Part shown: positions 1 through 64,000 of the stretch, in pieces
How the letters are laid out: every line of letters starts with the position of its first letter
Position numbering within the stretch: the stretch's first letter is position 1
Source: Magnolia sinica
Lineage: Eukaryota; Streptophyta; Magnoliopsida; Magnoliales; Magnoliaceae
Length of the DNA: 64,000 nt
Reading direction: 5' to 3'
Assembly: GCF_029962835.1 (NCBI RefSeq)
Contig: NC_080577.1
Coordinates: forward strand, 6,014,001 to 6,078,000
Notes under the pieces: model-generated
What the model was told of the DNA's origin: nothing
Database searches by the model: none
The model's input: the letters and a program-made list of their open reading frames with translations, nothing else
Position numbers and translations under genes: made by a program

Positions 1-110
1 ACATTGCTAATACCTGGAATTTTTTATACTACCAGCGTTATCGGTATCGCTACCGGTGTTATTGATATCGCTGAGCTGGAGATAAAGATATTATCGGAGA
101 TAATTTGAAC
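1..110 (+). repeat. remnant of a GATATCG-rich dispersed repeat
   Basis: The first 110 bases carry alternating 'taccggtgttattgatatcg' and 'ttatcggagata' motifs. The reverse complement of the same motifs occurs at 58,205-58,340 inside PYRB intron 2, so this is a dispersed element cut by the window edge. It lies in intron 2 of the Di19 gene. The class is unknown. Confidence 0.5.
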
Positions 111-158
111 ACCGGTTACATCATCTATGGACATACAAAAGGGTCAACGGAAAGATAT

Positions 159-162
<4 letters not shown>

Positions 163-201
<39 letters not shown>
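163..201. repeat. (GA)n microsatellite
   Basis: Uninterrupted GA dinucleotides over about 39 bases, followed by an A-rich tract, inside Di19 intron 2. Confidence 0.95.
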
Positions 202-203
<2 letters not shown>

Positions 204-617
204 AAAGGCTTTAGAATGAAAAATCATTCCTACAATTTCCCACTGAACAAAACAAAAAAAAAGGTATCCATGCAGTATCTCCACTTTGCAAACTTCCCGT
301 TAGCCTCAGTTCTATTTAGTTACCTCAGAAGATTTAGTGAACTTTTGTTACCCTTCAGTCTTCACCCATCGAGCCTCCAAAATACCATCCAAAACATATG
401 TGCCACATCAACAAGGATGCTCTACAGCGGTACCATACAACATAAATGCATAAATATTTGGTAAAATAGATACCTCAAACACCCAAATGAGAACTCGGAA
501 AGATGGTAAATAATCATCGGTTTTGCCTGCCAACACAAAGCCTCAGCGATCAACAGATCTAGGCTCAGAAAGAAACCATGTGATGGTCAGCCATTCACAT
601 AAAAAATCACTCATGGC

Positions 618-882
618 TTTCACGTACACACCTCTACTTGTGCAAATGTACCACCCAAATGGAACATTCTGATTGTAATGCCCTTGCAAGAAAATCAGGC
701 AAGTCCAACGATCAGATGGACAATGGTGTATTACGCACAATGGATGGTTAAACCATCGTATGGCTGGACCCGATGGATTGTTGGGTGGTCATCTTCATGG
801 TTTGAACCACAGGACAGACAGCTGAGATGCACTGCACGGATGCCATGTACGCACACGTAGAGGTGTGTGTGTGGAGGTAGGG
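618..882. repeat. small foldback element in Di19 intron 2
   Basis: Inverted arms 'cacgtacacacctctac' (near 620) and 'gtagaggtgtgtgtgtgg' (near 860) face each other over about 230 bases. It is short, not coding, and of unknown class. Confidence 0.4.
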
Positions 883-1155
883 TGATCGAGACATGTAGGA
901 TTAGCAAACCTCTCTTTTCCCACACTTGTAAATGAAAAATCGCATTTCGTCAAGATACTAGCTTTATGACCAAATCAAAGGAGATAACGATGCAATTACA
1001 GATATCTGATGTTGTTCCGATCATAACATTAAAATATCCAACAAAGAATTGCTAAATTGAAAAAATCAACAGAACCCAAATGATAAACAATGATTTTGCA
1101 TCATTTGAAGAAAAGGAAAGAGGATTTTATTTATTTATTTATTTATTTTACTCAC

Positions 1156-1501
1156 TGTGGCTTTGGATTCGGAAGGATGTTCCTCTTCGAGATGCGAGCA
1201 TAGAGAGGCGATGTCATAGTCTTCGTAGCAATAAGGGCAGGGGAGATCAGGCCGAGCCTCCTCTTCGACTTCAAAATCATCGATGCACAACCGATCTACG
1301 AACAAAATCAGACGAAAAAATCATCAGAAATGGGGAAAAGATCGGATTTTTGAAGATATCAGATGGACTTTCAAACCCTAGAAACCCTAACAGCAATGAA
1401 AAGGGGGGAGGAGAAGAACCTAAATGGGAGTTTTGGTGGTGCTGCAGCGAGTACTGCCGTTTTGCAGCAGCGAGGCGGGAATTCCAGAGATCAGAATCCA
1501 T
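1156..1501 (-). CDS. Di19-type (drought-induced 19) zinc-finger protein, N-terminal exons
   Basis: Two minus-strand exons encode the N-terminus of a Di19 family protein, a plant nuclear zinc-finger factor linked to drought, salt and ABA responses. Exon 1 is 1501-1420 (ATG at 1501, starting MDSDLWNSRLAAAKRQYSL), donor GT at 1419. Exon 2 is 1295-1156, after acceptor TAG at 1298-1296. The junction completes an Asp codon and both exons stay in frame for 74 residues. Seen directly: the acidic stretch DDFEVEEEA (33-41) and the first Di19 zinc finger, Cys47-x2-Cys50 with Cys60, His62 and His67. Known of the family: about 200-230 residues with a second finger and a C-terminal domain; both are missing here because exon 3 and later lie left of the window. 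The exon 1 donor (GTTCTT) is weak but gives a perfect family reading. No longer open frame covers this gene, so a scan by ORF length would miss it. Confidence 0.88.
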
Positions 1502-1855
1502 GGAAAATCGGAATACGGAAAGAGGATTCAAGAAATCTCGATTTCAGGAGAAAGGAGATGAGAGACGAACAAAACGCGATCGATATGGATCGAGATTCGA
1601 TCGCGATTTTATTCCTTCTTCTCTCTCTTTCGTTCTTTTGTATGGTTTTCCCGATTTCTGTTTGGAATTTTGTCTATGTTTTGATGTGATGATGATGGTG
1701 AATGGATGGAGATGCAGATTGGGACGTAGAGAGAGAGAGAGAGAGAGAGAGAGGTCAAAAATTAAATTTTAATTTGGGGAGAGAAGAGGGGGACCCGGAT
1801 GGACGCGGATTGTGTGCGACCCGAACCGCAGGAACTTCCCGCGGCCGGAAGCTAG
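1502..1855 (-). promoter_or_regulatory. Di19 5' leader and proximal promoter region
   Basis: This is the region upstream of the Di19 ATG on the minus strand. It contains a GA/CT microsatellite at 1728-1753 and pyrimidine-rich tracts on the coding strand typical of plant 5' leaders. I cannot place a TATA box or transcription start with confidence. Mutator-like foldback elements begin within about 350 bases of the ATG. Confidence 0.45.
1728..1753. repeat. (GA)n microsatellite in the Di19 leader or promoter
   Basis: About 13 GA units, reading CT on the Di19 coding strand, roughly 230 bases upstream of the ATG. Confidence 0.9.
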
Positions 1856-1864
1856 GTGGAGCCC

Positions 1865-2391
1865 GGACGTGGATTGCGTCCTACCCCTGCCCGGACCACA
1901 ATCCGTACGGTCAGGGCTCTGTGGGTACCACCGTGATGTAAGTGTTTTATCCACGCCGTTCATCGCTTTTCTCCTATCATTTTAAGGTACATATATAAAA
2001 TTGAAACGGGTCCACAGCTCCAGTGGACCACACCGGAGGAAGCTTCATTGATAATGACACCCACCATTGAAACCTTTCTAAGGGTCACCGTGATGTTTTT
2101 TTATCATCCAACCTATTAATAAGGTCATGTAGACGTGGATGAAGTAAAAAAAACAAATATTAGCTTGATCCGAAACTTCTCCAACTCCCAAGAAGCTTTT
2201 AACGGTGGAAATTAAATCCTTATTTTGTGGTCCACTTAAGCCCTATACCTTGGTCAATGTTTGTACCATATATTAAAATGATCTGAGAAAAGCGATTAAC
2301 GGCTTGGATATAACACTTACATCACGGTGGGCCCCATAAAGGCCTGCCCGACGGATGACTGTCTGGGCGGGGTTGGACGCACTCCGCGTCC
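1865..2391. mobile_element. Mutator-like foldback element, copy A
   Basis: About 527 bp that folds back on itself. It begins GGACGTGGATTGCGTCCTAC and ends in the near reverse complement (reads GGACGCGGAGTGCGTCC from the other side). Flanks are GTGGAGCCC (1856-1864) and GTCGAGCCC (2392-2400), an 8-of-9 match to a 9-bp target duplication as made by Mutator-like transposases. It is non-coding. Subterminal 'accgtgatgtaagtg' and 'cacttacatcacgg' are the inverted inner motifs. Confidence 0.8.
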
Positions 2392-2417
2392 GTCGAGCCC
2401 ACCGTGTCTGTGACAAA

Positions 2418-2943
2418 GGACGGGGATTGCGTCCTACCCGCCCGGACGGATTACCGTCCGGGTAGGGCTTTTTGGGGCCCACCGTGATGTAATTATTTTA
2501 TCCACGCCGTTCAACACTTTTTTCAGATAATTTTAATATGTGAACCAAAAAATGAAGGAGGTCCAAAGCTTAACTGGACCACACCAAAGGAACCTACACT
2601 GATAATGACACCCACCGTTGAAACCTTTCTGTGGGCCAACGTGATGTTTTTTAACCATAAAACCTATTCATGAGGTCATGTAGACGCGGATGAAGTGAAA
2701 ACACAAATATCAGCTTCATCTGAAACTTCTCCTGCTCCCAAGAAGTTTTTAATGGTGGACGTTCAATCCCCACTTTGTGGTCCACTTAAGCTTTGGACCT
2801 GCCTATTTTTTTGTTCCCATATCAAAATTATCTGAAAAAAGTGTTGAACGGCGTGGATAAAACAATTACATCACGGTGGGCTCCACAGAGCCCTGCCCGG
2901 ACGGATTACGGTTCGGGCGGGGGTAGGACGCGATCCGCGTCCC
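2418..2943. mobile_element. Mutator-like foldback element, copy B, with exact 9-bp TSD
   Basis: A 526-bp near-palindrome flanked by the exact direct repeat TGTGACAAA at 2409-2417 and 2944-2952. Arms start GGACGGGGATTGCGTCCTAC on the left and GGACGCGGATCGCGTCCTAC when the right end is reverse complemented. Inverted matching continues inward through 'tccacgccgttcaacac' / 'gtgttgaacggcgtgga'. It is the neighbour of copy A and almost the same length. This is the cleanest copy in the window and defines the family boundaries. Confidence 0.88.
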
Positions 2944-2959
2944 TGTGACAAATCCACGC

Positions 2960-3400
2960 GTCCGGACACGGTTTGGCTAGTGACTCTGCCAGTGGTCGGT
3001 GTCATGTGATCTATATGTTATCCACACCGTCCATCCATTTTTAAGCATTGTTTTAATAATTTATGCCATCAAAGAGGCAGATCAAAATCTCAGGTGGACC
3101 ACACCATGGGAAAACAGTAGTATTTGAAAGTCTACCATTAAAATCCTCTTGGGCACACTGTAATGTTTATTCGACATTATCTAGATTACGTCACACCGTT
3201 GTAACAGACCTGGACGAAAGGGAAAAAAGAAAAAAAATCAAATATCAAGTTTGATCCAAAACTTTTGTAGCACTGAGAAGTTTTTAAGGGTGGTAGTTTA
3301 ATCAATACTGTGTGGCCCACATTGAGATTTTGATCTACCTCAATTTTGAGTTCATACTATAGAATTTTTTAAAAAATAGATGTCGAAATTTGATTGGATC
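2960..3400. mobile_element. degenerate foldback element (same superfamily)
   Basis: Carries the family core ('ttatccacaccgtccatcc', 'aggtggaccacaccatggga', 'aaaacttttgtagcac') but the right arm is eroded. It is similar by eye to 38,085-38,545. Confidence 0.6.
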
Positions 3401-3680
3401 ACATGTTGCTATCAAAGATTAGATCATGGCCTCATTAAATTGGGTGCTTAATTAAATCAGGCCACGTTAGGTCAGCAAGCAATTAGCTTTCGTTGAAAGT
3501 TTTTAGTTGAGTAAATTTTCAATTAGACTTCTCGAGCAGCACCATATGGCTCGATCGATCCCACCATATTGGGTCACTATCAATATCCTCGTGACTACTT
3601 CACAATGCAATTCACTTTTGTATGATGGTGTAAATGAGAATTTCTTATATTAGTAGGGCGATCATACAACAAAGGGCTCT
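3400..3680. other. intergenic, nothing recognised
   Basis: AT-rich sequence with no coding frame, repeat pair or regulatory signature that I can support. Confidence 0.5.
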
Positions 3681-4135
3681 TTGGGGGCCAACATGAAATT
3701 TGTGTGACATCTACTCGGTACATCATTTCTATCATGTTATGATAAATCATGAGCATGAAAATCACGCTGACCTAGACATCAAGTGGGCCACCAAGATAAA
3801 AATAGGATGCTAGCAGTGAAACCTTCTTTGGAGTAATATGACGTCCACTGTTGAAACTTTCCTAGGGCTAGCCACGTTATTTATTTTCCATCCAACCTAT
3901 GTGGACCCGGATAAAGGGAAAAGACAAATATAAACTTGATCCAATACTTCCCAGGCCGCAGGAAGTTTTCAATTATTAGGGTTTAATCTCCACTACTTTT
4001 TTGTGGTGTAGTTTCTGGGAACTTTAGATCTTCTTTATTTCTGCTACCATTCTCTAAAATGATCTCCCAGAATGGATGAACAGTGTGGATATAGCACATA
4101 AATCTTGGTATGCCCACAAAATTTGGTAATGTCAA
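3680..4135. mobile_element. degenerate foldback element
   Basis: Family motifs: 'cctagacatcaagtgggcca', 'tgttgaaactttcctaggg', 'aaacttgatccaatacttc', ending 'gaacagtgtggatatagcac'. Ends are not sharply defined. Confidence 0.5.
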
Positions 4136-4690
4136 CGCATCACTGAGGTCGGTGGTGCGTCGCACACCACTAATCCGCTTCCGCCGACATAGCGTAGGGC
4201 ACGTACGGGGATTAACTTTCTAACTTTGGAAAACCACTCAACGCACCTAAAATCCGCACCGCTCATTAAGTGGGCCACCCAATAATCAGGCTGATTTGGG
4301 ACTCAGTTTAAAGTTATAAAAAAAATCTTCTAATTTCTCGTGGTATGTGATATGGCACCCAAGTTTTGAATGCTGGGATTTATGTTAATACTTTCATCGT
4401 GACGAAGCAAATCAGATGAATGGGTTGGACGGTATATAAATACCACTGTCGGCCATACACAAAACTAATCGTGTGCGTTCATCTCAACGTGCGTGATGGA
4501 CGGGTGGATCTCATGAAAGTTCCGCCCATGCGCCGCCCAGTCATTGGCTGTTCAGATGCGATGTACCTAGGCGTGGTACCTCGCGTGGTTATTAGCATAA
4601 AAACCCGCGATGACAGTACCCGAGACCGTAAGGTGTGAAACGAACAGCAACATCGGGCGCGGATTGGATACTGACAAGTCAGTAGCCAAA
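4136..4690. other. intergenic, nothing recognised
   Basis: Contains fragments resembling foldback ends ('taatccgcttccgccgac', 'gcgcggattggatactgac') but no complete element and no gene. A 72-codon open stretch at 4420-4638 has no family resemblance that I recognise. Confidence 0.4.
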
Positions 4691-4699
4691 TCGCTACTC

Positions 4700-5145
4700 A
4701 AGTGACGTCACCAAGCTCTGGACCTACCATGATGCATGTGTTGTATCCATACCGTACAACCAGTTTTAGAGATCGTTTAATGGCATTACAGAGAAAATGA
4801 AATAGACCTAAAGTTCAAGTGGACCCCACCATGAAAAATAGCGGGGACAGTGACATTCACCGTTAAACTTCTAAGGAGCCACTGTAGTTTCAGTTGAAGC
4901 TAATATTTTTGTTTTCACTTCAATTTATCTTTATGTTTATGTTAACTTATGAATAGGATGGATCTCAAAAATACATCACTGTGAACCTTGTAAATGTTTC
5001 AAAAAGTAAGTTTGGCGGCCCCCACGTTTTCTGCCGTGGGTCTAAAATTTAGGTCTATCTTTTTCTTTATGTAATGTCATAAAACGATCTCTAAAAATGG
5101 TTGGACAATATGGATACAACACATGTATCATGGTGGGTCCACGTA
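4700..5145. mobile_element. foldback element
   Basis: Inverted arms 'ctaccatgatgcatgtgttg' at about 4727 and 'caacacatgtatcatggtgg' at about 5117, each followed inward by 'tatccatacc' / 'atatggata' and a match around 'tagagatcgtttaatggcat' / 'gtcataaaacgatctctaa'. Roughly 430 bp, non-coding. Confidence 0.7.
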
Positions 5146-5287
5146 GCATGTGACGTCGCTTCATTAGTGATTTGGCTATTAACGTTGTCAGCATGGAAAG
5201 TGGGGGTACAATGCGTCGCCGGAATATTAACACATACATATGCGTTTTTAAGCCTGAATCTCGAGCGAGGCCATTGGTTTAAAGAAT

Positions 5288-5972
5288 ACATAGGGGTCGT
5301 TTGAATGCCTTTAAAATCTTTAAACATAAAGGGCATACAAGGTAATCAGATTACAAAGCCATCTAGATAGTTTCATTTGCCTGTGAAATCTTTAGAGCCT
5401 ATAAACATATTATATCTTTTAATTGTAATCGAAAACTTGACAAAAATTTATATTGCTAAAAGGAAATGATACATGGTATAACATAAGGGGTTGATATACA
5501 CTTGTAATGTGTGGTACCCATCATAATGTTGACGGTATATTCAATCTGTCCATCGTGTGCTTGCTCTCCTATAACAAAAATAAAATAACTTAAATAATCA
5601 TTGAATGGACCATAAGAGAGATCAAGGATGAATGTCCACTATTAAAAACTTTTAAATTGTATTTGGGGCTCATTGTGATAAGTAGATGACACCCAATCCA
5701 ACCATTGCATGCATGCTTTGATGCTCTCTAATTAGGGCCTCCTAAATAATTAATTAATTCTCATGTGATTCATAAATTTTGGTGGAATATATGACCCCAT
5801 GATCTATGGTGTGAATACCTACTTTATGCATCATAACACTTTATGAGTTAGTAAAACACATAATTTATTTTAGAAATCACTTGAAATAAATAATTTACAC
5901 CTAAAGCTTTTTTCAAGTATAAAATGTTTACCATTTAAAATTGTACGGGCATCCAAACAACTCCTTAATGCT
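5288..5972. mobile_element. MITE with short TIRs, carrying a nested fragment
   Basis: Left end 'aggggtcgtttgaatgcc' and right end 'gggcatccaaacaactcctt' are imperfect inverted repeats of the kind seen in PIF or hAT MITEs. The middle (about 5,490-5,730) carries half of a foldback-family element. Confidence 0.5.
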
Positions 5973-6119
5973 GATGACAAATGACTATAGCATTATTAAA
6001 TATCCAAGATACTAATATTAGAATCTCCTTCAGTTGAATATGGACGGTTATTATATTTTTATTATTAATCTTCACTACAAGCAATTTATGAAAATGATAT
6101 TATATTATCTTTTCTATCA

Positions 6120-6405
6120 ATAAGATTTTAAGCAAGTGTCCACAGAGTCATATTTACCAATGATGTGCAATATGAACATTTGATCTTATGAACAGGTTGG
6201 ATGACGAATAAACATTAACGTGGACCCTAGAAAGGTTTCAATGGTAGAAATCACAATTTCACTGTTTCCTGTGGTGTGGTCCTTTTGAGCTTTGGATATG
6301 CTTCAATTTTAGGCTCACCCCCGAAAATTAGTGGGAAAAACTGATGGACGGCATGGATAAACCATATTCATTCACGGTGGGCCCAAAAAGTTAGTCAGTA
6401 TGCAA
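6120..6405. mobile_element. half of a foldback element
   Basis: Right half only: 'taaacattaacgtggaccct', 'actgtttcctgtggtgtggt', 'gatggacggcatggataaac', 'cacggtgggccc'. No left arm is visible. Confidence 0.6.
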
Positions 6406-6769
6406 ACCGATTTGGAGGGCATCGGACCTGGATAAGGTGGTCCCCTCTTGCATTTCTCAGCACAAAGTACGGTTGTCCACTGATATATCCTTGATTAATT
6501 AGGCCTTGGGGTGCTGCCCTGGTTGGTAATAAAATAAATTCTGGTTATATTCCAAAAAGGTATGATCATCCACTCATCATGAGTGCCTTGCACGCAAATT
6601 GATGTGTACCACTAGCAAAGTTTTCTTGGCCATCCATCGTTATCATGGTGGGGCAGCTAGCCTGATGAGTGGACCGGCCTTGCCTCTAAGCCAACTGGTC
6701 TACTTATCAGGGCACCAGGGATGGATTATAAATCAAAAATCATAATAATGGTTGAGCATAATCGTTTAT

Positions 6770-7180
6770 TAATTCACATCTCTTTTTTCTTTCTTTTTTT
6801 TTTTTTCCTTAAGAAGTGGAGAATCCAAAATTTTAGGGCCCACAAGGTTTGAGTATGACATCCAATCCATCCAACAGGTGCACACCAACAAGATTATTAG
6901 GAGAACCAAAAATATAGGGGATCCAATCATAAGGTAGGCCAATCCATGAAAAATAATATACACTATTTAACACATCCAAATTCAAGTGTAGCTCATGTTA
7001 TGATTTGATTGGCCTGATTTTTGGTTCATGTGATCATCATGGTAGGGTACATGTGTTGGATGGTTTGGATGCCATGCGCACACCTAGTGGGGCCCATGGG
7101 TCTTGAATTTCTCTAATTTTTAAAGATGAACTTGAATGATAACATTTTTGTAATTTCCATCCCCATAAAGCATATCCTAA
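6770..7180. mobile_element. second non-coding element family, copy 1
   Basis: Arms 'caatccatccaacaggtgca' and 'catgtgttggatggtttggatg' are inverted, with inner 'aggagaaccaaaaata' and 'gatttttggttcatgtgatc'. The same pattern recurs at 7,880-8,345 and 8,460-9,010. Confidence 0.55.
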
Positions 7181-7394
7181 TGCTTTCTAATTGTCAAGTC
7201 ATTATTTGGTTAAATGTTGGTTACGAGGAATTTTATGTTAAAAGTTAAAAAAGCGAAAGGGAAAAATGTACTAAAAAGGTTCTAAAAATTTATAAAGGCC
7301 TAATTGTTCGGTCATAATTACATGTATTTAACTAAAATTATTTACCTTTGTATTTTTTAAAAATGTATCATATTGTAACAAATATCATCACACG

Positions 7395-7680
7395 TTGCAA
7401 AACTTTGTGGGCCCTATTATGATCAATGTGTTTCATCCACGTGTCTGTTCATTTTACTGGATCATTTTAGGGCGTGACGCCAAAATGAGGCAGATCCAAA
7501 GCTCAAGTGGAATAATTATGTCCACCAGAGCCTGCTATTTTCTGTGGTGTGGTCTACTTGATCTTTGGATTTGCCTCATTTTTTAGCTCATGCCCTGAAA
7601 TAATTTTAGAAGATGAATGAATTAATGGTGTGAATATAACACATATATCACAGTGGGGCCCATAGAGTTTTGCTTGGAAA
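7395..7680. mobile_element. short foldback element
   Basis: Arms 'tgtgggccctattatgatca' / 'atcacagtggggcccatag' with inner 'aaaatgaggcagatccaaag' / 'ctttggatttgcctcatttt'. It is about 280 bp, shorter than the 526-bp form and apparently an internally deleted derivative. Confidence 0.65.
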
Positions 7681-7809
7681 AAGCCTGAAATTTGCACCAT
7701 TTTCAACGTGGAATTCCTATCTTTCTGCGGATCTCAGGAGCCATTGTTGTGATTTTACCACGCATTATAATCATTTACATCCGCTAGGAAATAGAAAAGA
7801 AAGGCCACT

Positions 7810-8405
7810 AATTTGGAAGTCTCGATTTTTTTTTTAAAAAGAAGAAGTTGTTTTTACCTTAAAATTTACCAAGAATCAACATATTATTAGATAATGCATG
7901 AGTTACTGGAAATTACAGGAAGTGCTTTTTTAGGGAAGAAATTACAAAAATGTCATCATCTAAATTTTTCTTTAAAAATTAGTGAAACTGGAGACTTGTG
8001 GGGTCCACTTGGTATGTGTATAACATCCAAGCCATCTAAAATATGCAACTTACTATGGTGATTGCATGAACAAAAAATCAGGCCGATCAAATCATCACAC
8101 AGACAACACTTGCACTCGGATGTTTTGAGTGGTGTATTTTTTTTAATGAATTGGCCCACCTTATGATTAGATCCACTGCATTTTTTGTTCTCCTAACAAT
8201 CATGTTGGTTTTCATCCCTTAGATGGGTTAGATGCTAAACACATACCACATAGCCCCATAGTTTTGGATTCTCCACTTTGTAAAGAAAAAAAATAGATGA
8301 GGGTTACAGTGTAATTTTCCACTAGCAACCACTCTTCAGGTGTATCAGCTCCTGTAGCCATTATTCAGTAAAATCCAAATGTTGGAGGGATTTAGCAGTA
8401 AAAAC
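7810..8405. mobile_element. second element family, copy 2 (first unit of a tandem-like pair)
   Basis: Shares 'gaagtgctttttt', 'ttagataatgcatgag' and 'agacttgtggggtccacttg' with 8,430-9,020. Inverted arms around 'atccaagccatctaaaatat' and 'tcccttagatgggttagatg'. Confidence 0.5.
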
Positions 8406-8429
8406 CCCAAAAAAAAAATAAAAAAAGCC

Positions 8430-9020
8430 CCCACTAATTAGAGGTCCTAAAATTTTTGGGTGCCAGAGAAATTTGTAGGGGTTTTTACCACAAAATTCCT
8501 AAGAATTAATATTTTACCAAATAATGCCAAGGTTAACAATTCTACAAGGAAGTGCTTTTTGAGGAAGGATATTATAAAAATGCCCTCATTCATTTTTCCT
8601 TTAAAAATTTGTAAAAGTTGAGACTTGTGGGGCCTACATTGCATGTGCATAACATCCAAGCCATCCAACATATGCGCCCCACCATGGTGATTGCATGAAC
8701 CAAAAAACATTCCAATTAATTCATCCGATGGTGATGGGCTACACTTGAATTTGGATGTTTTTAGTGGTGTATATTACTTTTTATGGATGGGTCCATCTTG
8801 TGATTGGATCTCCAATATTTTTGGTTCACCTAATAATCATATTGGTGTGCATTTGTTGGATGGTTTGGATGTCAGATACATACCACGTGGCCCAATAATA
8901 AGGACAATATTGTAATTTCTCTTTTGAAAAAGCATTTCTCGAGAATATGGGCTCCTCGAAGCACTAATTGGTAAAATTCGAATTATAGAGGCATTTTACA
9001 TTAAAAATCCCAATTATAAT
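8430..9020. mobile_element. second element family, copy 3 (second unit)
   Basis: Same order of motifs as the preceding unit, including 'acaaggaagtgctttttgag' and 'cttgtggggcctacattgca', with arms 'catccaagccatccaacata' and 'ttgttggatggtttggatg'. The two units lie head to tail and may be a duplication. Confidence 0.5.
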
Positions 9021-9247
9021 ACCAGTGGACCACTGATTTTCCCATAAATGTCCATGGTAGCATTGTCTTGGAGAGTGCTAGCTGGTCTACGTTGGGGATC
9101 CCAAATCAATCAAGCTTCAATTGACGACTCCAAATCTCCCCAAGTTTTTAACTCATAAATGCTGAGATTACATATATAATTGATGCTTACAATAAGGGCT
9201 CAAGCTTTCAGTATAACTATATTATTGTCCATCCCATGTTGTAGGCT

Positions 9248-10470
9248 CAGGGGTCATTTGGCACCGTGGCTTGAGAGGATTGGAGGGAATTTGAGGGGGT
9301 TTCAAATCAGCATAAAGTTCAAAATCCCTCTTTTATGGGTTTGCAATCCATGCTGGGAGCTTGGATTACACTTATAAACATTTCAATAGTTGTAGGTGTA
9401 ACCTGTGTGTCACTATACACTATCATTCTATTGGGCACATGGCCCACTAATGATGATCAGCACCGTCCAAACATTGTCCATGTAAATCAGCACGCCCAAA
9501 CATTGTCCAACACCATCCAAACATTGTCCATGTAAATCTACGGTTAAAAATCATTGGTTAATCACACTTGACATGATCTTGTGCTTGTGGTAGGGTTGTA
9601 CACAAGCCAAGCTAGCTCAAAAAGCTCGTTCGGCTCAGCTCGATCTACCTCGACTTGACTCGGCTCGAATGATGACTCGAGGCGAGCCAAGCTTCAAATA
9701 ACCCAGCTCGTTTTGAAAACAAGCCGAGTTCGATCATAGTGGATCTTTTACTCGACTCGACTCGAACTCGGCTCGGCCCGAAGCTCGAGCTCGAACTTGG
9801 CTCGACTCAAATATATATTATATTATATATAATATATTATATTTAAAAATAAAAAAATAAATATTATATATATATATATATATTATTAATTGAATATTTG
9901 ATTTGGGAGTTGGGTCGGTGAGGGTTTGGTCAATTGAGTCGGGTGGCTAGGTTGAGTCGGGTGTCGATTGGGTCGGGTTGTTGGGTTAAGTCGGGTGCGA
10001 GTTGGGTCGGGTTGGGATCAAGCTCGACTCAACTCAAGGTAAGCTTGCCTCGACTCGATCCACTATCTCGACTCGAAATTTTTGGAAAACAAGCCAAGCT
10101 CCAATGGTAAGCTCGAGGCTGAGCTTGAGCTCGAGCTCGAACTCGAGGAGAGAACGGACGAGTCAAGCCAAGCTTGGCCCACCTCGACTCGATGTACAGC
10201 CCTAGCTTGTGGCCTATCCAAGACTTGAAATTTCATCATTTTCAAGTAAAGCATATATTCAGCAGGTTTATCACAACCATTGTGTCAAAAATTACATATC
10301 TCACTAATTAGAGATATTAAAGTTGATTTAGTAATTAAATTCAAACCCTTGTATATACCATGCATAGGTACTTTTGGATTAAAAGTTGATTCACACTCCC
10401 AGGTGCCAAACACACTAGGAGGATTTCAAATCCAGGGGGTTTCAAATCCACGCTCCCAAGCAGGCCCTTA
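9248..10470. mobile_element. older element split by a hAT insertion
   Basis: Left part 'gagggggtttcaaatcagc' with 'gtcatttggcaccgtggc', and right part 'gggtttcaaatccacgctcc' with 'aagcaggccctta', look like inverted ends of one element. The 614-bp hAT element at 9591-10204 sits between them. Boundaries are approximate. Confidence 0.45.
9591..10204. mobile_element. non-autonomous hAT element with 8-bp TSD
   Basis: Begins TAGGGTTGTACACAAGCC and ends with the inverted TGTACAGCCCTA. The exact 8-bp duplication GCTTGTGG flanks it (9583-9590 and 10205-10212), the size expected for hAT transposases. Subterminal regions are packed with 'ctcgactcg' and 'agctcgagc' repeats; the centre holds an AT-rich tract (about 9,810-9,890). 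It has no transposase and depends on one supplied in trans. Confidence 0.9.
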
Positions 10471-10699
10471 GCTTTTGATTCTAGGGGCATACTCTCATGT
10501 ACTTTTCAAACCCAACAAATAAATAGGGGTGCAAATGCACAAGTTTTGAATGGGATGCACTGATGCACATCTTAGCAATATCCCTTCATTATGGGATACA
10601 CATTTTTCCTTGTAGATAAGATGTACATCATATTGACACTACACAAAGAATTTAGACATGTCATCTCCTTTGTCAGATCATCTAAATGGATGCCAATTA

Positions 10700-11190
10700 C
10701 CCATTAAAGGCTTTCCCAAGAACTTCTTGTGACGGAAAGCCAAGAGGGAACCACCGTGATGTTTGTTATAAATCCACCTAGTCCATCTATTTTGCCAATT
10801 CATGTTAGGACATGGGTTAGACAGATCTAAAACTCAAGTGGGCCACCCAATAGGAACATTGAGGATTGAACATCGATTATTGAATCCTACACAGGGCTCC
10901 AAAAGTTATAGAAGAGACTGATATTTTTATGTTTTCAATTCATCCCAATAGGAACAACTTATGGACTACCCACTCTTTCTTTCTTGCTTTCTTTCTTTCT
11001 TTCTTTTTTTTTTTTTTTCCTATCATGCAGCCCAGTTAAGCTTTGAATTTGCCTCAATTTTAGGCCCATGTCCTAACATGATCTAGAAAAATGGACCAAC
11101 CAGGTAGATTTCTAACAAACATCATGGTTGGCCCACCTAACTTCCTGTCACAGGAAGTTCCTGCAAAAGGCTTTCATAGGCAATCCGCAC
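10700..11190. mobile_element. foldback element
   Basis: Arms 'aaaggctttcccaagaactt' with 'accaccgtgatgtttgttat', and 'acaaacatcatggttggccc' with 'aaaaggctttcatagg'. Inner arms share 'catgttaggacatggg' / 'cccatgtcctaacatg'. A T-rich CTTT microsatellite lies at about 10,976-11,020. Related in its ends to 19,060-19,600. Confidence 0.7.
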
Positions 11191-12700
11191 CATGTAAACT
11201 ATCATGTAAGGATATTGCACTCTTTTTCATGGGGTGCAAAATGCACACTCTTCTCTTTGAGTTCATAATAAGGTGTTCGCTGCCTGTGACTACAATCAAT
11301 AAAAACAATCCTGTGAACATTTAGTTGGCAAAAGCTAGGATAGGGATTCGATCGTATCTTATCCCTTCTTTGCAGTGGATGATAGAGAAGAGAAGCCTCT
11401 TATAATACCCTTCGATCACCTTTCCATCTGTTGCCCAAAGAGTTTAGAGAGATGAACGGTCTTTGATGATACATCACCTTGCCATATGTTCTATGGGTTG
11501 GTCTCCATATCTTTATTCCCATTCCATTTGCCATGCTATATCATTTCTGATTAACTTATATATAGTTGTGGGAGGTTAGCCATCTTATGTTTTTGCTAAA
11601 GGAACAACAAATAGGAGTGCTTTAGGGCCCACCAAGTACCGAGCACTGTAAAATTGACTAACGGTCCAGATTCTACGTACGAGTGTTAGCAATCTGATAA
11701 TTGTGTCTGCTTGTTTATTAAGTACAAAGCTGAGTACGCTTATAAAGCCCACTTGAGCAAGTTGATATTTCTCCTTAGTAAAACCCCCTATTATTCAAGA
11801 CATCTTGGACAAAGATGCTAACATGGTAGCATGAACCATGAAAATTATAGCTTACCCTCCCTACCTATCATTCATGTGTCATATGATGGAAATTGTTAAT
11901 GTAGTGGGCTAAGCCGAACATAAGCCAAAGATCATGCTGAGTAGATGGGTTTAATCGACCATTTGGTGTTAGTGTTCATCACCAACTGTGGATGGCTACC
12001 AATTTCTTGTTTTAAGCAATAGATTGGAGCCATCAGTGGGACCATTATGTTCGGACGGTCATTAATAATCTAGATCACCCTACATGTGTAGCATGTTGGA
12101 TTTCAAGATGCTAAAGAGAGTTTTTTTGGGGCCAACTTTGTTATTTTTTATGTTCACTAAGGGCTTTGTAGTGTGGTCCAATGCATGTCATCATCTGTGC
12201 TCGGATAAAATTTGGTCCGACTTGGAAGAATTTGAAAGTTTGTATCATGACATGTCATTTAGGTCTCTAAGTGACATTTCGGTCATCTATTGAGACTTTT
12301 CTAGAAAGATGACCTTAAACGATTCATATGTCCACATTGAAAAGACCTTAAGTACTAGAAATTTACTACACCAAATAAGCATGCAAATCTCAAATACTGC
12401 ATAGAAGGTCAAAAGTCCAGTCTTTTGTCGCGTATGACAAATTTCAAAATTTTAAAAATTTTCAAGTGTTATTTCAATAAAAATAAGAGAACATAGTAAG
12501 TGTCCATATCATCATCACCTTATCTCAATTAATAAGGTTAGCTAGATGAATTCAATTCTTGAAAGAAAGTACAGAAGAGTGAGCCTTCAAGATCTGATAG
12601 TCTACATAAGTTTTGATGGTTTTGATATTCATTTTTTCGGTACACGAGTTTCTTTGAGACTAAATAATCTCATTTTTGCATGAAAAAATTTTAATTTCAG
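11190..12700. other. intergenic, no gene recognised
   Basis: No supported coding exon. A 69-codon frame at 12084-12293 has no recognisable domain. The far end may include unrecognisable 5' parts of the copia element that follows. Confidence 0.45.
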
Positions 12701-12789
12701 ATTTATTTATTCTAGACATAGATAGTGATAATGCACCACTTGCTTTAATTGCTATGTCGAATAAAATTATAGTATCTAAATATCTAAAA

Positions 12790-13680
12790 TGACATGTAAG
12801 ATTAGGTCACATAAGAAAGAATCATATGACAAGACTAATACGTTCTGGTCTATTAAATTCCTTATTTAAAGTTGATTTGCTATTTTATGAATATTGTGTT
12901 TTCAGAAAGATTTTGAAGAAATCATTTCCTAAAGCGAGTAGGTCCAAGGGCCCCACTAGAAATAATTCATTCAGATATCTATGAACCCTTCAATGTACAT
13001 GTCAGAAATGAATGTCAATACTTTGTCACTTTCATTGATGATTACTCGCGATATGAATATGTGTATCTCATCTCACACAAATCTGAAGCTTTTTATTGTT
13101 TTCTTAAATATAAAGCTGAGGTGAAAAATCAACTTGAGAAAAAGATTAAAATCCTTTGATTTGATAGAGGTGGCGAGTATATATCTGAAACGTTTAAATT
13201 ATATTGTGAAAACGTTGGCATTGTTCGGCAGTGTATAATGGTTTACACTCCACAACAAAATGGTGTTGCAGAAAGAAGGAAAAAGACACAAATCTGGGGA
13301 GACGCACTGTTAACAGCCGTCTATGTCCTTAGTAGAGTCTCATACAAATCCATTCCTAAAACCCCATATGAGATATGGTCTGGGAGGATTCCTACTCTAG
13401 CTTACTTACACCCTTAGGGATCTTTGAGATATGTTTTGCTACCTACTCCACATAAAGGTAAACTTAATAGTAAAATCATTGAATGCATGTTCATAATCTA
13501 CCCCATGCATTCAAAGCGATACGTTCTAGTTTATGAGGACCATGAACGATGGATTGAAATAGAATCTCGGGATGTGACCTTCGTCGGAGATTGATACTCT
13601 AGCCGAATGAAACAAAAGGTTTTAATAGAACTTTTTGAAATACCCGATATATCTCAGGAGAGTGAAAGTTCTGCTTCTTA
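12790..13680 (+). pseudogene. copia GAG-pre-integrase and integrase remnant
   Basis: The zinc-knuckle-like pre-integrase segment (RLGHIRKNHMTRLIRSGLL) is preceded by an in-frame TGA where the family has Trp. The integrase core follows with HSDI, FIDDYSRY and then DRGGEY preceded by a TGA, and [12 protein letters not shown] near 13,240-13,285. Straight after this comes a jump to a segment that normally lies about 25 residues further on, so a small internal deletion is likely. Not functional. Confidence 0.85.
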
Positions 13681-13799
13681 AAATGATGATGTTCATAAAG
13701 TTCGTCAGGGCAATAGGAGAACATCTTAGTAGGCTCTTGAGTTATGTCAAAGCGAAAGAGAATTGATTTCCCGGAGATACTTCGATATTAAGGGGCAGA

Positions 13800-14560
13800 T
13801 ATTTTCTTGCGTTATGGTTAATAATGATGAACCTGATTCTTATCAGAATGCATTATTATCTTCTAACTTGGCCGATTAGGTAACTGCTATGGACGAAGAG
13901 ATAACTTTCATGGAGAAGAATAAAGTTTGGGAACTTATAGATCTGTCTTCTAATCGCAAAGCGATAGGTAATAAGTAGGAACTAAAGATTAAAGGAAAGG
14001 CAGATGGTACAATAGATAAGTACAAAGCACGATTAGTTGCTAAAGGTTTCACACAAAAAGAAAGCATTGATTACGAAAAAACTTTTTCACCTGTTACAAA
14101 GTTCTCCCCAATCTGCATGATCTTGTCCATTATCGTAAATTTAAACTTAGAGTTATATCAGATGGATTGAAAGACTGTATTTTTAAATGGTGACTTAGAT
14201 GAAGAGATATAAATGCAACAGCCCATGGGTTATGTGGATAAAAACATTTAAAGAAAGTCTGCAAGTTGTTGAAATCTATCTATGGGCTGAAGCAATCTTC
14301 CAGACAGTGGTACATGAGGTTTCACTTAGCCATCACTACTATTGGATTCACAATGAGTGAAGAAGATCATTATATATACATAAAATGGTCTGGAAGATCT
14401 TTTCTGATACTGTCTATATATGTAGACGATATCCTGCTAGCTGGTAATGATATGTAATTACTGATATTGACTAAAGATTGAATATTTTCGAACTTTGAGA
14501 TGAAAAATCTCGGTAAAGCCAACTTTATTCTTAAGGTAAAAATCATACAGATCGTCTTAA
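13800..14560 (+). pseudogene. copia reverse transcriptase remnant
   Basis: Recognisable parts are [13 protein letters not shown] (about 14,020-14,060), [26 protein letters not shown] (14,270-14,310) and the catalytic box YVDDILLAGND (about 14,417-14,450). Stops fall at several conserved positions, including two where the family has Trp. The YVDD box itself is intact. Confidence 0.88.
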
Positions 14561-14617
14561 GAAATTTTAGGCTTGCCTCAAGTCACCCATATATAAAAGA
14601 TCTTATAGCGATTCAGG

Positions 14618-15392
14618 ATGAAAAATTTAAAAGTTGTTGAAATCCATATAGATAAAGCTACCAAGTTAGACAGAAAATCGTGTCCCCAGACTAAAGCAGA
14701 GAAATTGGTCATGTCCTCAGTACCTGATGCAAGCGCAGTAGGAAGCTTAATGTATGCTATGCTTTGCACCAGACCAGATATTAGCTACATAGTTGGCATA
14801 GTCAGCCATTATCAGAGTAACCCGGGACAGTCTCATTGGCAAGCCGGCAAACATATACTTCGTCATCTCAGAGGAACAAAATACCTAATGTTGTTTTATG
14901 AAGGTACGGGCCTCGAGCTTAAAGGATATTCTGATGCTGCTTGGGGTAATAACGCCGACGAGGGAAAGTCTACTTCAGGATATATTTTCTTACTCGGATG
15001 GGGAGCTATCTCATGGTCGAGTAAGAAACAGACATGCATAACTCTTTCATCTATAGAGGCCGAGTACATTGCATATTGTGCTACAATTCAGGAGTGTGTA
15101 TGGATTCGTAGATTTTTACTAGGTTTGGGTGTTGTACTGAGCGTTCGTTAGCTTATATCACTGAAGATAGACAATACTTCTGCTATTGACTTATCAAAGG
15201 ACCTTAAACACCACAGAAGTCCAAGTACATTGAGATCAAGTTTTATTACATTTGTGATCAAGTGAGAGATAAGAAGGTCGTCCTCAACTACATTTCTACT
15301 AAGGAAATGATGACTGATCCCGTGACGAAACCTATAGCCAGAGATCTATTTCAGGTTCACGTCAGGTGGATGAGATTGAGGAAAGCTTGAGT
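14618..15392 (+). pseudogene. copia RNase H remnant
   Basis: A 177-codon open stretch to 15151 carries YAMLCTRPDISY, HILRHLRGTKYL, GYSDAAWG, STSGYIFLLG and LSSIEAEYIA, the standard RNase H/connection series of copia elements. A frame change follows, then DNTSAIDLSK and the terminal part of the polyprotein, ending near 15,390. Confidence 0.9.
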
Positions 15393-15394
15393 GA

Positions 15395-16575
15395 CATGTT
15401 TGTATTAAATATTTTTGATATTTCATTAATGAATAACACATTCCATTTATTTAGTATTAAGTACTAATATAAACTAGGTAAGTAGATTATCAGCATTTTC
15501 CATGAGATCATGTAAGATTTCTATTTTTTGTCGGCAGGACAGTCACCCACTGCATGGGTTGACCAACCTTCAATGTACAAGAGAGGTACATTTGGGATGA
15601 TGTTCATACACTGAGGTATGACTTTTCTTTATTGTGAATAATAAAAGATAAAGATATGAGTGAGTCATATCCGCCTACAATCTTAAAAGATTGAATATGA
15701 AACTGATCAAGTCGAATAACATAATCGCACCATTATTTTTCATGCGATCAATGTTATGGCCTAAATTAATAACCAGCTTGTGAGGTTATGAGACGAGTCG
15801 CACCTCATATAAAATAACGTACGTATTGTAGACCTAACATATACCTAGTATTGTCTACTTTACGACGTGGACTGTAGCTACGTGCTAGGACCTTTTACCT
15901 AAAGATTGTTTTGATTCGATCTAATCATTGAAACATGTGAGTAGTCAGTCTCGTAGGTGACTCTTTGTGTCCTTAGCTACCCTTATCTTGTGTATAGGAG
16001 GATGAGATTAGGTGTCACTACTTTAGTGTACTACAACAAAAGGTCATTAATTGACCAGACTCAGTTACGCCAGGAAAGCAGCTTGATTGATTCCAAAATA
16101 CACATCTGCGTGGGAAAGATCCTGTGACAGCTACACCAAGTTTATAGAACTATAAATACGCACTTAAAGACTTATCCGCCGACAATATCGATTTATTTTT
16201 ATTAGACTTTTGCAAAAATATTTATTCTTAAAAGTATATATATAAGTATTGCTTTAGATTGATTTTAGTCGAAGTTTGTAAAAAAATTGAGTTTTCAGAA
16301 AACTTGATAAGTTAGATAAGTACGTATGTTGGCCGAGTACTCCAAATCAGGAGTTAACTCCATTCAGTGTGGTCATGCGAACTAGGATAGGCGTTGCAAA
16401 ACTTGGGTTATTGAGTACTAGTTAGGTGGTCACTTAGTACTTTAACACCTATGAGAAGATTACGATGATTCAGCTGGTCCCACGCCTCTAATTCTTTTGA
16501 TTGCGATGTTTGGTTTTGATTGTTATTAGGCGAGTTAGATGGACAATTTTTTTGTGCTTATCCCACAATGTGATT
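15395..16575 (+). other. 3' non-coding region between copia polyprotein and polypurine tract
   Basis: About 1.2 kb without coding signal between the last polyprotein codon and the tract at 16576-16585. This is long for copia elements and may include another insertion that I cannot delimit. Confidence 0.5.
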
Positions 16576-16900
16576 AAGTGGGAGATGTTGGACATAGGCG
16601 AGTGGGGCCCACTGGTGGGCAATCACTAGTGGGTGGGTCTCATGAGTTTAGGCCTCTTCCGGTCACTTCCGTTAGCAGATGGATTTTAAATTCAAGTTTG
16701 AATTTGGATTTAGATAGGAAGATGGGAATAACACCGGATAATTTTTGGTCTCATCCAAACTCTCGTCCTCTCCTATAAATATGATAAAGCTCTCTCGTGA
16801 AAAGATATTAAGAAATAACGAGTGTTAAAAAAGAAGAATAGTGGTATATGGAAACTTGTCCGTTTAGCTCGTCCTTGGGGCGATTTAAGCCATATATCAT
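16576..16900 (+). repeat. polypurine tract and start of copia 3' LTR
   Basis: The tract AAGTGGGAGA (16576-16585) is directly followed by TGTTGGACATAG at 16586, the usual plant copia arrangement. A TATAAAT box lies at 16774-16780, about 190 bases into the LTR. I could not find the matching 5' LTR upstream, so the LTR's 3' end is not defined. Confidence 0.65.
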
Positions 16901-17250
16901 AATTCAGGGCCATCTATACTGTAGAATTAGAGGGGTGATTAGACCCATCTGCTCCAGTAGTGGTTAGGTGGACCACTAGATCTAGACCATTCATCTTCAG
17001 CTTTATGGAGGTTTCATATCGTGTAGACTGTCAAATCTTAATTGGCCATATAATTTTTTTACATGTGACAAATATTAACTCAAATTAAATTGTATCATAT
17101 AGGCTATTATACACATGGCATGTATTAACTTAAGTTCCAGTGTGTGGTTTGTAATTAATATCTAAGTGCCCGTGTATCATTCATCACATTGCCAAAGTAT
17201 TAATGGGCTTCTCTTTTCAATAGGAGAAAGTTCTTGATGAGTGTTGACAG

Positions 17251-17266
17251 AGAGAGAGAGAGAGAG

Positions 17267-17320
<54 letters not shown>
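17251..17320. repeat. compound (GA)n(GATA)n(GA)n microsatellite
   Basis: GA repeats interrupted by about five GATA units, then GA again. Confidence 0.95.
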
Positions 17321-17325
<5 letters not shown>

Positions 17326-17329
17326 CAGG

Positions 17330-17884
17330 GAGCTTTGCAGATATAGGGAGCTACTTGGGGAGATTTTTGACAAGCTGTGTATGAATAGGGAGCTTTAAGA
17401 TTTCTAGTGATGGAAAGCAAGAGAAGGAGAAGCACATCAAAGTAGGAATGGTGGGCTGGGATTACGTGTTCAACTCCTCTTTAACAAGTAAAGAGGAGCT
17501 GTAATGGGCAACAATGGCAACCTGTGATTTTATTATTATTATTATTATTGCTTTTATCATAGTTTAACTCGTATTTTAGGTCACCAAATCTAAGCGATGG
17601 TGGAGTCAGTTACCAAAAATTGGATAAGGTGAGAGCGGGAGGGAGAGATGGTTGAGAATATATTTTTAATTTTAATTCAACGAGAGGGAGATGAATTGAC
17701 AAGATTCAAGTTCCAAATCTCGACTCTCCCTTATGTTTTCAAAATCGGTTGAAAATGAAGATTTTGATTATACTTTAGTCCAAATACACCTAATTATATG
17801 CTCCCAAGTGCACATCTTTTTCTTCAATGCCTTCAAATTTCTTCAATTCCAAGCTACCAACCACACCTTTTTTACTCTTCCACA
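17330..17884. other. intergenic, nothing recognised
   Basis: Only a short TTA microsatellite (about 17,531-17,549) and AT-rich sequence; no gene. Confidence 0.5.
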
Positions 17885-18302
17885 CTGCTATGCTTTGTAT
17901 GGATAAGGATTAGACTGCCCTCACCTAGAACGAGCTCCCTTCACCCCTAATGTGGTGGGATTTGATTGAATGGTAGGTTATTATAAGAGATGATGTTCGG
18001 TCAAGTGCATATAAGATCGAACAACTTTAAAACATGCTTTGTATGGGCTCCATTTCTGACAATGATCTGTCGTCCAATCAAATCTTGCCCTCACTACTAT
18101 GCTTTGTATGGATAAGGATTAGACCGCCCTCACCTAGAACGAGCTCCCTTCACCCCTAATGTGGCGGGATTTGATTGAATGGTAGGTTATTATAAGGGAT
18201 GATGTTCGGTCAAGTACATATAAGATCGAACAACTTTAAAACATGCTTTGTATAGGCTCCATTTCTGACAATGGTCTGTCGTTCAATCAAATCCTGTCAT
18301 GT
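17885..18302 (+). repeat. 209-bp tandem duplication, two units
   Basis: Unit 1 starts 'ctgctatgctttgtatgg' at 17885 and unit 2 'ctactatgctttgtatgg' at 18094, a period of 209. The units differ at only a handful of positions by eye (for example 'gtggtggga' against 'gtggcggga'). A third, partial match 'caatcaaatccctccacatt' lies near 18,424. Non-coding. Confidence 0.9.
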
Positions 18303-18559
18303 CAAGGATAGAGAGAAATCAATTTGGGTGGGGCAATACCCAATCTCTATCCACTCTAATAGCGACGGTTAAAAAATTGTAAGTGTCATGCATTTAAACC
18401 AAAATTTATAAAAATTTGTCATCCAATCAAATCCCTCCACATTATGGGTAGGAGAGTTGGGCCTAGTGTGGGCGGGATAGTACCTAATCGGCGCCCACTT
18501 TGTAAGCTTATAGCTAAAAATTAGAAATGCAAATTGTATCCTACCTTTGCCTATCTCCA

Positions 18560-18975
18560 GCTTAGAATGGGCTGAGGCTTTGAGTGGCCCCAATGACATG
18601 TGAGTTTTATCCATATCATTCGTCCATATGTGTTTTTTAATATAGGCACAAAACTGAGGTAAATCCAAGCCAAGTTGATCACACAAGGAGGATTAAACGC
18701 TTATCATTGAAAATTTCTGAGAGACCACAAAAGTTTCGGGCCAAGCTTATATCTGTGTTTTACTTCACCACACTAGTCTATGTAACTTTATGAATAGGTA
18801 TTATGTCAAATAAACATTGTGGTGGGCCTTAGGAAACTTTCAACAGGTTCACTTGAGCTTTGAATTTGCCTAACTTTTAGTCTTATTCTATAAAATGCCA
18901 CTGTAAAATAAAATGAATGAACGGTGGATAAAACCCATAGATCACGGTGGTCACCCAGAGCTCCTAGCTGTTCCT
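18560..18975. mobile_element. foldback element
   Basis: Arms 'ccaatgacatgtgagtttta' and 'ataaaacccatagatcacgg', with the family core between. Confidence 0.55.
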
Positions 18976-19059
18976 AACTGGAGGGGCTGGGCGGGACAGA
19001 ATCTGCGTGTCATGCATTAATACATGCGTAACCATACAGGTTGGGTAGGTTGATACAAG

Positions 19060-19600
19060 TACTAGCATTAAAACCATGTTGGACACGGATTTCCTACTCT
19101 GGAAACCCATGTGGGCCCCACCGTGATCCTTGTGAGAAATCTATCCCGTGGACCCGTCTATCCGTTTTGTGGGATCATTTTGGAACTTGAGACTAAAAGT
19201 GAGTAGGTTCGAAGACTCAAGTGGGCCGCACTAAAGGAAAAGATGAGTAGGAAAATTCCTACTGCTGAAACTTCTACGGGTCGAAAGTGATGTTTACATG
19301 TCATCCACCGTTCATAACGTCATTCTTATTGGGATGAACTGAAAGCACAAATATTAGCCTGATACCAAACTTCTCTGGCCCTACAAATATTTCAACCGTA
19401 AACGTACAATCCTTACATTTTCAGACCACTTGAGTCTTAGATCCGGCTCATTTTTTACTATAATTACTAAAATGACATTAAAAAATTGATGGATGGAGTG
19501 GATTTCTCACAAACATCATGGTGGGCCTCACCTAACTTTCCGGCGCTATAACTCGGTGGGAAAGGCTTTCGCAGGCCATCCACGTCGGAAGCGGATTGGC
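19060..19600. mobile_element. foldback element
   Basis: Arms 'gtgggccccaccgtgatcct' with 'tgtgagaaatctatccc', and 'gtggatttctcacaaacatc' with 'atggtgggcct'. Ends resemble 'ggacacggatttcc' / 'ccatccacgtcgg'. About 530 bp. Confidence 0.7.
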
Positions 19601-19602
19601 TG

Positions 19603-19940
19603 GTGTACCTCACAAGCTTTATAGCAGGAATTATCTAATCATGAGGTATGTGTTATATCCAAATCATCCATCCATAGCTAGTCTTAAGGCTTGAGATAAA
19701 AAATAAGACAAATCTAACTATCAAGTGGACCATACTGAAAAAATCAATGGCCCCAACAAGTTTTTAATGGTCTTTAATGGTCAGTGTACATTTAACACTG
19801 TTTCCTGTAATGTGGTGAACTTGATATTAGGATATAACTTATTTTTGGTCTAATACCATAAAATAATCTAGAAAAATAGAGGGAGGCATGGATGAATCAC
19901 ATACATGATAGTGGGGCGCACATAGCACCGACCATCAGCC
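19603..19940. mobile_element. foldback element
   Basis: Arms 'atgaggtatgtgttatatcc' and 'atgaatcacatacatgatag', and flanking sequence 'cggattggctg' shared with the next element. Confidence 0.6.
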
Positions 19941-19994
19941 ATTGGCTGATGGCGGGGGAGCAGCCGATCCGTATCCAACCATCTTGGTTATCAT

Positions 19995-20455
19995 TGCCAA
20001 TTCAATGGAAGCGTATTGGCTGTTGTACCACACACCAGCGATCCAGCTGGTCTGTTGATGTCAGCAAGTTCTTTAGGTCATATCATGAGGTATGTGTTAT
20101 ATCCAAACCGTCCATCCATTTGGCCAGCTAGTTTTAAGGGTTGAACTGAAAAATAAAACGAATCTAAAGATCAATTAGACCGCACTAAAAAAAGTACTAG
20201 GGATTGAAGGTCTACCATTGAAACCCTTATGGGTCCTGAATGTTTTGGATCAATATGATATTTGTTTTTCCTCTTCTTCCGGGACTTTGTGACCTCATGA
20301 ATGGATTTGATTCCGCTGATATTTGTGGTGTGGTACTGTTGAGATTTGGATTTGGTTTATTTTTAGGGTCATTCTCTAAAATGATCTCAACAAATGGATT
20401 AACGGTGTGAATATAATAAATACATCAATTTGGAGCCCATGTAACTTTGATATCC
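19995..20455. mobile_element. foldback element
   Basis: Same left arm as the preceding element ('atgaggtatgtgttatatcc' at about 20,085) and right arm 'aatataataaatacatcaat'. The pair stands head to tail. Confidence 0.6.
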
Positions 20456-20552
20456 TCTAAATTACGAGCTCGAGTATCGTCAGCGCTCGTCTTGGCACGA
20501 CACGTGCCCACACAAGCTTGAACTACTTTTATGCCATGTGCATGCAACTCTA

Positions 20553-20700
20553 ATACGTGGGTCCTTGCTCTTACTCGGGTGGTGGACTCTCAGAGTTTCA
20601 ACACCGGGTCAAGGGTTCGAGTACATAGGTGGTGAAATTCCATTATGGCATGCGTGTGTGGGGTGTGTGTGCGTGTGTAAAAAAGAAAAAGAAAAGAAAG
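20553..20700 (+). mobile_element. tRNA-derived SINE, older copy
   Basis: Matches the fresh SINE at 29,593 along its length: 'ggtcaagggttcgagtac', 'ataggtggtgaaattccat', then a GT-rich stretch and an A-rich tail. The B box GGTTCGAGTAC is intact. No clear target duplication, so this copy is older. Confidence 0.7.
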
Positions 20701-20864
20701 ACTGTATTTCAACATTGAGACGATGGATCATCTGTCCACATGGAGTGGGTGTGTGGAATTTATTGATGCACGAGTACCATCCATCATACACCGCCAGAGT
20801 ATCAAACTTTTTCACCATATTTATTACGAAAGCAGATTGCGTACTGAGTAACTCTTAACGCTAA

Positions 20865-21268
20865 GGGCCCGTTTGGCTGGTCGGATTGGAAGGGTATTGG
20901 AAGGGATGGAAAGTCAAATACCGAGATTGGTCTGGCGTGCCAAACAGAGTCAGTGATCTGATCCCAATCCCATGTATTTCAAGACATTCCGCTGACAACA
21001 CCATCATTACATTTAAATTCCATCAAATCCACCCTAATCCTTCAAATTTGCCTGGGACGTATTTGGTTTCAAGGATTAGAAGGGATGAGAAAGTTTAATA
21101 CCGGGATTGGCCGGGCGCGCCAAATAGGCTGGATATAGCAATCCAGGGATATATCAATCCTATGGATCTCCAAACAATCGACTGACAACACCATCATTAC
21201 CTAGAAATCCATGCCATCTACCTTAACACCATTCAATTCCTTCCAATCTACCCGGCCAAACAGGCCCC
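20865..21268. mobile_element. dimeric MITE with GGGCCCGTTTGG ends
   Basis: Starts 'gggcccgtttggctgg' and ends 'ccggccaaacaggcccc'. Internally it holds two similar units in a row, each with 'gactgacaacaccatcatta'-type sequence. A relative in the opposite orientation lies at 38,579-38,984. Confidence 0.7.
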
Positions 21269-21269
21269 A

Positions 21270-21745
21270 AGCGTACTAAGTAAATTTTGTGGGGTCCAAC
21301 GGGATTTATGTATTTTATCCACTCCGTCCGTCCATTTTAACAGATAATTTTATGCCTTAAACCTAAAAATGAAATATATCCGATCTCAAGTGGAACACAC
21401 CATAGGAAACAGTGCGAATTGAACATCTACAGTTGCAAGTTTTGGATAAATCTTGTATTTGTGTTTTCCCTTCATCTATGTCTCTTTGATCTTATGAATA
21501 GGTTGAATGAGAAATAAACATCACTGTGGCCCCTAGAAAGGTTTCAACGGTGGAAGTCATTATTCCAACTGTTTCCAATGTTACGGTCCACTTGATCTTT
21601 TTTTATGCTTAAATTTTGGTCTCAACCACTAAAATAAGACGGAAAAACGGATGGACGGCGTGGATGTATCAGATACATTCACGGTGGGCCCAAAAGAGTT
21701 TACTCCGTACGATAAGAGTGTACTGAGTAACTCAGTACGCAATCC
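21270..21745. mobile_element. foldback element in the OB-fold gene promoter region
   Basis: Arms 'ttttatccactccgtccgtc' and 'acggatggacggcgtggatg', ends 'agtaaattttgtggggtc' / 'gggcccaaaagagtttact'. It ends about 130 bases before the ATG of the OB-fold gene, so the promoter is partly made of this element. Confidence 0.7.
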
Positions 21746-21877
21746 GATTTCCCTCCTTCCCGAAAACCATACGTCCGCTCTCCTCCCCGAAAAGTCTCCT
21801 TCGGAAGGAAACCCTCGCCCGTCTCTCTTTTATTTTATCGGGTTTGGGTTAGGGTTTTTCAAGAGTTTAATTCCGCC
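21746..21877 (+). promoter_or_regulatory. 5' leader of OB-fold gene with telo-box
   Basis: Pyrimidine-rich leader immediately upstream of the ATG. It contains TTAGGGTTT at 21849-21857, the reverse of the plant telo-box AAACCCTAA often found in leaders of translation and replication genes. The initiation context CCGCCATGG is close to optimal. Confidence 0.55.
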
Positions 21878-24119
21878 ATGGCATCCACAGAAGCATCACA
21901 GCAAAGCGGCAATGGAGTTACGAAACCGGGCATGAGGAAGCCAGTGTTTACGAAGGCGGACCAGCTGAAGCCCGGCACGAGCGGCCACACCCTCACAGTC
22001 AAGGTCGTCAGCTCTAAGACGGTCATGCAAAAGGGCAGGGCCGCTTCTCCCCACCTCCGCCACACGCGCGTCGCCGAATGCCTCGTTGGCGACGAGACCG
22101 GCTGCATCATCTTCACCGCCCGCAATGATCAAGGTACCAACGCATGTCCATGCCTACATTCATGCATGCATGCCATGTATGTCACGCCTTCTTTGCAATC
22201 TTTGTCCTTTTCTCTCTTGATGAAACCCTAACCCTAGAATTATTTATTTAGTTACCTAATCTCAATTCCTGTGATGTTTGAAACACTAGAAAAACCCTAG
22301 TTTTTGGTAGTACGATCTGAGTGCCCTCCAAACCATTGTATAGTTTTCATCCCAAATTTACCTTCGTACTTGGGCCGTGCCTCCAAATGAAACGGAGACT
22401 GTGGCCTGACTTGTGTGGGTATGACGGCAGGGTAACTTTCGCTGCTCCAGAGCGAGAAATGGCGGTGACTACTCGAACATGCACATGGCATAGTTGTAGG
22501 GCAATCTTCACTGTCCAAATTTCTGACACAATCCAAAAAATTGCGCTGAGAATACCATACTCAACATCTGTTTTCCCTTAAAATTTGGACTGCTCACTGT
22601 TTTTTTTCTTGAACCATCCATATGGTAGCCATAAATGTATGGTTGGTATTGATTGATTAGAGTGATTTTAGATCTATGCTCCATGCACCATGGGACCAAC
22701 GATGGTCACCTCCATTTTCTAAATGGTGCAAAACTAACATTAAAGTCAAGCCCTTCATAAATTCATTCCCCCCCATGAGGCGGTGCATTGGCCGAAGACA
22801 TGCCCTCTGTGCCTACATGAGGTATGCTAGCACGGTCCGATAGAAATTAGGCTCTGGCTCAGCCTGTTTATTTGATGGGCCCGAAAAAGAGCCCTGAGCC
22901 TGGTCCACGGGCATGCAACTGCACTGCTGCAGCTTGTGATGGGCTTGGCACATGATCCCGATGGCCTGCCTGGTCCATTGACGGCTATATGTTGAACCCA
23001 AACTTGCTGCTATTTTGATTATGACATCTGAAACCTTAACTTCTGTTAGAATTTTAACTCTCTTTTCCCACTTCCAGTTGTTGGTGTTCACATGAGATTA
23101 TTTTTTATGGAATTTGTGAATATAACATGCTTTTTATTTTGTCAGTAGGAATGTTTGTTTCTAGATGTCGAAAAGGGCTTGCACTTCCTGCTTAAACCTG
23201 TCCTTCAATCCTGGACAGAAATGTGGTCAGTTTCCAGATTATGTTAAAATTATTTTCGTGTGCGTCTAAGGGCCTTAGCAGATGCTTGAAAATGAATTAA
23301 TCTCATTTTAGTTAATCATAATTATGTAGTAGAGATTGTGATAATTGGTTGCGAAGATTATTTAGTCCTTACCATAAAGAAATATGATCACATAATTACG
23401 ATTAACAAAAATGACGTGAAATTATTTTTAAGCGTATACCAGACAGGCCCTGCCACTTACTTAAAACTTTAATCTCAACTCATTTTAAGTGGCACCTAGA
23501 CAGGCCCAAGATGTAGTTGCTTTTGGGATTGTATAATCTGGTTTTGATTTTTGGGCCACAAGTATTTCTGTTCTTCAGGAGTTTTCCATGAAAAGTGAGC
23601 CTATGTTTGATGACCAATGATTGAATCACTGAAAGATGGATCTGATGGCATGCTTTTAAGTAGTGGTTTCTTAGTGGCTCGCCTGAAACCAGTATGACAT
23701 GCCCCAACTTATTCCACTTCTATTCTGTTTTTGTCCAGTGACTTGTTTCGTTGACTATGACACGGGAACTAGAACAACTCATCCAAGTTGACTTATCTAG
23801 GTTGCAGATGATGTTTAGAATGTGCATCCATCCAAAATGCTAGGCAAATGGAATTTAGGATAGTTGATGCGACCATTGTACAACACTTCTTTCTTCTAAC
23901 TCATAGTGATGTCTGTCTTTTGGGGCAGTGGACTTGATGAAACCGGGTGCTACTGTGATACTGCGAAATGCTAAAATTGATATGTTCAAGGGGTTGATGA
24001 GGCTGGCGGTTGACAAGTGGGGCCGGGTTGAGGTCACTGAGCCTGCTAAATTTATAGTGGATGAGGATAACAATCTGTCTCTTGTTGAGTATGAACTGGT
24101 GAACATTGTCCAGGAGTGA
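21878..24119 (+). CDS. OB-fold single-strand nucleic-acid-binding protein (At4g28440 / SOSS-B-like family)
   Basis: Two exons, 21878-22133 and 23929-24119, give 148 residues. The junction joins NDQ to VDLMKPGA and restores the frame exactly (donor AAG|GTACC, acceptor GGGGCAG|TG). The protein is one OB-fold: strand residues GHTLTVKVVSSK (about 36-47), RVAECLVGDETGCIIFTARN (about 64-83), VILRNAKIDMF (about 94-104) and a C-terminal KWGRVEVTEPA. Plant members are small, ubiquitous proteins related to human SOSS-B/NABP and thought to bind single-stranded nucleic acid; their exact role is not settled. Residues 1-20 (Ser/Thr/Gly-rich) are low complexity. The ATG is the only one in frame before the fold. 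The 1.8-kb intron holds a MITE. Nothing suggests inactivation. Confidence 0.93.
22134..23928 (+). other. intron of the OB-fold gene
   Basis: A 1,795-nt intron with GT-AG ends. It contains the MITE at 23,270-23,510; the rest shows no second coding exon. Confidence 0.9.
23270..23510. mobile_element. MITE in the OB-fold gene intron
   Basis: Left 'gggccttagcagatgcttga' with 'aatctcattttagttaat', right 'caactcattttaagtggc' with 'cctagacaggccc', imperfect inverted ends. A relative spans 25,496-26,050. Confidence 0.55.
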
Positions 24120-24935
24120 CTAGGATCTCTATTTGTGGATGTGATACATAAGAGGTGAAAAAGCATGAAGATGGCCGAGCTTTTGAAAGCATAATTGGTT
24201 AGTTTTATCTTTGTTGGAGCTCTTACCAAGGAGGTAACATTTTTACTTTTTTAAACGAAAACAATTTCAAGTTAGGATACAAAATCTCACTGAATCTTTT
24301 GACTTTGTTGTTGTTCTTTAATACCTGCCTTGAACTAGAATTAGTTGTGTTGGTGGTGGGTTGTAGAAAAGGATTGGTTACTCATGGATTCGTTTCATGA
24401 GACGCACATATACTTACTGAATTTGCGAAAGACAAGCTAGTGTTTATTATAATAAGATCTTTGTCAATTTCTTCTTCATGCTTTTGGCTTTAGATTTTGC
24501 TGATGTTGGCTCATGAGTGGTTTGCTAGCCTAACAGGCACACACACGCACACGGGTCCACGCCCTGCCATCCCCCACCCTCAAAAGAAAAGAAAAAATGA
24601 GTTTTTGGAGGCAGCTGACATGTCTACTAGAGCAGCCTGGATGAATTGATGGTGTTGAAATTTTATTGATGGTTTGGACCTGAGTAAAGAAAGCTTTGTG
24701 TGCTTTCTCTAGATGAGAAATATGGTACAAGTACCTTGGAACAATGATGTTGTTGTCATTCGATTGGGTGCTGGCTGCAATTTGCATTTGATTTTTCATG
24801 TTGCCTGTGTGGCCCACTGTAACATGCTAGCCTGTGAAGTTCAAGGAACTGTCTCACAATATATGTATTCTTCCAAATGTATCAGATGTGATCAATGTTG
24901 TCAAAAGCAATTGCACAAAAGCAATGTTGTCAATG
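24120..24935 (+). other. 3' flank of the OB-fold gene
   Basis: Downstream of the stop the sequence is T-rich and likely includes the 3'UTR; I could not fix a polyadenylation site. No further gene. Confidence 0.4.
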
Positions 24936-25106
24936 TATGGCATATGGGATAGTATGCGATCGCATATTGCATAAAGAGGCCGCATAATGGCATATGCAAT
25001 TGCATACCTTCCATTTTTCCCGATTTTATTTTATTTTTTTTCAAAAACAAAATTAAAAAGTTGTGCGATTGTGCAATCGCACAGGATCACTTTATGCCCA
25101 CTTGAC
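24936..25106 (+). repeat. dispersed ~170-bp repeat, copy 1
   Basis: Matches 29,366-29,535 in the same orientation: 'tatgggatagtatgcgatc', 'ataaagaggccgcataatgg', 'catatgcaattgcata', 'cgattgtgcaatcgcacagg'. Rich in small palindromes (gcgatcgc, gcatatgc, tgcgattgtgcaatcgca). No tRNA boxes and no TIRs seen. Confidence 0.85.
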
Positions 25107-25495
25107 AACATTGGATGTGATACCTGCTTTCTATCTCTCCATGCGGATTCTGCATTAGGGTGTTCGTTTTTTGGGGATGCCATCCAAATAGTAAATGACA
25201 CAATTATCCGGGTGGATCAGTTTCGATTCTGTCAGTGTTTGGGGTGGCTCAGAAACTGGAAACTTTTTTAATGGGTGGACATGGCATCTCTACCATTTCC
25301 ACCTCTAATCGCCAATTGCCAACATGAGTTACCCTGGTGCCATGCTGTTTCATATCTGATCCGTACCTCGTTTGTCCCATGCAAGGGTCCATTAAAATTT
25401 TAAAAAAAAGACTTTTAGTTAGACGCAACCAGATCACTGCATTCATATACGTGGGCCAATCCATGAAGCGGTCTCCTCCGGGCAAACTTAGTACG
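25107..25495. other. intergenic, nothing recognised
   Basis: No gene or repeat boundary that I can support. Confidence 0.45.
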
Positions 25496-26050
25496 CCCTG
25501 CCCGGTTGCCATTTAAAAATGAATTCATCTCATTGTCATTAACATTAATTGTGCATGAGAAATCTTGGTTAGGATTAAAAATAATATTGATGACCCCATA
25601 GTTTGTACAGACTTTTGCTAGGTACATGCATGTGCAGTAGAGCTCATCTATTGCTACAAAAGTGACATGAGATCCAATTCATCTATCAGGTGGGACCGAT
25701 CTTGTGCATGTTTTTTTTTTTTCCAAAAGAAAATATGGTTCACTCGACGTGTAGGCCCCAATATTTGAAACAAGTGGATGGCCCAGAAAACTTATTTTTC
25801 AAAGCCGTATTTGTTTTACTTACTGTGTTCCACCTGACCACTGGATCAACCTGATTATTGGTCGAAAGGCATCAACAGTGGTGCCGTTCTGATGGATGGA
25901 TTGGATCTTGGACCATCGTTCCATGCTGGCACGTGGGTGGGTGCGGGCTTAGCAGAGTTCATGTCTAAACTATGACCTCTAATACGCAATTGCTGTTAAT
26001 TAAAATGAGATTGGACTCATTTGTAAGCGGCAGCTAAACAGGGCCTAGAT
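25496..26050. mobile_element. MITE with internal insertion
   Basis: Outer arms 'aatgaattcatctcattgtc' and 'aaaatgagattggactcatt', with outermost 'gcccggttgcc' / 'ggcagctaaacagggc'. The centre carries unrelated 'gtgggaccgatcttgtgc' sequence. Confidence 0.5.
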
Positions 26051-26344
26051 GGTTTTATCAGTGTCCCCTTAAATATCAAACATGGTGGACCCCATGTTCT
26101 CCACGTCGGCTTTGTAGGAGTGAAATACCGGTTTTCCCTCTCGTAAATCTCTATTATGGGTATTTCTTTGTCTTTAAAAACTTCTCATAATTGCAATTAC
26201 GTGTATTTCTTTGTTTTATTAAAAAAAATAAATCATAATTGCAATTAAGCTAGGAAAGGTGCTCCGTGCTTCCAAAAGGGCCCACCAGATACTTGGGTTA
26301 AGGATACCAGTCTAAATGAACCCCGAAAGAGTTACATTAAGCTC

Positions 26345-26815
26345 CTATCGTGCTGAGTAAACTCTGTTGAGCCCATCTTAAATGTATATGGCATATCCAT
26401 GCCGTCCATCCATTTTTCCATCTCATTTGAGGGGTTGAGCCCAAAATTGAAGAATATCCAAAGCTAAGTGGACCGTACCACAGGAAAGAGTGGGAATAAT
26501 GATTCCCACCATTGAAACCTTCCTAGGGCCCACAGTGATGTTTATTTGTCATCACCCTTTCATAAGATCGCAAAGACATGGATGAATGGAAAAAACAAAT
26601 ATCAGCTTGATCCAAAACTTCTGTGCCCCCAAGAATTTTTCAATGGAAGATGTTCAATTCATATTGCTTACTGTATTGTGGTCCATTTGAACTTTGGATG
26701 TGCTTCATTTTTGTGCTAAGGATATATAAGTATCTAGTAAAATTGATGGACGGAGTGGATAAAAAACGTAAATTATGGTGGATCCCACAGAGTTTACTCA
26801 GTACGCAATCTGCTT
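26345..26815. mobile_element. foldback element
   Basis: Ends 'tgctgagtaaactctgttga' and 'acagagtttactcagtacgc' are inverted, with inner 'catatccatgccgtccatcc' / 'gatggacggagtggataaa'. Same subgroup as 21,270-21,745. Confidence 0.75.
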
Positions 26816-27965
26816 CCATCCCAAATCACCACCCAGGCGGAAAGGATTAGTTTGCTAAGTGCATTGAAAGCTTCCGTGCATTTGGAACTCATTCGCTGCA
26901 ACAGCTCCTATTGGGGGACCATCCATTAGATCCAGTCCATTCGTCACGGGCAAAAACTCATACGATCCAAAATTGAATCAGTCATTCGCAAAATGAATTG
27001 ATGAGATTGTTTGCAGAAGATGCATATTTAAAAAAATAATAATAATAATTAGGTATTCTTAGGACTATCACATTGATGCGAGTTTTCCATAGTGTACGTG
27101 GGCTGAACTTAATGGATGGTCCGGGTAGGTGATGAGGATGCCAATGAATCCAAATGCAACCAGGCGCATCAGAAGGTTTCCATACACTCGGCCTACCAGA
27201 CCATTTGTTTCTGATGGAACTAAGCTAAATAATGGGCCCAGGCATCCACATGTTGCGGCCCACCTTATAGGTCAGGTTGGGTTTTGCGTGTTGGTACATG
27301 GCGCATGGGAAAGTTACCATACACCGAACCCACAAGACCATTTCTCTCAGATGAACGCCTCAGAGGGTGCACTTTGTGGTGTGGCGCTGGCTGAACTATA
27401 CTAAAATTTGGGCACATTCATCCACATAACTGGCCCACCTGATGGGTCAGCTTGGATCTTGCACGTCGACAGATGGCCACATGGGGATGTGGTAGGACCC
27501 AAAGAACCTAAAAGGCAAGCAAGTCTATGGAAAGTCCTCGGATTATCACCTTTTTACATACATGGAATACTATATCAACGCAGAGCCAATGCCTTTTTCC
27601 AGTAGCGTAAAACACAGCCACATGCTTCACCGAATAGTGATGGGTCCCACCACTCTACGGTTGGGTTCCCTAATGGCAATTGTTACGGTTATCAGTGGTT
27701 CAATTTGCATGGGCAGGCAACTAGCCTACGCACGTATCCCTAAAGTTTTTGGTCAATGTAGATATCTATTTTTGGTAAGGTGGAACGATCAGCTTGTGCT
27801 TGGGTCGGTTTTCCTTAGAGATGGGCTACTATCACCTGGTAAAGTTCTCAAAATCCATTTGCAGATAATTTCCTAAAGTTAATAGAACAGGTAAAAACCT
27901 CACCAGGTTTGACTGCAGCCTTTCTGCCCGTCCAGTGTTTGGGCCACATTTCATGTTTGTTTGCA
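26816..27965. other. intergenic, no gene recognised
   Basis: Open stretches at 27129-27404 and 27562-27876 show no domain and have 'gggcccacc'-type repeat composition, so I treat them as chance frames in repeat sequence. Confidence 0.45.
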
Positions 27966-27969
27966 TCGC

Positions 27970-28165
27970 GTGGGCTTTGTTTGGATGTTCAATTGAAATG
28001 AGTTGCAAATGCTCAATATGATAAAAGGGTAAAAATGAAGCATACCCAATTGCAATTCGGGATTTGATATTCATGAATTAAAATTAAGCCACCCCGACCT
28101 TGTTGCTTCCCCCATATACAACTCAGTGAATTGAAGTTTTGTCAAATCAAAGCATCCAAACACAC
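27970..28165. mobile_element. small MITE
   Basis: Ends 'gggctttgtttggatgttca' and 'aaagcatccaaacacaccc' are inverted. Confidence 0.45.
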
Positions 28166-29365
28166 CCACAACCACAACCACTCAAATTTGCAGCAGCAGA
28201 ATCAACGCCTCACCATGCACAGAACAAAGAAAAACCATCACGAACAGAAAGATGACACGTCCATGTCCAAGTTCTCCAAACATGGCAACCAGCACCCGAA
28301 ATCTCAATCAAGCTCAGAGAAACAACCACATCAAAAGGTTTGGTGCCTAAATGGATACCAGATTCCTGTCCAGAAGTCATGATCTTGAACAGTGGGAGCC
28401 ATTATTACTGGAAAACATCTTTTCACTGGGAAAATTTTCTACGATGTATATGCCTCTCAAGCAGGTCTACAAATCCCTCAAAGAGAGCTCATGAAGAAGA
28501 AATACCACCAATGAAATGCATCCCACAAGCCAAACTCATCCATCTACAATACAACCAAATACACATATGGAGGCCACTTAGAAAACAAGAAAATCCGAAC
28601 GAACGGAAATTAAGAAAGTATGAGTTACCAACAAGCGATTATCATCAACCCATTTCATCAAACTTGTTTTGCATCACTATGGTAGTTTAAAAGATTGCCC
28701 CTATTCTCAACCGAAAATGAAAATTAAATTATAGAATTGAGGGCGTCATGAGTATGTCTTCAAACTGAAATGGCCGATGATACAAGGAGATGTCACAACC
28801 CTAAACAAGCAAATGAATTGCAACTTGGTCAATTGGTGAGATAATGTGCAATGGTGTATCAGCACTGAAAGAAAATAGAAAAGAGAAAGGGATGCAGTCC
28901 CAACAAATCATCTCAACAGGGAAATTTACAGTCCAGTAGTAACTTAAAAAAAAACAAAAAGACATCGATCTCACTACAAAATAATAATAATAATAATAAC
29001 AACAACTACCTTTTTTTCAGTTTTTTTTTTTTCTCTTCGGATGATACCATCACAACAGTCTTTGATCCTCCAAAGATTAAACTTAAACAATACACTTAAT
29101 GAACTACATTATTTATAAATGACTACCATGATTGCGTTTTGTGCTATTCAGGAAATTCATCCATCCAAATATCTTGTCACTCTTAAATTATTCCATGCCC
29201 TTCCATTGACTAACCTTTGCCTACCATTGAAGGTAGGCCCCACAGAACGTACAGTTCACATTGAAGACAGGGCCAAGTTGGACCCAACATAATGAACAGT
29301 CTACATCAAAGGCTAGCCTCACATAATGGATGGTGGATATTAAAGGTGGGCCCAAATCAAAGCTA
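28166..29365. other. A-rich intergenic sequence
   Basis: Low-complexity and A-rich, with an ATA microsatellite at about 28,980-29,000. The 83- and 116-codon frames at 28131-28382 and 28340-28690 are compositionally biased and match nothing that I know. Confidence 0.4.
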
Positions 29366-29535
29366 TATGGGATAGTATGCGATCACATTTACATAAAGAG
29401 GCTGCATAATGGCATATGCAATTGCATATACTTTCCATTTTTCCCGATTTTATTTTTTTTCATTTTTTTTCAAAAACAAAATTAAAAAGTTGTGTGATTG
29501 TGCAATCGCACAGGATCACTTTATGCCCACTTTAT
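29366..29535 (+). repeat. dispersed ~170-bp repeat, copy 2
   Basis: Near-identical to 24,936-25,106, same orientation. It lies about 40 bases upstream of the SINE insertion site. Confidence 0.85.
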
Positions 29536-29576
29536 ACCCAAAAGAAAGAGATACTTTTGTCCCAAAATACTTCTAT

Positions 29577-29592
29577 AAGGTGCTACTCAATG
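29577..29592 (+). repeat. left target-site duplication of the SINE (16 bp)
   Basis: AAGGTGCTACTCAATG, repeated exactly at 29736-29751 on the other side of the SINE. Confidence 0.93.
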
Positions 29593-29735
29593 GTTCACTC
29601 TTGCTAGGGTGCTAGACTCTTGGGAGTTTCAACTCCCGGTCAAGGGTTCGAGTACCCATAGGTGGTGAAATTCCACTAGCGTGAGTGTGTGGGGTGTGTG
29701 TGTGTGTGTTAAAAATAAATTTATTTTTTTTTAAA
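29593..29735 (+). mobile_element. young tRNA-derived SINE with perfect 16-bp TSD
   Basis: A 143-bp body between two exact copies of AAGGTGCTACTCAATG. It carries an intact RNA polymerase III B box, GGTTCGAGTAC at 29645-29655, and an A-box-like 'ttgctagggtgctagac' about 40 bases upstream. It continues into a GT-rich stretch and an A/T-rich tail. The layout (tRNA-like head, short body, A-rich end, long TSD) is that of SINEs mobilised by LINE reverse transcriptase. The perfect TSD means recent insertion. An older copy lies at 20,553. Confidence 0.9.
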
Positions 29736-29751
29736 AAGGTGCTACTCAATG

Positions 29752-30171
29752 AATTGCACAGTATTTTCCTTCCCAGCAAGCTCTAAGAACAGCTCCATGT
29801 TGTTTATTGGAGAAACAAGCCCCGAGACGACAAACTACAAGTTGACATGGACTTTCCATTCAAACTGACCCTACGAGGGCAGTGCAAAAACTAGAATGTC
29901 TTCAAATGGTTGATAATTGCAATATGCTTCAAGAACAGGTGGAACCTTTTTTTGGGGGGGGGCATCCAACACAACTTCTTGCCAAAAAGAAGAAGAGGAT
30001 TTCCAGGTTCAAAAGGCTATAGCATGCAACAAATGCTTTGTAGTAGTGAACAAATCCAAAGATAACATATTATATATCTTGAGAAAAACCAAGACCAAAG
30101 TCTTAACCATTCCACAAAGTAGTCAATTCATGTAATTTAGCAGGAATCTTAGGCCCAGTAATATGATTCAC
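29752..30171. other. intergenic, nothing recognised
   Basis: No supported gene; contains a short G-run (about 29,951-29,961). Confidence 0.4.
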
Positions 30172-30312
30172 AGAAAATCCAAAGCAGATACCTTTGTTGG
30201 GGTGACAGCCCAGGGGTACATTCAAAACTAACATAACATAAGAGGTGGACAGTGATATACATGGATTTGTTTTGAAGAAGAGAGTCACAAAGGTATCTGC
30301 TTTCGATTTTCT
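30172..30312. repeat. inverted repeat able to form a ~25-bp stem hairpin
   Basis: Left arm 30172-30206 starts 'agaaaatccaaagcagatac'; right arm 30284-30312 read in reverse complement starts 'agaaaatcgaaagcagatac'. One mismatch in the first 25 bases, then a small bulge and a further 'gtgac' match. The loop is about 77 bases. It could be a small MITE or a hairpin RNA locus. Confidence 0.65.
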
Positions 30313-32633
30313 GACTAACTGTGCACACTTGAGTGGCGTAACTCTCAGTTTCTGAGTCATGGCAAGAATTTTTTAAGCATAATGGAGGTTTGTCATGTTC
30401 AATCTATTGGCGCTGATTTGACATATTTTGATGTGTTTACTTTATGCTTTTGGCAATTTTAGTTGCTTCTTAGCTAAAAATAAAAGCAGTTGAACTCCTC
30501 ATCTGATCATCACTTTGAATGAAGTCAGCAATATATAGCTTTTTTCAGATGTTGATGTGGACACGCTTATAATTCTGAGAAGAATTCAAATCAGAAAGGT
30601 AGAGGAATTTATACAATTAGATTACCCAGAAATATCTAGGCAGAGAGGTTTCCCACTTACCTATATATGGCTATATGCCTATAGCACTGCAATGAGGCAA
30701 CATAGAAACTGACACTAGTTGTAGATGTGGCATCTATACTTGTAGCGAGAGTTTAGTATTCCTGTTGGATTATCTTCATTCTTTTCTGAACCCCTACTGA
30801 TTTTCTAGGAGTAATAAGTTGTAGAGTGAGCACTCATATTCATTTCCAATCCTGATTTTTTTGGAAATGCGGAATCACGTCTCCAATAATTGCATCCATG
30901 TCCAAACAGGCATCATACGGTGAGGCGCACACGCACACACAGCCCATATGAGTCTATGACAGCTTAGGGCCAATGTAAGTGCAGGTAGATATAGTACAAC
31001 TGTACGAGTAGACCTAATATTAGATATGATCCTAAATGATCAAGATGTTGCCGGCAGACAGGGTAGCTGCAGCTAATCAACCAGCTTAGTGGCCAACAGG
31101 ACAGTGCAATGAACCTTTGCCAATAACACTGCCACTGCTTTTGACCCCTTTTGTGCCCATTTCATGTTTGATTGGCAACAACTTCTTTCTTGTCTTCATA
31201 TGGCTGTACCTGACAAGTCCTCCCCCTCCTAGGAAGTAACAGTTTCTATTGTCTCATCTCATTTTTCTGCTTGTGATGCACCTCATCTCTCACAATTTAG
31301 CAACAAAATTTTCCAAAGTTGCACCTTAAACCCATCAGACAGGATCTAACCATAGGGGAGAGTTTTCAATGGCTTGAACTAAGACGACTAAAATTCAATC
31401 ATTAGACCAGTCAATCAGATTTCAGTAATCTCAATAAATCATATCCACCAAACAACCTCAAAACAATGTCTGCAGCAAATTGAACTTATGAAGAACCCAA
31501 CCATTAATAATCCACTCGGGTTAGTTAAAATTTCAATGACAAAACACAGCCAGTATATAAATCATGCAGTTCTTCCCAACAATGTCAGGTATCAACTGTC
31601 TTAGATCGCAGGGATGGCATACTCAGCACTTCATTAGATCCCCCTAGAGCCTGTCACACGTCATCGTTGCCAACTGGTTTAGTACAAAATATTAGCATAC
31701 TTTTTTTTTAAACAATGATATAAAATAACAGAAGTTAATACTTCAAGAAAAATTCATGAGGTTTGCTCCGTTATCATACAGATTATAAGCATCCGTTTAA
31801 TATGTCTATGTTTATCAATATGCTTCACTAAATAATGCTGATGTATCTTTTAAAAAAAAAAAAAAAAACTAAATAATGCTGATGTGGTGAATATAAATTC
31901 GGATTAATCTACATAAGGCAGGAAAGAAAACCTCTAATTCCAAGATAATGATGCCTACAATATTACTGCATCATTGGCAAACTAATCATGTAGGCAGAGG
32001 CTTACACAATTGAACTTTAAAAATAATAATAATAATAATAATATAAAATAAAATAAAATAAAAAATTGTAAGCAGAGCCATTCCTAATAGAATAAAGCAT
32101 TTCAGGGTTGTTTAGAATGTATTAGGATAAACACATTAATAACACTGTAGAATGCCAAGTAGAAAGTAGTTCATTCCTACATATTTGGCACAAAGATACA
32201 ATGCCAGTTGAAACCATCAAAAGAAAAGGAAGAATAAAAAAAAAAGAGCCACAACTACCGGTTGTGCCAACATTAGAAGTTTTACATGTGACAGCAACAC
32301 TTTAGGAAATGAAGTTGTTGCAGAAGCAGCCTTTTGTACCAACTAGAGAATGTCATAATTTGGCACATCATGGCAGAACATTCACGGCCAAATAGTATTT
32401 ACCATAAAAATAGCAAGAAGGAAAACTTACAACAAAATCAGTTAATAGATCAGATCATGCAGACAAAAACCTTGAAGCATGCTCCCGTGACACTCTGCAA
32501 CTAAGAGTACATAAAGAAGAAAGTTTCTACACTTTCCCAAAATTAGAGTGACAATTTCCTATGCACGTAGGTCTCCTCCTTAGGGTATGAATATACATGA
32601 CCTCTTCACATGTTGCAATCCTCTTCTTCACCA
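30313..32633. other. intergenic or NFD6 downstream region, no coding exon recognised
   Basis: AT-rich, with poly-A/TAA microsatellites near 31,850 and 32,022-32,064. NFD6 transcripts may extend left of 34,142, but I cannot see where they end. Confidence 0.4.
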
Positions 32634-32960
32634 AAGGCATGTTTGGGTACATAGAATCCAAAGAAAAGAAAGGGAGTGAAATTATGCAATCATGAATTTC
32701 TTGAGAACTAATGAAACATGGAATCCAATTTTGAGTTCTTGTTTGGATAGTAAGTGGAAATGTCATACTCCTTTCACAACACTTACCCTAGGCTCTTGTG
32801 CTAAGAATCCAAAATATGAAAAAGGTGTGTTGGTTGCTTGGTGGAATCCTTATCCACTTTATACTTTGCTATCCAAACAACAAAATTGTCACGTGAAAGG
32901 AAAGCCCTTTTCCTTTTCCATTGTTTGGCAAAGAATCCATGGTTTCCAAACATGGCCTAA
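32634..32960. mobile_element. MITE, about 325 bp
   Basis: Ends 'aggcatgtttgggtacatag' and 'ggtttccaaacatggcct' are inverted, with inner 'agaatccaaagaaaagaaag' / 'ctttgctatccaaacaac'-type sequence. Confidence 0.55.
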
Positions 32961-34141
32961 GCATTCATAATTGCAACCAATCTACATCAAAAATAGAATA
33001 TGAGACACTGAGATTAGGCTTGAATCTTAGGACCTGTGTACTGTATTCAACTATGACTTTTGAGCTACTCCATAGACTAGAGTAGTATTTAGACAAATTG
33101 CAAACCCAGTAATACTTGATGAATATCGTTCCAGTTTTGACGGTCTACCTACAGAAACTACAAGGATATTCTGATGGAAGGTTATAGGATGAAGCTAAAT
33201 CCAATATAAGGCCTGAATTACAATTGTAAATGGGACACTCCTAATAATCGTCATGAACACTATGTGCATGACAATGATTGCAGGGCCATTAAATATATCA
33301 TCAGAGTAAGATCTACTTTTTTTCCTTTTTTCCCCTTAGATATATGTTGTTTTTCTCAAGTTCATATTGAAGGCAATTCCCTGACAAATAGACTGCGCTA
33401 ATCATGCCATACCATGTAACTTCTATTGCACCTGAGTTGGGTTACCGTTGTACCATTTCTGTAGTTTCCAAAATTTTCACTTCACAATTGTTAAAAAGAA
33501 GAAGAAGAAGAAGAAGAAGAAGAAAGAAAAGAAAAGAAAAACAAAGAAAATCGTAAATGTAAAAGCTTAAAATAGGTATAAAATAAACGCAATATATTAT
33601 CAACAACCAAAAACATGGTTAATCAATTGCAATTGGATGCCATTTTTATTCTAGAATAGTTCACTGACCACATTTGCACAAAAACTAAATGCAGTACATA
33701 TATTTACACATTTCGAATCCAATACTGATAGCATAGTCCTAGGGCTTTCTTTACCATTGACAAAAGAGTCTTTCCTTAAAATTCAGTGCTTCTTCGTTGT
33801 TTATTACCTTCAAAAATATTGTGGATAAATCCTCACAAACCTTCAAACATAACATAAAAGAACAAAGAGTCGCAATGAATGGAAGAAGTTTATCACAGAA
33901 ATAAGTAAATATGACTGCATGAATTGCATCAAATAAACGATGGGAGTGACTTAAAAAATTCCAAAGACAATTCATTTGTCTCTTCATCATTTTCAAGATA
34001 CATCAGTGTTCAACTTTCCTAGTTTTTGGGAAAAAAAAAAATCTCCTTCCTTAACTAGTCTATTGATAAAACCCCTCACTAATGCTTGCAAAGCTTGATA
34101 AGCAAAAAAACCAAGTTATTCCACCTTTGTCTGCTGGATCA
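32961..34141. other. NFD6 downstream region, nothing further recognised
   Basis: Likely includes the NFD6 3'UTR next to 34,142. A GAA microsatellite lies at about 33,494-33,525. No coding exon. Confidence 0.4.
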
Positions 34142-36807
34142 TCATCTAGTTTCATCTTGGCCTACAAGAGGAAAAGGAAGCATGCACTATTTCTATCAAA
34201 ACAGAAGGAAAGACGAATAGGAGAATGACATGTTGACCAAGAAATGATGAGAAAAGGAACATAACAGAAAGAAATAATGTCATGCTATTGAACTTGAATA
34301 AAGACCCAACGGCTGGAGATCACAACAATTCATAAAGCTACTTTGCTTATTGTTCTTCCAATAAAAGGAAAGAAGTGTGTTGTTGATGCAGACATTAATC
34401 ACCTTGTTCTGTTTGAATTCATGTCCACCATAATGCCATCATGTTTATGAAATGCTTACCAGAAACATAAAACAAGTGAGAGACACCAACAAAATCATGA
34501 CTGAAACCTTAGCACGCTTGGTCAGAGGTCGAAATGAAGAACACAAACTCAATGGTGTCCCAATCTATCCCACATAATTGCCTTCTCTATGCACGTCTCT
34601 ATAAGGCATCATGTATAAATTTCAACAGAATTTGAAGACATAAGAGATACATTGCCAAAGTTGACATCCATGTCCAGGCATAACCAACATAGCATTGGCT
34701 AAAGGATGATTCTATAAGAATCAGCTTTGGAAGAGGAGGAGGAGGAGGAGGAGGAGAAGAAGAGAGCTAATGATTACATAGGATAAAGATAGCTGACCAG
34801 ACTTCCAAATATAATGAGAAAAAGTACTGTTAACCCTTCTCTGCAAAAAAGATGCCCTTAATTACAATTGTCCCAATAGAGAAGATTCTCAAATCATTAT
34901 GGCTCATGAGCATCAGCCTCTGGTTACTAGCCATCTCAATTGCATCCTTGGGATAATTGATGTGGTGTTGAAGATAATAAATTTTCGCTCAATACCTGAC
35001 CTATTTTCAATTAGTTTCTCATATAACTCCATGAGTGAATTTCTTATAGAGGGAAAGATCTTCACAATTTCGGGCATTGTACCCCAAATCCAAGAATTTA
35101 AAAAAATGAAAAAGAAAAAAAAGAAAAGTCTCTAGATTGCTAGATGGCAGAGTCAACCAAAAGCTGCATGAGGAAGTGGATAGGGCATTCCTAATCCTTT
35201 CATCCTAAATTCCAAAGAGAGTCCTTGATAGTATCATGTTGCTTGATTCTGAGAGGGTGAATTTCCGCTTGCAATGCATGCTTTTGTTTCATTTTTCTTG
35301 TTTTTTAACGAGTTGGCCATCTTCTCCAAAAAAAAAAGAAGAGAAGTATCATGATGCTTAGCTATTTCCTAGACATGGTATGGCTAACTTCTTTCTCTTC
35401 CGGAACAAGCTCAGTTTGGAAAATACTACCAATGAATTCAATCTTAGGGCTGGCAATGGGGCGGGCCTAGCAAGGCAAAATCAATATTTTGAGCAGGCCT
35501 AGCCTTACCAGTTCAAAATCTAGGCCTGAACCAGCCTCAAGCCTGCCTGTTGCCCAGCCTATTCAATCTATTAGGGGAATTTCGGTCTTTATACTAAGAA
35601 ATAAAAGCTCAGGATCCCTTCTACCAAATGGGCAATACGGAGAGAGCACAATCAGTACATGACCTCTAATCCAAGAACGGTTTGACTTATCAACTCTGCC
35701 CATTAAAAAATATCCCCACCCCCATATATTTTCTTAGAGAATTAAATGGTAGGAAAAATGGAAAGAAAACATGAGTTCTGGATATGTGAAAGTCATCAAA
35801 TGAACTTTTTCCTTTTCCTTGTCCTTCTTCTCTTATTATAACAGGTGTAGCAAAGTAGCAAACCCTTGCCATGGACTTTGCCCGATTGTGATAGATACCA
35901 TCTCACCCTTGCAGAATATCAACCATATAGAATGTGGTCCATATTTATCCCCAAAGAAATCTGAATTCAGTTATTCACTTTGCCTATTGGTCCTATTCTA
36001 TCTAACAACAATGACAGACTCACCGACTAAACATCTTTCTCCGCTAACAAGATTGAGAAAACAACAGTGCCACATTTCATGGAACTATATAATATCATGA
36101 GGGTGTTATTGTCTTTCAGTCCGTGTTGATTACAAAGGAGGTAAATTGCTTTTGAGGAGAGGAATGCTAAAATTTCCCAAACATTACATAAACTCCACAA
36201 AGAGACATGGTATCTGTTTGCAACATCCAACTTGCTCCAAGGCAAGTTTCACCATGGATTGGCAGAGACAAAAACAACCATGCAATGATCTTAACTGTTC
36301 TGACAGAGAGTTTCTGTCCATGGTCAACATTTCAACCATCTGATGGTCATGGTTCTTGAACTATACAGCCCACCCTAGATGCGGTCCGCATGAAAGCGGT
36401 CCAGGTGCCAAAAAGTGAGCGCCATGCATCCCCTGGGGTGGGCCCGCTACTTGAATGCGATACTAGCATTCCTATGCTTAACGAAATACAAAATTCAATA
36501 AGCCGTGATAACTCAAAAACCTGCACGAATCTGACTGATGTAGCAATCGGAAACGATGAGATATAAAATAAAATGCAAAATTTTTTAGAAATATCATTTC
36601 CGAAACCTATATCGATATGTATTTATGTATATACGAGAGAAACGCAAGAGTACCTTCGGAAAGCCAGCCGTAGCCAGGACGAGTGACGGAGAGCATCGAA
36701 GTGAGGAGAGCAGAAGAGGTGGCGGTGTGAAGCGGCAGCAGCGTCTCGACGCAGCAGCTCATCTCGACGGGCGACCTGATTTTTCGTTACGATCGACATC
36801 AGCGGTT

Positions 36808-36865
<58 letters not shown>

Positions 36866-37017
36866 AGGAGGAAGCGAGAGGGAGAGGAGGAGCTGCGGAA
36901 GAAGGAAGAGGTGGTGGAGCGACCGGCTTTGGCTTCTGTGCCGAGCTTTGCCGCTGTGGCTGCTGCATTGCGGATGGAGGACGACGACCGGATCACGGAC
37001 CTCGCGATGCTGGCCAT
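34142..37017 (-). CDS. NFD6: NFD6-type (nuclear fusion defective 6) mitochondrial small protein
   Basis: Three minus-strand exons, 37017-36863, 36775-36654 and 34161-34142, join in frame to give 98 residues. Residues 1-51 form a Ser/Arg/Ala-rich presequence without acidic residues except Glu28, a typical mitochondrial targeting peptide (starts [14 protein letters not shown]). Residues 53-92 are the conserved family core: [34 protein letters not shown]. The terminal exon adds GQDETR and a TGA; its acceptor has a strong pyrimidine tract ending CCTCTTGTAG. Known of the family: required in Arabidopsis for fusion of polar nuclei in the female gametophyte; small mitochondrial proteins with alternative C-termini. 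The two upstream exons are firm. The last exon, 2.5 kb away, is inferred from phase, splice site and tail, and other splice forms are possible. Intron 1 is 87 nt and mostly (CT)25. Confidence 0.88.
34162..36653 (-). other. NFD6 intron 2
   Basis: 2,492 nt between donor GTACTC at 36653 and acceptor TAG at 34164-34162. It contains a GGA microsatellite (about 34,732-34,755) and a hAT-like fragment near 35,445-35,575. No other coding exon. Confidence 0.65.
35444..35575. mobile_element. hAT-like MITE fragment
   Basis: Starts 'tagggctggcaatggggcgg' and continues with 'aggcctag' / 'ctaggcct' repeats, as in short plant hAT elements, but the right end is missing. Confidence 0.4.
36776..36862 (-). other. 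NFD6 intron 1, 87 nt, mostly (CT)25
   Basis: On the coding strand the intron reads GT, then (CT)25 (36860-36811), then 35 bases ending AAAAATCAG. A branch-point-like CTGAT lies about 25 bases before the acceptor. If retained, translation runs through Ser-Leu repeats into a stop shortly after. Confidence 0.85.
36811..36860. repeat. (AG)25 microsatellite inside NFD6 intron 1
   Basis: Fifty uninterrupted bases, starting right after the donor GT on the coding strand. Confidence 0.97.
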
Positions 37018-37180
37018 GGGATTGATGGTTGCTGAGATTGCCGGGAAAAATGAGGGGCGGAGATCACTTCTTTTTTTTTTTGAGATGGGGAGAGAGCCGG
37101 GGTTTTGCGGTTTTGGGAGCTATGTACGAGTAAAACCCTACAACGAGCGAAGGAGGTGAATCTAGCCACACGTGTCAACC
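37018..37180 (-). promoter_or_regulatory. NFD6 5' leader
   Basis: On the coding strand the leader includes 'gtagggttttac', a telo-box-like element, and a run of A. I cannot assign the transcription start. Confidence 0.4.
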
Positions 37181-37184
37181 TGCA

Positions 37185-37610
37185 CGCTGGCGAGCACGTG
37201 CCAATCTACTTGTTATACGTTCCGACGGATTGGCGGATGATACGTCGGGACTTTATTCTTTGAATCTGAGTCGTCATTCAATGATCCAGACCGTTTATAC
37301 GATTAGTCTCGACTGGTATGTTGCATAAACAATAAATAAAATCTGTTCAATTAGATTACTTTAACCATATGATATTTGGTTCTTTTTTCTTTGAAAATGG
37401 ACGGTCTCCGTAACTTTAATTAAACAAATGGTTGAACTATAATTGGAAAAATATTTGTTACATCCTCCATCCAAGGGGAGCCCCATCAATTAAACCGTTC
37501 GATTCATTGAAAGAAACACATTTTCAATGGATAAAGCCCCAACGTATTATATTCTAAAACGTCCGGATGTATTCGAGCCAACGTCTCTGCTGCCTACACA
37601 ACGCCAGTGG
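37185..37610 (+). mobile_element. dispersed element related to the one in PYRB intron 3
   Basis: Shares with 59,601-60,035 the ordered motifs 'ctttgaatctg', 'caatgatcca', 'tttggttctttt', 'aatggacggt', 'catcctccatccaag' and 'ggatgtattc'. Same orientation; the left terminus is degenerate. Confidence 0.65.
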
Positions 37611-37699
37611 GCTTTGACGATTTTGCCCGCGATGTTAGTCATCGACTCTGTGGATGATAACGGGTTTTGAAAGAGTCGAGGGTGCGTTGGAATTTTATC

Positions 37700-38070
37700 T
37701 CCAAAGACCCTAATTACTAGGGTCACCTGCTAAAGCGTACCCAAACCAAAGGTAAACCAGAACACAAGGAAAGACGGAATAATGATATCCACCGTTTAAA
37801 ACTGCCTGGGGCGACAATGATGTTTATTTGTCGTCCAGCTTATTCACAAGTCACGGACATGTAGGAAGGAAAAATAATAATAATAATAAATAAATATAAC
37901 TTGATTCAAAACTTATGTGGCCTCGAGAAGTTTCCAACTATAGGCGTTCAATTATTATTCTTCCCAATTGTGTAGTCCACATGAGCTTTCAATATAATAT
38001 AATTCTTGGAATCATACCCTACGGTGGATGGGCTGATAAATTGAAAAGAAACATACATCACATTGGGACA
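37700..38070. mobile_element. half of a foldback element
   Basis: Family motifs 'gatgtttatttgtcgtccag' and 'acttgattcaaaacttatg' with a right arm 'aaacatacatcacattggg'. Confidence 0.5.
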
Positions 38071-38084
38071 TGGTTTGGCTAGTG

Positions 38085-38545
38085 ACACTGAGACTGGCTA
38101 GGTGGCTAGTAGCTGGTGCAATGTGGGCCCACAGATTTACATATTTTATTGACCTATTCATTTATTTTTACACATCATTTTAATAATATATCCATAAAAG
38201 AGGCAAATCAAAATCTCAAATGAACAGTACTATGGGAAAATAGTAGTGATAACATTTATCATTAAAAATCTCATAGAGCCTAATGTAATGTTTATTTGAC
38301 ATCTAACCTGTAAATTAGGTCATATAGACCTAGACAAAGGCAAAAAATAAATATCACCTTATCTAGAACTTTTGTAGCTCTAAAAATTTTTTAATGGTGA
38401 GAGTTCAATCAACACTTTAAGGCTCACTTGAGATTTTAATATACCTCAGTTTTAGGTTTACAGAATAAATTACCTAGAAAAATGGATGGATGAGACACAT
38501 ACATTATGTTGGGTCCACAGAGCACTGACCATTGGCCAATCCGTT
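38085..38545. mobile_element. foldback element
   Basis: Arms 'gtgggcccacagatttacat' and 'gacacatacattatgttggg'. Similar to the degenerate copy at 2,960-3,400. Confidence 0.6.
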
Positions 38546-38578
38546 TCCATCACGGTGGGCCAGAGTTTAGCATACCAA

Positions 38579-38984
38579 GGGCCCGTTTGGCCGGGTGGAT
38601 TGCAAGGGATTGAATGTTATTAGGGTGGATGGCATAGATTTCAAGGTAATGATGGTGTTGTCTGTGGATTGTCTTAAGATTCATGGGATTGCTATATCAA
38701 GTCTGTTTGGCACGCCCATCCAATCCCAGAATTAAACCTTCTCATCTCTTCCAATCCCTCGAATCAAACACGTCCCGGCCAAATTTGAATGGATTAGGGT
38801 GGATTGGATGGGATTTAAAGGTAATGATAGTGTTGTTAGTGAATTGTCTTAAGATCCATGGGATTGTTATATCCCGGGATCAGATAACCCAGTCTGTTTG
38901 GCATGCCCAGCCAATCCCGGGATTTAACTTCCAATCCCTTCCAATACCATGCATCCCTTCCAATCCGCCCAGCCAAACGGCCCT
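38579..38984. mobile_element. dimeric MITE with GGGCCCGTTTGG ends
   Basis: Starts 'gggcccgtttggccgg', ends 'cccagccaaacggccct'. Two internal units each carry 'aggtaatgat(a/g)gtgttgt' and 'gattgtcttaagat' motifs. Relative of 20,865-21,268, opposite orientation. Confidence 0.7.
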
Positions 38985-39052
38985 GAGTTACTCGCTGGCC
39001 AACCTGCGTTCCTCCGCAGACACGAGTTCCGTATAACCCCTCTTTACATGGA

Positions 39053-39057
39053 TCTCG
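39053..39057 (+). repeat. left TSD of the outer long LTR-type element
   Basis: TCTCG, repeated at 49147-49151 immediately after the element's last base. Confidence 0.85.
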
Positions 39058-39837
39058 TGTAAGACCCGTATTCTCGCCCGTACTGTTCCGTAAATTTTCA
39101 CGGTCCTCCCAGTCGAATTTCAACGACCCGCAGGTAGCATTTGCACACGCTCTTGAGTCACATCCTATAAACCCGAACTGACTCAAGCTGAGACCTATGT
39201 CATTGCGACCGCGCCGTTGCTGCGGTTCCGACGACACGTCTCGTGCGTCAATGCGACGCTCAGATTATGAGATCCGGCCCGTGCATTATCTCAGCCTTTG
39301 ATCGCTTGATCGCGGGACCTACCTATCCCTTTAGTTGTACTTTCCTAGAAACATAATTGCTATGATGTCACCCTAGGGGTGACATCACCCTACCCTACCT
39401 TAGCCATAACTCATAAATAACCACCCATTCCCTTTTCCCCATAAGTCAACTCATTAATTACCTATAAACCATCACCTCTCTCTCTCTCTCTCCTATCTCT
39501 CTCTCCCTCCCTCTTTCTTCCTCACTCTCTATTGCAAAAGCCATGGACGTCCAACCATCCCAAAAATCCAACCACCATCTACCTTAGATCCCCACCAATC
39601 CAACCTCTAGATTGTCATCTTCACCATTGAAAGAGCTTCATAGAAGCATTGGAGTATATGGGAAGAAGAAAAAGAGTAAAGTGGGTGATTCTCCTTCTCT
39701 CTCTCTCTCTCCCTTCTTCCTTTATTTTGTGGCCCACTCAATAAGATGTGATGTGTATTTGTCCATCAAATGGACCCTACGACCATCCAAGCCATGTGGG
39801 CCCTACTTAATGGTAATTAGAAAACATAAATATAAGG

Positions 39838-39950
39838 TTGACCCAAATCAAGTGGGCCATATCCATGTGGACCCCACACGTGGGACCCACCTTGAACCAT
39901 ATGTGTACATGGTTCGTCCAGCGTCCCTGGACGCTGGACGTCTTTCACAA
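39838..39950. repeat. short palindrome in the long LTR-type element
   Basis: 'gtccagcg' and 'cgctggac' separated by 'tccctgga' at about 39,917-39,941. The corresponding site in the inner copy (about 43,448-43,472) keeps it, and a shortened form occurs near 45,326. Confidence 0.6.
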
Positions 39951-40562
39951 GCATGAGCAACACTCTCAACAATGAGGGAGGAGAACTTTTGGGGCAGGCT
40001 ACTTATGTAGGCCCCACCTTGATGTAAAAATTGAATCCACACCATCCATTTCATTTCCAAGCTAATTTTAGGCGTTGAGCTAAAGAATGAATCCAATCCG
40101 ATCTTCTGGCGGGCCCCGGCAGGGGAAACAATTTTTTTTACCTTTAAGATCCATTAGGACCCACCTTGATGTCCCTACCCGTCAAAAACATACTGCATAG
40201 CGGACTCGTTTGATCCGTCTTAGGCCATAGAATACAATGGACGGAGTGGATTCTCAAGACACAGGCCCCACATATGAAAAACCTTAAAAAAAAAAAAAAA
40301 AAATCTAAGGCACGCTGCTGCAGCAGGCGCTGCTGACAGCAGCAGCGTGCGCGGGCGCTGCTGGTGGACGGACAGGCTGGCCTCACGGCCTTAGCCGTGG
40401 GCCCCATTGTGATGTGTTTCGAACATCAACGCCATGCATTTGATGAGTCCCCTTGGACCAGGTGGCTGCTCCAAAAATCAGCCGTATACGGAGCTCAGGT
40501 GGGTCACACCATCTAAATGTATGTGAAGTGATGCCTAGAACATGTAAAATCACTTGGTGGGG

Positions 40563-43500
40563 TGTCACGCCCCGAACTTGGAAACCGGGCTCACAAAATT
40601 CCCGATCGCCGAATCCGGCGCCGACAGCCTCCGTAGAACCCCATTTTCGGATCTCGGCACCCATTCACCAGGTTCCGATCCTGGGATACTACAAGGAGGA
40701 TTTCAAGTCATCAGTCTGATTCATAATGAGCATAACAAAAGCATAACCCACAAACAATAACCACAAGAACACCACCACAAAATCCACTATGATCAAAAAC
40801 TTTTGAGTACAATGCGGCAGAAAGGGCAAAATACAAGATAATGCAAAAGATAGAAACTCCAAAGCTCGTCTACACGCTCCTGCTGCTACTATGCTATGGC
40901 TGCGACTGCGTCCTGGCGTCACCTGCACGCATCAATCGTGCATAAGCTTATGGAAAGCTTAAAGGGTGGTGTAAGTGTGTGCGCAATATAAACGTGCTCA
41001 AAATGCAAGGTCAGAGTAATGCGGAATCATGGTGATGAGCACATGAATGCAATCAGCCGTATCAAGGCTATGCGGTGCAAGATATGAATGCTATCGGCCA
41101 TAACACAGCCATGCGATGCGAGATGCAACTCAAGCATGCCAATCCTCATCATGTATCAGTACAGTTCTCATTCTGGATAATCACCGGGGTTCAATACACT
41201 CCAAATGGCACTGCCACTCTTCTAGCCGCACAGTCCAAGTGAGCGTAAGAAACCTCACTATCCGCCTGGCCAATAGTCTGCCAATACCTATCCGGCACGT
41301 CGATAATGGACTCATTCACGAGCTGGTCAAACTCAGCCTAGTATTGGCCCTTACTCTTGGGCGAGTAAGGCCACACCCCTTTCCAACCGACCACGACACG
41401 GTGGGAGACGCGGCCTCCTCTGGTATTCGGCCCTCGTGCGCTCATATTTCCACTCGGTCTCGACATTGGAGTCATCCTCTCGGTACCATCGGGTTTAGGG
41501 ATTTTCACCCAGGGACGTCTATGGCGCCCGTATGCTAGTTCCCAAATATTTCGGTATCCAATCTCACCATCCACGATGTGTCTGGTTGAGGCTATGGCCT
41601 TGATGTCGCTAGGGCATACAAGAATTACAATCACACAAATGAAAGTGCAAGAGTCACACAAACACACATGCAACAGTCCTGTATATACCATGCACTTATA
41701 TGAGGCAACTCCACCTATCAGGGAGCCCATAAATGGTCTATCCAAAGGTATATGCTATGATCGGTCACTCCTCACATCAGGCATACATATGGTGCGAATG
41801 ATCATGAATCATGCATCTATACTAAACATGTAATAAGAGATGGGTTCTAGGTATAATGGAGATGGGCCTAGACGGCCTACTTACCACAAGTTTGGGCCTA
41901 TCAGTGGGCCTTAGGGAGAACTATAATGCGGACATTTAACCAACATTATCAATGTGGACGTCAAACCAGCATTACTCCCAAGGCGTGGCCCGTTACAAAA
42001 TCAACACATATACCATGGCGGAATTACACTGCAAGCATGGGCCTATCAGTGGGCCTTATGTGTGTCCTATTGGGCCTTGACCTATGGGCCTCCAGCACAT
42101 CAAATGGGCCCCATACATAGGTCTCATATATACATATCAAGGTGGGCCTCAATGACGGGCTACACATGCATCAACATGGGCCTAGTCACATGGGCCTTGC
42201 GTACATTACAATGGGCCTCATAATATGGGCCTTATACAAATCAAGGTGGGCCTCAACAAGGATCACCAGTACATGAAGATGGGCCTCCACAATGGGCCTT
42301 AAAATATCTCAAAAATGGTTGGATAGTCGAATGAAACACATGCATCCTGATGGAGCCCACACCAATGGAGGGTGTGGTTTACAATACTTACATAAGTGGG
42401 GCCCACCATGATGCTTATTTTTCACTCAGCCTAAGGCCCAATATAATGTTTATTTTCCACCCAACTTAAGGCCCAACATAATGTTTATTTTCCACCCAAC
42501 TTAAGGCCCAACATAATGTTTATTTTCCACCCAATTGTTCATAAAGCTACTTGAACCAAGGTAGGGCCCACTGGACTGGGCCCACTGGAATGTTTATTTT
42601 CCACCCAAACTATTCATAAGGTCACACGGACCGTGGGTAGGGCCCACCGTTATTTTTTTTGCATCCCCAGTACACGGTCAGGGAACCCACCGTTATTTAT
42701 TTTATTTTTATTTTATTTTATTTTATTTTACACATGGATAGGGAGCCCACCGTGATGTGGTCCACAATCCAGCCCACTCATTATGTGTGTCCCACTTGGC
42801 TGAGGGTACAGACCAAGTTTCAGTCGCATCCAAATTTCAGGTAGGCCCCACCAACGATTTTATATATTTTAGGCATGACTACACATGATTTTAAATGATG
42901 TGGCCCACCAGAGTTCCATATACAGCTGACTTTTGGCGTGGACGGATGAACTGTGGGGACCCATCAAATGCTCGGTGTTGATGATCGAAATTCATCACCG
43001 TGGGGGCCCACAGCTGGAGCCGTGAGGCCCCAGCGTCCGTCCGCTCGTCACTGCAGCAGCAGCAGCGCTGCTGCTTTAAAAATTTTTATTATTATTATTT
43101 TTTTTGTTTTGGGGCCCACCGAGATGTGATTCACAATCTAGCCCACCCATTATGTGTATCCCACTGTTCTACCCGTCCAGAACTAGTTTCACCTGCATCC
43201 AAACTTCAGGTGAGTCCCACCGAGTACTTTTTATGATCTGGCATGTCTTCACATAGTTTTAGATGGTATGGCCCACCTGATGATCAGATCACCTTAAAAT
43301 TTTGGCTCAACGCCTAAAGAAGACTGGAGATAGATTGGACGGTGTGGATCACATACATACATCAAGGTGGGGCCTGCATGGGCAGTCCACTAAAAAGTAA
43401 CTTTTTCTTCCCTTTTTTTTTTTTTTTCTAGCCATGCCTTACGCCTACGTCCAGCGTCTCTGGACGCTGGACGGTTGGATAAACACTGCCTCATGGTGGG

Positions 43501-44558
43501 TCCCACGCGTGAGTGGCCCATGTTCATCAAGGTAGGTCCCACATGATCATGGCCTACCATATATATAAATATTAATAAAATATTATAATATATCATTTAC
43601 TCTAAATAGGGGGGGTGGATCTTTCCTAAAATGAGGTGGGCCACCCTATTTGATGGATGGAGTAGATTTAATATATTGGTGGGGCCCACTTCATTCTGAG
43701 GAAGAGAGAAAGAGAGGGAAAGAGAGAGAAATAGAGAGAGATACACGGTGAGATAGAGGAGGGACCCCGCCACTATGGGCCCTCCATTTCATACATGCAT
43801 ACATCAAACGGGTCCCAACACATGTGGCCCAAAAAAAATAGGAGAAATGACGGTGGATCACCCATCTTATCTTTCTTCTCCTTGCTCCCTTGGCTTCAAA
43901 TGCACCTTGCCTATGCCTTGGATGGTGGATGATGGGGGATTAATGGTGTGGATGAGAGATGGGAGGGTGTAGATGGACAATGGAAGGTGGACCACACTTG
44001 AGAGGGAGATGGGAGCTTAGACGTATGAGGCTTGGGGTTGAGTTGCTTGGGAGAGATATGAGAAATGAGAGAGAGAAAGAAGATATGGATGGGTGAGGTG
44101 AGGTGATGGAGTGATGGGTTGGGTTGAAAAAATTGTAAAGGTGTATGGTTGTTGTTGAAATTTGGAAAAGAGGAGTGGTGAGGTGGAAAGAATGGTGGAC
44201 TTTTGGAAAAAAAGGGAATGGGTATAGTACTTGATGTATGGGATGCATTAAATGTTGATTGATGGGACTTATTGCGTAGAGATTCCCTCGAAATCCGCAA
44301 CGCGCGGTGTTTCTTCGGAATAAACGCTGATCGGCATCTTCTTGCCTGGGTATCGGTTCGGTGCGCAAGTCACGGCGTTGGAACCGCGGCGACGACGCGG
44401 TCGCTATGATACAACTTTCGGATCAAGCCGACGTCGGTGCGCGGGACCTGGCCTAGGATCGTGCGCAAATACCGGATATGGTGCGAAGGTTGCCGGAATT
44501 TGACCGGAAGGACTGCGGAAGCTAACGGAACAGTACGGACTAGGACACGGGTCTTACA
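40563..44558 (-). mobile_element. inner antisense copy of the same long LTR-type element
   Basis: Read on the minus strand it begins TGTAAGACCCGTGTCC at 44558 and ends GGGGCGTGACA at 40563, the same termini as the outer copy. The exact repeat TGGGG flanks it (40558-40562 and 44559-44563). It is 3,996 bp. Matches run along its length: its start against 39,058-40,560, and its end against 44,564-49,146. When it and one TSD are removed, the outer sequence joins 'acttggtgggg' to 'cctatctgaaatttgg', which is exactly the order seen uninterrupted inside this inner copy near 42,865. That internal check supports the insertion model strongly. No coding capacity. Confidence 0.85.
42421..42540. repeat. 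short tandem repeats, unit about 36-40 bp
   Basis: Three to four copies of 'aaggcccaacataatgttta' followed by 'ttttccacccaactt' in the inner element. The outer copy has related, diverged units at about 44,740-45,010. Confidence 0.8.
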
Positions 44559-45447
44559 TGGGGCCTATCTGAAATTTGGATGCTGCTGAAACTTGGTCTG
44601 AACCCTCAGTCAGGTGGGACACACATAATGGGTGGGCTGGATTTGCGAACCACATCCCAGTGGGCCCAGCTTTCTCAGGTTCACGAGAATTTTATTTTTT
44701 ACAGGTTGGATGTCAGACAAATATTGCAGTGGGCCCCCTAGTCCAAGTACCCTTTGTACATGTTGTGTGGCAAATATACATTACTATGGGCCAGGTCACG
44801 TGCAACCTTATTTTGGGCAGAAAATAAACATTACAGTGGGCCCTACCCTGGTCCAAGTGACCTTATGAACAGTTGGATGGCAAATAAATATTACAGTGAG
44901 CCCAGGTTGGGTAGAAAATAAACATTTCAGTGGGCCAAGTCAGGTGGAAAATAAACATTACTGTGGCCCCAGGTCTGAGTGACCTTACCAATGGGTCGAA
45001 TGGAAAATAAACATTATGGTAGGCCCCTCATGGGACCCATGTTTACGAAGTGGATTGGCTGAAGTACCGTGTACAGTAGCTCTGCAGCTGCTGTATTAAC
45101 ACCTGCAAGTTCAGTGGGTCTGAACATGAGGCAAGTGTTATATCTAGTCTATCCCGCCGTGGACTCCAATTGCTGCTGTATGAGATCCAACCGTCCATCA
45201 GCAGCTGTAGCTGCTATAAGACCTCAGTTCTGTGGGCCCTAATCACAAAATATATGTGTGGTGGGTCCCACACGTGTGGACCCACCTGGCATATATATTT
45301 CATCCTGATCATCTGTTAAATGACGTCCAGGGCTGGACGTTTGCATGAATGGTAATATATATGTATATATGTATAAATAAATATGCGTGGTGTATATATT
45401 AATATAAACATTATATCTGGTGGTCCACACCACATGGTCCTAGTTGA

Positions 45448-45452
<5 letters not shown>

Positions 45453-45508
<56 letters not shown>
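45453..45508. repeat. (GT)n(AT)n compound microsatellite
   Basis: GT dinucleotides to about 45,480, then AT dinucleotides to about 45,507, in the outer LTR-type element. Confidence 0.95.
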
Positions 45509-45513
<5 letters not shown>

Positions 45514-46069
45514 TATCTAGTGGGTCACACCACGTGGCCCCACCTAATGTATATGTTTCACCAATCCCATCCACCGCCCGGACCCTTGGACGGTGGGATT
45601 CCCATGATGTATGTGTTGTACATACATGTTGTCCAGTACGTGGAGCTCACGCGTGATGTATCTGTTTTATCATAGCCTTCCACCATTTGGATGATGGGAC
45701 ACCACCATGAGATATTTGTTTAATCCATACTGTCTGGAATGTTTGGACGGTGCTAGACTATGTTTGGGCGATGCTATGGACCACACCATGTTGTATGTAT
45801 TCCACCCACAACGTCCACCTATTTTGACGGTGCTGTACTGCCATACCGTGATGTGTTTGTTTCATCCACACCATCCAAATAGTGCTGGACAGTGCTGGAC
45901 AATGTTTGGATGGTGCTGATCTACTTGGAGACTGTTTGGATAGTGCCGATCATCATTAGTGGGCCATATGCCCCATAGAATGATGTGAACAGTGATACAC
46001 ATGATGCACCTGCTACTATTGAGATGATTTCAGATGAAATCCAAGCTCCCACTTGTGAAGCCACTTTGA

Positions 46070-46510
46070 TATACTTGCGGCCCATTTGTGAGGCCCATCT
46101 TGATATATTTGTAGCCCACCTATGAGGCCCATTAGTGCGGCCCATATGAGGTATGTGAGGCCCATGGTTGTGGCCCATTATGATGTGTTTGTGGCCCATT
46201 CGGTAATGCCCATTGAGATGTATTTTCGGCCCATGGGTTGAGGCCCATTGTGACATATTTCTGGCCCGTATGTCAAGGCCCATTGTGACATATTTCTGGC
46301 CCGTATGTCGTGGCCCATTGTGATATGTTTCCGACCCATTTATTGAGGCCCGACTTGAATTGCATGAGGCCCATTGGTGCGGCCCAATGATGCGACCCAC
46401 TGAGATGTGTATATTAGTCCCAATGGTGCGGCCCAATGTATCGACCTACCGTGATGTGTAGGCCCACGTGCTGTATGTGTAAGGCCCACCTGTGATGATT
46501 ATTTGAGGCC
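46070..46510. repeat. degenerate 'ggcccat' tandem array in the outer element
   Basis: About a dozen or more units of roughly 25-40 bp built on 'gaggcccatt' and 'gtgatatatttgtggccc'. The inner copy holds far fewer units at about 42,035-42,300, so array expansion explains part of the length difference between copies. Confidence 0.75.
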
Positions 46511-49151
46511 CACTTGTTGGATATTTGGGCCCACCTTATGTTTGATTCTATGTGGACCACTCCTTGGGAGCATTGTTGGTTAAATGTCCACATTGCTGGG
46601 CAGTGATGGTTAGATGTCCACATTGTGACCCTTCCTTAGGCCTTATCAGGCTCATTCTCCTCATTCTCTTAGTGGGTTAACCCAAATAAGTGGGCCCCAT
46701 TTATCTCGGACGGATGGCTCCATGCTACCAGATTTGATATAACCACGGCCGAGGGCTAATCTTTATATTATGGTTGATCGGATGTTCATCTATGGACCCA
46801 GTCTTGTCTATATGACCGGTCGTCGGTGTTGATTATCGATGCTGATTGTCGGTGCCAATTATCGATGTAGATTATCGGTGTCGATTTGTCGAGACCGATT
46901 GTATTGGCCGGTTCCGATGCCGATTCTGAGTATCGAATTCGATTGCCAAGGCCGATTGTCGTGACCTATATGATGTATATGCGACCCGTAATTGAGGCCC
47001 AATGAGATGTGTATTCGGTCTGCGTAATGTATATGCAGCCCGTGTTTAAGGCCTAATACGAATAGGAGGTCTACGTAATAAGGCTCATTGTGATGTGTAT
47101 TAGGCCCATGATACATGACCTATTTGATGTATTCGAGACTCATGTGTAGGGCCCATATGTCATGTATTTGAGGCCCATGAGCAGGGCCCACTTATTGCGT
47201 ATGTGTGTCCCTTGAATAATGCTCATTGTGTTGTATATTAAGCCTTTATGTAAGGCTGTGGGCCCATTATCTGTTTGGCCATGGGTCCACTATTCCTTTG
47301 GGGACAATGTTGGTTAAATGTCTACATTGTTGTGATTGATGGTCGATGCCGGTTATTGATACCGATTATGAGTATGTGACAGCATAGCATCATGATACAT
47401 GCCCATATGCATCATCTGCATGTTTGTTATGAGATGTGGTTGATCATTGCATATGTCATTGAGCATGTTATGAGACTCCCTGATAGGCGGAGGTTATCTC
47501 ACATGAGCACGCGGTGTGCGTAGGATTGATGCATGATTGGATTGTATGACTCATGCATCTCGCATTATGATTACCGTACGCCCTAGCGACATCAGGGTCG
47601 TAGCCTCCACAGGCATATCGTGGATGGCCAAATGGGACACCGAAAATGTTTGGTTCTAGCATACGGGCGCCATAGATGTCCTTGGGTGAAAATCCCTAAA
47701 CCTTCGTGGCCAGGAGACGCCCCAACGTCGAGACCGAGTGGATGCATGAGCGCCCGAGTGCCGAATACCAGGAGGCCGCGTCTCCCACTGTATCGTGGTC
47801 GGTTGGGAGGGGGTGTGGCCTTACCCGCCCGAGGGTAAGGGGCAATACTAGGCTGAGTTTGACCAGCTCGTGAATGGGTCCGCTATCGACATGCCGGATA
47901 GGTATTGACAGACTATTGGTCAGGCGGATAGTGAGGTTTCTTACGCTCACTTGGACTGTGCGGCTGGGAGAGCGACAGTGTCATTTGGAGTGTACTAAAC
48001 TCTGGTGATGATCCCAGAGATGAACTGTACTGATATGTGGATCTAGTGAGTAGGAGTTGCATACTCATTCATGCATTCATTCATTCACTATCTACTCGGG
48101 TTGGTGGTACGCAACTAGTTGTTACGTGTGCCTTCGCAATGACCATGATTTCGGTTGGGGCGCGCGACTAACCTGAGATCAGGAGTTTACCACATTGAGT
48201 CTGACTATCCAAATTTAGGTATGAGACTGGTTTGGATAGAAGTCCCTTGTGATGGACCCCATAGCCTGCGATACTACGTACTACCATCCCGACTTCATAC
48301 TCCAGCATGTTCATTCCATTCGCACCACATATTGCATTACATCCGCGGCATATGACATTTTGGGTTACTGTGCTTCTGCATTTATATGGTCTAGATATGA
48401 CTGACATATTTGTGAACACATAAGGAATTATATACTCCATTGCATTCTTGGCATTTGATATTTGGCTCTTTATGACTCCTCGTTTGCATAGCTGTTATAT
48501 ACTGTGTATTCTGATATTGATTGGCTCATGGACTTGTTCGTATTTCCGCTTACTCTGTTATCGTATGATTTATGATCTTGTGAGTATTTCTGTTTACTCT
48601 GATAATTCCTGCTCTTGTCAGTATTTCTGCTTATTTAAATAATTTATGATCTTGCTAGTATTCCGATATTGTACGATTTGTGGATTACCGGTATTTCCAG
48701 TTTGTATGATAATGGCATCGTATTGAATACTTGGCACTTACCTTGTGCACACACTTACACCACCCTCTAAGCTTTCTATAAGCTTATGCACGATAGATGC
48801 GTGCAGATGATGATAGGTTGCAGCAGTGTTGAGCTTGGAGCGTGTAGCAGTCCTCTGGAGCTTGATTTTTTTTATTTATGTATTTTTCTTTCAGTATTGT
48901 ATTCAAATGTTTATATTAGTGGATATGTGATGATGATGTTGTCTTTGTAATTTGGGTATACTTGTGATTATGCTTATTACGAGTTAAATGTACATTGGAA
49001 AAAAAAAATCCTCCTTGTAGGATCCCAGGATCGGAATCTGGCGTATGAACGCTAGGAGCCGAGAATGGGGTACTACGGAGGCTGTCGGCACCAGATTCGG
49101 CGATCGCGATTCCTATGAATCCGATTTTCGGGTTTGGGGCGTGACATCTCG

Positions 49152-49590
49152 TGTATCCCAAGACCTATGGGGCCCACAGATATGAACATACTAGATCCAT
49201 TCCGTCCATCAGTTTTATTATATCATGTTAGGACGTTAGTTCACAAACGAGGTATATCCACCGTTAAAGCGAGCACAGCGGGAAATGGTATGACGAAGAC
49301 GTGGATAATTGATACCCTTCTAGGGCTCACTGTGATCTTTATACGTCATCCAATCCGTTCATCGGGATGTAGTGAACTATTAATATTATTTGAATTCAAA
49401 CCTTTTGTGGTGCCCAATTAGGTTTCAATGATAGGCCGTCGATCACTGTTGTTTATGTGGTGTGGTGTGGTCTACTTGAATCTTGCATCTGTCTAATTTT
49501 TGTGACCACATCGAAAATATTGAAAAACTGATGGACAGAGGAGTTCAGAAGAAAAATCTATGTGGCCCAACAGAACTTACGCGGATTGGT
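49152..49590. mobile_element. foldback element next to the long LTR-type insertion
   Basis: Arms 'tccattccgtccatcagttt' and 'aaaactgatggacagaggag', ends 'tatggggcccacaga' / 'tgtggcccaacagaa'. It is adjacent to the outer TSD. Confidence 0.6.
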
Positions 49591-49599
49591 TATTACCCT

Positions 49600-50300
49600 A
49601 CATATCTCGAGATGGCGCAGGCTGAGCCTATGGGAGCCACTGTAATGCATGGGTTTTATTTACACTGTTCATTCATTTTTCCATATTATTTCAAGGTATA
49701 AGGCAAAAAATGAGACAGATCCAAGGCTGAAGTGAACCACACAATGGGTATTAAACAATTATCATTTACAAAAATTCTCAGGGTCATAGAATTTTTGGAG
49801 AAATGATGTTTGTGTTTTACCTTCATTCAGGTTCACGTGACCTTATTAAGAGATTGGATAGCAAATAAACATCACAACGGGCTAGAGGAAAGTTTCAACC
49901 ATGCATTATTATCATTGGCTCACCCTGATGTTTGTGAGAAATCAATCCGTACATCTGTTTTGTCCGTTCATTTCAGAACATGATCCAGAAGGTAAATCTG
50001 AAAGGAAACAGTTGGTATTAACCTGGCATAAAAGTTTTGAATCAGGCCACAATTCATCTTAGTGGTGATCACCTTTTGAACGGTTTGTATGCATATAGAC
50101 ATCATCGTGGAACCAGGGAAGGATTCAAAGGTAGGCATTTCCCTCTGTCCTCTCTTTTAATGTTTCCTATGCTGCGGCTAACTTTAGTTCCTGTCTGATT
50201 TTCTATTACATCATATGATAAGATGGAGAAAGCGACAGGCTAAATTTCTCATTGGGTACTACTCCACCGATACTTAGCTATACACGGATGGTCATGTTGA
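49600..50300. mobile_element. foldback element fragments
   Basis: Family motifs ('gatccaaggctgaagtgaac', 'gcaaataaacatcacaacgg', 'tttgtgagaaatcaatccg') are present, but no matched pair of ends. Confidence 0.45.
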
Positions 50301-50700
50301 GGGCTTTGTTAGGTCATCTTGATTTATATGTTTCATCCACGCCGTTCATTTATTTGAAAAATTATTTTAGAGTATTAGCCGAAAGGGTCTACGTTAGACC
50401 ATACCACAGTTGAAAACTTCTAAAGGACTGCCGTTATTTTCTATCCAAACCTGCTCAAAAGTCACGTAAGCATGTATTAATGGAAAACATAAATATTAGA
50501 TTGATTCAAACTTCTGCTTCCCCAAGAAGCTTTCAATAGTAGGCTTTAAATTCCCACTGCTTCATGTGGTTTGTTCCACCTGAGCCTTCGATCTGTTTAG
50601 TTTTTTGGGATTACGCCATAAAATGATCTTTTAAAATAGATGGACGGCCTGCATAAAATATATAGATGACAGTGGCCCCACGGAGACCCGACATTAGCGT
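50300..50700. mobile_element. foldback element in the presumed PYRB promoter region
   Basis: Arms 'atatgtttcatccacgccgt' and 'agatggacggcctgcataaa', with the family core between. It ends about 60 bases before the leader exon. Confidence 0.65.
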
Positions 50701-50759
50701 CCGTCTCTTAAATAGGTCATGGGCGTAGTAACCAATCCGCGCCCACCGCCCACGGGCAG

Positions 50760-50935
50760 TTTTGTCATTTTCCACGCACAGAAGCTCGCTCGCGTTCTCT
50801 CTCTCTGGTATCCCCCACCTCTATCAAAACCCTAATCCCCTCTCTCCGTCCATCTCCTCCTCTCCATCTTGCTCTGTCCATTGTTCGCGATTCTACCTTT
50901 TGGGGGAAAGAATAAGAAAGAGGGAGAAATGGAAG
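50760..50935 (+). other. candidate 5'UTR exon of PYRB (or first exon of an unseen gene)
   Basis: A CT-rich leader with 'aaaccctaatcccc' (telo-box-like) ends AGAAATGGAAG|GTAATG, a good donor at 50936. A strong acceptor TATTTTGCAG lies at 56771-56780, 100 bases before the PYRB ATG, and no other coding exon lies between. Joining them is therefore the simplest reading. The join would create an upstream frame of eight codons (ATG at 50929, stop at 56798-56800) in the PYRB leader. The link is inference. Confidence 0.5.
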
Positions 50936-51199
50936 GTAATGTTATTTTATTTTATTTTTATTAATTTTCTATTTATTGTGAATTGAAATTGAACTCAATA
51001 CCACAGAAAATGCATTCTTGGTTCGCAATTCAAACCATACAATCTCATTATTATTTTTATTTATTTATTTATTGTGAAATGCTCCAGTTCTCTCAGAGCA
51101 CTATGAGTTACAGGGCTCCTGGTCGCACGGGTCCAGTGCTACAGTCCAATCTATCAATCTGAACCGTCTATTAAGTACAGAACACGTTTCATGGACTAC

Positions 51200-51450
51200 C
51201 ATGCAAAAGTCACACTGATTGGATGATCTAATCCATCCTTGATTTGGCCTTGTTATCTTTAGCAATCATGCAAAAGTCACACTGATCGGATGATCCAATA
51301 CATCCTTCATTTGGATGATCTAATCCATCCTTGATTTGGCCTTATTTTCTTTAGCCATCATGCAAAAGTCACACTGATTGGACGATCTAATCCATCCTTC
51401 ATTTGGATGATCTAATCCATCCTTGATTTTTCCTTGTTTTCTTTAGCCAT
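51200..51450 (+). repeat. tandem repeat 'catgcaaaagtcacactgat'
   Basis: Three occurrences of 'catgcaaaagtcacactgat' with interspersed 'gatgatctaatccatccttg' units over about 250 bases; a complex, slightly diverged tandem array. Confidence 0.85.
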
Positions 51451-52142
51451 CCTTTTTCCAAGCTCTGGATGGGATGGCTACGGTTGTCTAACAAAACTGA
51501 TTCCTTAGAATCATAAGCGAATCCATGATGAGACCTAACAAATAGATTGATCAAATTGTTGGTTAGACCTATTTTGTGTAAGCAATCCTGGACTGTCCAC
51601 ATTAAAGGCCATTGATCAATGGTTAATATCTGTCAGGTTTGGTGTGATGTTTGCATGTTGGCCCAAGAAACATGTGTTTGGACATAGTGAACAGCCTGGA
51701 TGAATGAATTGACTGTCTAGGTGTCCCAATACAACTAGGAACATTATAACTTATTCTGCTTTGTGCTTTGTGCATTGGAACATTTCTCTTCGTTATTTTA
51801 TCTGATTTGCAAATTTTTTTTTTGAAAGATGAAATTTATTAAACCACCAAAAACAAAACACACACATACAAATTAGAACAAAACGAAAGAAGCAAGCAAG
51901 CAAAAAAAAAAAAAAAAAAAAAAAACCCAAAAGGAAGAGCAAAAACTATACAACAGCCAGCCCCACAACTGGCTAACCCCAAGAAGACCCCAACAATTTA
52001 TGGCGCTCAATCCTTGAACAAATGAAGGACTCTGCTATACACCTTGGCGAGAGAAGATCTCAATTCCAGAAACATTGATTGTTCCTCTCAAGCCAAATAG
52101 ACTAGAGAACAAAAAGAAAAATGATTTGCCGCTTCTTTCTAC

Positions 52143-53350
52143 CTAGAAGATCTCCATCTTCAGCATGCCACAATTGGAAGAGACCATCCACGACTTGTGG
52201 TAGCACCCAGGAAATCCCAGCCATCTGAAACACTCGGCCCCAAATCTCTGAGGAAAAACATCAATGAATGAGGAGATGATTAATGAAGTCTTCATCTTGG
52301 AGACAGTGGCTGTGCGCGTTGGGCAGAACCATGTCCCTTTTCTGGAGATTATCAATAGTGAAACACAGTTTTTTACAACAAGCCAAGTGAAGGCTGCCAC
52401 TTTAAGATGGACCCCATAAGACTAGACCATCCCCATATGGCAGAAGGCTCTCAAAGAATCAAACGAAGCAAGATGCCTATAAAATGATTGAATTGAGAAT
52501 ACTCCCAAGCTTGCCAAATTCCAGGTGGGGACATCTTCCTCTTCGGGAGAACGGAACAAAACTTGCAACCGAGAGAGAAGAGATGTGAGATCCATAAATT
52601 CCTCGTTGGAGAGATTCCTCTGAAGTGGAGGGATCCAAATACCATCTTCTCCGGTCCCCAAAAAATAGTCCACCATTGAAATGTCCTTAACAGAGCTTAG
52701 GGAAGCTAAAGATGGGAAGGAGGACTTAAGGGATGGGGACCCACACCAGGGGTCCTTCCTAAATTTGAGTCTATCACCCTTACCTAAATCAAACCTAATC
52801 TCAAAAAAGTCTTTCGGGGCCAATTCAAGAATTCCTTTCCACAGAAAAAGACAACTGATAGAGAGAGAGGAAGGTTTAGTCTTCCAACAACCAAGGGTAG
52901 ACCATATTTAACTGCAATAACAGACCTCCATAAACTGGAATTTTCCAAAGCAAACCTCCAAATCCATTTACCTAGGAGAGCCTCATTGACCAAATCAAGA
53001 AGCCTAACTCCAGCCCCTCCCCTGCATAGGGGGGCAAACCTCCTTCCAGTTCAATGAGGGGAACTTTCTAGAGAAAGAGTCCCCTTACCACAGAAAGTCT
53101 CTCCGTGGTTTATCAATTCGAGCAATGATTGACTTAGGGCAAGCAAACAAAGACATAATATTAGTGCAGGTTAGAAAGAGAGGTTTTAATGAGGGTGAAC
53201 TTGCCTCCCAGAGATAGAAGTTTTCTCTTTCATGAGGAGAGCTTTCTTTCCATGCACTTTGTGATTTTATCCCATAGATGCAAAGTTGGTTTCCCCACAC
53301 AAAGGGAAAGGCCTAAATACGTAGTAGGAAGAGAGCCAACACTACAACCA
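52143..53350 (-). pseudogene. LINE ORF2 C-terminal remnant (RT thumb to zf-RVT)
   Basis: Reading leftwards: a segment with PTTYLGLSLCVGKP (about 53,320), MSLFACPKSI and RRDFLW (about 53,100), then LLGKWIWRFALENSSLW (about 52,950), FDLGKGDRLKFRKDPWCG (about 52,770) and the zf-RVT-like terminal part AAFTWLVVKNCVS (about 52,390). These lie in at least three frames. The catalytic YADD region is not present. Confidence 0.85.
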
Positions 53351-53965
53351 AAGGACACAGACAGAGAAACAGTAACGTTCTCCATCTCCCTCTCCAGAGA
53401 AGAATCAATGAGAGGGGCTTCCATTAGACGATAGGAAGGACCCACCTCGAGCACTAGAGCATTAAGTCCCTCTACTTGCAAGGATGAGACACATGACACC
53501 TTAATAGGGCCTGATTTCAAATCGAGGGGGGAGGGAGTGCAAGTGTCTATCAGAGATTGACGGATTGAGACCCTGTGGCAGATATCGAGCGGCTGAGATA
53601 TCTCCACAAAGAGACGAGGCGTTGCCGACTCTAGAGGCAATCGGAAAAACATTAGGCAGCTCTTGCCACGAGTTGATCTCTCTGCCTGAGAGAGCTCTTG
53701 ATTTTGAGGGCCCGTTAGTATGAAGAGGACTTCAATAGGATCCAACAAGGTTGTTTATCAGCATAGCCCTTTGGATCGGATGGAGGGGATATTCTTGCAA
53801 GATCAAAAGTGCCCAAGGAAGGAGGAGAGTCTGGTTGTGGCTTAAGATGCATAATTGACAAGGGGGCAGGAGTCACACGGATCAATGGTGTGTCACCTGC
53901 TCCAACCGAACTCGTGGTCTCATCTACAACACTCAATTCGGCGGGAAACCTAGAAGGCCCACATG
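53351..53965 (-). pseudogene. LINE ORF1/ORF2 junction remnant
   Basis: Minus-strand stretch with Pro/Ser-rich low-complexity coding (SPPSLGTFDLARISPPS) and VEGLNALVLEVGPSY. It probably joins the end of ORF1 to a deleted ORF2. The assignment is by position. Confidence 0.5.
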
Positions 53966-54350
53966 CAAGGTATTCTGTAACGGTAACGATGGCCATAAGA
54001 GCCACCACTATTACCTTTATGACATGGGTTGTAACGACTGTTATGGCCCTCATAACGGTCTCTCTCTCTCTCTCTTTATTTTTTTCTTTTATTGAAAGAA
54101 AAAGCCAAAAAAACTGTATCTGCCCTCGTAATGTTGATTTTTTTTCCCCCTCGAAAAACCTATATTTGCATAGTAACAAACCATTACAGTCTTTACAGGG
54201 AGCATAATTGGCCGTTTTTTGCTGTTATAGGCCATTTTTTTCATAACGGTGTTACAACCATTACGACCCCGTAACGTGTAACGGTTGCCACCATTATCTT
54301 TACGTAACGGTCTTTATGGCCTTGTAACGACCTTTATGGCACACCATGCC
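53966..54350. mobile_element. GTAACGG-type element inserted in the LINE
   Basis: Both ends are dense in 'gtaacgg' / 'ccgttac' and 'atggccataa' / 'ttatggcc' motifs in inverted arrangement; the middle has a CT microsatellite and AT-rich sequence. It interrupts the LINE ORF1 reading. I could not fix the target duplication, so the class is open (Mutator-like is one option). Confidence 0.6.
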
Positions 54351-54354
54351 CACA

Positions 54355-55200
54355 CGCTTTGTTTGCTCCACATGCCGCACTAGGCAGGCACTCCAAACTT
54401 GGAATACCCTGGGAGCAGGAGAATGGAACACCATCATCATCATCAACAATAGGGGTGAATGGAGGTAGAGGACGAACAAAGACACTAACCCCCACAACCA
54501 CCTATAGGCGACCACTAACCTTCATCTTCATGAATTACCTTGACTTGGATCAATTTCTCTCCAATCTTGATTGTGATGAACTACGACACCACCTTTGTCT
54601 TCTTAACTTTAATGCATATTTTGGCTGAACAGAGCTCTTCCCAAAGCACAATCGCTAGATTTATGAGAACCACCTCACCTACACATGACCTCGACGAACA
54701 TGAAAAACTCAACATACCACAACTCAAGAGGGATGCTTGGAAATAGAAACTAGACATCAGAAGACCCAAAACATGATCAATCCAACCACTTGCAGATAGA
54801 TTCCAATGGACCAACACGACAACAAAGACCAATAGAGATCACCCTTTCTATGTCCTCCATAGAGTGAAGAGAAACCCAAACAGAAGATGGACTAAGATAT
54901 CTAACAAGGACCTCTCTAGGACTCATGTTGTAGAAAAAAAAGGAACCAAATGGCAATGTCGTTCAGGAATAGCCTTGATGCAGAAAAACTAGTAGAGAGC
55001 CTCCCAAGCTTTAGGTAGTAGATTCGGGTTGACATGCACCACTGGCGAGTTATCCTCATCCCAGGGATGGAGTAGGGAGGGGTAATTGGGGATGAAGAGA
55101 CGGGGGTGCCAAGCTCCTGAGGGAGATGAAGGGGAGACCCTAGAAGAGCTTCATTAAAAGAAATCCTAGGTCCCACAACAAGGGTGTCCCCTACTGCCAA
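54355..55200 (-). pseudogene. LINE ORF1, region downstream of the RRM
   Basis: Segments such as ICIKVKKTKVVS (about 54,585-54,620) and the Pro/Ser-rich stretch at 54,916-55,200 resemble the post-RRM region of plant L1 ORF1. Several stops. Confidence 0.65.
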
Positions 55201-55592
55201 ACCTGCACGAGAGGAGAGAAGCTGGGGGTAGAGGATGACTGGGAGGGGGCGAAGGGGGAGGTGCCCTTTGGGAAAGGGGGACTACTTGGATGCACAGGCT
55301 TCGTCACCCTCATCTCTTGATTAACCGTCTTAGGCTCAAAATGTGCTACATGAACCCTCAAAGATCTACCATAGAAGCTTCGACCATGAAGGCCTTTGAT
55401 GGCCCTAAGCAGATTCTCGTCTTCCTCCATCTTAATAAAGGCAAAACTTCTAATAGAGTCAGATCCGTTGACTCTAGGGATAACAACTTCCATAACCTTA
55501 CTAAACTTTTGAAAGACACACATAGAGTGAATGTCTATCCACTCCTCAGGGAAGTTATCAACTAAGAGAGTTGGAACTAGAAGCTCTCTCAA
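55191..55592 (-). pseudogene. LINE ORF1 RNA-recognition-motif domain
   Basis: An open stretch with an RRM pattern: LLVDNFPEEW (strand 1), MCVFQKFSKVMEVVIPR (helix 1 and strand 2), RSFAFIKMEEDENLLRAIKG (RNP1-like strand 3 and helix 2), and GRSLRVHVAHF (strand 4), followed by a Pro/Ser linker. Plant L1 ORF1 proteins carry this domain to bind the element's RNA. Confidence 0.82.
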
Positions 55593-56160
55593 GGGATTCT
55601 TACCTTGTACTTGCGACAGATGTTTCCCTTTCTTTCGACCTTTACTTGCTAGGATCTAGACCCCAAAGCTCATCTCCCGATTTAAGTCGGTCTGAATCAC
55701 CTCCTTGCCTTGATGCTCACCATCGAGGATTAGAACAGAAACCCTGGAACAAACATCCTCCTCTTGCACACCATTGGCCTCTACCACCACTTGCTTACCT
55801 TTGTTCTTCCAGGACCGAGGTCCATCCGACCCTCTCTCCACCTCCAGTCTTTTCCTGTGAGTAGCAAAATCCCAGATGAAATCTCCCTCCAACTCCTTAA
55901 GAGTCTGTGGAGCTTCCTTTGACCGTCTAGAGTGAATAGAGGGATTGCATGATGACTAAGCACCAACCTTATCCCTTGAGACAACACAAGAGGAGCAGGA
56001 ACATCTATGTTTCGGGTGACTGTTCCGCGACCTTGAAGCTTTCCTGTACCTCACAGCTCTCCGAGTTTCCTCACGATCTCGAGGGTGCTTAAGAGTCACC
56101 GGGTTTGTGGTGTTGTTAGGGATCTCGGGGATGAGTGACCATCTTGGGGCTATTCAATTC
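55593..56160 (-). pseudogene. LINE ORF1 N-terminal remnant
   Basis: Basic minus-strand coding (RRAVRYRKASRSRNS, about 56,000-56,050) upstream of the RRM, broken by stops. The LINE's 5' limit is somewhere near here. Confidence 0.5.
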
Positions 56161-56189
56161 AATACTACAGCCACACACACCTTTAGGGT

Positions 56190-56395
56190 CGTCTTTCTTT
56201 TAGAAGAAACAGTAATTTATTGGAAAAAGGAAAGCAGAATGCAAGGGAAACAAACACGCAAAGTGTGAAGTTCATATGGTGCACCCATTTACAGATTGTG
56301 CATGTTGCTGAAATCTCCTTCATCAGTTGATATCAGCTGTTTGATTGGTTGTCTGCATTTTGACCCAAAAAAAAAAAAAAAACTATGATCGTACG
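56190..56395 (-). mobile_element. possible LINE 3'-tail fragment
   Basis: 'agtaatttattggaaaaagg' resembles LINE 3' ends read in reverse, but the fragment is short and lacks a clear poly-T start. Confidence 0.3.
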
Positions 56396-56413
56396 GTTAA
56401 GATTTTCGAGCGA

Positions 56414-56620
56414 TTTTTTTTTTTTTTTTTGGCTAGGTAAGATAAAATTTTATTGGAAAGAAAGAGAAGTATAGGTAGAGCCTTAAAACTTAAAGAACAA
56501 AAGCCCCTATGAACAATCTAAAGTCCCAATGAAACCTTACACAACTCATGGACAAACTCCTACAGTGTGTCACCGGTAAAACCTAAATTGACATAAGATA
56601 ACTATGTGAAATTTAGCTCC
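56414..56620 (-). mobile_element. 5'-truncated LINE tail
   Basis: A 17-base poly-T at 56414-56430 followed by 'ataaaattttattggaaaga', the reverse of a LINE 3' end with its poly-A tail. No ORF left. Confidence 0.5.
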
Positions 56621-56879
56621 AGACTAACAGTCCACATATCCAAGTAGAGCTGCTACACTGCCAACAGTCACCCCAATCAAATCCTGGTGTTGTTAAACTC
56701 AAGTTTCAATTCATTTTCCCTTCAAACCAGTAAGCATCAAACTTGTGCTAATCATATCATGGTAATTTGATATTTTGCAGTTGTTTCTTTGCAATATTGA
56801 AGCTCTATTCATCATATCAAAGTGGAATTAACGGCATTCAAGGAACTCAAAAGAAAACCTCTTAATTCAGCTTAGCACA

Positions 56880-60525
<3,646 letters not shown>

Positions 60526-60881
60526 GGTCGTTGATGACATCCTCGAAATTTTGGTAAGTTAATGAATGCTCACTGATCTTATGTTCGTAGAAAGAAGTGT
60601 GAGAAGCGTGGAATTTTGATAGTAAGCTATGCTAATTAACGCTTACCAAGCCATTTTAATAATGGGTAAATGAAATTATAGTTGAAAAGAATCTGCGAGA
60701 ATCAGTTGGGTTTCAGTGTTATTTGTTTGTCCTTTTCATTTTTCTTGTGCAACCACACAATCTACTCGATATAAAACATGATGTCTATTGTAGGAAGCAT
60801 TTTGGCTGATTGTGTACCGAAAAGAATCTGCAGTTGGTGTACAAAAACCTGATTTGGGAAAGAAAAGAAAAAGAAAAAAAA
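60526..60881 (+). other. PYRB 3' flank
   Basis: Likely 3'UTR and downstream sequence; the polyadenylation point is not evident. Confidence 0.45.
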
Positions 60882-60900
60882 ATGATCTATTCTCCCATCC

Positions 60901-61052
60901 ATGAGAAGAAGGACAAGGGGAAGGCGCAAAAAGGACATGGGTGGGAGTAGTGAGAAAAGATTTGATGACCGACAGTTTAACTGAGGATATGGTATGGTAG
61001 AAAGGGATTTGTATAGCTGTCCCCAGTTAATTGGAATAAGGCTTAGATGATG
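60901..61052 (+). mobile_element. 5'-truncated RTE-type LINE tail with exact 19-bp TSD
   Basis: A 152-bp insert ends 'ggaataaggcttagatgat', the form of plant RTE LINE 3' ends, and is flanked by exact copies of ATGATCTATTCTCCCATCC (60882-60900 and 61053-61071). The size and the perfect TSD show recent target-primed insertion about 0.4 kb downstream of the PYRB stop. Confidence 0.82.
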
Positions 61053-61071
61053 ATGATCTATTCTCCCATCC

Positions 61072-62226
61072 CGCCTCCCCACAAGTAACCCTAGGTAATT
61101 AGACCAAAACAGATGGTCTTTTGAATAATGAGCTCACCTAATGGTATCTGTGGCCGTGCTCTAGAATGTTATGATCCATGCATTCTAGAAATTCAGCAAC
61201 AAAAGAGGTCCAATTCAGTATTAAGTATTTGTTGGCAGTTCTCTGATTAGATTTTTAGGATTGTTTGTTAGCGTAATTTTGGGTTGTTATCCATTAATAT
61301 GTCATTGATGGTTTCTAGGAGTATCAACTCTCTCAAATAAATGAGATATGTGTCCTTAGAAAGCAGAAATTTCACCAATCTTCAGCCACACATGCCATGG
61401 ACCGTTCATGTGGTTGTCCTTACCATGGAAAATTTTTCTTTGATAGATGATTGTCTGATCAATAGCTGCTTAATCTATATCCGTAGTTAAAAATGGTGCC
61501 TTGCCATATGGGTGTATCTAGGCATAACAGACTTCTATCCTTGCAGTGGATTATGTCTGTAAACAAGACCTATTTTGGGCATAGAACAGGATTCTACCAA
61601 CCCATGACTACAAATAAACAACATCATGAAACAAGTATATTAACAATACTTAACATTTCTCCTAGTTAAACTGAATGCTTGCAATTCAGTTCACTTGAGC
61701 AACAGAACAATGGTTTGGATTTTACCAAACTGTGAGCCTCACTTCTCAGAAACGGAAACATGCTCATGTTGTGCAAAGAGAGCACGTCCATATAAATCCT
61801 AAGGGGAGCAGATGCAAACTGGGAGAATGACTGAATCTGAATGAAGGTTGGCAGATCTAAGGGGCGCAAATGGGTCGATCCATTTCATAATCGGGTCGGA
61901 ATTTTGGCCATATATGGTTGGGTCCAAGTGAAAAATAAAATAAAATGACAGCTCCTTTATTTAATGGTTCAGATATGGGTCCTCTTGTACTAGACCTAAC
62001 CCATTGATCTCATGGGTTGAGTTCATGGTCGAGTCTGGGTTAAGTATAAAACTTACAAGTGAGTTTGGGTTAAGTATAAGACTTGCAAGTGAGTTTTGAC
62101 ACAAGCAATCAAAATATTTTAGTTCAAGGTTTAAATTAATGAGCTCCCAGAGCACATGGTCTTATGCTATCTTAGATAAGCTTGAAAAGAGTTTTAGAAA
62201 AATTCCAAGTACACATTGTCTTTAAT
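61072..62226. other. intergenic, nothing firm
   Basis: AT-rich; a fragment near 61,859-61,930 ('ggggcgcaaatgggtcg') resembles a hAT-type end without a partner. No gene. Confidence 0.4.
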
Positions 62227-62841
62227 TAAAGGTGGGCACGGGACGACCCGTTCCGGCTAACTCAACTCGTCCAACTTGGTCCGATCCGACTCGACCCGAA
62301 CTGAATGGGTGAGTCGGTCTGAACCAAGTAAGCTTCGCCCAATCTGAACTCTAACCGAGTCGAGTTCAAGTCACCCAATAACTTGACCCTACTCTCTCTA
62401 ATCCTACCCCAACTCGATCTCAACCTTTTTTTCTCCCTCCCTCATCCTCCTCTTCCAAGCCCGGCAACCACCCACTTCCATCACCCTCCTCCTCCTCTCC
62501 CTCCCTCTCTCCCTCATCCTTGTCCTCTTTCTCTTCCAAGCCCGACAACCACCGACCGGCCACCACTATCACCCTCCTCCTCCTCCTCCTCTCTCTCCTC
62601 TCCTCCCCACTCCCTCCCTCCCGCATCTTTCAATCCGACTCGGTGCCAACTCGATCCGACTCAGTACTTCTGACCGGATCGGATTCAGTCCGGATCAGTC
62701 CGGGCTAGACCGAACTCAGATTGAGTTAGGCATGCTGGACTCGGTATCGAGTCAGATCGAATTCAGGTTAGGCCTATTTCAAAACCGGATCGAGTCAAGT
62801 CAGCCCTAACTCGGTCCGACTCGACTTGGTGCCCCGCTCTA
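62227..62841. mobile_element. non-autonomous hAT element with 8-bp TSD, second copy
   Basis: Begins TAAAGGTGGGCACGGG and ends GTGCCCCGCTCTA (reads TAGAGCGGGGCAC in reverse). The exact 8-bp repeat TCTTTAAT flanks it (62219-62226 and 62842-62849). At 615 bp it is nearly the same length as the 614-bp element at 9591. Subterminal 'cgactcgac' repeats are shared; the centre is a CTC/CCT-rich tract (about 62,430-62,630) instead of an AT tract. Confidence 0.85.
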
Positions 62842-62929
62842 TCTTTAATTAACAATAAAAAAAGAGGTCCATGAACAAAATGAATATTCTAATTTACAAC
62901 TTTCATTGATTATAGAATAAGGACCTAAG

Positions 62930-63616
62930 GACCTTTTTGATTTTGAGGGAATAGGGAAATACCCTTAAAAAAGGTCATTATTACCTTTTCCCCTGTTTGA
63001 AATTTCAAATGCATTTTCTTCTCGAAGATTGGTCCAAAAAAGCTAACTTGCATTTGTGGACCCCACTGTGATGTGCATGACATATCCACACTGTCCATCT
63101 GTTTTATTAGTAGATTTTAGGGCCTAAGTCCAAAATTGAGACAAATGCAATACTCAAGTGGCCCATATCATAGGAAATAATGGCCTTAAACGTCCGCCAT
63201 TAAAAGTTATTTTGTTTATTGGGCCCACATTAATGTTTATTTGTCATCTAACCTGTTCATGAGGTCATAAAAACATTGATAAGGGGTAAACACAAATATC
63301 AGCTTTAGCCAAAACTTTTACGGGCCACATAAATTTTTATACGGCAAGCATTCAATTTCCACTGTTTCCTGTGGTGTGGTCCACTGGAGCTTTGGATCTG
63401 CCTCATTTTTGGGTTCATGGCCTAAATCAGGCTGTATTGGTATATCATATACATCACAGTGAGCCTATATTCATTTGGCAGCCGTCCTTGATTTTAAGGC
63501 CAAAAAGCTAAGACATCGACATAGGCGCAGGAAATGATGGGGTAATTCCCTAGTAAGTAATTATTACTTATTTACCATGTAATTACCATTTACTTCAAAA
63601 ATCAAACAGGTCCTAA
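62930..63616. mobile_element. MITE with nested foldback element
   Basis: Outer ends 'aggacctttttgattttgag' and 'aaaaatcaaacaggtcct' are inverted. A foldback-family element sits inside at about 63,055-63,470 ('tgtgatgtgcatgacatatc' / 'tatcatatacatcacagtg'). Confidence 0.6.
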
Positions 63617-64000
63617 GGTACCCTGGGCTGGTTCATTGAAAGTCCAACTATGCCTAGCCAATTACCAAAAAACCCATACCTAGGCCCATGGAAAAACGTA
63701 CTTCTGCAACTTTGTCCAGGCCCACCAACCCGCTGAAGAACTGCCCAGGTTGACTGCGGTCCTGTACATGATCCAAACCATTCGTGGGTCCAATTAGCTA
63801 GCATGGTCGTGTCATGCACCTACATGAATCGATAACTCGGATGAGTTGGATGCGATTCATCTGAATCCACTCAGATTCGGTTAGGCCTGACCTGGTTTGA
63901 CAACATGAATCGCTCAGACGAGTCAGGCTAGACCGGATGAGTCACAGAGTCATCGAGTCTAAAATCCACGCTCGATAAAAGGCCCACCACATGAGTAGAC
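63617..64000. other. right edge, nothing recognised
   Basis: Repeat-like sequence with 'gactcggatgagttggat'-type motifs and no gene. Confidence 0.4.

Follow-up and report, generated by a model that had tools for sequence, protein, structure and literature searches.

Two nested, oppositely oriented units best read as solo LTRs of a long-LTR Ty3/gypsy family in Magnolia sinica

For LTR elements that do not code, two groups are commonly cited, LARD and TRIM, according to the account given in PMC7215508. Solo LTRs, i.e. single LTRs with a TSD that are the product of recombination, are reported across the plants surveyed in PMC7251063, where the median LTR length is 552 bp (25,144 elements from 15 plants). 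Among the beet chromoviruses tabulated in PMC3605345, the Tekay/Del clade (e.g. Bongo of sugar beet) has the longest LTRs, of 2.6-2.7 kb, or 3.0 kb with an insertion.

Here we describe a nest of two LTR units in a 64,000-nucleotide stretch of Magnolia sinica DNA, the whole of which is called the window. Positions 39058-49146 make up one 6.09-kb outer unit, which is broken up by a 4.0-kb family member lying in antisense. As a nest this is nothing unusual; what is notable is a form of the family with giant LTRs and a minimal internal region.

Layout and content of the nest

The features of the nest are the following (coordinates in the window, strand, description):

39053..39057, no strand: outer-unit TSD, left copy (TCTCG)
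39058..40562, +: 5' part (left arm) of the putative outer solo LTR, ending with the target site TGGGG; 3 genome copies at 95-97%
40558..40562, no strand: inner-unit TSD, left copy (TGGGG)
40563..44558, -: putative inner solo LTR, 3996 bp, antisense; 95% to a 3' LTR on contig C14
41154..41813, -: inner LTR core, best conserved; matches the outer LTR at 79% in an alignment of 666 columns
42400..42534, -: inner LTR 35-bp tandem repeats with the GGCCCA motif (+ strand reading)
44559..44563, no strand: inner-unit TSD, right copy (TGGGG)
44559..49146, +: 3' part (right arm) of the putative outer solo LTR; copies on C4, C1 and C15 match at 96-98%
46048..46351, +: outer LTR 33-35-bp degenerate tandem repeats with the GGCCCA motif
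47391..48035, +: outer LTR core, counterpart of the inner core
49147..49151, no strand: outer-unit TSD, right copy (TCTCG)

The ends of the two units match exactly: TGTAAGACCC has a single match per strand within the window (39058 on +, 44549 on -), and so has GGGGCGTGACA (49136 on +, 40563 on -). The inner unit measures 3996 bp and the outer unit 6088 bp when the duplicated TSD is counted once. The flanking 5-mers are TCTCG/TCTCG for the outer and TGGGG/TGGGG for the inner unit, i.e. each unit is a single LTR with a matching TSD on both sides, with neither a PBS after it nor a PPT before it.

The outer arms and the reverse-complemented inner unit were found to be collinear. The best chain, in 10 blocks at 67-85% identity, starts at unit base 1 and ends at base 3996; it scores 1362 bits in total and takes in 2297 of the 3996 inner bases. 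The inner unit reversed, taken as a control, gave 0 matches to the outer arms. Extra matches lie outside the best chain, as is expected from the tandem motifs. Judged by this end-to-end but patchy relation, the units are members of different subfamilies and not near-identical copies. The best-conserved core is possibly the promoter/R region.

An earlier note, made from the letters of the window alone, had proposed that one LTR family was inserted into itself in antisense, that each copy had its own 5-bp TSD, that the units of about 4.0 and 6.1 kb would align end to end and that they held no recognisable coding sequence. All of this is borne out, the alignment being patchy as said. The uninterrupted counterpart of the outer-unit junction is also present within the inner copy, at inner-unit positions 1709-1713 (window 42846-42850), which is about 15 bp away from the place proposed, 'near 42,865'.

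All 15 open frames of at least 90 aa inside the units were searched against Pfam without a match at a curated cut-off; the lowest E-values were 0.04 and 0.047, with scores under the cut-off. The window gave 0 Rfam matches at the gathering threshold. At E up to 1 the region 39000-49200 gave 2 matches, far under gathering, which both span a TG/TA repeat at 45454-45516 and are read as low complexity. A tRNA search found none.

Coding relatives and the solo-LTR reading

The inner unit is kin to the ~4-kb LTRs of a coding form, i.e. a subfamily in which ~4.1-kb LTRs flank a 4.9-kb gag-pol region. The frames of one gag-pol-bearing copy (C1:36331451-36344529, TSD CTGCA) match Retrotrans_gag, RVP_2, RVT_1 and SH3_Tf2-1, and further matches in a second copy are to RT_RNaseH, Integrase_H2C2 and, below cut-off, rve. 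The domain order gag-PR-RT-RH-INT holds, as for Ty3/gypsy, in frames that are broken in 3 of the 3 gag-pol copies examined: copy L064 has gag-PR, RT and RH-INT-SH3, and copy L063, in which the PBS is changed, has gag-PR-RT and then SH3. The pair at C1:45243257-45256286 has flanking 5-mers that do not match, and in the C14 pair both outer ends are cut short. Of six decayed gag-pol pieces on C14, two were matched in Pfam at 0.001, one of these below cut-off; three other C14 pieces gave 0 matches at E up to 1.

The family is probably a chromovirus. A match to PF00385 follows SH3_Tf2-1 in a 120-aa piece (E 1.2e-4, 22.3 bits) and in the trimmed tails of two copies (E 2.4e-5 with 24.6 bits, and 0.011), where the curated cut-off is 25.1; it is absent at 0.001 in longer frames. 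We take the PBS motif to be of the tRNA-Met type, and the clade name Tekay is a lead, suggested by LTR length.

The reading that suits both window units best is that of solo LTRs from a Ty3/gypsy retrotransposon, because the same ends are found elsewhere as pairs around a PBS and a PPT. For the inner type this holds directly, for the outer type only via one element with partial identity, C4:23960475-23973020 (C4b), which is the nearest complete relative of the outer unit. Its LTRs of 6058 and 6089 bp are 98.3% identical with gaps, its TSD is GGTAC, and its internal region of 399 bp contains both PBS and PPT. It matches the outer unit at 93-94% over the first ~650-670 bases and at ~85% over the last 2.9 kb, other matching blocks being at 67-78%. 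Two siblings that are close to the outer unit likewise stand as lone LTRs, with TSDs read by eye (GCCCC on C4, AAAGT on C1). The C1 sibling has one changed base in the terminal motif, and the C15 copy is split by a ~12.5-kb insert.

We put at roughly 92% the probability that the outer and the inner unit are each a solo LTR from a single high-copy family of Ty3/gypsy type, probably a chromovirus, and that they arose by insertion and then collapse, twice. A complete outer-type element would have inserted first, with the TSD TCTCG, and LTR-LTR recombination would have left its single 6.09-kb LTR. An element of the ~4-kb-LTR subfamily would then have entered this LTR in antisense, with the TSD TGGGG, and collapsed likewise; the order of the two collapses is presumed. 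The lost outer element may have been of a type with a 390-bp internal region, whose ratio of LTR to internal length would favour easy collapse.

In a genome pattern search a PPT was found ahead of 529 of 3,889 LTR starts, and control hits were 0 for every pattern. The remaining 3,360 starts include 5' LTRs and broken elements, so the solo counts are estimates; by this estimate, solo or broken copies outnumber full elements about five to one. Solo LTRs thus dominate the family and two of them in one nest are expected, which runs against the earlier view that this would be notable. Only C4b, 1 of 49 exact outer-type starts, follows the GAGAGC of the PPT, in a search by exact pattern, in which a full element whose PPT or start has changed would go unnoticed.

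The outer solo LTR could alternatively come from a coding element with 6-kb LTRs, the short-internal copies being a side branch. C4b, the sole such start after GAGAGC, is not a close copy of the outer unit, which leaves some room for this origin, but the 49 exact starts yielded no coding element and we consider it unlikely. It is far less probable that the units are complete single-unit mobile elements of an undescribed coding-free class and not LTRs, even though both window copies and the two siblings are lone units with TSDs and a single outer-type start has the PPT ahead. These ends are also present in direct pairs, the PBS following the first copy and the PPT preceding the second, i.e. as LTRs, and this largely refutes the idea; moreover, TG...CA ends and 5-bp TSDs suit an integrase of the retroviral type.

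The short-internal form

The genome search for paired LTRs around gag-pol that the earlier note had called for was successful for the inner subfamily, whereas the outer type led to the 399-bp internal region of C4b. Likewise, the note had left a choice between solo LTRs and a coding-free family, and each half holds in part: the window units read as solo LTRs, and the family does have a coding-free form with ~0.39 kb between its LTRs.

In the short internal region the 5' UTR runs directly into the pol tail and PPT, with gag-pol lost, and the form has its ends, PBS and PPT in common with the coding form. A strict pattern finds it at 76 genome places, on 18 of contigs C1-C19. Among 40 scored genome matches to the C4b internal region, C4b being one of them, 39 span 396 or more of the 399 bases and one spans 372. 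The outer ends were sought at 7 loci and both were located at C4, C5, C10 and C19, all with 5-bp TSDs (GGTAC, ATTAA, TAAGG and CCTAA); at C9 the right end only was found, and the ends at C1 and C16 are beyond the stretches examined. LTR length is 5.8-6.2 kb at the 5 measured loci (C4, C5, C10, C19 and C9). On C7 two internal regions are only 3.3 kb apart, so shorter LTRs also exist. C9 carries an LTR-internal-LTR-internal-LTR array.

The ~390-bp form is dispersed and appears to be non-autonomous, and would move on the proteins of the coding form. Independent deletions of coding elements, as opposed to a replicating form, would also give an internal region homologous to both edges of the coding one, as is the case here. 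However, 21 of 21 aligned internal regions have the same form with no gap run above 9 columns, and the spread over 18 contigs and the distinct TSDs of the four elements speak against such deletions, which we regard as very improbable. An origin of the nest by chance, by tandem or segmental duplication or through faulty assembly is refuted by copies on many contigs and by the empty reversed and genome-pattern controls, even if the GGCCCA tandem motifs do yield local matches.

We favour, with moderate confidence, an undescribed non-autonomous architecture, ~97% of which is LTR (two LTRs of ~6.1 kb, rich in the GGCCCA motif as a minisatellite). Its ~390-bp internal region would go back to one ancient gag-pol deletion, and it would have spread as a separate lineage by means of partner proteins, with far more solo collapse than the coding form. 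Since two subfamilies with related ends share a genome (gag-pol with ~4.1-kb LTRs, 4.9 kb apart; non-coding with ~6.1-kb LTRs, 0.39 kb apart), they make a natural experiment on the way in which LTR length and spacing drive solo-LTR formation. The short form would escape the settings given for a large plant survey, i.e. LTRs of up to 6,000 bp, an LTR spacing of 1,000 bp or more, and removal of elements without a polyprotein (PMC6317226).

Comparison with known systems

The window LTRs are about 7 times (inner) and 11 times (outer) as long as the plant median of 552 bp (PMC7251063). As described in PMC3605345, Tekay/Del resembles the Magnolia family in its 5-bp TSD, a PPT adjoining the 3' LTR, the gag-PR-RT-RH-INT order and a tRNA-Met-type PBS, the Magnolia motif being taken as of this type. 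Unlike the beet elements of that source, the Magnolia family has LTRs of ~4.1 kb in its coding and ~6.1 kb in its short form, and its PBS motif is offset from the LTR by 5 bases, as compared with up to 3 in beet.

The family matters because its short form fits neither LARD nor TRIM. The core domain of LARDs is large, in the range of kilobases, and the ~390 bp of the short form are not the large non-coding internal domain by which LARDs are recognised. In the account of PMC7215508, LARD (e.g. Sukkula) is like the short form a non-coding LTR element with PBS and PPT, presumably mobilised in trans, and differs from it in having a core domain. TRIM (e.g. Cassandra) shares with the short form the near lack of an internal domain between PBS and PPT, and with the family the LTR-internal-LTR-internal-LTR arrays, but according to the same source (PMC7215508) its LTRs are short, whereas those of the short form are 5.8-6.2 kb at 5 loci. 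On the reading favoured above, the short form would be in its architecture the inverse of LARD, by its internal region, and stand outside TRIM, by the length of its LTRs.

Two subfamilies nested in the window

The window spans C5:6014001-6078000 of the assembly. Its two nested units and other features are as follows.

Features of the window
39058-49146, + strand: outer unit, a 6.09-kb LTR split by the inner unit
40563-44558, - strand: inner unit, 3996 bp, antisense within the outer unit
56832-57470: exon-like frame, aspartate/ornithine carbamoyltransferase N-terminal domain (PF02729, E 8.7e-21)
21731-22228: frame with Ssb-like OB fold (PF21473, E 4.3e-21)
17880-18296: direct tandem duplication, 208 bp, 95% identity

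An earlier note had read the nested pair as one family inserted into itself, and the alignments bear this out. Both terminal motifs lie at the positions it named, with exactly one occurrence per strand in the window, and the TSDs are exact, i.e. TCTCG for the outer and TGGGG for the inner unit. The arms of the outer unit measure 1505 and 4588 bp, including one copy of TGGGG in each, and are collinear with the inner unit from the first base to the last, in 10 blocks of 67-85% identity that cover 2297 of the 3996 inner bases; the control alignment with the reversed inner unit gave 0 matches. Additional matches off the collinear chain are expected because tandem motifs are present. The collinear alignment is patchy and best kept at the ends and in a core of about 650 bp (79%); the two units are therefore a single family in two diverged subfamilies.

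The density of GGCCCA/TGGGCC is 6.4 per kb in the outer unit, 8.3 in the inner unit and 1.1 in the remaining window; base composition predicts 0.2-0.4. The LTRs may have grown through the spread of a minisatellite motif of about 35 bp. We also note that window positions 9354-9519 match 45886-46051 of the outer LTR in antisense (81%), i.e. this repeat is shared beyond the nest.

A gag-pol form and a dispersed short form

Relatives with an internal region were found elsewhere in the assembly (contigs are given as C-numbers). At C14:33489001-33504000 two LTRs of about 4 kb surround 4.8 kb that hold a PBS, a PPT and a decayed gag-pol; the 3' LTR is 95% identical to the inner unit, and the PBS is TGGTATCAGAGC, which we take to be complementary to initiator tRNA-Met. 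This copy is truncated at both ends, with ~188 bases missing at the start of the 5' LTR and ~125 at the end of the 3' LTR. It lies between the two copies of a 284-bp direct repeat (99.6% identical; C14 stretches L029:479-762 and L030:5115-5398), as if a larger duplication framed it. An LTR-to-LTR element lies at C1:36331451-36344529; its LTRs (4126 and 4060 bp) are separated by 4893 bp, its TSD is CTGCA and one base of its PBS is changed. The PBS is exact in a second C1 pair, 45243257-45256286, where comparison of the flanks gave no match.

The unmodified gag-pol frames matched the Pfam domains Retrotrans_gag, RVP_2, RVT_1, RT_RNaseH, Integrase_H2C2, rve and SH3_Tf2-1; their order is that of Ty3/gypsy elements, and rve scored below its cut-off. 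After SH3_Tf2-1 there is a Chromo match that always falls short of the curated score: its E-value is 1.2e-4 in a piece of 120 aa and 2.4e-5 and 0.011 in two trimmed tails, and at 0.001 the longer frames gave no such match. Among the gag-pol copies examined there was no intact helper, the frames being broken in 3 of 3.

The closest complete relative of the outer unit is a short-form element, C4b (C4:23960475-23973020), with LTRs of 6058 and 6089 bp, the TSD GGTAC and only 399 bp between the LTRs, which are 98.3% identical with gaps and 99.3% without (K2P 0.0068). Its internal region matches the gag-pol form at the 5' end (PBS and 5' UTR) and at the 3' end (pol tail and PPT); gag-pol is absent from it. 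When this region was used as a genome query, 39 of the best 40 of 3,717 first-look candidates covered at least 396 of the 399 bases, and one covered 372. Of the 39 scored places other than C4b itself, twenty were examined with 60 bases added on each side: the PBS core is exact in 18, TGTAAGACC in 16 and GAGAGC (by eye) in 19. The 21 aligned internal regions, C4b included, show gap runs of at most 9 columns and a K2P of 0.07 (median) to 0.16 (maximum). A strict PBS-gap-PPT-LTR pattern occurs at 76 places on 18 of the contigs C1-C19, with none on C13.

Both outer ends were located in 4 of the 7 short-form loci looked at, and all four have TSDs (GGTAC, ATTAA, TAAGG, CCTAA) and LTRs of 6058-6211 bp. 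LTR length is not uniform in the short form, because internal regions on C7 (28756267, 28759989 and 28779944) and C12 (27276419 and 27282420) include pairs only 3.3 and 5.6 kb apart, respectively. At C9:69768225-69780298 an LTR-internal-LTR-internal-LTR array (LTRs of 5848 and 5836 bp) has the pattern that unequal recombination would give.

Abundance, solo LTRs and age

The assembly comprises 1,838,573,281 bases in 127 contigs. Three nucleotide searches returned 12,469, 6,038 and 5,053 first-look candidates, the best 40 being scored in each. The LTR-start pattern has 3,889 exact matches, its reversed form 0. At 4.0-6.1 kb per copy the family would make up roughly 0.8-1.3% of the genome (16-24 Mb), an estimate that omits mutated starts and other subtypes and counts truncated copies whole.

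The PPT motif GAGAGC precedes 529 of these 3,889 starts. If each full element gives one start with the motif and one without it, this corresponds to about 5 LTRs, solo or broken, for each full element. The earlier note suggested that two solo LTRs in one nest would be remarkable; since solo or broken LTRs outnumber full elements, no special explanation is needed. For inner-type starts (...GTCCTA) the count is 434 of 2,699 (~4 solo or broken per full element), whereas only 1 of 49 outer-type starts (...ATTCTC), that of C4b, is so preceded (Fisher p = 0.0045, a guide only, as related copies are non-independent and matches exact). Two of the outer unit's close siblings are likewise lone LTRs, with the TSDs GCCCC and AAAGT (by eye). 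A C15 sibling (97-98%) is split by an insert of about 12.5 kb (C15 stretches L021:5142 to L022:7683) that had no match to the LTR queries.

Ages were calculated with the Liriodendron intergenic rate of 1.51e-9 per site per year (PMC6784881). The outer arms against two siblings (K2P 0.013-0.020) give about 4-6.5 million years, the C4b LTR pair (0.007) about 2.3 and the C14 pair (0.030) about 9.8; gene conversion may distort such LTR-based ages (PMC7251063).

Proposed origin and comparison with known LTRs

The LTR identity, the PBS, PPT and TSDs, the relative with gag-pol and the short form dispersed in the genome are all observed. The proposal is that both window units arose by LTR-LTR recombination. 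The outer unit was probably already solo when the inner element inserted, because an insert within an LTR would tend to be lost on recombination across that LTR. The short form would have been moved by partner proteins, and its very long LTRs at short spacing would favour collapse.

Among the papers listed by searches of open-licence full texts, judged by their titles and abstract starts, we recognised no description of an internal region of ~0.4 kb between LTRs of ~6 kb, which is weak evidence of absence. One plant survey used LTRs of at most 6,000 bp with at least 1,000 bp between them and removed elements without a polyprotein (PMC6317226). The median LTR length is given as 552 bp for 25,144 elements of 15 plants (PMC7251063), and the Tekay LTRs of beet are 2.6-2.7 kb long, or 3.0 kb with an insertion (PMC3605345).
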